A DNA stretch of 41,971 nucleotides. It comes from a virus. Shown piece after piece: positions 1 to 41,971 of this stretch. Numbering within the stretch: the first letter of the stretch is position 1; each line of letters opens with the position of its first letter. The translations under genes and the position numbers were made by a program. The notes under the pieces were generated by a model. The model was not told where the DNA came from and did no database searches. It saw nothing but the letters and a program-made list of their open reading frames with translations. Where the stretch lies: the IMG/VR virus record IMGVR_UViG_3300032163_000036, positions 1-41,971 of that record; one strand, given 5' to 3'.

Positions 1-1
1 T

Positions 2-2002
2 GATTTTTCAAATAGAACCAAACTAATACAAGTAGACGGTAAAAACGAAAACACAGGAGGATCTTCTGGTTCTGGTAAATCTACCGTATTTCATGCCCTA
101 GATTATCTATTTGGAATAAACGATACGCCTTCAAACTCACTTCAGGCTAGATTATCTAAATCACCAATCAAAGTAACAGGAGAATTCGATATAGATGGTA
201 AAAACGTTATCGTTTCAAGAGGAAAGGGTTCTTTATCCGTAAACATCAATGGAGAAATAGCAGAAGGAAGTATATCCCTATCTGAAGAAAAGATGGATCA
301 AATACTAGGAATACCTAGGAATTTATTCAAAAAAATGATACACAAGAAACAGAAGGAGGGCGGTTTTTTTCTTAATTTAACCGCTAAAGAATCCTTCGAT
401 TTTCTTATAAAAATGCTTGGATTAGATATTTGGTCGGAAAGATCAGATAAAATAGACGAAGATGTTAAGAAATTTAAAGAAGAGCTTTTAAGGATTCAGT
501 CGGAATCAGATAATATAAAATCATCTAAAATTGAAATAGAATCTATACTTAGCAGTAAGATTGAACCAAAATGTTCTGTAGATAGAGATGTAGTCGATAG
601 ATTAGGAAAAGAACTGTATGATCTAGATATGTCCCTGATTCTTGTAAATAACGAGATAAACAATGATATATCTTTAATAAATAAACCGATAAAAGAAAAC
701 ATAAACAATAAAGAATATTATTCATCTAAGATGATAATGATAGAGCAACAGATAGGAAAATTAGAAAATGACAAGAAAACAAAAGTAAACGAAATACTTA
801 AAGAAAAAGAAGGACTTAGATTAGGATTAGAAAAAGCGTCTAATGGTCTAAACGATATAAAAAATTCAAAAGATAAAATAACTAGAATATCAGAAGACGT
901 AAAAGGATTAAAAATCCATAAGGATCATCTAGAATCTCAAAAATGTCCTACCTGTATGCAGAAATGGATAGGAGACTCCGCTAATCAAAAAATATCCGAT
1001 ATACAATCTTCTATAGATTTAAAAATTAAAGATTTATTATCATTAAAAAATACCATATCAGAAGAACAAAACCTTTTATCTTTAAAAAAAGACGTAACAG
1101 AAAATATTCAACTTTTAGATTCTAAAGATTATTTGTCTACATTTAATAAAGACATATCAGCATTAACGGAAAATCTAATAAACATTAAATCTGAATTAAA
1201 GAACGTAGAGATTCAAAATGATAATAAATATAAATCCGACGTATTAAACTATGAAAAGACTATTTCTGATATTAGAAAAGCCAAAGAAAAAACTATAAAT
1301 GATATTAAAGATTCGATATCATCTAAAAAAATAAATCTAAATAATTCAAAATCAGAACTTAAAAATTATGAAATATCTCTTTCTATATATAAGAATGAGA
1401 TAGAAACCCTTAAAAACTCAATACTTAATAAGTCTATTTTAGTAAACAATAGCGAAAGTAGAATATTGGAATTAAACGATAATATATCTATAGCAGAAGA
1501 AAGCAAGAGATTTGTCAAATCCTATATGCTGCAAATGTTTCAAGATAGCCTAGATTATATAGGATCTTATGCTTCAAATATGCTTAATAATATACCTAAT
1601 ATGGTTAACGCAAGTATATATTTTGAAGGATGTAAAGAGAATAAAAACGGTAAGATAAAAGACGAAGTAAATGCTATAATTAATATGGATGGAGATAATG
1701 AGATAAACATTAAGACTTTATCTGGTGGAGAAAGAACGGCGGTTGATTTAGCCGTTGACATGGCTGTTATTGACATGATAGAATCTAAGGCAGGGAAGGG
1801 TGCCGACTTCTTCATTTTAGACGAACCCTTTGTAGGACTGGATGCCGTTTCCATAGAAAGATGCGTACAAATGCTAACTGAAATTGATACTAATAAGAAG
1901 ATAATAATCGTAGATCACAGTACTGAATTAAAAGCAATGATAAACGACACTATAACAGTAATTAGAAACGGCGAAACCAGTAGGATTCAAAATGTCATCT
2001 GA
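2..2002 (+). CDS. SbcC/Rad50-like recombination ATPase (5' end outside window)
   Basis: The reading frame is open to the left edge, so this is a 5'-truncated gene of 666 visible residues. Visible motifs, in window numbering, are a Walker A loop GSSGSGKST at residues 20-28, a long charged coiled coil, a CPTC zinc hook (C315, C318), the ABC signature LSGGER near 573, Walker B FFILDEPF near 603-611, and a following VDHS switch. This is the layout of SbcC/Rad50 and of T4 gp46 and T5 D13. These proteins work with an SbcD/Mre11-type nuclease in end processing and recombination-dependent replication. An ATG at 293 is internal: starting there would delete the Walker A loop. The stop overlaps the next gene by 11 bases. 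No SbcD partner is directly adjacent inside the window. The metallophosphoesterase at 5093 is the nearest candidate. Confidence 0.92.
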   Translation, partial: DFSNRTKLIQVDGKNENTGGSSGSGKSTVFHALDYLFGINDTPSNSLQARLSKSPIKVTGEFDIDGKNVIVSRGKGSLSVNINGEIAEGSISLSEEKMDQILGIPRNLFKKMIHKKQKEGGFFLNLTAKESFDFLIKMLGLDIWSERSDKIDEDVKKFKEELLRIQSESDNIKSSKIEIESILSSKIEPKCSVDRDVVDRLGKELYDLDMSLILVNNEINNDISLINKPIKENINNKEYYSSKMIMIEQQIGKLENDKKTKVNEILKEKEGLRLGLEKASNGLNDIKNSKDKITRISEDVKGLKIHKDHLESQKCPTCMQKWIGDSANQKISDIQSSIDLKIKDLLSLKNTISEEQNLLSLKKDVTENIQLLDSKDYLSTFNKDISALTENLINIKSELKNVEIQNDNKYKSDVLNYEKTISDIRKAKEKTINDIKDSISSKKINLNNSKSELKNYEISLSIYKNEIETLKNSILNKSILVNNSESRILELNDNISIAEESKRFVKSYMLQMFQDSLDYIGSYASNMLNNIPNMVNASIYFEGCKENKNGKIKDEVNAIINMDGDNEINIKTLSGGERTAVDLAVDMAVIDMIESKAGKGADFFILDEPFVGLDAVSIERCVQMLTEIDTNKKIIIVDHSTELKAMINDTITVIRNGETSRIQNVI

Positions 2003-2339
2003 TTTAGAGAATAGATTAAAGGTTGATATGGAATCTTTTTTTACTGATATAGAAAACCAAACAGAAGAAGACAAAAGAAAGAGTTTAGTGGTATTATTAG
2101 ATAAATATATACATCTGACAAAATCAGACTATTTGATGGATGAAACTGATTTATTAAATATAGTAGCTGGAGCTAAAACTATCTTTGTACATAAAAGTTT
2201 TCCTATTTGTATCGGGAAACGTAATAAACAGATAAGTCAAGAAGAACAGAGGATAGTATGCATAATAGAATCAATTATATTACATTTGAATAATAAAGAA
2301 TGTTTGAAAAAATTACCTAAATTTGACTACAAGGAGTAG
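1992..2339 (+). CDS. Hypothetical protein, 115 aa
   Basis: I do not recognise this protein. It starts at an ATG that overlaps the end of the SbcC-like gene by 11 bases, suggesting translational coupling. It is mostly helical in character, acidic in the N-terminal half, and contains two cysteines in its C-terminal half. There is no membrane segment or known motif. Its position between the SbcC-like ATPase and a coiled-coil protein suggests a role in the same recombination unit, but nothing in the sequence shows a function. Confidence 0.75.
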   Translation: MSSDLENRLKVDMESFFTDIENQTEEDKRKSLVVLLDKYIHLTKSDYLMDETDLLNIVAGAKTIFVHKSFPICIGKRNKQISQEEQRIVCIIESIILHLNNKECLKKLPKFDYKE

Positions 2340-2343
2340 AAAA

Positions 2344-2829
2344 ATGCAAGACAGAGATTTATTTATTAAAAAAGCACAAAAAGAAATGCCAGCTTTTACA
2401 GAATCCGTAGACGGGCTATCTTTAGAGGATCTAGACAAAAACCTACTCATGTATTCTAAATACAGAGAAGAAACCTATGTAGCTCAAAAAGTTGATAAAG
2501 ACATATTAGCCACAAAAGAAGAAATTGCTAAATTATCAAAGCCTCATGATGATAAGATCAAAGAATTAAAATCTACATTGACCAAAATTAAGAAACTCAT
2601 TGACCAAAACGTATCTAAACAAGAATTAGATACCGTGATGTTAGGCTATACTAAGCTATTAGAGGGTGCGGAATTAGCTAAAAAAGAAGATGAGGAGCTT
2701 AAAACTCAAAAAGATAGGCTTGGAGAGCTTAGCGGATCTTATTCCGATGCCCTTAAGGCTTTAAAAATGAAAATTTCTTATCTAAGTCTACTACTTGAAG
2801 AAAAGAATGGTCCGTTTTCAAATGGCTAA
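2344..2829 (+). CDS. Hypothetical coiled-coil protein, 161 aa
   Basis: The start chosen is the ATG at 2344, preceded by a strong AAGGAG ribosome binding site at 2331-2336 seven bases upstream. An in-frame TTG at 2323 is less likely. The protein is lysine- and glutamate-rich with long heptad-like helices (about residues 45-85 and 100-155), so it is probably an elongated coiled coil. No catalytic motif is visible. It lies in the same direction and unit as the SbcC-like gene and overlaps the following HNH gene. Function unknown. Confidence 0.8.
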   Translation: MQDRDLFIKKAQKEMPAFTESVDGLSLEDLDKNLLMYSKYREETYVAQKVDKDILATKEEIAKLSKPHDDKIKELKSTLTKIKKLIDQNVSKQELDTVMLGYTKLLEGAELAKKEDEELKTQKDRLGELSGSYSDALKALKMKISYLSLLLEEKNGPFSNG

Positions 2830-3532
2830 AACCAAAAAAGAAAGCTCTCTCTACGATTCTAACGGACGATGGGTTGAGGAAAGAGGAAGAATAAAAGGAG
2901 CTATCAGGCGAACTTTTAGACTTTCACCTCAAATGAAAGAGGTCCTTAATAAAGCTAGAGTAGAACTCCCTCCAGATTTAAAGAAAGATGGTACTCCTGG
3001 TAAAAAACCAAGAGTTAGGTATCGTTGTGCCATCTGTCAAGAGTTATTTTCTCAAAAACAGGTCCAAGTGGACCATATAGAGCCTGTGACTAAATTACAC
3101 AAATCTGATGAAGAAATGAGTTGGGATGAAACTGTTAGGGGTGTATTTTGCGATGTTTCTAATCTGCAAGTTTTATGCAGTACTCCGTTAAAGCAAAATA
3201 ACGGGAAATCTAGCTGTCATAGAATAAAAACAAATGAAGAAAATTTCATTAGAAATAAATGGAGAGAACATTTTGATAAAACACATAAATACGAAGAAAA
3301 TTTTAGATATTCTCATTATTGGCAAAATCAAAGATCTCTTGAATATTCAGAATATGGTGAAGAAAAAGAAAAAGAATGGAAAAAAGAATATAAAAAACAT
3401 TTGCAAGAAAAAGAAAATAAGCGTATTCTAAAATTAGAGAGGAAAGAACAAAGAGCATTGAAAAGAAAACAAATTGAATCTAAAACAGGAAAAGATGACA
3501 ACGATTGTTTCAACGGTTTATGCGAAATATAA
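2822..3532 (+). CDS. HNH endonuclease
   Basis: The protein has 236 residues from the ATG at 2822. In-frame alternatives are an ATG at 2807 and a TTG at 2795; the 2822 start overlaps the previous stop by eight bases, which fits coupling. The central part carries a metal-binding HNH fold: a CAIC pair, the core VDHIEP, then NLQVLC and a C-H pair before KTNEE. The N-terminal part is basic and the last 60 residues are extremely rich in Lys and Glu. HNH enzymes cut DNA using one metal ion. Because it is embedded in the replication operon and has no homing-type DNA-binding repeats, I favour a recombination or DNA-processing nuclease over a homing enzyme, but cannot exclude the latter. Confidence 0.85.
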   Translation: MAKTKKESSLYDSNGRWVEERGRIKGAIRRTFRLSPQMKEVLNKARVELPPDLKKDGTPGKKPRVRYRCAICQELFSQKQVQVDHIEPVTKLHKSDEEMSWDETVRGVFCDVSNLQVLCSTPLKQNNGKSSCHRIKTNEENFIRNKWREHFDKTHKYEENFRYSHYWQNQRSLEYSEYGEEKEKEWKKEYKKHLQEKENKRILKLERKEQRALKRKQIESKTGKDDNDCFNGLCEI

Positions 3533-3536
3533 AATA

Positions 3537-3548
3537 TTGTGGTATTAT
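3537..3548 (+). promoter_or_regulatory. Extended -10 promoter TTGTGGTATTAT
   Basis: TATTAT at 3543-3548 is preceded directly by TGG, an extended -10 box, and no convincing -35 is seen. It follows the HNH stop by four bases. The same TTGTGGTAT core recurs at 6747 and 39160. Transcription would begin near 3555, just at the GAAGGAG ribosome binding site (3554-3560) of the next gene. Confidence 0.5.
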
Positions 3549-3568
3549 ATTCTGAAGGAGATTTTTAT

Positions 3569-4519
3569 ATGAGTTTTTGGGATAAGGGTAATAATCAGGA
3601 ACCTGTTTCTGAATATGAAATGATAAAGGAAATTATGCCAGATCAAGAAATTGAGAACGTTCGTCCTGTAAATAGGAACGATTCTTCGCCACATCAGTCA
3701 TTAATTAGTAATTCATCTTATGAGTTATCTAAAAGCGATTCTTCTATTTTAGAAGAAGCTGAATTAAGGCTTCAACAGGCTAAATTATATGAAATGCTAA
3801 TAAAACACGATATATTTGAAGGAGTTACGGCAAACCCAACCGCTCTTAGAAACGTACAAGAAGAGCTTAAAAACTATATAATAGAAAGACTAGAGATTTT
3901 ACTAGGTATAAGACAAAGAACCGCTATAAAAGAAGAGCCGACCAATATAGTAGTAGAATCTGATTTTAATGATATAGAGATAGAATTTTTAAAGAAACTG
4001 TCATACATGGGGACTAAGGGAGAATCTACTAAAGGAAAAGCCAGAAATGCTCAGGTAACTGTTCAGGAACAGCCTAAAGAAGTATCCCTAAGACCATTAA
4101 GAATTAAAGAAAACAGAGAAAATACTCCTAAAATAGTACCTGCCAATATAGCTAGACCTATATTGGCAAGTCAGTCCAATAACGTTCAAAGAGAGGTTAG
4201 AAGAAGCGAATCTGAAAATGTAGTTAAAAAAGTACCTCAAAGAAAGACAATAGAGCAATTGGCGATGGAAGATATTCAAAAAATGAAAGATAGAAAACCT
4301 ATCGGCGAAATGACTACACAAGAGCTTTTAGACGCAAATGCTAAAATAAAAAGCACCGGTAAAAAGAAACCTAAAAACGCTCTTCCTGCTCCTGCTATAG
4401 AAAATTTAGTAGCTCATTATAGTCAGCAGCAAAATTCAGGAAATGTAATGTCTAGCGGTGGAGTTGATATAACAGGATTAGTAAACAATATAGTTTCTAA
4501 GAAAAACAGAGAATCTTAA
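3569..4519 (+). CDS. Hypothetical protein, 316 aa
   Basis: The start at 3569 is chosen because GAAGGAG at 3554-3560 sits eight bases upstream; a GTG at 3539 in the same frame lies within the promoter. The protein is hydrophilic and low in complexity, with a helical segment around residues 60-115 and a basic, proline-containing, probably disordered middle and C-terminal region. No membrane segment or catalytic motif is visible. It stands first in a unit with the 182-aa protein and the metallophosphoesterase. I cannot assign a function; a virion-internal or scaffolding-like role is possible but unsupported. Confidence 0.75.
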   Translation: MSFWDKGNNQEPVSEYEMIKEIMPDQEIENVRPVNRNDSSPHQSLISNSSYELSKSDSSILEEAELRLQQAKLYEMLIKHDIFEGVTANPTALRNVQEELKNYIIERLEILLGIRQRTAIKEEPTNIVVESDFNDIEIEFLKKLSYMGTKGESTKGKARNAQVTVQEQPKEVSLRPLRIKENRENTPKIVPANIARPILASQSNNVQREVRRSESENVVKKVPQRKTIEQLAMEDIQKMKDRKPIGEMTTQELLDANAKIKSTGKKKPKNALPAPAIENLVAHYSQQQNSGNVMSSGGVDITGLVNNIVSKKNRES

Positions 4520-4534
4520 TAAAGGAGAATTTCA

Positions 4535-5083
4535 ATGAACAATGGTAAACAACAGGTTAAAACGACCGACAAGATGACCGCAACGGAAAGGCTAGAGGCT
4601 TTAGAATCAAACGCAGTTCAACTTAATAATCAAAATTCAGCGATTATTAATGAATTACAATCTCTCAGAGGATCTATTACCGCTGTGCTTAAGCGACTAG
4701 ACGCTACTATCGAAGTAGGATCAACTGGTAATATTAATGCAGAAGCTGTTAACGACAAGGTTTTAAAATCAAGAATCAAAGAACTTGAAGTAGCAATCGT
4801 TACGCTGACTAATGCAGGATATCTAAAATCTGCTGAAACGGTTAATAAAAGCTCTTTCGTAGTGTTCAGAGAATTAGATAAAGATAAAAACGTTTTAAAT
4901 CCTAGGTTACAATACCCCGTTGCTGAATTGATTGACGGAGAAAGATTTAACGGCAAAAAAGTAGGAGATGTCGTAGAAACAGGAACAGAGGGTGCCGGAT
5001 TAACCTTTGAATTACTTGAAATTTATGATATTACTAATCCAGAGCAAGCAAAAACAGAACCTAAGGCTGAAGTTACACAGTAG
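4535..5083 (+). CDS. Hypothetical protein with coiled coil and possible GreA-like C-terminus
   Basis: The 182-residue protein starts at an ATG with an AAAGGAG site at 4521-4527. Residues 15-65 look like a coiled-coil helix with regular hydrophobic spacing. The C-terminal part contains GKKVGDVVE followed by a final strand ending in LLEIYDI, which resembles the C-terminal FKBP-like domain of GreA/GreB (consensus GxxxGDxxE then a yeIlei strand). Gre factors bind the RNA polymerase secondary channel and trigger transcript cleavage. The match is short and seen by eye only; the acidic tip residues of true GreA are not obvious. A structural role is equally possible. Confidence 0.7.
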   Translation: MNNGKQQVKTTDKMTATERLEALESNAVQLNNQNSAIINELQSLRGSITAVLKRLDATIEVGSTGNINAEAVNDKVLKSRIKELEVAIVTLTNAGYLKSAETVNKSSFVVFRELDKDKNVLNPRLQYPVAELIDGERFNGKKVGDVVETGTEGAGLTFELLEIYDITNPEQAKTEPKAEVTQ

Positions 5084-5092
5084 GATTAAGCG

Positions 5093-6697
5093 ATGTCATT
5101 GGATAGCGAAAAACAGAATAAAGCTAGAAAAAACATACTTAAGGTTTATTCCGATTTTGTTAAGAAAAATAAGAGAAACCCAACTCATGCTGAATTGCAA
5201 GGATTGGGGGTTTCTAGAAACGCCCTAAGATGGCATTTTGGTACATATAGAGATCTTAAACAAGAAGCTAGAAAATTAAATCCTAAGGCTTTTGAACACA
5301 TAATAGACGAAACATTGTTTAATCCCTTTAATTTTTCGGTTTTGGAAGATGAAGTAGCTAAGTATAAGAAATTTATAATAACTACCGCAGTTACTGGATG
5401 TGAGGTTCATAGGGGATTTTATAAAGCAATAAAAAATTATTGTAAAGTAAACAAAGCTCTCCTATTAGTAATTCCAGTATCTGATGCTGCTGCTGATGCC
5501 GGATGGGATCTCGATAAAATATTAAAAGACGAAAAACTCGTATTTGATAATCTTGAATTAAATTCAAATATTTATATCAGTGGCATAAAGATGGGTGCTA
5601 AACAAATAGATCCGACCACGGGTCTAGGAAGAATGGCTCAGGATAGTTCTTTTATATATGGTTCTCCTAAACAAAGGCTAAAAGTAGTTGCAAACTCAAA
5701 CCATAAACTTCCTCACGTTCTAATGGGAACCGGAGCTATAACTAAGCCCAACTATCTAACAGAAACGTATAGTAGTAAGAGAACGGCGGTTTTAGCTGAA
5801 TTTGATCACAAGATAGGAGCTATAGTTCTAGAACTAGAAGATGAAAAATATTATTTTAGACAAATACAGGCTGAGCCTAATTCAGGTAATTTCGTAGATC
5901 TAGCTAGATACTATACTAGTTCTGGAAAAATATCTAGATTAGAACCCGAGGCTTTTATTTTAGGAGATTGGCACTCAGGAGAAACAGATCCAGTTGCAGC
6001 TAAGGTTTGGGAAGAAGTCATAAGCGAAACTAATCCTAAAGACCTTATCCTTCACGATCTTTTTAACGGAAGCTCTATATCTCACTGGACTCAAAATAAA
6101 GTGATTAAAAAGGCTAGAATGGCTTTATCGGGCGATACTAATTTAACAAAAGAGCTTAAAACCACATCGGTTGATTTATTAAATCTATTAGATCTCATAA
6201 AGGGTAAAATCATAATAACTAAATCTAATCATGATGATTTTCTTGCCAGGTATCTGGAAGACGGTAGATTCATGAAGGATCATGAAAATTTTAAAATAGC
6301 TATAGAGATAGTTAAGGAAATGGTTGATGATAAAGATCCTGTAAAGTTTGGCGTAGAGATGTTCTTAAATGAAGAAACTAAAAAAAGATTAAAGTGGCTA
6401 GAGAGAGATGAAGATTATAGGATTACAAAGATAGAATGTGGAACCCACGGAGATAAGGGTCCAAATGGTTCCAAGGGTACTTTAGAAAATCATGAAAGAT
6501 CATACAAAGCTTGTACTATTGGTCACTCCCATACGCCAGGAATATTAAGAGAGGCTTACCAGGTAGGAACTACTAGTAGACTTGATCTTGATTACGCAGA
6601 AGGTCCTTCTTCTTGGATGCACACTTCTTGTTTGGTTTATCCAAACGGATCTAGACAGTTAATAAATTCTATAATGGGCAAATGGCGATTAAAGTAA
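5093..6697 (+). CDS. Metallophosphoesterase with N-terminal HTH-like region
   Basis: The protein has 534 residues. Residues about 5-60 look like a DNA-binding helical module (NPTHAELQGLGVSRNALRWHFG), similar to repeats found beside homing endonucleases and in helix-turn-helix proteins. From about residue 285 the full calcineurin-like metallophosphoesterase motif series is present: GDWHSGE (near 291), LHDLFNG, SNHDD (near 378), GTHGD (near 450) and GHSHTP (near 477). Such enzymes bind two metal ions and include the SbcD/Mre11 nucleases and, as I recall, the T5 A1 pre-early protein. It is probably a DNA nuclease, perhaps the functional partner of the SbcC-like ATPase, although its architecture is not that of SbcD. 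The gene is the last before a terminator. Confidence 0.85.
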   Translation: MSLDSEKQNKARKNILKVYSDFVKKNKRNPTHAELQGLGVSRNALRWHFGTYRDLKQEARKLNPKAFEHIIDETLFNPFNFSVLEDEVAKYKKFIITTAVTGCEVHRGFYKAIKNYCKVNKALLLVIPVSDAAADAGWDLDKILKDEKLVFDNLELNSNIYISGIKMGAKQIDPTTGLGRMAQDSSFIYGSPKQRLKVVANSNHKLPHVLMGTGAITKPNYLTETYSSKRTAVLAEFDHKIGAIVLELEDEKYYFRQIQAEPNSGNFVDLARYYTSSGKISRLEPEAFILGDWHSGETDPVAAKVWEEVISETNPKDLILHDLFNGSSISHWTQNKVIKKARMALSGDTNLTKELKTTSVDLLNLLDLIKGKIIITKSNHDDFLARYLEDGRFMKDHENFKIAIEIVKEMVDDKDPVKFGVEMFLNEETKKRLKWLERDEDYRITKIECGTHGDKGPNGSKGTLENHERSYKACTIGHSHTPGILREAYQVGTTSRLDLDYAEGPSSWMHTSCLVYPNGSRQLINSIMGKWRLK

Positions 6698-6720
6698 ACA
6701 AATATATTTTTATTTATTTT

Positions 6721-6744
6721 AGCCGTCCTAGTGACGGCTTTTTT
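6721..6744 (+). terminator. Rho-independent terminator
   Basis: AGCCGTC at 6721-6727 pairs perfectly with GACGGCT at 6733-6739 around a five-base loop and is followed by a run of Ts at 6740-6744. It lies 23 bases after the metallophosphoesterase stop and ends that unit. A new promoter begins at once downstream. Confidence 0.9.
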
Positions 6745-6746
6745 AT

Positions 6747-6758
6747 TTGTGGTATAAT
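6747..6758 (+). promoter_or_regulatory. Extended -10 promoter TTGTGGTATAAT
   Basis: A perfect TATAAT at 6753-6758 is preceded by TGG. The 12-base string is identical to that at 39160-39171. Initiation near 6765 would give a leader of about 11 bases for the gene at 6776. A second TATAAT at 6769-6774 directly abuts that ATG and would start inside the gene. No -35 is evident, because the terminator occupies that position. Confidence 0.7.
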
Positions 6759-6775
6759 GAATTGACGGTATAATT

Positions 6776-7159
6776 ATGATTAAAAAAAGGATAAAAAGAA
6801 AAGATGAGCTTAAAAATATTTTGCTGGGAATCGAGATGAACCTAGCTATATTGGAAGATGACCTAGATATTTTAAATAAAGATTTGATATTTTATAATAG
6901 ATATAAAGAGGAATTAATAAGTAATATAGATTTACACAGAACGCAAAAAGTAGTAACAGTAGCTTCGTCCTTTAGATTATCTAAAAATGAACTAAAAATC
7001 ACAAATCAGAGGATATCGCAGCTAACGTCTGCAAAGAATAAAGTAGAAAAAATGATAAACAATAAAAGCAAATCATTTGAATATTATAATAAAGAATATG
7101 AAAAAATAAATAACGATCAAGTTGTGTTACAATTTAAAAAAAGAGCCAAAAATAAATGA
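6776..7159 (+). CDS. Hypothetical coiled-coil protein, 127 aa
   Basis: This is the first gene after the terminator and extended -10 promoter. There is no good ribosome binding site before the ATG, and the expected leader is only about 11 bases. The protein is strongly basic (many Lys and Asn) and predicted helical throughout, with heptad-like leucine and isoleucine spacing in residues 10-50 and 75-115. Its end overlaps the next start by four bases (ATGA). It has no recognisable domain. It may act together with the small sigma-like protein encoded next, but that is only inferred from coupling. Confidence 0.75.
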   Translation: MIKKRIKRKDELKNILLGIEMNLAILEDDLDILNKDLIFYNRYKEELISNIDLHRTQKVVTVASSFRLSKNELKITNQRISQLTSAKNKVEKMINNKSKSFEYYNKEYEKINNDQVVLQFKKRAKNK

Positions 7160-7416
7160 AAAACGACATTATCAATAAGAAAAAGATAAAAGAAAGAATA
7201 GCCAAAGAGGAAGATTTCATATATTGCCCTAAATTTAAGAATTCTTTGAAAAAATTACTCGATAGATATTCAGATGGAGTAGAGGGCGATACCGAACAAG
7301 AAATTAATCAAAAAATAGGAAAGGTTTTGCTAATAACGCCGGAAGAAGTTGACAAAGCCTATAAAAGTGCTATAATAAAGCTCAGAAAGGCTTTAGGAAT
7401 AGGAGAGGAACATTAA
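7156..7416 (+). CDS. Small protein resembling sigma factor region 4
   Basis: The 86-residue protein overlaps the previous gene by four bases. Its C-terminal part, KIGKVLLITPEEVDKAYKSA followed by IIKLRKAL, aligns by eye with the region 4.2 helix-turn-helix of sigma-70 factors: the VGxxF-x-VTxExI core, then the ALRKLR end. No region 2 or 3 is present, so it would be a stand-alone region-4 protein, a type known for T4 gp33 and for split phage sigma factors. The match is short and unverified. An alternative is another small helix-turn-helix regulator. Its position just upstream of the polymerase genes suggests a regulatory role. Confidence 0.75.
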   Translation: MKNDIINKKKIKERIAKEEDFIYCPKFKNSLKKLLDRYSDGVEGDTEQEINQKIGKVLLITPEEVDKAYKSAIIKLRKALGIGEEH

Positions 7417-8047
7417 TTATTTATTCTTTGACACCGAGACGACAGGACTTGATAGCAACAAACACGCCATTTTAACGGCTTATTTCTTAATTTTAAATGA
7501 AAATTTTGAGATGATTGATGAATTAGATCTTCAGCTTAAACCAGATCCAGGAATGGAATTAAACGTGACGGAAGAGGCTTTGAGGATAAATGGGATAAAT
7601 CTAGAACAACATTTAAAAGACCCTAGGACTATGACCTATTCATCGGCTAAAACAGCTATAGAGGCGTTTTTAATCAAAAACAAGATCAAAGGAAGAAAAA
7701 GAAGTTTTAGACCTTGCGGTCAGAATATTGAATTTGATATAAAGTTCATCAAGGCTCTATTGATAGAACACGAAACGTGGGATAAATACATTCATTATAG
7801 AAAATTAGATAACCTAGACATTATAACTTTTTTACAAGATATAGGGTTTTTCCCTAATGATATCGGTAATTTAGAATCTCAAGTAGAGTATTTAGGACTT
7901 CCCAAGGGATTAGCTCACAACGCTAAGGAAGACGTAAAAATGACCGTAGAAGTTTATAAAACCATTAGGAAAATGTTTATAAACAATAAATCTTCTTCAA
8001 CAGGCTTGATAAGTAGTGATATTCTTAGTATAATAGAAGAACGATGA
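7412..8047 (+). CDS. DnaQ-like 3'-5' proofreading exonuclease, AUU start
   Basis: The 211-residue frame shows all three DEDDh motifs: ExoI FDTETTG (D7, E9), ExoII QNIEFD (near residue 103) and ExoIII HNAKED (H169, D174). It is an epsilon-type proofreading nuclease, and its stop overlaps the polymerase alpha start by four bases. No ATG, GTG or TTG lies between the upstream in-frame stop (7400-7402) and the ExoI motif. The only plausible initiator is ATT at 7412-7414, six bases after AGGAG (7401-7405) and overlapping the previous stop. The internal ATG at 7511 would remove the catalytic DTE. An AUU start or a sequencing error must be considered. Confidence 0.88.
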   Translation: MNYLFFDTETTGLDSNKHAILTAYFLILNENFEMIDELDLQLKPDPGMELNVTEEALRINGINLEQHLKDPRTMTYSSAKTAIEAFLIKNKIKGRKRSFRPCGQNIEFDIKFIKALLIEHETWDKYIHYRKLDNLDIITFLQDIGFFPNDIGNLESQVEYLGLPKGLAHNAKEDVKMTVEVYKTIRKMFINNKSSSTGLISSDILSIIEER

Positions 8048-11000
8048 AAAATCATATAAGTCCTTGTAATCATCCAGAATCGTATTTATCGGGTTCTACC
8101 GTTGAATCCATGATAGATAGGTCTAAAGAATTAGGATGCCCTTATTTCGCCGTTACGGATCACGGAACATTAGCCTCAATCATCAGAGCGTACATTTATT
8201 GTAAAGAAGAGGGCGTTAAATTAATACCAGGGATAGAGTTATTCTTTAAAGATTCCGACTGTGATTTAGCTAGAAACACGGAATCTGAAAAAATCAAATA
8301 TTTCAAAATCATAGTGCATTTCAAAGATCAAGCGGCTTATCAATATGTAGTGAAGATGATTTCAGATCAATCTAAAAGAAAAATAACTATAGGCGAAAAC
8401 GAACATAAGATATTTAATTGGAATGATCTAAGAGAAATATCGAAATATAACGTGACAATTACTACGTCAAACGTAGAGTGTATGGTTTCTAAACATTTAT
8501 TAGTCGGTAGAGCCGATGTAGGAGTTGCTTATTATAAAAGGTTAAAGGAGATATTCGGTAGCGATAGATTTTATCCTAGTATACTTCCCTTTAGACACGA
8601 TAGATTTTGGAAAACATTCGTTAAAACAAGATTGAACAATAAAATAGTTAATCTTCCAGCCTACGATAGGGTAGAAACAAACATTAAGGGTAAAAACAGA
8701 CCAAGAGTGATAGATCTAACATATTCTAGAGAGACCAATGTAAAATTAACCCATTTATATGTAAATAAGATTAAACATAAAATAAAAGATGATTGCCAGG
8801 ATATCTTATCAACTCAGGTAATAAATGATTTTGACATGATACCTGGAGGAGACGTACAGATAAAAGCTAACAGGTTTATATTAGCCTTAGCTAGGCAATC
8901 TGGAGATTACAATAAAATTTTAATTAATAATTATTCCTATTATGCAACTGCTGATGACAAAGTAGTTCAAGATATGAAACTGGGAGAAGAAAAAAGAATA
9001 TTTCAAACTCAGTATGTTAGATCTACAGAAGAATCTAGAGATTATATCAAAGAAGAATTAAAGTTAGACAACGAATCTATAAATAAATTTATAGAAAATT
9101 CTTATGCTTGGGCTTCTAACTTTGATAATTTTGTATTGAAATATGATTATAAATTGCCCTATTTTGAGGAACCTGAAAAAAAATTAATACAGATCATTAA
9201 AGACGTGGGTAGGATGAGATGGGATGATCCTATATATGTTAAACAATTTAAAGAAGAATTCGATCTATTAACTAAAAACGGAAAAATCAATTTAATACCA
9301 TATTTTTTACCTATAGAGGACATTTATAGATTCTATAAAGAAAACGGATATTTAGTTGGTCCCGGAAGAGGATCGAGTTCCGGATTCCTCATTTCATATT
9401 TAATAGGAATAACCCATGTAAATCCCATAGAATATGAATTGCACTCCTCTAGGTTCCTTACTCTAGATAGGGTCCAAACGAACAAATTACCAGACATAGA
9501 TTTTGACATGGAAGATAGAATTCCTTTGGTCGGTAGAGATGGTAATGGAGGATATTTATTTAATAAGTATGGAAACAAAGCGGCTCAAATATCAACTAGA
9601 ACATTATTAAGAATTAAAAGCGCCATATTAGATGCCAATAGATTTGTTAATGGAGGAAAATTAGAAAAAGAAATATCAGATCTAAGTAAATCCCTGCCGA
9701 CAACTCCTCAGGGTGTAAATGATAACGAATATATATTCGGATATAACGATAATGATGGAAACTATGTTCAAGGATTAATAGATAAGTCGGATGATCTCAG
9801 AGGATACTCTGAGGCTAGACCTAAAGAATGGGATATCGTTAAAAGAGCCTTGTCGTTATCTAGGCAGGTCGGTCGTCATGCATGTGCTTTTATCATATCA
9901 AATAGACCTATAGAGGAAGACGTCCCTATCATGGAAATAGGCGGAGTAAAGAGAGTAACTCAATTTGAGCATAAATATTGTGAATTTGCAGGATTAGTCA
10001 AATACGATTTCCTTGTTGTGGACGCCCTTAAAGATATAAGAGTATGTATGGATCATATTAATAAAAAGAATGGCGACAATATAGAAACTGGATATTTTAA
10101 ACATAACGGAGAAAAAGTATTTATATGGCATTTGCCACAAAATAAAGAAGTCTATGATATGTTGGGCAATGGAGAAACAGAAACTGTTTTTCAATTAAAT
10201 ACTACATCTGCTACGCCTTTTGTAAAAGAAATTAAACCTCAATCTATTATGGACTGTGCTATTATTACAAGTTTGGTAAGACCTGGACCACTTGGATTTA
10301 AAGATGAAGTTACCGGAAGAAACATGGCTGAGGAATATGTAGAGAGAAGATATGGAAGAAGTGGGAGTGAGATACCAATATTAGAAAAATTAATACCAGA
10401 AACCCACGGTACATTCGTGTATCAAGAAGATTTAGTGAGAATAGTTAAAGAGTTAGCTAACATGAGTATTATAGATGCGGAAAATGTTCGTGAGTTTATG
10501 GGTAAAAAGAAAATGAAACTCCTAGAATCTTTAAAGCCTAAATTTATAGATGGAGCTATAAAAAAAGTAGACTTAGAAACCGCTGAAAAAATTTGGTCTA
10601 TGATGATAACATTTGGCGGGTATGGATTTAACAAATCTCACGCAGTTGCTTATTCTATAACATCCTATGCTTGTGCATTTCTTAAGTATTACTACCCTCT
10701 TGAGTGGTGGGCGTCTATATTAACTAACAAAGACGACAAGGAAATAAATGAAGTTTTATATAAATACGTCAAAGATATGGTTCTTCCTCCTGATGTTAAC
10801 CTGTCAAATGAAGAAATAACTATTGACTATGACAATAAAAAATTAAGAAATAAATTATCGACCATATCTGGACTAGGTAAGAATACAGCAGACAAGATAA
10901 TATCAAACAGACCTTATTCTAGTGTATATAACTTTGTTAAGAAAAAACCATGTGGAGAATCTCTATCTAAAAAATTAGTTCATGTAGGGATACTAGATTC

Positions 11001-11694
11001 TTTATTTGATAAAAACGATACTCTTCTTACTAAAATGCAAAAATACGAAGATGCTTCAGAATTAGTTGCTTATGAAAACAAGGTTGGGCAATATAAAAAA
11101 GATGCTGGAGAATTAGCTAAATCAGAAGCAGATGCGTCTAAACTAAATAGAAAAATAAAGTCTCTAAAGAATCTTATAGAAAAAGGACCTATCAAAGGAT
11201 CTGTGGATAACATATACATAGCATTACATCCAGTTACGGATTATTTATTAAAGAAACAGATATTCCCTACTATGAATTTAGATTTACATAAAATATTAAC
11301 TAATCACTCAAAAACTATGATTTTTCCTAGGAACGGAAATTATTCTATAATGGACGAAAGAGGTAGAGAGAATAAACTAGTATCGGGAGAATATCTTCAG
11401 ACTGTTGACTCTTCTGACGTAGATGGATATGATTATTTTGTAACGGCTGGGTATGTTGTGAACATGGAGGAGTTTACTTATCATGGAGGAGCTAAGAAGG
11501 CTTTAAAATTAATTATTGATAGTTCTGGATATATATCGGAAAAGGTCGTGTGGTCAGATAGAGAAACTAATGAATTAGTATACCCAAAGAACCTTAAAAA
11601 GGGATCAATTGCTTATTTCTTTTATTATAAAAAAGAAGGGAAACCATATACCAATATTAATAATATAATAGTTGAGAATGAGGGTGTTTTATGA
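8044..11694 (+). CDS. dnaE: DNA polymerase III alpha subunit (DnaE-type)
   Basis: With 1216 residues it matches the usual DnaE length rather than the longer PolC. An N-terminal PHP domain spans about residues 1-70 (VTDHGTL, PGIELFF), though some metal-ligand positions differ from active PHP enzymes. The polymerase core shows PGRGSSSG (near 440), the catalytic PDIDFD (483-488), VKYDFL with the third aspartate (near 652), YQEDLVRI and FGGYGFNKSHA (near 857). A helix-hairpin-helix ISGLGKNTADKI (near 941) and an OB-like C-terminus follow. It is the replicative polymerase of the phage, with the DnaQ-like exonuclease encoded just upstream. No beta clamp or clamp loader gene is in the window, so these may lie elsewhere or come from the host. 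Confidence 0.96.
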   Translation: MKNHISPCNHPESYLSGSTVESMIDRSKELGCPYFAVTDHGTLASIIRAYIYCKEEGVKLIPGIELFFKDSDCDLARNTESEKIKYFKIIVHFKDQAAYQYVVKMISDQSKRKITIGENEHKIFNWNDLREISKYNVTITTSNVECMVSKHLLVGRADVGVAYYKRLKEIFGSDRFYPSILPFRHDRFWKTFVKTRLNNKIVNLPAYDRVETNIKGKNRPRVIDLTYSRETNVKLTHLYVNKIKHKIKDDCQDILSTQVINDFDMIPGGDVQIKANRFILALARQSGDYNKILINNYSYYATADDKVVQDMKLGEEKRIFQTQYVRSTEESRDYIKEELKLDNESINKFIENSYAWASNFDNFVLKYDYKLPYFEEPEKKLIQIIKDVGRMRWDDPIYVKQFKEEFDLLTKNGKINLIPYFLPIEDIYRFYKENGYLVGPGRGSSSGFLISYLIGITHVNPIEYELHSSRFLTLDRVQTNKLPDIDFDMEDRIPLVGRDGNGGYLFNKYGNKAAQISTRTLLRIKSAILDANRFVNGGKLEKEISDLSKSLPTTPQGVNDNEYIFGYNDNDGNYVQGLIDKSDDLRGYSEARPKEWDIVKRALSLSRQVGRHACAFIISNRPIEEDVPIMEIGGVKRVTQFEHKYCEFAGLVKYDFLVVDALKDIRVCMDHINKKNGDNIETGYFKHNGEKVFIWHLPQNKEVYDMLGNGETETVFQLNTTSATPFVKEIKPQSIMDCAIITSLVRPGPLGFKDEVTGRNMAEEYVERRYGRSGSEIPILEKLIPETHGTFVYQEDLVRIVKELANMSIIDAENVREFMGKKKMKLLESLKPKFIDGAIKKVDLETAEKIWSMMITFGGYGFNKSHAVAYSITSYACAFLKYYYPLEWWASILTNKDDKEINEVLYKYVKDMVLPPDVNLSNEEITIDYDNKKLRNKLSTISGLGKNTADKIISNRPYSSVYNFVKKKPCGESLSKKLVHVGILDSLFDKNDTLLTKMQKYEDASELVAYENKVGQYKKDAGELAKSEADASKLNRKIKSLKNLIEKGPIKGSVDNIYIALHPVTDYLLKKQIFPTMNLDLHKILTNHSKTMIFPRNGNYSIMDERGRENKLVSGEYLQTVDSSDVDGYDYFVTAGYVVNMEEFTYHGGAKKALKLIIDSSGYISEKVVWSDRETNELVYPKNLKKGSIAYFFYYKKEGKPYTNINNIIVENEGVL

Positions 11695-11897
11695 AAAATG
11701 AAAGATTTGACAATTGGATAAAGGGATTTGAGGGAAGGTATGACGAAAATACGCTATGGCACATGAAATGGGCTTTTAGCGTAGGCGAAAATAAATTAGC
11801 CGAGGAAGTATCTGAAATCATTGATAAATCATATAATTATAAAGAAGCTGTTGTGAATGTAGAGAAATTATGCTATAATATATCAAGTGGAGGATAA
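11691..11897 (+). CDS. Hypothetical protein, 68 aa
   Basis: The start overlaps the polymerase stop as ATGA. The short sequence is acidic and helical, with several tryptophans and tyrosines in the first 30 residues. No known motif is seen. The tight coupling suggests co-expression with the polymerase. The last part of the gene also holds a candidate promoter for the next gene. Confidence 0.7.
   Translation: MKNERFDNWIKGFEGRYDENTLWHMKWAFSVGENKLAEEVSEIIDKSYNYKEAVVNVEKLCYNISSGG
11851..11879 (+). promoter_or_regulatory. Candidate internal sigma70-type promoter
   Basis: TTGTGA (11851-11856) is followed after 17 bases by TATAAT (11874-11879) with an extended TGC in front. It lies inside the end of the 68-aa gene. 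Initiation near 11886 would precede the GGAGGA site of the gene at 11899. It could arise by chance in AT-rich coding sequence. Confidence 0.35.
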
Positions 11898-11898
11898 T

Positions 11899-12225
11899 AT
11901 GATTGTATTAGATTATTTCAAATTTGATGAACATAAGGTATATTTATTGACACACAGGATTAAGAACACTAAAGATTTTGTTATCCTAGACGAGTACATG
12001 CAAAAGGGTAGCAGATATTACGACGATTCTCGAATAGCTAAATTAGTTCTTGGATACATAGCAGAACAAACAAAAAACGGGTACGATTTTAATCTAGAAA
12101 AGGCTAATGAAAAATTTCTATCCCTATCTTCAATAGATATTGACCCATATATCGTAGATGCGGTGAAAGAAGCTGCTGCTTGTGACTATCACTATGACGG
12201 TCATAACATGGAAAAACAATGGTAA
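11899..12225 (+). CDS. Hypothetical protein, 108 aa
   Basis: The ATG at 11899 is chosen over a GTG at 11887 because GGAGGA (11889-11894) lies four bases before it. The protein begins with a strand-like MIVLDYFKFDEHKVYLL and continues with mixed helix, acidic overall, with an AACDYHYDGH segment near the end. There is no recognisable domain. Its last codons overlap the start of the exported subtilisin-like protease by seven bases, so the two may be translated together. A role as partner or immunity protein for that protease is possible but has no sequence support. Confidence 0.72.
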   Translation: MIVLDYFKFDEHKVYLLTHRIKNTKDFVILDEYMQKGSRYYDDSRIAKLVLGYIAEQTKNGYDFNLEKANEKFLSLSSIDIDPYIVDAVKEAAACDYHYDGHNMEKQW

Positions 12226-12911
12226 AAATAGCCATATTAGCTTTATTTCTATCTATTCCGTCTTACGCAAAAGACTTCACCATTCCAGATAAAAGAAAAA
12301 TAATAGCAGTTATAGATACCGGAGTAGCTAAATATCAGGTTAATAAAAAATATATGTGCAAGGGAGGAGTGTTTTCATCACTAAAGGATGATGGCATAGC
12401 TACTCACCCACATGGACCCAACGTCATCAGTATAATTCATAAAAACCTGGATTCAAACAAATACTGTATAGTTTCCATTAAATTTCTTAATACAGGTAAC
12501 GATGGAAGTAATATGAAAAACTTTATATGGTCTGTAAAATTAGCCAGCAGGATAAAAAATTTATTTTTAGTTAATATATCGGCTGGAGGTGCAATAGCGG
12601 ATGAATCTGAGATAAAATTAGAAATAGACGGTTATAGAAAAATCCTTAAAAAAGGAGCTTATCTTGTAGTCGCCGCAGGAAACGATCATAACGACCTAGA
12701 TAAGCAGTGTAATTTCTTTCCAGCGTGTTACAAAAATGAAATTAAAAATGATAAATTTATAGTAGTAGGGTCTATGCTTTATTCATCAAATTATGGTAGT
12801 ATAGTAAAAGCTATCAATAGTGGGAATAATGTAGGATTTCCTCCTATGAACGGAACTAGCCAGGCAGCCGCTCAAGAAAGCTCAAAAATATTAAATAAGG
12901 AAGGCATATAA
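12219..12911 (+). CDS. Exported subtilisin-like serine protease
   Basis: The 230-residue protein begins with a typical signal peptide (hydrophobic IAILALFLSIP, then a probable cleavage after SYA near residue 17). The complete subtilase (S8) catalytic set is visible: AVIDTG with Asp33, HPHGPNV with His65 aligned to the HGTHV motif, VNISAGG for the substrate strand, AAGND with oxyanion Asn155, and NGTS with Ser214. Cysteines at 47, 83, 164 and 170 could form disulfides after export. At about 213 mature residues it is a minimal subtilase without a propeptide domain. It sits oddly inside the replication operon. Possible roles are envelope or surface protein cleavage, lysis help or competition with other phages; none is shown. 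Confidence 0.9.
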   Translation: MVKIAILALFLSIPSYAKDFTIPDKRKIIAVIDTGVAKYQVNKKYMCKGGVFSSLKDDGIATHPHGPNVISIIHKNLDSNKYCIVSIKFLNTGNDGSNMKNFIWSVKLASRIKNLFLVNISAGGAIADESEIKLEIDGYRKILKKGAYLVVAAGNDHNDLDKQCNFFPACYKNEIKNDKFIVVGSMLYSSNYGSIVKAINSGNNVGFPPMNGTSQAAAQESSKILNKEGI

Positions 12912-13141
12912 TGGAAATACCGAGACGGATAACGGAGGAAGTTAAGATAAGTAATAATCTCAAACACACTTTAGCAGTATCTCTTGACGAATCTGAGATA
13001 TACCTAAAAATAGAATACATGAAGGGTAAGTTTTCCATAGAAAAGACGGCAAAAAATAATATCGCAGGACTAGAAGAACTAGAAATAGCTAAAAATGAAC
13101 TTGACACAGAAAGCAAGGTAAGGTTATATTTAAAATTATAG
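12911..13141 (+). CDS. Hypothetical protein, 76 aa
   Basis: The ATG overlaps the protease stop by one base. The protein appears to have an N-terminal beta portion (HTLAVSLDESEIYLKIEY) and a C-terminal helix with alternating charged residues. No motif is recognised. It stands between the protease and a 245-aa unknown gene within one continuous operon, and its function cannot be inferred. Confidence 0.7.
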   Translation: MEIPRRITEEVKISNNLKHTLAVSLDESEIYLKIEYMKGKFSIEKTAKNNIAGLEELEIAKNELDTESKVRLYLKL

Positions 13142-13151
13142 GAGAATACGC

Positions 13152-13889
13152 ATGGATCTTGAAAAATTAGTAAAAACGATTAAAGAAAAAAGAGAATTAG
13201 CAAAACAGGTTCCTGAACAAGGAGCACATCCTCAAACCTACACTACTAGGCTGGGCAGGATTAAAAGAGCTAGAAATGATCTGATTGAACTATATTTTAA
13301 ATATAGAAATGAGATGCAAAAAAGAGCTTTATTCGTAGTTCTAGACGGAAAAGAAGGAAGCATTAATAAATTTGCAGAAATAGCTGAATCTGAGTTTGAT
13401 TGTTTTGTTTCGGATTCGGAAGAGATTTTCCAAGAGATAGTGTATGGAGTAGATAAGGCTTATTATAAGAACATAGTTTCTTCTCCTGGATTATTCGACG
13501 TCCTGATGGGATCTTTTAACGAAGTAGCAAACAGAATCGGTATTTTACAATATCCTATGGTTTTGTTTGATAAAAAATATTTAAGAAATCTAAAAACCAG
13601 AGAAGACGTATTAAATCTAACTAAAGAGGCTTTTACCGATAAACTTGGCGGAGAACTAATCGGAGTGTACGCTATAGATAAGGCGGCTACTCAGGGAGTG
13701 AATAAAGAATACGACGGAAAAATAGTTCCTATCTTAATTAAAGCAAATGATAAAAAAATAGTTGACAAGCTTAATAAAGATCTGTTATTATTAAATAGAA
13801 ATACTTTTACTATTAATTTAGACGAAGAAGAAGTTAATAGTTCATTAGTAGAAAACAAACTCTTAGAAATAAGAAACAAACTCAAATAA
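13152..13889 (+). CDS. Hypothetical protein, 245 aa
   Basis: The gene starts ten bases after the preceding stop, with a GGAG site. The protein begins with a basic helical region (residues 1-60), followed by an alpha/beta-looking part including FVVLDGKEGS and a stretch that reads like a compact globular domain. No catalytic signature is recognised. It is directly followed, eleven bases later, by the single-strand binding protein gene, so it probably belongs to the replication machinery, for example as a loader or accessory factor. This rests on position only. Confidence 0.78.
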   Translation: MDLEKLVKTIKEKRELAKQVPEQGAHPQTYTTRLGRIKRARNDLIELYFKYRNEMQKRALFVVLDGKEGSINKFAEIAESEFDCFVSDSEEIFQEIVYGVDKAYYKNIVSSPGLFDVLMGSFNEVANRIGILQYPMVLFDKKYLRNLKTREDVLNLTKEAFTDKLGGELIGVYAIDKAATQGVNKEYDGKIVPILIKANDKKIVDKLNKDLLLLNRNTFTINLDEEEVNSSLVENKLLEIRNKLK

Positions 13890-13900
13890 GGAGAAAATTT

Positions 13901-14962
13901 ATGGAATTGGGTAAGGCGAACTACAACGGCGGATCAAGAAAAACGTTTTTTAAAATGAAAGATGGTAACAACATCTATAGGATTCTTCCTCCTCTAGGTT
14001 CTCTGGCTAAAGATGGTCATTGGAGAAAATACCATACAGTCGTTTACGGATATAAAAACTCTAAAGGTAAAATGGAGACGTTTTTAGATTGTAGAAAAGT
14101 AAATTTTACAACAAAAATGGTAGAAGTGGAATCGGCAGCATTTTTAAGATCTGAAAGATTAAAAAAAGATCATGCTAGTTTAGTTAAAAGACATAAAGAA
14201 GGCGACGTGTCAGTATCTGCTGAAATGTTAAAATCTTCTTATGAAGATACTCAAAGATTTAATATTGAGTCTAAATATTATGTAAACGCAGTTAATCTTA
14301 ACGGAGAAATTGGACTTCTTAAAGTTGGTTATAAGGCTATGGCTCAGTTATCTAATAAGGACAAGACTGGATTAATTGATAATGCAGTAAAATCTGGATT
14401 AGATCCTCTTTCCGTTGAAGATGGTAGATTCTACAACTTCTACAGAACAGGGAAAGGCAGAGAAACTCAATATACCGTTAGCGAATATAAGGAAAAAGTT
14501 GAAACAAAAGAATACGGCATTGTAGAAAAATCAGTTAGGCACGTTTTAACTCCAGACTTGATTGCTAGGTTAAGTCACGAAGCTTTTGATCTAGGAAAAA
14601 TATATCCTTCTCCTGGTGCAGAACAGATTCAGAGAATAGTAAACGAAGGAAGTTTCGCTGTAGACGAAATTCTTGGAAATAATAAAGAAAATGACAGTTT
14701 AGAGGGAGACGTTCCTGAAGCTGTTGAGGAAAATACATTGGCACCATTAGTAAATGGAACTAATGATATTAACAAAGGAAGCGTTCCTGTTAATACTCTT
14801 TTAAACGCAAAAGCGGTTACATCTCCTGGATTAACTACTACGGCTCAACCTATTGCTAGCGTACAAGCAACTACCTTAGCTCCAACTGAGCCTAAAAAGA
14901 CCGATTCTAAGACTTCTGACGACGATTTAGCTTACTTAAGAAGCTTAGGCGTTTCTGTATAA
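13901..14962 (+). CDS. Putative single-stranded DNA-binding protein (gp32-like)
   Basis: The 353-residue protein starts after a strong AAGGAG site. The N-terminal part contains NIYRILPPLGSLAKDGHW, then a histidine and a DCRK segment, the pattern seen in T4 gp32-type single-strand DNA-binding proteins of large phages (iRiLPP, W, H, C). A core domain runs to about residue 245. After it comes a long low-complexity Ala/Thr/Pro linker and an acidic tail with SDDDLAYLRSL, like the acidic protein-interaction tails of SSB and gp32. It would coat single strands at forks and in recombination. The next gene overlaps its stop by one base. The full gp32 zinc cluster is not evident. Confidence 0.75.
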   Translation: MELGKANYNGGSRKTFFKMKDGNNIYRILPPLGSLAKDGHWRKYHTVVYGYKNSKGKMETFLDCRKVNFTTKMVEVESAAFLRSERLKKDHASLVKRHKEGDVSVSAEMLKSSYEDTQRFNIESKYYVNAVNLNGEIGLLKVGYKAMAQLSNKDKTGLIDNAVKSGLDPLSVEDGRFYNFYRTGKGRETQYTVSEYKEKVETKEYGIVEKSVRHVLTPDLIARLSHEAFDLGKIYPSPGAEQIQRIVNEGSFAVDEILGNNKENDSLEGDVPEAVEENTLAPLVNGTNDINKGSVPVNTLLNAKAVTSPGLTTTAQPIASVQATTLAPTEPKKTDSKTSDDDLAYLRSLGVSV

Positions 14963-15510
14963 TGGAAAAAGATAACGCTCCCGCCTCCAATAGTTCAAAT
15001 CATGGTATGGAAGTTTCTGTTAACGAAAAAACAGAAATGACCATACCTGTTTTCGGTTCTTTACAATCTTTTAAACTAAGCGTTTCAAAGATTAGAGAGG
15101 GAGAATCTAGGCTAATAGAGTCTAGGATAGTTAATCCAGGTACTTATTCCGATTTAGAGTACATATTTAACGAAGGGTATAGAGAAGCTAAATCTAATTT
15201 AAGCGTAGTTATGTATGAGATAACTAAATCAGAGAAAGTCTTGAGAGAAGTTAAGTCTAGGCATTTATTGGACGAATATCCTGATTTTTTAAAAGAAAAG
15301 AAAATTAAAGATAATTCAGATGTTAGAGAAGCTTATTTGCAAAGGATTGCAGAATATGTATCCGCTAAAGATAGAATTGATTTACTAAAAGCGGTGGAAT
15401 CTTCCATGGAAGGCAAAATAAAAGTTTTTGAAAACGTCTGTAGGTATATGAAGGTTCAGATGAACATAGAGATAAGAAGCGGAGTAGATTCAAACAAATA
15501 CATTAGATAG
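14962..15510 (+). CDS. Hypothetical helical protein, possible recombination mediator
   Basis: The 182-residue protein overlaps the stop of the SSB gene by one base. After a flexible N-terminus of about 45 residues it is almost entirely helical, with the pattern NSDVREAYLQRIAEYVSAKD then a long helix ending in RYMKVQMNIEI. The arrangement SSB, this gene, then RecA recalls phage modules where a UvsY-type mediator lies between gp32- and UvsX-like genes, and the helical, charged character fits, but I see no diagnostic motif. Treat the mediator idea as a hypothesis. Confidence 0.75.
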   Translation: MEKDNAPASNSSNHGMEVSVNEKTEMTIPVFGSLQSFKLSVSKIREGESRLIESRIVNPGTYSDLEYIFNEGYREAKSNLSVVMYEITKSEKVLREVKSRHLLDEYPDFLKEKKIKDNSDVREAYLQRIAEYVSAKDRIDLLKAVESSMEGKIKVFENVCRYMKVQMNIEIRSGVDSNKYIR

Positions 15511-15522
15511 GAGAGAAAGTTT

Positions 15523-15798
15523 ATGAGAGGGAAAAAAGCCAGGATTATTAGAAAAACCCTAAAATTAGATCTTAATAAAAAAAGCGTTTATCTTGTAGGT
15601 AAAGAGGTTAAAAAGATTATATACGTTGTTGACGGAAAGGGCGGTAAAAAACCAGAAGAAATTAAAATGAGAGTTTTAGTGAATCAATCAAAATATAATT
15701 ATAGAAGGGTTAAAAAGGAAATGAGTCCAGAAAAGTTGTCTTTGAGAAAAACTTCTGGAATGATCAGATCTACAGGAGAAAAAGACAATGGAAAATAA
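15523..15798 (+). CDS. Hypothetical basic protein, 91 aa
   Basis: The gene has an AGGAGAG site before its ATG. The protein is very rich in Lys and Arg and has beta-like segments (KSVYLVGKEVKKIIYVVDG). It lacks cysteines and known motifs. Its charge suggests nucleic-acid binding. It overlaps the next gene by 11 bases within the SSB-RecA block. Confidence 0.7.
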   Translation: MRGKKARIIRKTLKLDLNKKSVYLVGKEVKKIIYVVDGKGGKKPEEIKMRVLVNQSKYNYRRVKKEMSPEKLSLRKTSGMIRSTGEKDNGK

Positions 15799-16084
15799 CA
15801 AGGAACCGAAGAAGAATAAAAAAGGAAGTCACGGAGATGGACCTCATGTTTATGATGTTGTTTTTGAAGTGTCAAAGCTTGACACCATTAGATTATCTAA
15901 AGGGAAAGACAACGATGATTATAAAAAACAACACACAAAAACAGTAGACGCTATTGTTAAATATAACAGGATGACTTATCCTGGAAGTTTAAGTATAAGC
16001 AAGAGTAGAAACATAATGAATTTATCTAAAACTGCGGATAATAAAGTAAATCTTTACGAATATATTCAAAACGTTGGAGAATAA
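15788..16084 (+). CDS. Hypothetical protein, 98 aa
   Basis: The ATG lies inside the end of the previous gene. The first 20 residues are a basic, Gly/Lys-rich flexible tail, and the rest contains a strand-like HVYDVVFEVSKLDTIRLS segment. It ends just before the RecA gene, whose ribosome binding site overlaps its last codons. No domain is recognised. A small accessory role in recombination is suggested only by context. Confidence 0.7.
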   Translation: MENNKEPKKNKKGSHGDGPHVYDVVFEVSKLDTIRLSKGKDNDDYKKQHTKTVDAIVKYNRMTYPGSLSISKSRNIMNLSKTADNKVNLYEYIQNVGE

Positions 16085-16085
16085 A

Positions 16086-17129
16086 ATGGCTAATAAATGG
16101 ATGAAGATTTTACAAAACGAAGAAAGTGCCGTCGATACTGGATATGATGCCTTTTCAGAAGAAAACGTTATAAGAAGTCCTTCTCCTAGTTTAAATTGGA
16201 TTTTAGGTAAGGCGGCGGGAATTCCTAAAGGATCTTCTATATTATTTTATGGACCTCAAAAAGCAGGTAAATCTCTAGCTACCTATTTGATAGCCGGGAA
16301 TATCCATAAAAATGATCCAGAAGGAATCGTTGTTAGGTTTGATACAGAAATGAGAGCTATATTTCAATCAAGAGGTCCCTGGGGGATTGATTATAGTAGA
16401 TATATGCCGTTTGATACCAATAATCCAACAGAGGTTTTTGATCTTATCACTGGAAAAATAAAAGATCTTATAGATGACGGTATGCCGTTAAGAGCTATTA
16501 TAATTGACTCCATGACTGCTTTGATGGGTATAAGAGAAGCTGATGCAGAGAGTATCTCAGATAGTCAGATGGGAGACAGAGCTAACGCTGTTACTAAGGG
16601 TCTAAAGAGAATACTGCCTATCATCAGGAAACATAAGATCATTCTAATGGTTACGGCTCATCTTAGGGCTAATTTTGAAGCTGGACTGTATGGACCAAAA
16701 GAAAAAGCAGCATTGGCATGGGCTGAAAAGCACTTTTTTGAAACATACGTAGAAGTAAAAAGAGATAATTCTACTGAGGGAAAAACAGACTTATCAGGTA
16801 ATAAACTAGAAAATGCCGAAATTAAAGACTTTAGAGGTAATAAGGAAATCACCGGTCATAAGATATATGTTAAAAATACAGAATGTTCTTTTGGAGGAGC
16901 GGGAAGAAGTGGTCAATTTACTATTGATTACTCTAATGGATTAATTAATACAAACGAAGAGCTTTTTGAATTAGTTGTTAATTTGAATCTAGTAGAAAGA
17001 CCTAATAACAGAACTTATATCTTTGATGGTAAATCTTACAGTTCAAAGGGTGACTTCGCAGAAGCTATTAAAAATGATCCCAAACTTTATGAAAAATTAG
17101 AAAATTTGGTTTATTCTAAGGATTCTTAG
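16086..17129 (+). CDS. RecA/UvsX-like recombinase
   Basis: The start at ATG 16086 follows GGAGA (16076-16080) by five bases; an in-frame TTG at 16074 is less likely. The protein has 347 residues, the usual RecA length. It shows Walker A YGPQKAGKS (residues 55-63), a VVRFDTE segment, Walker B IIIDSMTALM (near 139-146), and the conserved ILMVTAHLRANFE strand corresponding to the RecA L2-flanking region. The C-terminus resembles phage RecA-like proteins more than bacterial RecA. It would form filaments on SSB-coated DNA, pairing homologous strands for repair and recombination-dependent replication. Confidence 0.92.
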   Translation: MANKWMKILQNEESAVDTGYDAFSEENVIRSPSPSLNWILGKAAGIPKGSSILFYGPQKAGKSLATYLIAGNIHKNDPEGIVVRFDTEMRAIFQSRGPWGIDYSRYMPFDTNNPTEVFDLITGKIKDLIDDGMPLRAIIIDSMTALMGIREADAESISDSQMGDRANAVTKGLKRILPIIRKHKIILMVTAHLRANFEAGLYGPKEKAALAWAEKHFFETYVEVKRDNSTEGKTDLSGNKLENAEIKDFRGNKEITGHKIYVKNTECSFGGAGRSGQFTIDYSNGLINTNEELFELVVNLNLVERPNNRTYIFDGKSYSSKGDFAEAIKNDPKLYEKLENLVYSKDS

Positions 17130-17753
17130 ATGACTATAGATCAAAGATTAGCGGAAGATGTTAGATTTTTGAGTATTGATCTCGAATTGGAAAGACCAAA
17201 TACCGAAGACAATGCTAAAGATAGTCTTGCTACAAAAGCCACGATCATACAGGTTGGAATAAGTGTATTTCAGATAGCGAATCCAGAGCCTATCTTTCTA
17301 GAAAATCATTGTTTAACTCTACATTATCCTCACAAGCTATCTGCATTTATAGAGAAACTAACTAAGATAAAAAGCGAAGAAGTTAACAGATCAACCTTAA
17401 CAATAGAAGATGCTAATAGAATTTTAAGAGAATTAAGAGAGAAGCACAATACATCTAGGATTATGGTTCAATGGGGTCATGGAGATTTCGAGGAGTTGAA
17501 AAAGTATGATATTAACAATGATTTACAAGTGTTCGGCAGAAGTGCTTATAATACCAAACATCTTTTTCAATTATATGCGACTATGAATAATATCAAAAAA
17601 GTAGGCGGACTTTCTAAGTGTATGGGCAGATTGGGCATACAATTTAACGGCAATATAGATGGAAAGCAGCTAAACAAGCACAACGCACTAGGCGACGCAG
17701 TAAATACTGTGCATATTTTTAATAAACTCCTTTTATTGATAAAAAAGCCTTAA
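17130..17753 (+). CDS. DEDDh-family 3'-5' exonuclease
   Basis: The 207-residue protein begins immediately after the RecA stop. The three exonuclease motifs are visible: SIDLELE (D17, E19), WGHGDFEEL with the middle aspartate (near residue 117), and HNALGDA (H184, D189). It is therefore a second DEDDh enzyme in addition to the DnaQ-like protein at 7412, more divergent and free-standing. Such enzymes degrade single-stranded DNA or RNA ends. Its position after RecA suggests a role in recombination end processing or RNA turnover. It is the last gene before a new promoter. Confidence 0.87.
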   Translation: MTIDQRLAEDVRFLSIDLELERPNTEDNAKDSLATKATIIQVGISVFQIANPEPIFLENHCLTLHYPHKLSAFIEKLTKIKSEEVNRSTLTIEDANRILRELREKHNTSRIMVQWGHGDFEELKKYDINNDLQVFGRSAYNTKHLFQLYATMNNIKKVGGLSKCMGRLGIQFNGNIDGKQLNKHNALGDAVNTVHIFNKLLLLIKKP

Positions 17754-17763
17754 AAACTATTTC

Positions 17764-17791
17764 TTGACTTTATTACAGAGTATGGTATACT
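17764..17791 (+). promoter_or_regulatory. Sigma70-type promoter with extended -10
   Basis: TTGACT (17764-17769) and TATACT (17786-17791) are spaced by 16 bases and TGG directly precedes the -10. Only five bases separate the -10 from the ATG at 17797, so initiation about seven bases downstream would make the mRNA leaderless. It starts the unit that ends with the RNA ligase gene. Confidence 0.75.
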
Positions 17792-17796
17792 CAATT

Positions 17797-18435
17797 ATGC
17801 AATTGATAAAAAAATGTTGTTCATGCAAGGAAAATAAGGAATTATCTCTTTTTTATAAAGATACAACTGCAACAGATGGTCTTCAGGCTTCATGTAAAGA
17901 TTGTCAGAAAAAAAGAAATTCCATTTATAATAAAAAACATAAATCTTATTTTATAAAAAAGGGTAAAGAAAAATATAAAAAAAATTTATTAGAAAATCCT
18001 CAATATAATAAAAATAGATATATTGACAATAAAGAGGCATATTTAAAAAGAAAAGATACTTCTTATAGAAGTGTCAGAGGTAGGGTTTATTCATTATTAG
18101 AATCGGCTAAATGTAGATCTAAAAAGAAAAATCTAAAAATAGATATTGATTTAGATTTTTTATTGGAAATGTATGAAAAACAAAACGGTAGATGCTGTTT
18201 AACCGATATAGAATTTAAACTTGAAAGAAATAAAAATAAAGAAAGATTTTATACTCCCTATGCTCCCAGCCTAGATAAAATAGATAGCTCAAAGGGATAT
18301 ACCAGAGATAATGTAAGACTAGTATTAGTTATAGTAAATTTAGCTCTTAATAGATTTGGTGATAAAGTATTTGAAGAAATTTCTACTGCTTTTTTGAAGA
18401 AAAAAGGATTTATATTAAAAGTAAGAGGAGAATAA
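17797..18435 (+). CDS. Free-standing HNH/endonuclease VII-like endonuclease
   Basis: The start is placed at ATG 17797; an in-frame TTG at 17764 is the -35 box itself. The 212-residue protein has an N-terminal zinc ribbon (C7, C8, C10, later C-x-x-C in SCKDC), a very basic lysine-rich linker, and a C-terminal nuclease part with GRCCLTDIEF, then PSLDKIDSSKGYTRDNVRLV and a final N-ALNRFG. That is a common signature of phage HNH enzymes, many of them homing nucleases. Its own promoter, leaderless start and insertion between RecA-linked and RNA-repair genes suggest a mobile gene. Its base composition is as AT-rich as its neighbours. Confidence 0.85.
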   Translation: MQLIKKCCSCKENKELSLFYKDTTATDGLQASCKDCQKKRNSIYNKKHKSYFIKKGKEKYKKNLLENPQYNKNRYIDNKEAYLKRKDTSYRSVRGRVYSLLESAKCRSKKKNLKIDIDLDFLLEMYEKQNGRCCLTDIEFKLERNKNKERFYTPYAPSLDKIDSSKGYTRDNVRLVLVIVNLALNRFGDKVFEEISTAFLKKKGFILKVRGE

Positions 18436-18437
18436 TT

Positions 18438-18554
18438 ATGAGAAAATCATTCAATCCATCCTTGTTAAAAGATAACGATAGTGGATGGTTTACTGTAGAG
18501 CAGTTAGAAGAATGGATCGAAGGGAAAGGACCTATACCAAAGGAATTAAAATGA
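18438..18554 (+). CDS. Small hypothetical protein, 38 aa
   Basis: This short frame starts at an ATG seven bases after AGAGGAG (18424-18430) and ends in TGA overlapping the next ATG (ATGA at 18551). The peptide contains GWFTVEQLEEWIEGKGPIP, a helix with two tryptophans. The strong ribosome binding site and exact coupling support it as a real gene. Function unknown. Confidence 0.6.
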   Translation: MRKSFNPSLLKDNDSGWFTVEQLEEWIEGKGPIPKELK

Positions 18555-18766
18555 ACATTGTAAGAAACAAAAATAAATCTTTTGAAGTTATTAAAGATAG
18601 AGAAGTTTTAGCTTCTTTCTCAGATTTTATTGAAGCTCAAAAATTTATGGAGAAAAATGGTTATAAATTAGAATTCAATACCAAAGAAAAAGAAAGAATG
18701 TCTGGAAACTTATTTGTAGAGACACTTAATGGATCTTATACTAGTTTATTTAGGAAGAAATTATGA
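18551..18766 (+). CDS. Small hypothetical protein, 71 aa
   Basis: The ATG overlaps the stop of the 38-aa gene, and an upstream GTG in the same frame at 18485 lies inside that gene and is less likely. The protein has an N-terminal alternation of strand and helix (SFEVIKDREVLASFSDFIEA) like a small alpha/beta fold. Its stop overlaps the nucleotidyltransferase start. No motif is recognised. Confidence 0.7.
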   Translation: MNIVRNKNKSFEVIKDREVLASFSDFIEAQKFMEKNGYKLEFNTKEKERMSGNLFVETLNGSYTSLFRKKL

Positions 18767-19374
18767 TGACATTAAACAACGACAGAACTAAGGAATGTAT
18801 TAATTTTTTCAAAAAAAATGCGTATGATGTTTTAGATCCAGATGGAAGATTTAACTTCTGGATTGCTGGTGGAAGTATAAAAGATTATTTTTTTAAAACT
18901 AAGATAAAAGATTTTGATCTATTTTTTCCAAATCAGCTTGAAATGGAAAAAATGTTAAATCATTTTAAAGATAGAAATGAAGTTAAATTTGAAGTTGACA
19001 AAGTAGCTAATATTGTAATAAAAGGTCGTGTTTATCAAATAGTAAAAAAGAATTTTTTCCAAGATCCCATAGACACCATAAGTAATTTTGACTTCACTGT
19101 TTGTTGTGGAGCTGTGGACAGAGAAAATTTTTATTGCGATGACAATTATTTTATAGATTTAGCTTCTAAAAAACTTATGGTAAATAATTTAACCTTTCCA
19201 GTAGATTCTATTAGAAGGATGCAAAAATATATAAAAAAAGGATTTAGCATTTGCAATAATCAAATATCAGAAATAGCTATTGCCGTGAGTAGATTAGAGC
19301 TTCATAAGGAAAATAAAGATATAAATGGTAACGTAGTTCAAAATGCCAATTTAACATTTTATAGAGTTGATTAA
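18763..19374 (+). CDS. Nucleotidyltransferase, CCA-adding/poly(A) polymerase head-like
   Basis: The 203-residue protein contains FWIAGGSIKDYFF with G36, G37 and S38, followed by KDFDLFF with the metal-binding D50 and D52, and a third acidic residue D110 in NFDFTV. This is the pol-beta nucleotidyltransferase fold of the CCA-adding and poly(A) polymerase group. A later DSIRRMQKYIKKGFSI segment matches the region after the head domain. It is much shorter than a full CCA enzyme (about 400 residues), lacking the neck and tail. Likely substrates are RNA 3' ends. It lies four bases overlapped behind the 71-aa gene and just before two more RNA-processing genes. Confidence 0.85.
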   Translation: MMTLNNDRTKECINFFKKNAYDVLDPDGRFNFWIAGGSIKDYFFKTKIKDFDLFFPNQLEMEKMLNHFKDRNEVKFEVDKVANIVIKGRVYQIVKKNFFQDPIDTISNFDFTVCCGAVDRENFYCDDNYFIDLASKKLMVNNLTFPVDSIRRMQKYIKKGFSICNNQISEIAIAVSRLELHKENKDINGNVVQNANLTFYRVD

Positions 19375-19384
19375 CAGAGATTTT

Positions 19385-20347
19385 ATGCAAGTTTTAGTAA
19401 AAGCTTACGCCGGTTCAATGTTATTTGGAACAAATACTCCCAAATCAGACGTTGACATTAAGGGAGTTTATCTTCCGGGATACACAGACGTTATAATGCA
19501 GAGAGCGAAAGATACTATTAAAAAAAGTATAAAATTAAGTACAGGTCTTAAAAATGAGGCTGGAGACATTGATGAGGAATATTATTCCATATTCAAATTC
19601 CTATCTATGCTAGAAACAGGTCAAACAGTTGCTATTGAATTGTTATTTACGCCGGAAAATATGATTCTAGAAAAACATCCTTTATGGGATAAAATAGTCG
19701 CCAAAAGAGAATTATTTTTAACTAAGAATGCATTGGCAATGATAGGCTATATTCGTCAGCAAGTTAACAAATACGGAGCTAGAGGCGGAAGAATACATAC
19801 GTTTGGAGAAGTTATTGATTTTCTTCACACTAAAGGTCCAGATTGTAGGTTATTCTTATTTTGGGCTGAATTAGAAGAAAAATTTACAGGAATGGATCAT
19901 GTATTGTTTCATCAAAAAAAATCCCAATACGACGAGGTTCTTTTTGATGTTTGTGGTAAAAAGTTTGGTCCCAAAGTTGCGGTTTCGGAAATATTAAAAT
20001 GTATCGAAAAAGCACATAAAGAATACGGAGAAAGAGCTAGACTTGCTAAATTAAATAAGAACATTGATTTTAAATCGGTAAGTCACGGTGTAAGAGTTGC
20101 TTTACAAGCTATAGAAATATTACAGGATCATAAAGTAACACTTCCGCTTAAAGACGCTGCATTAGTTAAAAGAATTAAAGAAGGAGGAATGAAAGCAGAT
20201 GAAATGTTTCCTCTTCTAGATAATTTAGTTAATAAAGTATTTGAAATAGAGAAAACAAGTACTCTTCCATGTGTTTTTAATAAAGAATTAATGGAAGAAA
20301 TTATATTGGATCATTATAACGATCTTCAACACGAATTTTGTTTTTAG
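19385..20347 (+). CDS. RlaP-like nucleotidyltransferase
   Basis: The ATG at 19385 gives 320 residues; an in-frame TTG at 19367 would overlap the previous gene by eight bases and cannot be ruled out. Right at the N-terminus is YAGSMLFGTNTPKSDVDIKG, with S11, D22 and D24 forming the catalytic pol-beta signature typical of the RlaP (COG3541) family. Known members are linked to RNA ligases and assigned to RNA repair. A helical C-terminal region of about 200 residues follows. The gene lies ten bases before an RNA ligase gene, as expected for this family. Confidence 0.85.
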   Translation: MQVLVKAYAGSMLFGTNTPKSDVDIKGVYLPGYTDVIMQRAKDTIKKSIKLSTGLKNEAGDIDEEYYSIFKFLSMLETGQTVAIELLFTPENMILEKHPLWDKIVAKRELFLTKNALAMIGYIRQQVNKYGARGGRIHTFGEVIDFLHTKGPDCRLFLFWAELEEKFTGMDHVLFHQKKSQYDEVLFDVCGKKFGPKVAVSEILKCIEKAHKEYGERARLAKLNKNIDFKSVSHGVRVALQAIEILQDHKVTLPLKDAALVKRIKEGGMKADEMFPLLDNLVNKVFEIEKTSTLPCVFNKELMEEIILDHYNDLQHEFCF

Positions 20348-20356
20348 GAGGTAAAT

Positions 20357-21499
20357 ATGTCAGAATTTAAAGTACCTTACGCTATTATTAAGGAAATTAA
20401 CCCTCACGACAACGCAAACGCCCTAGAAATCGCTACTATCTACGGATTCCAAGTCATAGTAAAAAAAGATCAATTCAGATCTAATGATAAAATTTTTTAT
20501 ATTCCTATAGATTCGATACTTCCAATGGATTTAGAAACATTCATATTTCCAGAAGGAAGTAAGGTTAAATTAACAAAATCTAGAGTACGTCAGATAAAAT
20601 TACGAGGTAGAGTTAGTCAAGGAATGGTTTTAAGTGAATACGATATCAAACAACTTCTTAAAATTAGAGGACTTAAGACAGATATAGAATTCAAATTAGA
20701 AGAAGATTATTCCGCTTTATTAAATATTTTAAAATACGATCCTCCTCAAGCTGAATTTCATGGAGCTTCTCAACCTAAAATGAGAGATAAGAAAGGAGAG
20801 AACCCGTTCTTTAGGAAATATAACGGCATAACGAATATTCAATGGGCACCGGATCTTTTTAAAAATCAAGAGGTTATAGCTCAGTGCAAAATCCATGGAA
20901 GTCACATTCGTTTCGGAAAACCTCTGTTTGTGGCAAATACTTTATTAAAAAAGATTATGAAATTTTTTAGATTAACTCCTAAATATGAATTCGTCTACGG
21001 TTCCAATAATGTAGAACTAACTAATAAAATGAGGAAAAATAGCTATTATGGAGAAGATATCTACGCAAAGGTACTTCAAAAATATTCTGCTAAAGAAAAA
21101 ATCAAGGATGGCGAGTTTGTTCATGCAGAAATTTACGGATTCGGAATACAAAAAAATTATACTTATGGCTGCAAAGAGGGAGAGCATAAGCTTGTTATTT
21201 TTGACGTAAGAATAATGCAAGAAGATGAAACTCAAAAATGGTTAGATCCAGAAGAATCCGAGTCTTACGCTAAAGAAAGAGGGTTTGATTTCGTTCCTGT
21301 GCTTTACAGAGGTATCTATAATGAACAATTAATTTATGAATTAACAAAAGGACCTAGTATCTTGTGCCCAGAACAAAAAGTTAGAGAAGGGGTTGTTATT
21401 AAAAAGAGAATTGGATATGATAACGAACAAAGTAAAATGGCTCTAAAATGGATCAGTGAAGATTATTTATCGGATAAAAATAATACCGATTTCCACTAA
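20357..21499 (+). CDS. RNA ligase, Rnl5 (DraRnl) type
   Basis: The 380-residue protein has a perfect AGGAGG site before its ATG. Residues about 1-115 form an OB-like domain (NANALEIATIYGFQVIV, DKIFYIPIDSILP), as in Deinococcus RNA ligase DraRnl. The nucleotidyltransferase motifs follow: motif I CKIHGSHIRFG with the adenylated Lys178, motif III FVHAEIYG, motif IV REGVVIK (near 344) and motif V MALKWIS. Such ligases seal 3'-OH/5'-phosphate breaks, preferring nicks with an RNA 3' end. With the two nucleotidyltransferases upstream this makes a probable RNA repair set, for example against host tRNA-cleaving defences. It is the last gene of its unit. Confidence 0.92.
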   Translation: MSEFKVPYAIIKEINPHDNANALEIATIYGFQVIVKKDQFRSNDKIFYIPIDSILPMDLETFIFPEGSKVKLTKSRVRQIKLRGRVSQGMVLSEYDIKQLLKIRGLKTDIEFKLEEDYSALLNILKYDPPQAEFHGASQPKMRDKKGENPFFRKYNGITNIQWAPDLFKNQEVIAQCKIHGSHIRFGKPLFVANTLLKKIMKFFRLTPKYEFVYGSNNVELTNKMRKNSYYGEDIYAKVLQKYSAKEKIKDGEFVHAEIYGFGIQKNYTYGCKEGEHKLVIFDVRIMQEDETQKWLDPEESESYAKERGFDFVPVLYRGIYNEQLIYELTKGPSILCPEQKVREGVVIKKRIGYDNEQSKMALKWISEDYLSDKNNTDFH

Positions 21500-21511
21500 A
21501 GTATGGTATAA
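21500..21511 (+). promoter_or_regulatory. Extended -10 promoter GTATGGTATAAT
   Basis: TATAAT at 21506-21511 is preceded by TGG. It begins exactly after the RNA ligase stop. No -35 is clear. Initiation near 21518 gives a leader of about 39 bases to the gene at 21557, including an AAGGAG site. Confidence 0.7.
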
Positions 21512-21556
21512 TGTTTAAAATATCCTCAATTAAGGGGAAGATAATAAGGAGATACG

Positions 21557-21745
21557 ATGACTACAGGAACAACAAATCGTTTGGTTACAAGAGGTACGCT
21601 TTTTTCTATTAAAGCAGTAAATTTTTTATCGGTAAACGCCGGTAAAATGAACGCAGCCTCAATTGCTAAAGTTTTACGCCGTACAGAGAAATCCATTCGC
21701 CGCAAAGCAGAAAGACTTGGAATTAGTTTAGCCGTTACTAAGTAA
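21557..21745 (+). CDS. Small helix-turn-helix protein, 62 aa
   Basis: It is preceded by a strong promoter and by AAGGAG at 21547-21552, so expression should be high. The C-terminal half, NAASIAKVLRRTEKSIRRKA followed by ERLGIS, has the form of a helix-turn-helix that recognises DNA (alanine-rich first helix, a turn, an arginine-rich recognition helix). The N-terminal half is a short basic and hydrophobic arm. It may be a small transcription regulator of the phage. It is the only gene between the promoter and the structured RNA candidate. Confidence 0.75.
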   Translation: MTTGTTNRLVTRGTLFSIKAVNFLSVNAGKMNAASIAKVLRRTEKSIRRKAERLGISLAVTK

Positions 21746-21761
21746 TTGTCTAGAATTAAGG

Positions 21762-21814
21762 CTATCCGATAATAGTGTGGGTCGGACGAAGTGACTAGGG
21801 CAGGCGAGGTCATT
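21762..21814 (+). other. G-rich structured RNA candidate
   Basis: In a genome that is otherwise strongly AT-rich, the 37 bases at 21774-21810 are about 65% G+C. Two tandem hairpins can be drawn: TCCGAT (21765-21770) with GTCGGA (21781-21786), and AGTGAC (21790-21795) with GTCATT (21809-21814), each with one G-T pair. The first arm has an alternative partner, CTAT with ATAG (21762-21765, 21772-21775), which would allow a switch. The loops are G-rich. It lies between the HTH gene and the 81-aa gene, in the latter's leader. It could be a cis-regulatory element or a small RNA; it matches no class I recognise. Confidence 0.35.
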
Positions 21815-21822
21815 GTTTATCT

Positions 21823-22068
21823 ATGAAAAAATTTATTAATAAGTATATATTCGTTCTTTCTTTTTCCAGGTTATTAAAGGATAGTTGGGTTTTATCTAAA
21901 AATTATAGATGGCAAAAGAAATATTTAATAAGACTAGGGATAGGATATAGATTTAGCATTAAGGATAAGTACAAAACAATAAGAATATCAATACCTTACA
22001 TAATTAAAAGAACTAACTATACAGAAGACGAAATAAAAGAATTAACAAAATATCAGAATTTTTTCTAA
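21823..22068 (+). CDS. Hypothetical basic protein, 81 aa
   Basis: The ATG lacks a well-spaced ribosome binding site; a GAGG at 21806-21809 is 13 bases away inside the structured element. The protein is very basic and aromatic, with an RFSIKDKYKTIRISIPYII beta-like segment and a C-terminal TNYTEDEIKEL helix. No motif is recognised. The unusual leader suggests translation may depend on RNA structure. Confidence 0.62.
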   Translation: MKKFINKYIFVLSFSRLLKDSWVLSKNYRWQKKYLIRLGIGYRFSIKDKYKTIRISIPYIIKRTNYTEDEIKELTKYQNFF

Positions 22069-22079
22069 AAGGATGTAAT

Positions 22080-22334
22080 ATGAATGAATCTAGTGGTAAA
22101 AAAATAATTTTAGAGTTTGATCCAGAAATTGTCCGTAAAGAAGACATCTTAGCTGCTGTAAACGCAGGATCATTAGCCGTTGCATTATCTAGGGTTGAGG
22201 AGAAAATTCGGACCATAAAAAAGTATAACCATTTTGATAACGGATTAACCGAACATGAGCTTTATGAGCTATTAAATAGCATTTCTCTTGAAATAGATAG
22301 AACCGTAGGCGATTTAACCCAATACACTTACTAA
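22080..22334 (+). CDS. Hypothetical protein, 84 aa
   Basis: The ATG follows AAAAGGAT by a few bases. The protein starts with a strand-like IILEFDPEIVRKED and continues with helices rich in Glu and Leu. No domain is recognised. It is separated by one base from the following zinc-ribbon gene and sits in a run of four small genes of the same orientation. Confidence 0.72.
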   Translation: MNESSGKKIILEFDPEIVRKEDILAAVNAGSLAVALSRVEEKIRTIKKYNHFDNGLTEHELYELLNSISLEIDRTVGDLTQYTY

Positions 22335-22335
22335 C

Positions 22336-22644
22336 ATGCCTAAATTTAAGTTTGGTGACAGGGTAGAGGTCAGCGGTCATAGATGTGTAGTCAGATCTGT
22401 TAGAACCGACACCAAGGGAAATTATCATTACGTGGTTAGATGGGATAACGAACACTTAATACCGAGAGAAGATGAATATGGAGAGATATTCCTAAACGAA
22501 ATACTTAAGCTTTACAATAGATTTATAAATACCGACACTTACTGTCCTGTGTGCGAGAATAAATGGCACAAAACAGCCTATGGTAGTAATGTATGGTTTG
22601 ACTGTCTAACCTGCAATAAAAAGAAAGAAGATATAGTTAAATGA
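22336..22644 (+). CDS. Small protein with SH3-like barrel and zinc ribbon
   Basis: The 102-residue protein begins with KFKFGDRVEVSGHRCVV and a later YVVRWDNEHL strand, a pattern of short SH3-like barrels. The C-terminus contains CPVC and CLTC, spaced as a zinc ribbon. Such two-part proteins often bind nucleic acid or protein partners. Its stop overlaps the next ATG by four bases. The specific role is unknown. Confidence 0.75.
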   Translation: MPKFKFGDRVEVSGHRCVVRSVRTDTKGNYHYVVRWDNEHLIPREDEYGEIFLNEILKLYNRFINTDTYCPVCENKWHKTAYGSNVWFDCLTCNKKKEDIVK

Positions 22645-22973
22645 TAAATGAATATCTCATTAATTGGGAAGATTTCAAGAAATACTGTGAAATTAAAACT
22701 AAGAATAGGTGTTATTTAAATAATAATTCTTGGAGAAAACTAAGGGAATATCACTTAGAAGGCTATCTTTTAAAAGAAAAATATCCTTTTGGATTTTTAT
22801 TAAAAATGAGAGCCACAAATCCTGGAATCTTTAAATCAATACACTGTGCTCCCTACTTTTATGAAAAATACAGAAGAGAAAGGATAGCAGAACTCATCAA
22901 TGTAGGACAAGAAATAGTATCTTTTCCTAAATTCAGAAAAATAAGGAATAAAAAGATAGCAAATAAAGAATAA
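22641..22973 (+). CDS. Hypothetical basic protein, 110 aa
   Basis: It is coupled to the previous gene by an ATGA overlap. The protein is basic and rich in aromatic residues and cysteine (CEIKTKNRC, HCAPYFYEKYRRER). Helices dominate. There is no recognised motif and no membrane segment. It ends a group of four small genes before a 28-base gap. Confidence 0.72.
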   Translation: MINEYLINWEDFKKYCEIKTKNRCYLNNNSWRKLREYHLEGYLLKEKYPFGFLLKMRATNPGIFKSIHCAPYFYEKYRRERIAELINVGQEIVSFPKFRKIRNKKIANKE

Positions 22974-23001
22974 CGGTGTTAAATTATATAAAAGAGGCGA
23001 T

Positions 23002-23892
23002 ATGTCAAGAAAGAGAAAATATTATAATAATTTTGAAGATCTATGCTTAAGAAGAGATTGTTTATCCAGAATAAGTGACGTAGATATTTCGGGTATAGAT
23101 GATTTTAAATACATAATACAGAAAACAGCTAATATAATGTATGATAAATATTTCATAACATTTAAGCATATTGGCTTTGATCTGGACGACGTTTCTTCTA
23201 TATTAACCCTATACGCCTTATACTATATGGATCTTTATTCATTAAAAAATAATAAAGTTATTATGGATAAATACGTCGATAGATTCAAAAATAAAAATGA
23301 ATCTAACTTACCTTCCGATGAATCTATAAAAAAAATAGAAAGAAATAATTTAATTAATTTTTTAAGACAGAAAGTGATTAGGTTATTTATAATCTGTAAA
23401 AAGAAAAATGCAAACATAATAGGAGAAAAAGACAAAACCAGAATATTTGCGGCGACAAAAGATTCTAAAACATCGTGTCATGAATCAATAATGAGAGATT
23501 CTAAGGCGTCTGGATACAGAGGGATTACTATAAGGGAATTTAAAGAAGCTAAAATTAAAGCAAAAGAAAATAAAACAAATGAATTAAAGGACAAAGATGG
23601 TTTTGGAATAATAGAAATTGACTCCTATGCTAAAGGTCTATCTGACAAGGACTATGGATTAATATATGATAAGGATCTAAATGATAGTAATCCTGAAGAG
23701 ATAATGATTGATATGGAGGATTATAAGGATATGGAAAGTATAAAAAATAAATTATCCACGATGTCTAAAAAAGAAAAGAGATCGTATATTAATAAGTTTA
23801 TAAAGACAAATAAGAGTATGGATAAAGAAGTAGTAATAGCCAAATCTATACTCAATAGAATAGCAAAAAATAAAGAAAATGAACTCTTTTAA
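23002..23892 (+). CDS. Hypothetical protein, possible sigma region 2-like
   Basis: The 296-residue protein has a helical N-terminal half with IIQKTANIMYDKY followed by GFDLDDVSSILTLYALYYMD, which recalls sigma region 2 (helix, DLEDL, helix), and then NFLRQKVIRL, which could match the end of that region. The C-terminal half is charged and lysine-rich, ending in repeated helix segments with KNKLSTMSKKEKRSYINK. No region 4 is present here, but a separate region-4-like protein is encoded at 7156. The similarity is weak and seen by eye only. The gene precedes the helicase-primase block. Confidence 0.75.
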   Translation: MSRKRKYYNNFEDLCLRRDCLSRISDVDISGIDDFKYIIQKTANIMYDKYFITFKHIGFDLDDVSSILTLYALYYMDLYSLKNNKVIMDKYVDRFKNKNESNLPSDESIKKIERNNLINFLRQKVIRLFIICKKKNANIIGEKDKTRIFAATKDSKTSCHESIMRDSKASGYRGITIREFKEAKIKAKENKTNELKDKDGFGIIEIDSYAKGLSDKDYGLIYDKDLNDSNPEEIMIDMEDYKDMESIKNKLSTMSKKEKRSYINKFIKTNKSMDKEVVIAKSILNRIAKNKENELF

Positions 23893-24304
23893 AGAAATAG
23901 TCAAACAGTGGTCTTCTGATTCATATAATTTCACAGACGCTAGTGATGTTGTAAATCAATCTTATCTTATCTTATTATTTATAAAGCTTAAAAACGCCGG
24001 TTTAAAAAACGATGATGATTTTATAGTGTTAGGCAGTCTTATAATGGAATCTATAGGACAACGTTTACGTTATGATGAACATGATCTCAAAATTTCCAAT
24101 TTATTGTCTTATTTGCTGGCTTTTGATTTAATGGAAGCTAAGGACTCTGCGTTTAAAGAAATAGATCCTGTTGAACAGAATATAGAATCAGAAAACGGCG
24201 AATATATCGACGATGGCGATATAGATCCTTCTGACATAGAATTTAGTGATGTCAATTTTGATGAAGAATACGGAATATTGATAGGATACAAAAATGACAG
24301 ATAA
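23879..24304 (+). CDS. Hypothetical acidic protein, 141 aa
   Basis: The ATG overlaps the previous gene by 14 bases and the end overlaps the helicase start by 11. The first 90 residues look helical and hydrophobic enough to form a globular domain; the last 45 are very acidic (DDGDIDPSDIEFSD), an extended tail that could mimic DNA or bind a partner. Its place directly before the DnaB-like helicase suggests a helicase accessory factor. No known domain is seen. Confidence 0.75.
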   Translation: MNSFKEIVKQWSSDSYNFTDASDVVNQSYLILLFIKLKNAGLKNDDDFIVLGSLIMESIGQRLRYDEHDLKISNLLSYLLAFDLMEAKDSAFKEIDPVEQNIESENGEYIDDGDIDPSDIEFSDVNFDEEYGILIGYKNDR

Positions 24305-25418
24305 AACTGAACAAATATTCAATCCTATAGAAGAGGCTATCAAAAAAAGAAATGATTTTGAACAGAAAAATTTCAAAATTAGGGAAAGTTATGTAGAAGA
24401 AAAATATAGTGATTTATTGGTAAGAAAAAGCAAAAAAGAAGCTCTGAAATCGGTAGAGAGCAAACTAGGAGCTTGTGATCCTGATAGAATTAATGATTTA
24501 ATAAAGAAAAATAATGACTATTTAGCAATGGCTAAAAATTCTAGGATATTTCTAGGATTAAAGATTTTTGAAGATAAAATAGCTTTTTTCCCTAGAAATA
24601 TAATATTGATAGGAGCAACAACAGGAGAAGGGAAAACAACGGTATCGACTAATATAATACTATCCACTATAATGCAAAAAGGCAAAATCTTAATATTAAC
24701 TAATGAAGAAAACACTAACGATATGCTTAATAGAATAGTGTTCTTACTTAATAACTGGGTATATACGGACCACAACAAGATAACTGAAGAACAGAGAATA
24801 ACTTGTGAAAAATTATATCCGATTCTTTTACAAAGAATAGAAATAGTAGATGATTTTTTCAACGGAGTAGGAGGAACAACCACTACGCTAGAAGGAATCA
24901 AGAGTGTCTGCGAAGCCCTTAAGGTTAAGGCTGACAAATATAAAATCCAATACGATGTAATAATATTGGACTATATACAAAATGTAAGCAGCTCAACCGA
25001 TAATCCAAGCATGGATCAATGGAAGGTTATATCTAATATGGGAAGCTATCTAGATCAATTTAAAAACGTATATGACGCTCCTATAATCTTATTGAGTCAG
25101 TTAAAATCTTCTCAAGACGAGGACGCCGATTTTAAAGATAGGATAGAGAAATCTAAAGCCATAATGAACATAGCTACGACTGCAATAGAGCTTAGGATTG
25201 ATAGAGAAAATCTTAGAAGCGAATTTATAATAAAAAAATCAAGATTTAAGAACTCTGTTGGAAAAAAAATACCGGTCGGCTTTAAAAAGGGTGAATTTGT
25301 AGAATACACCAGTGAATTTGCTAATACGGTTAGAATCAACAACGATAGAAGGAATCATAGTAAATTAATATCTAGCCCTATAAATAATGGAGGAAATACA
25401 AATGTCGAAAACAATTAA
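24294..25418 (+). CDS. DnaB-like replicative helicase
   Basis: The 374-residue protein has the RecA-like helicase core of DnaB and of T4 gp41: Walker A GATTGEGKTT (near residues 107-116), LTNEEN, Walker B VIILDYIQNV with D226, then PIILLSQLKS and a late IIKKSRFKNS carrying the arginine-lysine finger region. The N-terminal 100 residues are charged helices and shorter than the DnaB N-terminal domain. It would form the hexameric 5'-3' fork helicase, linked to the primase gene two positions downstream. Its end overlaps the next gene. Confidence 0.92.
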   Translation: MTDKTEQIFNPIEEAIKKRNDFEQKNFKIRESYVEEKYSDLLVRKSKKEALKSVESKLGACDPDRINDLIKKNNDYLAMAKNSRIFLGLKIFEDKIAFFPRNIILIGATTGEGKTTVSTNIILSTIMQKGKILILTNEENTNDMLNRIVFLLNNWVYTDHNKITEEQRITCEKLYPILLQRIEIVDDFFNGVGGTTTTLEGIKSVCEALKVKADKYKIQYDVIILDYIQNVSSSTDNPSMDQWKVISNMGSYLDQFKNVYDAPIILLSQLKSSQDEDADFKDRIEKSKAIMNIATTAIELRIDRENLRSEFIIKKSRFKNSVGKKIPVGFKKGEFVEYTSEFANTVRINNDRRNHSKLISSPINNGGNTNVENN

Positions 25419-25767
25419 AAGACCGGTAGGATTCTTTAAAAAGATAATTTTAAAAACGTTAACTAAGGCGCAAGAGTTTTCTCTAAATCGTATGGCAGAA
25501 GTCAATGTAACTGAATTCCAAGAAGTAGTTTTTTATTATAACCTATATATGAGGGTTACTAAATTGCACTTTAAGCTTTATTTTAAGTTAGATTTAGTTA
25601 GAGAAGCCTCGTTAAATACTTTAGAATTTACTTCTGCTGCTGAAAGACATAAAATAATGGTAGCTAAGTCTATAAAAAAAGTAACTCAAATAGAATTAAA
25701 CAAAAGCACTAAAGATTTAATTAAAAGAACGTTTAGGGATAATTTAATTTTAGAAACTCCTTTATGA
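25402..25767 (+). CDS. Hypothetical basic helical protein, 121 aa
   Basis: ATG 25402 is chosen over a start at 25387 because GGAGG at 25389-25393 lies eight bases before it. The protein is basic and helical (FQEVVFYYNLYMRVTKLHF, AAERHKIMVAKSIKK). It lies between the helicase and primase genes, overlapping both. Position and charge would fit a helicase loader or an assembly factor of gp59 type, but no motif supports this directly. Confidence 0.75.
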   Translation: MSKTIKRPVGFFKKIILKTLTKAQEFSLNRMAEVNVTEFQEVVFYYNLYMRVTKLHFKLYFKLDLVREASLNTLEFTSAAERHKIMVAKSIKKVTQIELNKSTKDLIKRTFRDNLILETPL

Positions 25768-26645
25768 AAGAAACGACTAAATCGTTTTTGAATCTATTCT
25801 TCAATCCTGGAGAGACTATCTGTGTTAGCGATAGTGAATATGGATATCACAGTATTGAACAATCTGAGATAGGAGGAGAGATCAAACTAATTTCTCCAAG
25901 TTCAAAGGTATCGGATAGAGTTATACTTGAAGGCGATATAAACCTAATAGCATTGAATCCAATAAAAGGCTTTAGGGATGACGTTAGTGTTACCTCCTTT
26001 AGGTCGTTTTTAGTCGAAATGGATGGAGAAAGTCTACAGGATCAAGTTAAATACGTAAAAGAAATGGAAATGCCATATTCTGTTTGTGTTTTTTCTGGCA
26101 ATAAATCCATGCATTTTGGGATAGTCTTAGATCAAGACATGCCCTCGGAAGAAATTTATAGGGTTTTAGCTGAGTGGATACTGAATATAATGAAAAAAGC
26201 AGATCAAGTGACTAAAAATCCCTCTAGATCTATAAGGTTTCCTGGAAATAAGAGGAAAAATGGTAGAGAATTGATACAATCCATGATCGAATTAAAACAA
26301 AGAGTTAGCTATAATAAACTGTCTGAATGGTTAAACAAGTATCCAGAGGAGAACCCTACTCTTAAACACATGATGGAGAGAGCGAAAAGACCTATCTACA
26401 GCTTAAACATAGATAGTATTCCTGTATGGGTTATGGACAAGATTACTAAAGGTATAGATCCTTCTAGAGGTAGGAACAATGAATGGTCATCTATAGCCTT
26501 TTCTTTAGCTAAGGCTGGCTATAGTTATGAAGAGATGAGAGGATACTTAGAACCTTTCTTTGAACCGGATGTTGACTTTAAGACAAAAGAGTGGTTAAAT
26601 ATACTTAAGAGTGCTCATAGAAAGGTTATGAAGGAAATAAGATAA
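25764..26645 (+). CDS. AEP-type primase
   Basis: The 293-residue protein shows features of archaeo-eukaryotic primases: a strand FLVEMDGES with acidic E85 and D87, FSGNKSMHFGIVL with the conserved Ser-x-Lys-Ser-x-His (H117), and NPSRSIRFPG (near 152). The C-terminal part, RGRNNEWSSIAFSLAKAGYS with a later EWLNILKSAH, looks like a PriCT-type domain. No CHC2 zinc finger or Toprim signature is present, so it is not a DnaG-type primase. It would make primers for the DnaE-type polymerase. It is coupled by ATGA to the previous gene. Confidence 0.82.
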   Translation: MKETTKSFLNLFFNPGETICVSDSEYGYHSIEQSEIGGEIKLISPSSKVSDRVILEGDINLIALNPIKGFRDDVSVTSFRSFLVEMDGESLQDQVKYVKEMEMPYSVCVFSGNKSMHFGIVLDQDMPSEEIYRVLAEWILNIMKKADQVTKNPSRSIRFPGNKRKNGRELIQSMIELKQRVSYNKLSEWLNKYPEENPTLKHMMERAKRPIYSLNIDSIPVWVMDKITKGIDPSRGRNNEWSSIAFSLAKAGYSYEEMRGYLEPFFEPDVDFKTKEWLNILKSAHRKVMKEIR

Positions 26646-27214
26646 TGGCTACACGTAAAAATCACAACGATATAGACGTTTTCATGGATAATGGGCTTTA
26701 TGTTCCTACTCGTACTATCAGTATGGGAGGAGAAACGATTGATCATGAGCTATCTGAACAAATCATAAAAAATTTACACGTACTTGATAATTTAAACAAT
26801 GATCCTCTTACGATTATCCTTAATAGTAACGGAGGAGATTGTAATCAAGGAATGAGTATATACGAAGCAATAAGACTGTGTAAGAGTCACGTTACAGTTA
26901 AGGTTATAGGACAGGTACAGTCTATGGCAGCATGGATATTGCAAATTGCCGACCATAGGATGATGTCCAGAAACAGCCGCCTGATGATACATACTGGAGT
27001 AATGGGATTACCTGATGATCATCCTGAAAATAATAAGAAATGGATGAAACAATGGGAAAAAGATGAGATTATTTTTGAAGATATTTTATTAGAAAAAATA
27101 AAAGTAAAACATCCAGATTTTACCAGAAAAAAAATTAAAGATATGTTAAGGTTTGATACTATTTTAACTCCAGAAGAAGCCTTAGAACTTGGACTAATAG
27201 ATGAAATTGTTTGA
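26645..27214 (+). CDS. ClpP-like serine protease (S14)
   Basis: The 189-residue protein matches the length and fold of ClpP. It contains NSNGGDCNQGMSIYEAI (oxyanion and first helix), QSMAAW with Ser93, MIHTG with His116, and RFDTILTPEEAL with Asp171, completing the catalytic triad in order and spacing. It could degrade targets with a host or phage AAA+ partner. It is not a typical capsid-maturation protease in context, because it lies between the primase and aminotransferase genes and far from structural genes in this window. No Clp ATPase gene is visible here. Confidence 0.9.
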   Translation: MATRKNHNDIDVFMDNGLYVPTRTISMGGETIDHELSEQIIKNLHVLDNLNNDPLTIILNSNGGDCNQGMSIYEAIRLCKSHVTVKVIGQVQSMAAWILQIADHRMMSRNSRLMIHTGVMGLPDDHPENNKKWMKQWEKDEIIFEDILLEKIKVKHPDFTRKKIKDMLRFDTILTPEEALELGLIDEIV

Positions 27215-28187
27215 AAATGAAATAGACATGGGATGGGGGAATCCTTATTTTCTATCTGAACTTCTTAATAATGAGGTTAAAGGATATCAATATCTAGATT
27301 TAGATTATCATAGATTAGATACAATGAATTACGCTCCCATGCAAGGAATGGACGAATTAATAGAAAAAACACACGACATTATACATAAAATTGCAGGTAG
27401 AGATTATAGATACGTAATAATAACAAACGGCGCAACGAGTGCAATAAATACAGTATTTAGAACTTGGAAATATAGACACGGTAGTGATTGTGTTTTTACT
27501 AACAGGTTGGGTTTTACTTTTTACGATCAAATGATAAGAAAAGCAGATTTATGGAGAATAAAAGATATTAAAAAGCCTAAAAAATCAAATCATATAACTT
27601 TAATTGACAGTCCTGGAAACCCAACAGGTAAACAGATAAACAATGATAATTACAATCTAACTATATGGGATTCTGTCTATCACAGTAGGATCTATAATGC
27701 TAATTTAAAAAAAGTTCCTAAACACAGTGTAATGGTTGGATCTTATGGTAAACTACTCGGAATAACCGGAGTTAGGATTGGTTGGATCGCAACGGATAGT
27801 TATCAGGATTATCAGGATTTTTTATCCGAAGTCTTGCATGAATCATGTACCGTATCTGTTCCAAGCCAGAGATTAATATTAACGATATTGAAACTTTTAA
27901 ATTTTGACTCTTTTATGAAACACGGGAAAGATATTTTAAACAAAAACAGAAAATATATGAAAAAATTAGAATCTGTACTAAAAAGTAAGGTTCCAAGGAT
28001 AGGTATGTTTTATCCTATAAAGGCTGATGAAAAAATGTTTAAGCTTTTTGACAAAGCTAAAATAAAATATACTACGCTAGAAGGCATAGAGGGTAAATTC
28101 TTAAGATTAAATATAGGTCAAACTTACGAAAATGTTAAAGAAACGGTTGATAGGATATTAAAAATAAAAGGAGCTAAAAATGAGTAA
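27201..28187 (+). CDS. PLP-dependent aminotransferase (fold type I)
   Basis: The 328-residue protein carries the class I/II aminotransferase set: NGATSAI (near residue 77), SPGNPTGK with N140, IWDSVYHS with the cofactor-contacting Asp and Tyr, SYGKLLGITGVRIGW with the Schiff-base Lys184, and the substrate-binding arginine in RLNIG (near 302). It is shorter than most members (about 360-400). It overlaps the ClpP-like gene by 14 bases. The substrate cannot be read from sequence. Roles in amino acid or cofactor metabolism, or in hypermodification of phage DNA bases, are conceivable; no other base-modification gene is in the window. Confidence 0.88.
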   Translation: MKLFENEIDMGWGNPYFLSELLNNEVKGYQYLDLDYHRLDTMNYAPMQGMDELIEKTHDIIHKIAGRDYRYVIITNGATSAINTVFRTWKYRHGSDCVFTNRLGFTFYDQMIRKADLWRIKDIKKPKKSNHITLIDSPGNPTGKQINNDNYNLTIWDSVYHSRIYNANLKKVPKHSVMVGSYGKLLGITGVRIGWIATDSYQDYQDFLSEVLHESCTVSVPSQRLILTILKLLNFDSFMKHGKDILNKNRKYMKKLESVLKSKVPRIGMFYPIKADEKMFKLFDKAKIKYTTLEGIEGKFLRLNIGQTYENVKETVDRILKIKGAKNE

Positions 28188-28395
28188 GGGTAAAAAGTAT
28201 TCAGACGATTCATCAGAAGTTGCGGCGGATGATCTAGAAAACCTACAAAGGATGCTGGAAAATGCCGACGTTGATTATGACGTAACCTATGAAGAAGATT
28301 CAGATGGAGAAATAACCCCAGAAGTTAGATCAGAGAATGGTGTTATTTTTAAGTTTGACGGAGAAGGTAAATTATCTTCTATGGAATTACAATGA
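28180..28395 (+). CDS. Hypothetical acidic protein, 71 aa
   Basis: The start overlaps the aminotransferase by eight bases. The protein is highly acidic, with a short helix (NLQRMLENADV) and a beta-like end (VIFKFDGEGKLSSMEL). No known motif is seen. It is coupled to the next small gene by ATGA, which suggests they are co-expressed. Confidence 0.7.
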   Translation: MSKGKKYSDDSSEVAADDLENLQRMLENADVDYDVTYEEDSDGEITPEVRSENGVIFKFDGEGKLSSMELQ

Positions 28396-28649
28396 AGAAA
28401 GTAAAACTTAAATCTGGAAAAGATTTAAAGAAACATATTGATCTTACGTCTGATTCTGGAGAAATGATAAGATTAAGAGTTAAAAAATCAGAAGGAGTGT
28501 CTATATATAGAAATTTTCATTCAGGAGACTTTGGGAAAGAATATTTAGTAGTGGATCATCCAAATCCAATAAGTAAAGATGAATATGAATTAATTAAAGA
28601 GTTATTTGAAGATAAAAAAGATAAATCTAGTTACAATGGAGTTTTTTAA
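28392..28649 (+). CDS. Hypothetical protein, 85 aa
   Basis: This basic-to-neutral protein contains strand-like stretches (EMIRLRVKKSEGVSIYR) and a C-terminal helix (ISKDEYELIKELFEDKK). It overlaps the acidic protein before it by four bases and the small membrane protein after it by one. No domain is recognised. The opposite charge of the preceding 71-aa protein may hint at a complex, which is only a guess. Confidence 0.7.
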   Translation: MKKVKLKSGKDLKKHIDLTSDSGEMIRLRVKKSEGVSIYRNFHSGDFGKEYLVVDHPNPISKDEYELIKELFEDKKDKSSYNGVF

Positions 28650-28828
28650 TGGACGATAGCGAACAAACAATGAATATATTAAAATTTCTTATAAGTTTTC
28701 TTGTTGGAGTTGTCCCTGTTGTTTATTGTATTAAAAACCTTGGAATGAAAATTAAAAGTTTAATGTTAGGATATATTATATCTGTAATATTACTTTTTAT
28801 ATTAGTTAAACTTGGCATATTAGGATAA
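28649..28828 (+). CDS. Small membrane protein with two TM segments
   Basis: The 59-residue frame begins at an ATG overlapping the previous stop (TAATG). After eight polar residues there are two hydrophobic segments, FLISFLVGVVPVVYC (about residues 13-27) and LGYIISVILLFILV (about 40-53), separated by a short basic loop. This topology is common among holins, but also among many other small phage membrane proteins. It is followed eight bases later by a lipoprotein gene. No endolysin is adjacent, so holin function is not proven. Confidence 0.65.
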   Translation: MDDSEQTMNILKFLISFLVGVVPVVYCIKNLGMKIKSLMLGYIISVILLFILVKLGILG

Positions 28829-28836
28829 GGAAATAT

Positions 28837-29004
28837 ATGATTAAATTATTAGTTTTATTGTTATTAACAAGTTGCGCTGCCATGACAGAGATGCAATGTG
28901 ACAATTTTGTTGGATCTGAGAAAGATAAATGTCTACAAGATGTGTCTTATAGACAAGAACAGGTTAATAGAACAAACGAAATAGTGAGAGGAAGAGGTCT
29001 ATGA
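28837..29004 (+). CDS. Small lipoprotein, 55 aa
   Basis: The peptide has a lipoprotein signal: MIK, a run of leucines and valine, then the lipobox LTSC with Cys13. The mature part is about 43 residues, hydrophilic with two more cysteines. An AAGGA site precedes the ATG. Small phage lipoproteins can be outer-membrane spanins or superinfection-exclusion proteins such as T5 Llp. The two-TM proteins on each side make either a lysis or an exclusion set plausible. Confidence 0.7.
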   Translation: MIKLLVLLLLTSCAAMTEMQCDNFVGSEKDKCLQDVSYRQEQVNRTNEIVRGRGL

Positions 29005-29195
29005 TAAACAAAGTAAAAATATTCGGAATGATTTTTATAGTTGGATTCATGTCTTCATCAATACCATATATGCATATAGGTATGTTTTTAGGACTTCCGT
29101 CTGTTTTAGTTAATGCTTTTGTATTAACTATTCTATTTTCAGAATATGAAAAATCTAAGGTTACTTCTGATCAGAAGGTGAATCTGAAGAAATAG
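29001..29195 (+). CDS. Small membrane protein, 64 aa
   Basis: Coupled by ATGA to the lipoprotein gene. Two hydrophobic segments are seen, FGMIFIVGFMSSSIPYM and SVLVNAFVLTILF, followed by a charged tail. It ends inside the 3' end of the minus-strand gene at 29161, so the two convergent coding regions share 35 bases. Function unknown; it is the last plus-strand gene before the structural block. Confidence 0.65.
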   Translation: MINKVKIFGMIFIVGFMSSSIPYMHIGMFLGLPSVLVNAFVLTILFSEYEKSKVTSDQKVNLKK

Positions 29196-29451
29196 ACAGT
29201 TCGTCTTTTTTCTTAGTAAGAGATCTACCATAATAGAGTGAGGCACATATGCCGAACCAATAAAGAGCATTTACTATATCTACTCCCTTTAAAGCATTAG
29301 TTATTCTACCTACAAGAGCTAATTGTACATAAATAGATGAAATCCAAACTAAGGTTAACGAAACAGATCCTAAACCTGTTCGAGGATCTCTTGCCATAGG
29401 TAAGGGGATACCATTTTTATTTAATTTTTCTATCAATGCTTTCCAGTCCAT
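29161..29451 (-). CDS. Small membrane protein after tail fibre genes, 96 aa
   Basis: The protein has a short amphipathic start, a conserved-looking PMARDPRTG segment, then two hydrophobic segments (SLTLVWISSIYVQLALVG and NALYWFGICASLYYG) and a charged Ser-rich tail. It is the last gene of the minus-strand run, starting two bases after the stop of the 683-aa fibre. Similar small membrane proteins occur next to tail genes in large phages and are sometimes called holin-like. That role is uncertain here. Confidence 0.72.
   Translation of the reverse strand: MDWKALIEKLNKNGIPLPMARDPRTGLGSVSLTLVWISSIYVQLALVGRITNALKGVDIVNALYWFGICASLYYGRSLTKKKDELSISSDSPSDQK
29164..29177. repeat. 14-base perfect palindrome in convergent overlap
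   Basis: CTTCTGATCAGAAG is its own reverse complement and lies in the 35-base overlap of the two convergent genes. It could fold in RNA of either strand as a five-base stem with a GATC loop, but no T run follows on either side. It contains a GATC methylation site. Confidence 0.4.
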
Positions 29452-29452
29452 A

Positions 29453-31504
29453 TTATGCTACCTTTGTTATTTTAACTTGTGTATAAACTTCACTCACACC
29501 AAAACTTGAAGCATCACCGAATCCTACAACTGTTTGAGTTGTTTGACATTGATGTTGAACTTCAAATATTTTAGGACTAGTTATTTCTACAATACCTTCT
29601 ATTACTGATTTGTTACTAACTTGACCAGTTGTATTAAGAGATCTTTCTGAAGATCCTATAATTTGATCAGTCGAATCAGTAATATTTCTCAATTTAGCTT
29701 TATGATTATTTACCCTATCTGCTGGAGCAGTAGTGTAAAATTCGTATCTTCCTGGTTGAAGGGTAAATTGGTTAGAAGATAAAGATACAATAGTACTGTC
29801 ACCTTCTATCGTATTTAAAACTCTAGTTTGCCAAGCACCTGAAGTAAACGTTCCTCCATCAGTTCCAGAAGATTTTACGTCTTTCAAATAAGCCACTTGA
29901 TTTTTTGGAACTCCTAGTAATCCTGGAACACCTATTTTAGTTATAACAAATCTTGCGAGAGTAGTAGACGTTCCACCGCTGGCATTAATGTTACATCTTA
30001 TAATGTCACCTTCTCTTAAACCCCCGCACCAGGAAACTACTCCCTGAACGCCAGTTCCGACTCCACCCTCTATTAACACTTGATTAACTGGTAGAGAGGA
30101 TATCCCAGTAGTAAGAGTTACTTGATTAATAGTGAAACCAAAGTTTAAGGCTCCCGATCCGTCAGAGGCAGATATATGATATATTCCATTATCTTTAATT
30201 GTCCATGAATCTCCATTCACTGAACTACTTGTATAAAGAATTGCAGATCCAACGGTTGTTTGATTTGAATATTTTCTAATAACCGTAGCTGTAGATCCAT
30301 AACCGTTTGCGTTAGTAGCCGTAGACTGGCTATCAATAGCATTTTTTTCTGTGTATGCCAGAAATCCTGGAGCTGTAGCGGACCAACCTTGAATTGGAAT
30401 TTCTAAAAATAAAGAAAAAGAATCACCAGTAACCATTGCATTATTTCCATTACTTTTTGCAAGAGAAGTAGTGGAAGCCGATGCTGCTGAAATAAAAATA
30501 TTTGAAGTATCTGTTCCATCTGAAAATGCTATATAATCGAATTGATATATCGGAGTAGCAGTTGCCATTCTTATAAAATGACCCAAGGCATTGCTGGTAG
30601 TTGAAGTAAGTTTTGTAATATCTAAAAAATTACCAGATGGTAAGGATATTTTTATAGAAGTAGCAGATACTATTCCGGTAGTCGCATTGCCTCGGATAAA
30701 CATTGTATCCCCAACTCTTTTATGCCAAAAAGCTACATTTGTCAATGTACCTAAACCTACAGTAATCGGAGTATATGGAATCCAATCATAATCATCAGTC
30801 AAATTTGCACTTATAGCAAAATTAGGAGTAACTACTAAATCATCAAAAATTAAATATTTACTTACTTCACCAGTTACGTTTTGAACTCCTACCTTTATTT
30901 GAGAGCAATTATAAGGACAAAAGAAAGTTAAAGAAAAACCTTTAGCAGTATTATCTGCATTAAAAAATTGTTTTAGAGTATCCGAAGGTTTAGATAAGAT
31001 AATATTATTTGTGTTATCTTTTAATTCTAATCTTATAGAATCGTCTGATTTGTTGGTCTTATATTTACCCTTAAAAGCAAGTAATTGACCTCGATATCCT
31101 TGTGGAATATCTATTAATTCTGAAGCAATATAATCGTTAGTATTATTTATAGCAGTAGCAGACTCATCATATCTGAATACTTTTTGACCGTTAATAATAT
31201 CAGGAGCAGATGAAGATAAAGTAAAAGTTCCAGCAAGAACTCCTCCATTATCAAAAGTAGCATTATTTCCTGTAAAAAAATTAGATGTAGATGCGTCATT
31301 ATCAGCATCACCATTTTCGTAAAAGTTCAATTCACCAGAGCTAGATCCCAATCTTTTCCAAGATCCATCTTTGAAATTCCAAAAACCTTTAGGACGAATT
31401 GTACCATCACTAAAATAGATATCTCCATCAATAGGATTGACGGGATCAGTACTTTTGGGAAAATAAGCTGATCCATTATAGATTTTTTGAAAATTGTCTG
31501 ACAT
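29453..31504 (-). CDS. Tail fibre / receptor-binding-type protein, 683 aa
   Basis: The N-terminal 55 residues carry a short motif (NPIDGDIYFSDGT, then GSW) also present in the 1448-aa protein and typical of fibre anchoring repeats. From about residue 58 to the end the sequence is homologous to residues about 825-1448 of that protein: shared blocks include TGNNATFDN, IPQGYRG, LTFFCP, TGEVSK, SYTP-like segments, VAYL-DVK, TFTSGAW and NQF-LQPG. The C-terminal part (VAYLKDVKSSGTDGGTFTSG onward) looks like a C1q/TNF-type jelly roll. It is probably a trimeric adhesin produced late, with a ribosome site AGAGGTAG before the ATG. Confidence 0.85.
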   Translation of the reverse strand: MSDNFQKIYNGSAYFPKSTDPVNPIDGDIYFSDGTIRPKGFWNFKDGSWKRLGSSSGELNFYENGDADNDASTSNFFTGNNATFDNGGVLAGTFTLSSSAPDIINGQKVFRYDESATAINNTNDYIASELIDIPQGYRGQLLAFKGKYKTNKSDDSIRLELKDNTNNIILSKPSDTLKQFFNADNTAKGFSLTFFCPYNCSQIKVGVQNVTGEVSKYLIFDDLVVTPNFAISANLTDDYDWIPYTPITVGLGTLTNVAFWHKRVGDTMFIRGNATTGIVSATSIKISLPSGNFLDITKLTSTTSNALGHFIRMATATPIYQFDYIAFSDGTDTSNIFISAASASTTSLAKSNGNNAMVTGDSFSLFLEIPIQGWSATAPGFLAYTEKNAIDSQSTATNANGYGSTATVIRKYSNQTTVGSAILYTSSSVNGDSWTIKDNGIYHISASDGSGALNFGFTINQVTLTTGISSLPVNQVLIEGGVGTGVQGVVSWCGGLREGDIIRCNINASGGTSTTLARFVITKIGVPGLLGVPKNQVAYLKDVKSSGTDGGTFTSGAWQTRVLNTIEGDSTIVSLSSNQFTLQPGRYEFYTTAPADRVNNHKAKLRNITDSTDQIIGSSERSLNTTGQVSNKSVIEGIVEITSPKIFEVQHQCQTTQTVVGFGDASSFGVSEVYTQVKITKVA

Positions 31505-31548
31505 AAACTACCTCTTTATTTCCACAGTCCACTTAGAGTTATTATTAA

Positions 31549-34500
31549 TTAAGCTACTTTCTCTATTTTTACCTGCGTATACACTTCGTTGGCTACTGTG
31601 AATCCTCCTCCTGATGAAACACCAAGTCCACCACTTAAAGTTCCCTCAGATTGATGTTGTATTTCATAAGTAGTTGGTATTATTAAAACTATTTGTCCCT
31701 GAATTATAGACAGAGTAACTCCTGCACCGGTATATGCTGAAGATCCTATAATAGCATCGCTAGATGCCGTTATATTTTTTAATTTAGCTTGATGTCTACC
31801 AATATTATAAGCAGGGGAAGAAGAATGAATATTATAAGTACCAGGCTGTAAAACAAATTGGTTTGAAGTTAAGGTAAGAAATGAAGTGTTGCCACTAGTA
31901 GTATTTAAGTCTCTTGTTCTCCATGCACCTGAAGTAAAAGTTCCTCCACTAGTACCTGCGGTTTTAACATCGCTTAAATAAGCCACTTGAGTTTTTGGAA
32001 CTCCAACTAATCCAGGGATACCTAGATATGCTATCTCGAAAGACACTAGTCCTGTAGTTCCACCGGTATTCCCGTCAGAATGGGCACGTATTACGTCTCC
32101 AGCGTTTAATTGAACTGCGGTAGAGCAGTTTGCGGATAACGCAGCGGCACCAGTATCAATACAAAGAATCTCACTTGTGACAGATTTCGATTCAAGATTA
32201 GTAGTAAGTTCAGTATCATTTTTAGTGATGCCGATACTAGATGCTGAAGTCGTATTATCGCTATAAGAAATAAAATACATTCCACTTATATTAATTGTAA
32301 AAGTTCCACCAAGAGTCGAGCTGTCAGTATATGTTACAGCAGAGCCTAAATTATCTCTAATATTAGTAAAACGTCTTATTTTAGTTGAGGAACTTCCGTA
32401 ACCATTAGAAGTGTCTACTCTTAATGCCGTATTAACCATATTCCCAGAATTATAAGTTACGAATCCTGAAGTAGAAACCGACCAATTAGTTATTGGAACA
32501 GAAGCATAAAAAGCAACATCAGCGCCTGTTATTGTAATGTTCCCATTCATCTTAGTTAGACCAGTCGTGGAACTTGAAGAATCTGAAAATGTCACATAAG
32601 CCTTACTTGGTTCAATTAAAACTACATAATCAGAAGCAGTATTCGTGCGATTATCTTGCGCATGACCAACTACGCTAGCAACACTATCAATTGATGCGCT
32701 TGAATCAGATGTGTATCCTGTTGGTAAAGTTACTTGTGCTTCTACCGCAGTAGTTGTTCCGTTTGTCCAACGAGCACGAATTTCCATATTTGTACCAACC
32801 CGTCTCCAAAATGCTTCCGCAGAAGTAACAGTTCCGAAACCAGTAAAAGTAGGTGTATATGATGTCCATCCTGTATCTGGGCTAATCGGCATTGTAGCGA
32901 TTAATTCTGGACTTACTATTACGTCATCCCAAGTTAAAGTTTTAGAAACCTCACCAGTTATGATTTGCGGACCAACTCTTACATTCGCACAACTAGCTGG
33001 ACAAAAGAAAGTTAAATAAAAAGTACCTGCTGTTTTATTTGTAGCATCAATATATTGATTTAAAGTTTCAGTCCCAAAAGTAAGGATTGCGGTATTTGTA
33101 GCATCTTTTACTACTATTTTTGCATTTCCAGATGTGCCATCCCAACGATACTGAAGTCTTAACCCTAAGGTTCTCCCTCTGTATCCTTGTGGAATTGGAA
33201 TTAATTGAGAAGCAACAAAATCATTTGTATTGTTTCCAGCAGTCGCAGAGCCAACTAATTTAAAAGTTTTAGTTCCATCTATTAAATCTCCAGCGGTAGT
33301 TGAGATAGTAAAGGTTCCGCCTAATGAACCAGCATTATCAAAAGTTGCGTTATTTCCTGTGTTTAAATCTCCAGCAACTCCAGTTTCTGCATCCCCTTGA
33401 GTGTAGAAATTCTGTATACCTGAAGTTCCTGTTCCGCCTGTTGCCGCTGCACTTGCCCAAGTTGTTCCATTACTTGTTAAAACATTTCCAGAAGTTCCTG
33501 GTGCAACAAATTGAACCGCACTAGTTCCATTTCCTAAAATCACATTATTTAGAGTTAGAGTCGCTGCTCCAGTTCCGCCATTAGCAACACCTAAAATAGA
33601 AGATCCAACGGCTCCAGATTGAGAAAGATCAACAGATCCAAAGGCTAAAGCCGTACCACCACGTCTTAATATTTGAAAATCAGAGGCGGCAGATAAATCA
33701 GCAACATCAGCGGTAGCATTTGTAGCATTAGCAACTACACTTAAAGAGGCACTTTGTCTAAATTTTGCGTTTGAAACTGCATGAGAAGCGATTGTAGCGG
33801 AAGCAGCTCCTGGTCCAGTAGCTGTTACGTCACCAGTTAAAGATGTAATAGCTGTTCCACTAGCTGAACTTAAATCCCAATTACCTGCTATAGTTGCATT
33901 GCTTATTAATGTAAATTCTTGGTCAGATCCACCAGTTATTGTTGATAAAGTAGATCCAGATCCATCTTTTACAGTTACAGATCCAGTAGATCTATTTAAT
34001 ATTCTAAAATAATGTCCGTTGTTTAACGTCGTTGCGTCTGGCAAATTAACAGTTTGAGTACTTGTTCCTGTAAATTGTTGGTTAGGTTCACTAGAAACTA
34101 TGAATGTAGTTATTCCTGCGGCTGTAACGGTAGTCGCAACTCCCTGTTCTACCATATTTGTTTGAAAGTTTTTATTTGCATCTCTTCTGGCGATTGCACT
34201 AGCGGTAGATAATGAAGTGGCTGCGTTTGCTAATAATTCTGCACTATTAATGTTAGCAGCACTTGAAGTTCCAACAGTTGCTACAGTAAAAGCACCGGTG
34301 TTAGCTAGAGTAACATCCCCAGAAGCGGCTACATCTACGGGAACGTTTGAAACATTTCCTACATATAAATGAGCACTAGTTAAATTAGCTTGAATTGTTA
34401 AATTAGAAGTACTAACAACACTTTTTGAAGCATTACTAATTGTAAGTATACTACTGCCAGTTTCAGTTACATCACTAAGAGCCAAATCACTTGGAACTGC

Positions 34501-35895
34501 GGAACCACCAGATTTATTAGCCTTGACTGTATTATCTGCCATATTTGCTAATTTAGCATTAGTTACACCTGCGTCTTTTAATCTTGTAGCATTAGACGAA
34601 ATTTCAATAGTACTATTATCTACATTTACGCCAATACCACTAGCACCAGTAGTTATTGCTCTAGAACCATCTAGTTTTACACCTAATTGATTAGATCCAT
34701 CAATTTGTAAAGTTGGATTAGAGGCTTCTAATTTATTTCTAAGCTGTCCAGCAGAATTTCCTGGATTTGAGGATTCTAAACCAGATACAGTAGCAAGATC
34801 AACCGATATAGTTGAACCAGTTACCGTTATCATGTCTCCACCAATTATACCAGCAACAGAATTAAAATATACAAATACTATAGGATCTGTTCCAATTATT
34901 GCAACAGTTCCTTGTTGAACCCAACCTTGTCCAGCCTGTGTCCCTTCTTGTATAAAAGTATATGCTCCATTAATTTCATCAATTGGAGAAAGAGAATCAA
35001 AATCTGTTGATCTACTAACTGCACCAGAAACTGGAACAATATAGATACCATTTTGAGAAGTAGTGCTTTGATTTTTAACTAAAACCCTATCACCAGTAAC
35101 CAATGTGATTCCATCAATAACATCGCCATTTTCTAAATCAGTAGCTAAACTAACATTAACTGTAGTTCCAACTCTTACTGCTTGTTTTGGTTTCAAGCCT
35201 TGAGCCACAGCATCTACATATGCTTTAGTTGCTGCATGTTGAGCAGAAGTAGGATCTGCGACGTTCGTTAAATTATGAGAACCCATTGATTGATCAGCAG
35301 CCATTGACACAGTACCGTCAGCTAAAATTGCTTGATTAATTTTTATTTTATCAGCAGCAGACATTACGCCTGGAAATGAAGTTGATGCTGGTTGTAACGT
35401 TAAAGCTTGTCCTGATAAAGAAGCTCCATCGGCATTTGGAGAAGCTCCAACTGCGGTTAATGTAACATCACCAGTGTTTGTTCCTGATAAATTTGTAGCA
35501 ACAATATTTCCAGAATCATCAATAGATGCTAAAGAATTTTGAACTAATTTTCCTGTGGTAGTGTCGAAACGAGTAATAGCATTATCTGTAGAAGAAGAAG
35601 GTCCTGTAACTTTTGTAGATTGAGTAAAATCAGCTTCAACTTTAACTTCTTGTAATGCATCTTCAACATTAGTTGTAGTATATATACTTCCAGAATCTGC
35701 TATACCAATAGTAGCAGCTCCCGTAGATGCGGAAAGAGATCCGGTATCAACGGGTGCGACCCATCCAGAAGCTCCGTATTGTTGGAACTGACCTAGGGTA
35801 GTGTCATAATATATGAATCCATTTTCTGGACTCCCGGGGGGAGAAGATAAACTTGGAACTTTTATTGGACCACCAAACCTACTTATTCCTGACAT
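31549..35895 (-). CDS. Long tail fibre protein, 1448 aa
   Basis: The protein starts with an anchor-like segment (SSPPGSPENGFIYYD). Around residues 170-340 it has a common phage fibre domain (AATKAYVDAVAQGLKPKQAV then DRVLVKNQ and NGIYIV). A long repetitive Ser/Thr/Asn/Ala-rich shaft follows. From about residue 825 the C-terminal region is shared with the 683-aa protein, and its end again resembles a C1q-like jelly roll. The protein is devoid of long charged regions, as usual for fibres. It is probably the main host-recognition fibre. The gene starts 16 bases after the upstream 1050-aa gene, so they are co-transcribed. Confidence 0.88.
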   Translation of the reverse strand: MSGISRFGGPIKVPSLSSPPGSPENGFIYYDTTLGQFQQYGASGWVAPVDTGSLSASTGAATIGIADSGSIYTTTNVEDALQEVKVEADFTQSTKVTGPSSSTDNAITRFDTTTGKLVQNSLASIDDSGNIVATNLSGTNTGDVTLTAVGASPNADGASLSGQALTLQPASTSFPGVMSAADKIKINQAILADGTVSMAADQSMGSHNLTNVADPTSAQHAATKAYVDAVAQGLKPKQAVRVGTTVNVSLATDLENGDVIDGITLVTGDRVLVKNQSTTSQNGIYIVPVSGAVSRSTDFDSLSPIDEINGAYTFIQEGTQAGQGWVQQGTVAIIGTDPIVFVYFNSVAGIIGGDMITVTGSTISVDLATVSGLESSNPGNSAGQLRNKLEASNPTLQIDGSNQLGVKLDGSRAITTGASGIGVNVDNSTIEISSNATRLKDAGVTNAKLANMADNTVKANKSGGSAVPSDLALSDVTETGSSILTISNASKSVVSTSNLTIQANLTSAHLYVGNVSNVPVDVAASGDVTLANTGAFTVATVGTSSAANINSAELLANAATSLSTASAIARRDANKNFQTNMVEQGVATTVTAAGITTFIVSSEPNQQFTGTSTQTVNLPDATTLNNGHYFRILNRSTGSVTVKDGSGSTLSTITGGSDQEFTLISNATIAGNWDLSSASGTAITSLTGDVTATGPGAASATIASHAVSNAKFRQSASLSVVANATNATADVADLSAASDFQILRRGGTALAFGSVDLSQSGAVGSSILGVANGGTGAATLTLNNVILGNGTSAVQFVAPGTSGNVLTSNGTTWASAAATGGTGTSGIQNFYTQGDAETGVAGDLNTGNNATFDNAGSLGGTFTISTTAGDLIDGTKTFKLVGSATAGNNTNDFVASQLIPIPQGYRGRTLGLRLQYRWDGTSGNAKIVVKDATNTAILTFGTETLNQYIDATNKTAGTFYLTFFCPASCANVRVGPQIITGEVSKTLTWDDVIVSPELIATMPISPDTGWTSYTPTFTGFGTVTSAEAFWRRVGTNMEIRARWTNGTTTAVEAQVTLPTGYTSDSSASIDSVASVVGHAQDNRTNTASDYVVLIEPSKAYVTFSDSSSSTTGLTKMNGNITITGADVAFYASVPITNWSVSTSGFVTYNSGNMVNTALRVDTSNGYGSSSTKIRRFTNIRDNLGSAVTYTDSSTLGGTFTINISGMYFISYSDNTTSASSIGITKNDTELTTNLESKSVTSEILCIDTGAAALSANCSTAVQLNAGDVIRAHSDGNTGGTTGLVSFEIAYLGIPGLVGVPKTQVAYLSDVKTAGTSGGTFTSGAWRTRDLNTTSGNTSFLTLTSNQFVLQPGTYNIHSSSPAYNIGRHQAKLKNITASSDAIIGSSAYTGAGVTLSIIQGQIVLIIPTTYEIQHQSEGTLSGGLGVSSGGGFTVANEVYTQVKIEKVA

Positions 35896-35911
35896 TTTTA
35901 ATATCCTCTAA

Positions 35912-38900
35912 TTAAAGCCATTTTCTTATACTATATTCAAAAGAACCACTAAAACCCGTTGAGGTTGATACATATTGTAACGATACGTTTCCACCGCTTA
36001 TAATAGTACTAAAAACAACACCGCTTGCTCCGCCACATTCTGCAAATTGATCGTCATCTGCGACTGCAACTCCAGTATTAGCGATTTTAATCGTTCCCGT
36101 TCTTCTTGTTGTGTTTCTATCAATAGAGTATTCAATTATTAACGATTTAAAAGATGCGGCTGAATAGGTAAATAAAGTTGCCGCAACAGCTTGATTATCA
36201 TTTAAAACTAATGGTCCAAGAAGTTTCCCAATATATAAATCATTTAGATTAATTGCTTGTTGACTTCCATCCCATTTAAAAGAAGTATCTGCGTCTAAAA
36301 AACCACTTACTCCATGGAATTGTACATCTTGAACTGCTCCTGCTGCGATAGTAGATCCACCTCCACCGCCTCCAGCATAGTTAGGTATCCCACTAGGTCC
36401 ACCAGCAGAATTTGACCATCTTTGAACAAAATATTTCATCATTGCAGATGAGCCAGAATTATCAGTAGTAAAACGAAGTCTTATATTACCAGCAGAAATA
36501 TCTGCAAAAATATCAACGCCAACAGAAGATATAAACGCACCATTGCTTCTAGATATCTCAGCACTCACTCCATCAGAGGTTACTGTTAAGATACCTGTTT
36601 CTTTAGTAGATCCTCTAAATATAGAGTAAGGAATTACAAAATTTTCACTTCCTGCTACAGTTACTGAGAATATGTTTCCAGTAGTGTTATTTGCTAATGT
36701 AGATGTTTTTATGGAACTCATTTCCCAAAAATCTGCACTCACTCCGTCAAACATTCTAATCGTATCGTTTACTTTCCAATTTGTTCCGTCAAATTCCGCT
36801 ATCTGATTGGCAAAACCTATTCCCTTTCTAACTATTATTAAATCAGCAACAAAAGGAGTTTCAGATCCATTATCAAATATTTTTTGAGCAGTCCATGTAA
36901 TAGCTACCCCAACTCCGCCTAATTTGTAAACCTTATTATTATTTAAAGTTAAATTAGTAAATAAAACTAAATCGCCGTCAACACCTGAAATCCCATCAAT
37001 AGTAACTGTAGCACCAGTAGGAAGTGTTGTAGAAACAGGATCTAAAAAATCAACCTTAAAAATTCCCTTTCCGCTTCCTGCTTGACCGATCCTAAATGAT
37101 TGCCCTTCAGTATATAATTGTTTATTAAAAGGACTATATAATTCTTTAAGAGCGGTTACGCCGTTATCTAATCTTCTAAACAAAACAAAAATATCTTTAT
37201 CTGTTTGAGTTTGAGCTGGTATTGGGGTAGTATCGCTTAATACAGGAGTTACGTTTTCAGAAGCAACCGCCCTATCTATTTCTATGTACAGTGATTCTTG
37301 ATCATTTATCGTAATAGGACTATTTGCCGCTAAAATTATATGTTCTGTAGATGTACCGCTTTTTGTATTTATTAATTCTAAAACTATATCAGAAGTGAAT
37401 GTTAAGTCTGTTCCGTCCCACAAAACTTCTTCATCAGATCTTAAATAAGCAGAACGATCTTCTTGTTCGTCACCAACTGCATCTGTTAAAACACCAATTC
37501 TATCTGTTAAATCTTCGAGAGCAGTTCCTCTAATACTAGAAGAATATGCAGGTTGAGTAGCGACTTCAGAGGGAGAGCCTATATAGCTAAGTATATTTAA
37601 AGACTGACCGTCGTCTATTTGTCTATCTTCACCCTTTTCTAATTCACCTTCACCTCTTATGTAAACTCTAGCTGTAGATCCGCCGTTATCTTTTCTGAAA
37701 AATAGCCAAAAATGATCTTCATCAAAGGGAACATCTTCTCTTGCATCTATCTTTAAATGTCTATCTGTACTAGGAGCTGGATCTGTTTGATAAACACCAT
37801 AAGCATATTGAGATTGCGCTCCACCAGATCCAGTAGAAGTATCTGCAAAATTTACAGTTAAAGTAACTTGAAATAAAGAATCAACGCTTAAAATTTTATA
37901 ATATTTTGTATCTAGTTCTGAAGCAATTTTTACAAAATCACCAGCTACTAAACCCATTGTCCAACTTACAGAACCAACCGAAGTAACCGTGGGAGATCCA
38001 TTTGTATAAATTAAATTAGGAGTTATTGTCTGTCCACGAACTATTTTTATGTAAGCTACTTCATCATCAGCTAATATAATGTCCGTAGTTGCTGCGTTAG
38101 ATGCTATCTTATAAGAAAGTCTACTGCTTATAAGATCCATGAACATATCGCTAGACCAGTTTATTTTTCCTGAAGTAACCGCATCGTGACTTATTACACC
38201 TGTTCCGGTTATAACCGTATTAGCTATATCTTCTCTTATTTTAGCTAAACTTCCGCCTACGTTAATGGAATACCAATAAGGAGTTCCCTTAACTTCTTTG
38301 ATCATGGACATTACTGCGTCCATCCATTCTTTAAGGTGTTTTATCTGTTTATCGCCGCCATGAAATGGAGAGGTTGAAGTTGTAGACTTATAAAAATTTT
38401 CTACTCTTCCTTCTGTATCATTAGTCCAAGGATATTCATGTATAGGATCTGGAGTTGTATCTCCGGCAGTACCCAATCTAAACAATAACGGTCTTCTATC
38501 TTCAACGCTTAAAACATTATTTGAAGTGTCTGTTTCAATTATAGCTACGGGTAATACGTTTGAAGGAAAAATAGACGAAGAGACTATAATATTATAGTCT
38601 AATAATTCTGCTAAAGGAACTACTTTAGTAAATTCAGCTTTAGTAGTAGGGTTCCAGAAATATCTCTGACCTGTAGTAGAATCATCCACCGCTCTTACAA
38701 ATTCAAGACTGACATAATTTAAAGTACTAGGAACAAAAGAACCTTGTACTTTTGTATTAGTTATAGAGCTTAATGTTTCGTTTGGAGTACCAGAAGGAAT
38801 AACAAAAAACGTACCAGAAACATCAGAGGTTCCGTGTAAAAAAGAAGCTTCAGAAACAAGCATCTGAAGAGAATTAGCAGAAGAACCTATAGCTCCGGTT

Positions 38901-39064
38901 GTATTTATATCAAAACCTCTTAAAACATAAGATTTTGACTCTCCAAGCACTAGGGATCTAAGAAGTTCATCGAAATCAGCACTAACCGCCGACTCTATAG
39001 ATCTAAAATCGCTAGTATCTACTCTTTGCTGATTTAAAACCGAGTTCCTACGTCGTATGCTCAT
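35912..39064 (-). CDS. Large virion protein, baseplate or fibre-connector type, 1050 aa
   Basis: This is the first gene of the minus-strand block, with AAGGAAATGA before the ATG. The N-terminal 250 residues (DFDELLRSLVLG, RGFDINTTGAIGSSAN, FHGGDKQIKHLKEWMDAVMS) look like baseplate-associated structural proteins of large myophages. The middle is rich in beta structure (two DDEVAYIKI/QESLYIEI-type repeats). A glycine hinge YAGGGGGGS separates two C-terminal copies of a roughly 100-residue beta domain. It could link the long fibre to the baseplate. The assignment is based on composition and order. Confidence 0.8.
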   Translation of the reverse strand: MSIRRRNSVLNQQRVDTSDFRSIESAVSADFDELLRSLVLGESKSYVLRGFDINTTGAIGSSANSLQMLVSEASFLHGTSDVSGTFFVIPSGTPNETLSSITNTKVQGSFVPSTLNYVSLEFVRAVDDSTTGQRYFWNPTTKAEFTKVVPLAELLDYNIIVSSSIFPSNVLPVAIIETDTSNNVLSVEDRRPLLFRLGTAGDTTPDPIHEYPWTNDTEGRVENFYKSTTSTSPFHGGDKQIKHLKEWMDAVMSMIKEVKGTPYWYSINVGGSLAKIREDIANTVITGTGVISHDAVTSGKINWSSDMFMDLISSRLSYKIASNAATTDIILADDEVAYIKIVRGQTITPNLIYTNGSPTVTSVGSVSWTMGLVAGDFVKIASELDTKYYKILSVDSLFQVTLTVNFADTSTGSGGAQSQYAYGVYQTDPAPSTDRHLKIDAREDVPFDEDHFWLFFRKDNGGSTARVYIRGEGELEKGEDRQIDDGQSLNILSYIGSPSEVATQPAYSSSIRGTALEDLTDRIGVLTDAVGDEQEDRSAYLRSDEEVLWDGTDLTFTSDIVLELINTKSGTSTEHIILAANSPITINDQESLYIEIDRAVASENVTPVLSDTTPIPAQTQTDKDIFVLFRRLDNGVTALKELYSPFNKQLYTEGQSFRIGQAGSGKGIFKVDFLDPVSTTLPTGATVTIDGISGVDGDLVLFTNLTLNNNKVYKLGGVGVAITWTAQKIFDNGSETPFVADLIIVRKGIGFANQIAEFDGTNWKVNDTIRMFDGVSADFWEMSSIKTSTLANNTTGNIFSVTVAGSENFVIPYSIFRGSTKETGILTVTSDGVSAEISRSNGAFISSVGVDIFADISAGNIRLRFTTDNSGSSAMMKYFVQRWSNSAGGPSGIPNYAGGGGGGSTIAAGAVQDVQFHGVSGFLDADTSFKWDGSQQAINLNDLYIGKLLGPLVLNDNQAVAATLFTYSAASFKSLIIEYSIDRNTTRRTGTIKIANTGVAVADDDQFAECGGASGVVFSTIISGGNVSLQYVSTSTGFSGSFEYSIRKWL

Positions 39065-39116
39065 TCATTTCCTTAATACGCAACATATTGATTTTATTTG
39101 ATTTTGTATTGGTAGG

Positions 39117-39130
39117 CAGATAGGTATCTG
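39117..39130. promoter_or_regulatory. Inverted repeat, candidate operator in divergent region
   Basis: CAGATA (39117-39122) and TATCTG (39125-39130) form an inverted repeat around GG. It lies between the divergent starts of the 1050-aa virion gene (minus) and the small plus-strand genes, 30 bases upstream of the extended -10 at 39160. The arrangement suits a dimeric regulator; no protein is identified for it. Confidence 0.35.
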
Positions 39131-39159
39131 TTCTTTAAAGATTACTATTTTATAAGGTT

Positions 39160-39171
39160 TTGTGGTATAAT
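39160..39171 (+). promoter_or_regulatory. Extended -10 promoter TTGTGGTATAAT
   Basis: TATAAT at 39166-39171 is preceded by TGG, identical over 12 bases to the promoter at 6747. The ATG at 39178 is just six bases past the -10, so the transcript is expected to be leaderless. No -35 is visible. It drives the island of four small plus-strand genes within the structural region. Confidence 0.72.
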
Positions 39172-39177
39172 TAGACA

Positions 39178-39381
39178 ATGAAAGTAAAAGATCTAATTGA
39201 AATACTTGATAAGTACTCAGAAAATGCTATAATCATGGTAGAAGATCCTCTATCTGAAGATGGCAGGTGTTTTACTGTAGCTACAACATTTAAAGCTAGA
39301 ATTAAAGATAATAAAATAGTCGATAGACCTTGCAAGGAAACTGCCGGAGCATTAGAAGCGGTAATTTTGATAGTAGAATGA
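39178..39381 (+). CDS. Hypothetical protein, 67 aa (leaderless)
   Basis: The ATG follows the promoter by six bases, without a ribosome binding site. The protein is a small alpha/beta type: an N-terminal helix (MKVKDLIEILDKYSENAIIM) and several strands (FTVATTFKARIKD, AVILIVE). It looks compact and globular. Similar short openings (VKDLIEILDKYPENA) are common in small phage proteins of unknown function. It overlaps the next gene by four bases. Confidence 0.75.
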   Translation: MKVKDLIEILDKYSENAIIMVEDPLSEDGRCFTVATTFKARIKDNKIVDRPCKETAGALEAVILIVE

Positions 39382-39704
39382 AGAAGGACGGTATAGAAAT
39401 AGACGAACAACTTTTAAAGGAATTTGAAGAAATGTTTGATAAATATCTATCAAATAAGGACTTGCCGGAAGAGGACGAAGAAGAACTATCCGAAGAAGAC
39501 GAGGATTTCGGAACTTTCGATCCTTTTAAATTTCAATATCCAGATGAAATTGATCTAGATTACCCGTCTGAAAAAGAAATAGATTGTCAATCAGAAAATA
39601 AAAAAGAAAAATGTGAACATGAAGAAAAAAAGAAAATAATCATTAGCAATAATTTAAAATATTACATTTGTATTAAATGTAAAAAGGATTTAGGAGATGC
39701 GTAG
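39378..39704 (+). CDS. Acidic protein with C-terminal zinc ribbon
   Basis: The start at 39378 overlaps the previous stop as ATGA; an in-frame upstream ATG at 39330 lies inside that gene and is less likely. The 108-residue protein has a long, very acidic middle (DLPEEDEEELSEEDEDFGTF) and ends with a possible zinc ribbon formed by C-x-H (CEHEEK) and CIKC. Acidic tails plus a ribbon suggest protein or nucleic-acid interaction. Function unknown. Confidence 0.72.
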   Translation: MKKDGIEIDEQLLKEFEEMFDKYLSNKDLPEEDEEELSEEDEDFGTFDPFKFQYPDEIDLDYPSEKEIDCQSENKKEKCEHEEKKKIIISNNLKYYICIKCKKDLGDA

Positions 39705-39918
39705 TTTATTATTAGTTTTATTAATTGGATGTTCTTTGCCTACTAGAAGAGGCGAGGAAACTTACAAAGAAAAGTATTCTAAACTTATGAAAGATTGTAT
39801 AGTGGAAATGGTTAGAGAAGGCATAGATCAAAGGCTGGTTTTCCCTATTTGTAACGGTATTTATAATATTCCTCAGCAAATAGAGACTATTCCTCAATCA
39901 GATCAAAAAACTGTATAA
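39697..39918 (+). CDS. Small lipoprotein, 73 aa
   Basis: A lipoprotein signal is present: MRS, LLLVLL, then the lipobox LIGC with Cys12. The mature part is about 61 residues, helical and charged, with two more cysteines. It overlaps the previous gene by eight bases. The lipoprotein is followed by a two-TM protein, the same order as at 28837-29195. Possible roles are superinfection exclusion or a spanin; neither is shown. Confidence 0.72.
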   Translation: MRSLLLVLLIGCSLPTRRGEETYKEKYSKLMKDCIVEMVREGIDQRLVFPICNGIYNIPQQIETIPQSDQKTV

Positions 39919-39920
39919 AT

Positions 39921-40073
39921 ATGATTAATCAGCATATATTCGTAAATATCATGATGATATTGCAAATCGGAGCTATATTTACATATAGTTTTAATAAAAA
40001 TTGGCTTATGTCTTTATACTGGTTGTCTTGTTTAATTATTAACTTTGCAGTAACTTATATTATAGGGAAATGA
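39921..40073 (+). CDS. Small membrane protein, 50 aa
   Basis: The frame starts three bases after the lipoprotein stop and has two hydrophobic segments, IFVNIMMILQIGAIFTY and LYWLSCLIINFAVTYII. It ends one base before the end of the convergent minus-strand gene, so there is no intergenic space and no terminator. A weak ribosome binding site suggests coupling to the lipoprotein gene. It may form a unit with that protein. Confidence 0.62.
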   Translation: MINQHIFVNIMMILQIGAIFTYSFNKNWLMSLYWLSCLIINFAVTYIIGK

Positions 40074-40499
40074 TTAACTCATATCTATTGGACTCAATGG
40101 AATTATTCCTTTAAAGTTAAAGCTTAATTTTACCGTTCCCTTCCCTTGAACTTGAAAGGTTTCCTGAACAATTTTTATATGAGGTATGAAGACTATTTTG
40201 CTATCGGTTAATCTATCTCTTAATTCAAAAGAAACATAAGGCGCAAATAGCTTTTCAATTATTCTGGTCGTAACGTCTTTGCCCTGTAATCCACCGGAAA
40301 GTTTTAACATAACGCCGCTAATAGATCCCTGGACTGATATTCTAGTAGTCTCTATCGCTTGTGGAAAAATTGAGTCAATTCCATATATAGCATCTTCACC
40401 ATAGTCAATCGTATAAGATACAGATTGTACTTCTGGATATAGATTCCCAGCTAAATATAGTTTTATATCAGCACCTCTTAAAACTTTAGATTGACTCAT
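40074..40499 (-). CDS. Virion structural protein, tail-tube-like
   Basis: The 141-residue protein is mainly beta strand. It reads like tail tube or related tail proteins: LRGADIKLYLAG, VQSVSYTIDYGEDAIYGID, a central strand-turn-strand, and a final TVKLSFNFKGI strand. It lies among the minus-strand structural genes, and its start overlaps the end of the homing endonuclease gene by 14 bases. The assignment to tail tube rests on fold-like pattern and length; another small tail component is possible. Confidence 0.7.
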   Translation of the reverse strand: MSQSKVLRGADIKLYLAGNLYPEVQSVSYTIDYGEDAIYGIDSIFPQAIETTRISVQGSISGVMLKLSGGLQGKDVTTRIIEKLFAPYVSFELRDRLTDSKIVFIPHIKIVQETFQVQGKGTVKLSFNFKGIIPLSPIDMS

Positions 40500-41253
40500 T
40501 TTTTACCTCATTATAAGTAAAAAAATAAGGATGTTTATTATATTTACTATATTGATTTCTACCATTTAAATATCTACTTATAACACTTTGTTTTATAATA
40601 AGATCTTTAGAACATTTAGTCATATTTTCCCATTTTCCTATCAAATTTTTAGTTAATTTACAATAAACAAAAATAGTTCTACATCCATGTGCTTTTGATA
40701 GTTTTTCTCTGTGAGTATCTGACATTTTCATTCCAGAATTCCATACGGGGTGCCCCTTCATCTTATCTTTTATTTCTATAGATTTTTCCAAACCATATAT
40801 TTCTTCAAAACTTTTATTTTTTCTTAAATCATAAACTTTGAATTTTAATTTATCTAATCCTTCTTTGGGCATTTTTTTATCTTTCATAGTTCCAATTTTT
40901 CCATATCTGTGATTTTTGAATCCTTTCATTCTTTCAGAAATAGCCTTTCTATCAGATTCGGATCTTTTATAACCAGAACATCCAATTCCGCCGCTAGTAA
41001 AATTCGCTCTAGGTTTAAATTCTTTAATACCTAATATTTCTTGTATTAAGGCGTCTGATTCTGATAAATTATCTATTAATATTTCAGCTCTAAAGCCATG
41101 TTTTTTAGTTATTTTAAACCAATATGCGCTTCTTTTTCCTTTTTGATTATGAATAAACCTATTGCCTCGACCCTTTCCTATGTAGAAAAGTTCATTAGTA
41201 TCTAAAGTATAGTGTCCGTATACGTAAAAATCATTCATATAACATATGACCAT
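40486..41253 (-). CDS. GIY-YIG homing endonuclease
   Basis: The 255-residue protein begins with FYVYGHY and, a few residues on, FYIGKGRGNRF, the GIY-YIG nuclease core (GHY 13-15, YIG 24-26). The middle contains NUMOD3-type repeats (SESDRKAISERMKG, SDTHREKLSKAHG), and the end has an IENR1/NUMOD1-like helix-turn-helix (KQSVISRYLNGRNQYSKYN). This is the classic layout of phage mobile homing endonucleases. It lies between structural genes, overlapping the downstream tail gene by 14 bases, and has no good ribosome site. An alternative start is the ATG at 41238. Confidence 0.9.
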   Translation of the reverse strand: MVICYMNDFYVYGHYTLDTNELFYIGKGRGNRFIHNQKGKRSAYWFKITKKHGFRAEILIDNLSESDALIQEILGIKEFKPRANFTSGGIGCSGYKRSESDRKAISERMKGFKNHRYGKIGTMKDKKMPKEGLDKLKFKVYDLRKNKSFEEIYGLEKSIEIKDKMKGHPVWNSGMKMSDTHREKLSKAHGCRTIFVYCKLTKNLIGKWENMTKCSKDLIIKQSVISRYLNGRNQYSKYNKHPYFFTYNEVKNESI

Positions 41254-41256
41254 AAA

Positions 41257-41971
41257 TTAACTAGCATCAGGTCCCCACACGACGACCTTCTCATCGAATT
41301 CCGTTCCCCACTTACCTAATCCAATTGATCCCGGATACAATACATTTATAACCAATCTTATTCCGGTAGCCGCTACGAGTTTAATTAAATCTTCTGCGTA
41401 TATCCTACCAGAAACAATATCTGTTAAATAAAACGGATAATCGCTTCCATCTACAGCTACGTCATATGTAAAATTTTTTGTTATCAATGATATATTAGTT
41501 CCTGTATCGTGTACATTTTTAAATCTATAAGATGGATTAATCATAAGTGTATTGTTTGATGGTCTAGAAATATATTCTACAGGACCTTCTTCCTTACTAG
41601 TACCGAAAGAAAAAACCAAATGACCCGTTTCGTCTGGAAAATTACTTGAATCATCAACTTGAATTATTAATCCTGTGTTTGAATCTACGACTTGATTAGT
41701 ATTACATTCTTCTGATCCTATGGCATAAGGCTTACTAATATCCCAAACATATGTACCTAAATCATCAACGGTTGAAGCTACTCCAAAATCATGCAGATAG
41801 GCTCCTCCCTTTCTCTCCCTTCTAACAACCTTTGTTGTAGCCGGAATAAAAATTTCCAATAATCTAGATTCTGTTTGATAAGCGGCAGCATACATTAATT
41901 TACTAGTAAGTATTTTTCTTTCTGGAAAAAAAAACAATATAGCTTCATCCGTTCCTTGAACTACAGTTTCT
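41257..41971 (-). CDS. Virion structural protein (5' end outside window)
   Basis: The frame is open to the right edge, so the start lies outside; a TTG at 41937 is internal and a poor start. The visible 237 residues are beta-rich, with Asp/Gly turns and segments such as VEYISRPSNNTLMINPSYRF and LTDIVSGRIYAEDLIKLV. It resembles tail or baseplate components by context and composition. A run of nine A bases on the plus strand (41926-41934) encodes LFFFPER and could be a slippage or sequencing-error site. The homing endonuclease begins three bases after its stop. Confidence 0.78.
   Translation of the reverse strand, partial: ETVVQGTDEAILFFFPERKILTSKLMYAAAYQTESRLLEIFIPATTKVVRRERKGGAYLHDFGVASTVDDLGTYVWDISKPYAIGSEECNTNQVVDSNTGLIIQVDDSSNFPDETGHLVFSFGTSKEEGPVEYISRPSNNTLMINPSYRFKNVHDTGTNISLITKNFTYDVAVDGSDYPFYLTDIVSGRIYAEDLIKLVAATGIRLVINVLYPGSIGLGKWGTEFDEKVVVWGPDAS

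Follow-up and report, generated by a model that had tools for sequence, protein, structure and literature searches.

Does a viral operon in which two nucleotidyltransferases (NTases) and an RNA ligase follow one another encode a single RNA-repair pathway, or does one of the three genes belong to another function? This question is raised by a plus-strand operon at positions 17,797–21,499 of the window, the 41,971-nucleotide stretch of IMG/VR record IMGVR_UViG_3300032163_000036 analyzed here (Table 1). A preliminary description of the locus had proposed a three-enzyme pathway of end trimming, end rebuilding and sealing, and the HNH gene, tiny genes, NTase, RlaP and ligase that it listed, with their residues, were all found where it had placed them. 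Our analysis suggests, with moderate confidence, that the phage carries the operon in its replication module as an accessory cassette for RNA repair (counter-defence), with the short NTase most likely in an auxiliary role. Within this reading, RlaP and the Rnl5-type ligase are supported as the RNA-repair core, while a pathway using all three enzymes is plausible.

Table 1. Genes and promoter-like sites of the operon (window coordinates).
Feature	Position	Strand	Details
Promoter-like site	17764..17791	+	TTGACT, 16 nt, extended -10 TATGGTATACT; same extended -10 word at 21502
HNH/endonuclease VII-like protein	17797..18435	+	phrog_1035 3.6e-24; phrog_3322 2e-22
Tiny ORF, 38 aa	18438..18554	+	No family in profile searches
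Tiny ORF, 71 aa	18551..18766	+	No family; 4-nt overlap with each neighbour
Short stand-alone class-II-head NTase, 203 aa	18763..19374	+	phrog_4400 9e-23
RlaP (T4 NrdC.11-type), 320 aa	19385 (ATG)..20347	+	PF10127 51.7 bits; phrog_388 1.7e-72
Rnl5-type (DraRnl/NgrRnl-like) RNA ligase, 380 aa	20357..21499	+	PF09414 and PF21189 over cut-off; TIGR02306 1.6e-41
Extended -10 promoter-like site, next unit	21502..21512	+	TATGGTATAAT

Gene junctions in the operon are overlaps or gaps of 2–10 nt, and an AGGAGG upstream of the ligase gene overlaps the RlaP stop codon. These tight junctions, together with the AGGAGG, indicate a single-operon arrangement, in which RlaP and the Rnl5-type ligase would be co-transcribed. 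Given that the first -10 element ends 5 nt upstream of the HNH ATG, a transcript from the promoter at 17,764 would be nearly leaderless. The promoter sites at 17,781 and 21,502 have the word TATGGTATAMT in common, and the latter lies directly behind the ligase end at 21,499, where the next unit had been said to begin. With at most one mismatch, this word occurs at 7 sites versus 3.2 expected (4/100 shuffles), several of them in gaps upstream of genes; a generic promoter scan yielded 68 sites versus 66 in shuffles, and hence no enrichment. The HNH/endonuclease VII-like protein, a His-Me endonuclease with a zinc finger at its start, probably represents a mobile endonuclease carried along by the operon. 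UvsX/DnaQ flank the cassette on one side and DnaB on the other, placing it in a replication module, and phage Mx1, which is syntenic with the window, does not have the cassette, indicating that it is accessory.

Catalytic columns of the cassette enzymes were invariant or nearly so in 36–53 relatives and are intact in the window. The earlier assignment of RlaP was borne out by profile searches, with a PF10127 score well above the Pfam gathering cut-off of 23 and a PHROG match (Table 1). The protein has the Pol-beta superfamily pattern GS...DxD plus a third acidic residue, with active-site residues G10, S11, D22, D24 and D63 intact; G10, S11, D22 and D63 are invariant, and D24 is kept in 52 of 53 relatives. 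Its AlphaFold model (pLDDT 92) has an MNT/ANT-like core that resembles antibiotic NTases and HalB, so the fold alone gives no RNA specificity. The family comprises 1504 phage records; NrdC.11, a conserved T4 gene, is labelled hypothetical in many records. According to PMC7824862, RlaP works together with RNA ligases, its predicted task being to replace nucleotides that have been lost; genuine membership of the window protein in this RNA-repair family is supported.

Genuine membership of the ATP-dependent ligase in the Rnl5 type of the RNA-repair family is likewise supported. The proposed DraRnl-type enzyme with K178 matched PF09414 (61.5 bits) and the OB-domain family PF21189 (58.8 bits), and its profile matched NgrRnl structures over the full length (1.7e-46, residues 8–368). 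An N-terminal OB domain precedes the nucleotidyltransferase domain, motifs I, III, IV and V with the lysine nucleophile are present, and K178, E258, E344-G345 and K364 are intact. Across 36 aligned rows, K178, G181, E258 and E344-G345 are invariant, and K364 is found in every row except one that is gapped. Given that the TIGR02306 score (142.4 bits) falls just below the equivalog cut-off of 151.15 (DRB0094), the ligase is a family relative and not a strict DRB0094 equivalog.

Phage RNA-repair systems with RlaP and an RNA ligase were reportedly described by Burroughs and Aravind in 2016. In our data, RlaP was present in 18 of 50 ligase records versus 4 of 50 NTase records (Fisher p = 0.001). 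Distances could be measured in 17 records; in 8 of these, the RlaP and ligase genes lay within 5 kb of each other, versus 1.9 expected (p = 1e-4). The two genes are thus genomically linked, in agreement with the earlier view of RlaP as an RNA-ligase-associated family. Several repair sets recur: RlaP-PNKP-Rnl5 in direct order at three loci (L101, L109, L120), RlaP-HD pairs at about 15 loci, and an NTase-RlaP-HAD_SAK_2 set with overlapping NTase and RlaP genes (L034/L196). In a phage with a 54% identical ligase (G052), PNKP adjoins the ligase; the same genome encodes RlaP and a PolyA_pol head of 207 aa, which is of the genuine CCA-like type. As described previously, the unit in the window encodes neither a kinase nor a phosphatase that could heal ends, although relatives have PNKP, HD, HAD_SAK_2 or calcineurin-like enzymes next to homologues of the cassette genes. 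Linkage of RlaP and RNA ligase has been published for jumbo phages, and in phage RlaP systems template-independent CCA-type NTases are used alongside, with PNK/HAD/HD/calcineurin healing enzymes also present (Iyer et al. 2021, PMC7824862).

Of some 270 loci that were read, the window alone has NTase, RlaP and ligase as a contiguous trio. All three families occur dispersed in one other genome (G004) and, with weaker or partial matches, in three more (G002, G024, G009). G052 was rejected as a second carrier of the same trio: the NTase there scores 115 bits against PolyA_pol, as a genuine CCA-type head, and the set is interrupted and falls across the ends of the contig, for which no terminal overlap was seen. 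At the nucleotide level, no match to the cassette was found among phages, and no close relative from the phage group of the window turned up. Single-protein scans of viral contigs with the window RlaP, UvsX and DnaB returned nothing; alignment queries gave matches.

The short NTase had been labelled CCA/poly(A)-type and truncated. The first label holds only for the fold of the head: the AlphaFold model (pLDDT 92) has CCA-adding/poly(A) heads as its top Foldseek match (E 6.6e-7), the family profile matches CCA/PAP enzymes in the PDB (E 1.8e-5), and the class-II head fold carries the GG...DxD...D pattern (G36 G37 S38, K40, D50-x-D52, F109-D110-F111-T112, R152, K155). It does not extend to the RR of RRDxT or the EDxxR templating motif, which are absent family-wide and here replaced by FDFTVC and FPVDSIRR, and the PolyA_pol score (19.4 bits) is below the cut-off of 23. 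Truncation was ruled out by family lengths, given that head-only proteins of ~200–250 aa are common, and by a C-terminal tail kept in the closest relatives. The class-II head without neck, body or tail domains, and the short CCA-type head in related phage G052, could suggest decay from a complete CCA-adding enzyme; however, all catalytic residues are kept, and the shared tail, the many head-only relatives and the family-wide absence of RR and EDxxR make decay very improbable.

RNA repair could also be the task of RlaP and the ligase only, with the NTase a passenger of its own in the replication/recombination region that shares only the promoter with them and has a DNA-metabolism or anti-defence job. 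Relatives of the NTase, scanned with the closer alignment A5 because the broad alignment A1 was too diverse, are mostly found beside DNA polymerase, clamp loader, RecT and YqaJ-type genes, with RlaP in 4/50 and Rnl5 in 1/50 records. Among 16 named phages with relatives of the three proteins, NTase carriers lacked both RlaP and ligase; the position of the window cassette between UvsX/DnaQ and DnaB, and a family head in the anti-Gabija protein Gad2, point the same way. Nevertheless, RlaP, RNA ligase or SAK genes lie within 8 kb in 4/8 loci of the window NTase subclade versus 5/63 other loci (p = 0.007, post hoc, the test having been picked after the tree and some neighbours had been seen). Where NTase and RlaP share a record, they are within 5 kb in 6/11 cases versus 1.7 expected (p = 0.0025), and their overlap beside a SAK phosphatase recurs in L034/L196. 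Given also that the window NTase is off the main branch of Gad2, we hold a passenger role to be possible but doubtful.

It is improbable that the NTase is itself a Gabija-type defence inhibitor, orthologous to Gad2, in a mixed counter-defence island without pathway logic. The head of Gad2 from Bacillus phage SPbetaL7 (WIT28108.1) does belong to the same family (profile E 3.6e-38), and the NTase is phage-restricted, with one match in 84,980 genomes of bacteria and archaea and none in a search of plasmids. However, the two proteins fall on different main branches (support 100/94), and the window NTase does not have the C-terminal half of the 400-aa Gad2; tree and architecture together ruled out orthology. 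Searched with PADLOC, ten proteins of the cassette and its surroundings gave no match, and the mechanism of Gad2 is still unreported (PMC12904381).

In the favoured RNA-repair reading, a host RNase would cut tRNA or another RNA, and the ends would be healed to 3'-OH/5'-PO4 by enzymes outside the unit, encoded elsewhere in the phage genome or by the host. On the basis of established biochemistry, RlaP would then add back the missing 3'-terminal nucleotide(s), after which sealing of the break by the Rnl5 ligase would proceed via a K178-AMP intermediate. Given its CCA/PAP catalytic head, the missing EDxxR and the absence of a body or tail for tRNA, the NTase most likely acts as an auxiliary enzyme of the cassette, adding one or a few nucleotides, or an end cap, to RNA ends with no templated choice between C and A. 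Its operon position and the repair genes near its own subclade suggest that it belongs to this pathway. The end-trimming step proposed earlier is unsupported, since none of the three genes trims ends. The idea of three cooperating enzymes survives through the NTase-RlaP recurrence with a SAK phosphatase and the subclade enrichment, even though the trio is nowhere else contiguous and most NTase relatives lack RlaP and ligase.

More speculatively, and in our view rather unlikely, one subclade of a phage-restricted family of head-only class-II NTases, which have neither the nucleotide-selection motif nor a body for binding tRNA, was recruited for RNA-end building in RlaP/Rnl5 cassettes while the Gad2 branch became anti-Gabija; if true, a single enzyme fold would serve counter-defence whether immunity is directed at RNA or at DNA. 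With a ligase and two distinct nucleotide-adding enzymes that can be co-expressed, this one operon offers a small system for testing how phages restore RNA cleaved by the defence nucleases of the host. The analysis also ties the Gad2 head to an enzyme family open to assay, and shows that, in uncultured phages, NrdC.11 homologues directly adjoin genes for PNKP, HD, SAK phosphatase and Rnl5.

Compared with known systems, the window NTase shares the head fold and GG...DxD...DFT with bacterial class-II CCA-adding enzymes and poly(A) polymerases, but differs in lacking body and tail, the RR before DFT and EDxxR, and in its sub-cut-off PolyA_pol score. Gad2 of SPbeta-like phages has an N-terminal head from the same family, but is extended by its C-terminal half and, unlike the 203-aa window protein, is found in a phage without RlaP or Rnl5 ligase. 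The window RlaP belongs over its full length to the T4 NrdC.11 family (PHROG 388) and shares 32–36% identity with phage proteins annotated as NrdC.11 and related ones, whereas NrdC.11 had no adjacent ligase in the examined records (in Aes508, the two are ~86 kb apart). The window ligase has the OB and covalent nucleotidyltransferase domains and all catalytic motifs of Deinococcus DraRnl (DRB0094) and Naegleria NgrRnl, but differs in its operon partners and its score under the DRB0094 equivalog cut-off. RlaP with an ATP-grasp RNA ligase is an already published phage pairing, of which the NTase-RlaP-ligase operon is a variant: the unit has no healing enzyme, a Gad2-family class-II head stands in place of the CCA enzyme, the ligase is of the Rnl5 type instead of Rnl1/Rnl2, and all genes are in one operon.

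Re-reading of the window sequence bore out the genes, coordinates and catalytic residues of the preliminary description, which placed a CCA/poly(A)-type nucleotidyltransferase (NTase) head, RlaP and an RNA ligase in one unit. Gene junctions are 4-nt overlaps or 2–10 nt gaps, and AGGAGG lies directly ahead of the ligase, overlapping the RlaP stop. Extended −10 words flank the cassette (TATGGTATACT at 17781, TATGGTATAAT at 21502) and belong to a small set of alike words, several in pre-gene gaps; a generic promoter scan of the window (68 sites versus 66 in shuffles) was unconvincing taken alone. The word TRTGGTATAMT is repeated ahead of several genes (6748, 17781, 21502, 39161). Transcripts from the sites in 17764–17799 and 39161–39180 may be nearly leaderless, since the last base of the extended −10 lies only 5–6 nt upstream of ATG.

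Coordinates of the cassette genes in the window
Feature	Position	Remark
HNH/endonuclease-VII-like gene	17797-18435	
Two tiny genes		between HNH gene and NTase
NTase	18763-19374	203 aa
RlaP	19385-20347	ATG at 19385
Ligase	20357-21499	

RlaP was confirmed as a member of PF10127 (51.7 bits, cut-off 23) and matched phrog_388 (1.7e-72); tblastn reached 1504 phage records, with 32–36% identity among the best and some annotated nrdC.11. The matches of its AlphaFold model (pLDDT 92) were all generic NTase cores (MNT/ANT and HalB), so family and context, and not fold, are what support an RNA role. In the ligase, OB domain PF21189 and RNA_ligase PF09414 were both over cut-off and TIGR02306 just under; because a 36-row ligase profile covered Naegleria NgrRnl structures end to end (1.7e-46), we assign it to the Rnl5 type.

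We read the neighbourhoods of 80 RlaP, 80 ligase and 80 NTase loci and searched 50 whole records per family. RlaP was present in 18/50 ligase records and Rnl5 profile matches, some weak or partial, in 16/50 RlaP records, while NTase records had RlaP in 4/50 and Rnl5 in 1/50 (Fisher, p = 0.001 versus the ligase set and 8e-5 versus the RlaP set). RlaP and ligase lay at most 5 kb apart in 8 of 17 shared records (1.9 expected, p = 1e-4), as did RlaP and NTase in 6 of 11 (1.7 expected, p = 0.0025), both values being inflated by early-gene clustering. The direct order RlaP-PNKP-Rnl5 occurred at L101, L109 and L120, and classic RlaP followed by PNKP, Rnl5 and calcineurin-like phosphoesterase at L100 and, across contig ends, in record G052; at L034/L196, NTase overlaps RlaP, followed by HAD_SAK_2. 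Pairs recur, and record G004 has all three families but dispersed: the start of its NTase overlaps a calcineurin-like phosphoesterase gene, Rnl5 is about 6 kb off and RlaP about 34 kb. Among the loci and records searched, no contiguous trio was found outside the window.

Two further arrangements were seen. At about 15 loci (L018, L019, L022, L024, L027, L028, L030, L035, L042, L046, L053, L057, L062, L064, L081) an HD-domain hydrolase gene directly follows NrdC.11-type RlaP, usually with overlapping ORFs, in what looks like a conserved two-gene unit; at L086, RlaP and ligase are separated by the HD gene. The phage G052 (158000–166783, L194 with L193) carries a fuller repair set: PNKP, Rnl5, calcineurin-like phosphoesterase, HAD, RlaP and a true CCA head without a tail (CCA-type, head-only, 207 aa; PolyA_pol 115 bits).

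The small NTase fell under the PolyA_pol cut-off (19.4 bits, cut-off 23), but a 49-row family profile matched CCA/PAP structures (1.8e-5), and a search with its AlphaFold model (pLDDT 92) ranked heads of CCA-adding enzymes and poly(A) polymerases first (E 6.6e-7; the 40 significant matches span a TM to query of 0.45–0.64). G36, G37, D50, D52, F109, D110, T112 and R152 do not vary in 49 relatives; R40 (K in the window), Q92, F111, K155 and G160 vary hardly at all. In an alignment with CCA enzymes of bacteria, the family has S/N-FDFT-V/I-C in place of RR-DFTIN and has lost the nucleotide-selection motif EDxxR (FPVDSIRR in the window); the window NTase also lacks body and tail. It had been called truncated, but ORFs at 80 viral loci are mostly 200–300 aa, stop to stop, and its C-terminal tail is common to the closest relatives, so we reject a remnant and read it as a head-only enzyme. 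The family is nearly virus-only (one locus in the genome collection, none in plasmids). Stenotrophomonas phage DLP_6 (L005, 4900–6558) carries three tandem diverged copies, and BFVD matches of the model include parts of giant-virus BTB- and ankyrin-repeat proteins.

The chief rival to an RNA-end function is a role of the NTase in DNA metabolism or in some other counter-defence, as with Gad2, to which it is distantly related. Genes clustered around the 80 NTase loci included DNA polymerase, clamp loader, RecT, YqaJ and PDDEXK exonuclease families, and neither RlaP nor Rnl5 ligase was present in any of the seven named phages with the NTase, that of Gad2 among them (0/7). The N-terminal head of Gad2 (Bacillus phage SPbetaL7) is a family member (E 3.6e-38); however, Gad2 and the window NTase fall on separate main branches (support 100/94), and Gad2 has a C-terminal half that the window protein lacks. 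Within the nine-member window clade (support 97/87), neighbours were RlaP with HD (L199), a PF09414 RNA ligase (L203), Rnl5 with phosphoesterase (L206/G004) and HAD_SAK_2 (L200). RlaP, RNA ligase or SAK, taken as repair markers, lay within 8 kb in 4/8 window-clade relatives versus 5/63 non-duplicate other loci (p = 0.007), an enrichment that is suggestive only, because the tree and some of the neighbours had already been seen when this clade was picked.

The nearest named relative, the 170-kb Myxococcus phage Mx1, shows synteny to the window along DNA polymerase III alpha, SSB and UvsX as far as ClpP (24–36% identity). Mx1 lacks the extra segment that the window carries between UvsX/DnaQ and DnaB, and its whole genome has none of the three genes (0/3); compared with Mx1 the segment is therefore accessory, as counter-defence cargo would be expected to be. 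A search of the 41,971-base window for tRNA genes was negative. Nor did the window yield any PNKP- or SAK-like gene, but this absence of healing enzymes says little, because the record (IMG/VR class linear) is probably a fragment. A DnaQ/RNase_T-like exonuclease gene (17130–17753; PF00929 23.9 bits, cut-off 24; Rv2179c-like exoribonuclease E 0.056) stops 10 nt upstream of the cassette promoter −35 and would be the sole candidate for the end-trimming step proposed earlier; at L208, a relative of the window NTase, an Rv2179c-like exoribonuclease lies about 2 kb downstream. Elsewhere in the window, 5093–6697 encodes a DNA transfer protein that resembles A1 of T5 and is similar to metallophosphoesterases (phrog_1745, 5.8e-94), and at 26645–28187 a ClpP-like protease gene precedes a class I/II aminotransferase gene (PF00155 2e-16), an odd phage neighbour.

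RlaP and Rnl5 have intact active sites and share an operon layout, and the two families are statistically linked. From published work (PMC7824862, citing Burroughs and Aravind 2016), RlaP would replace nucleotides lost after a host RNase cut and the ligase would next seal 3'-OH/5'-PO4 ends, with end healing necessarily supplied from outside the cassette. The small NTase would most likely extend RNA ends by one or a few nucleotides within this pathway, perhaps with less selectivity than CCA enzymes have, given that EDxxR, body and tail are absent. RlaP and ligase with CCA-type NTases alongside have already been published for phages (PMC7824862); what is new here is the joining of this NTase family, Rnl5 ligase and RlaP in one operon.
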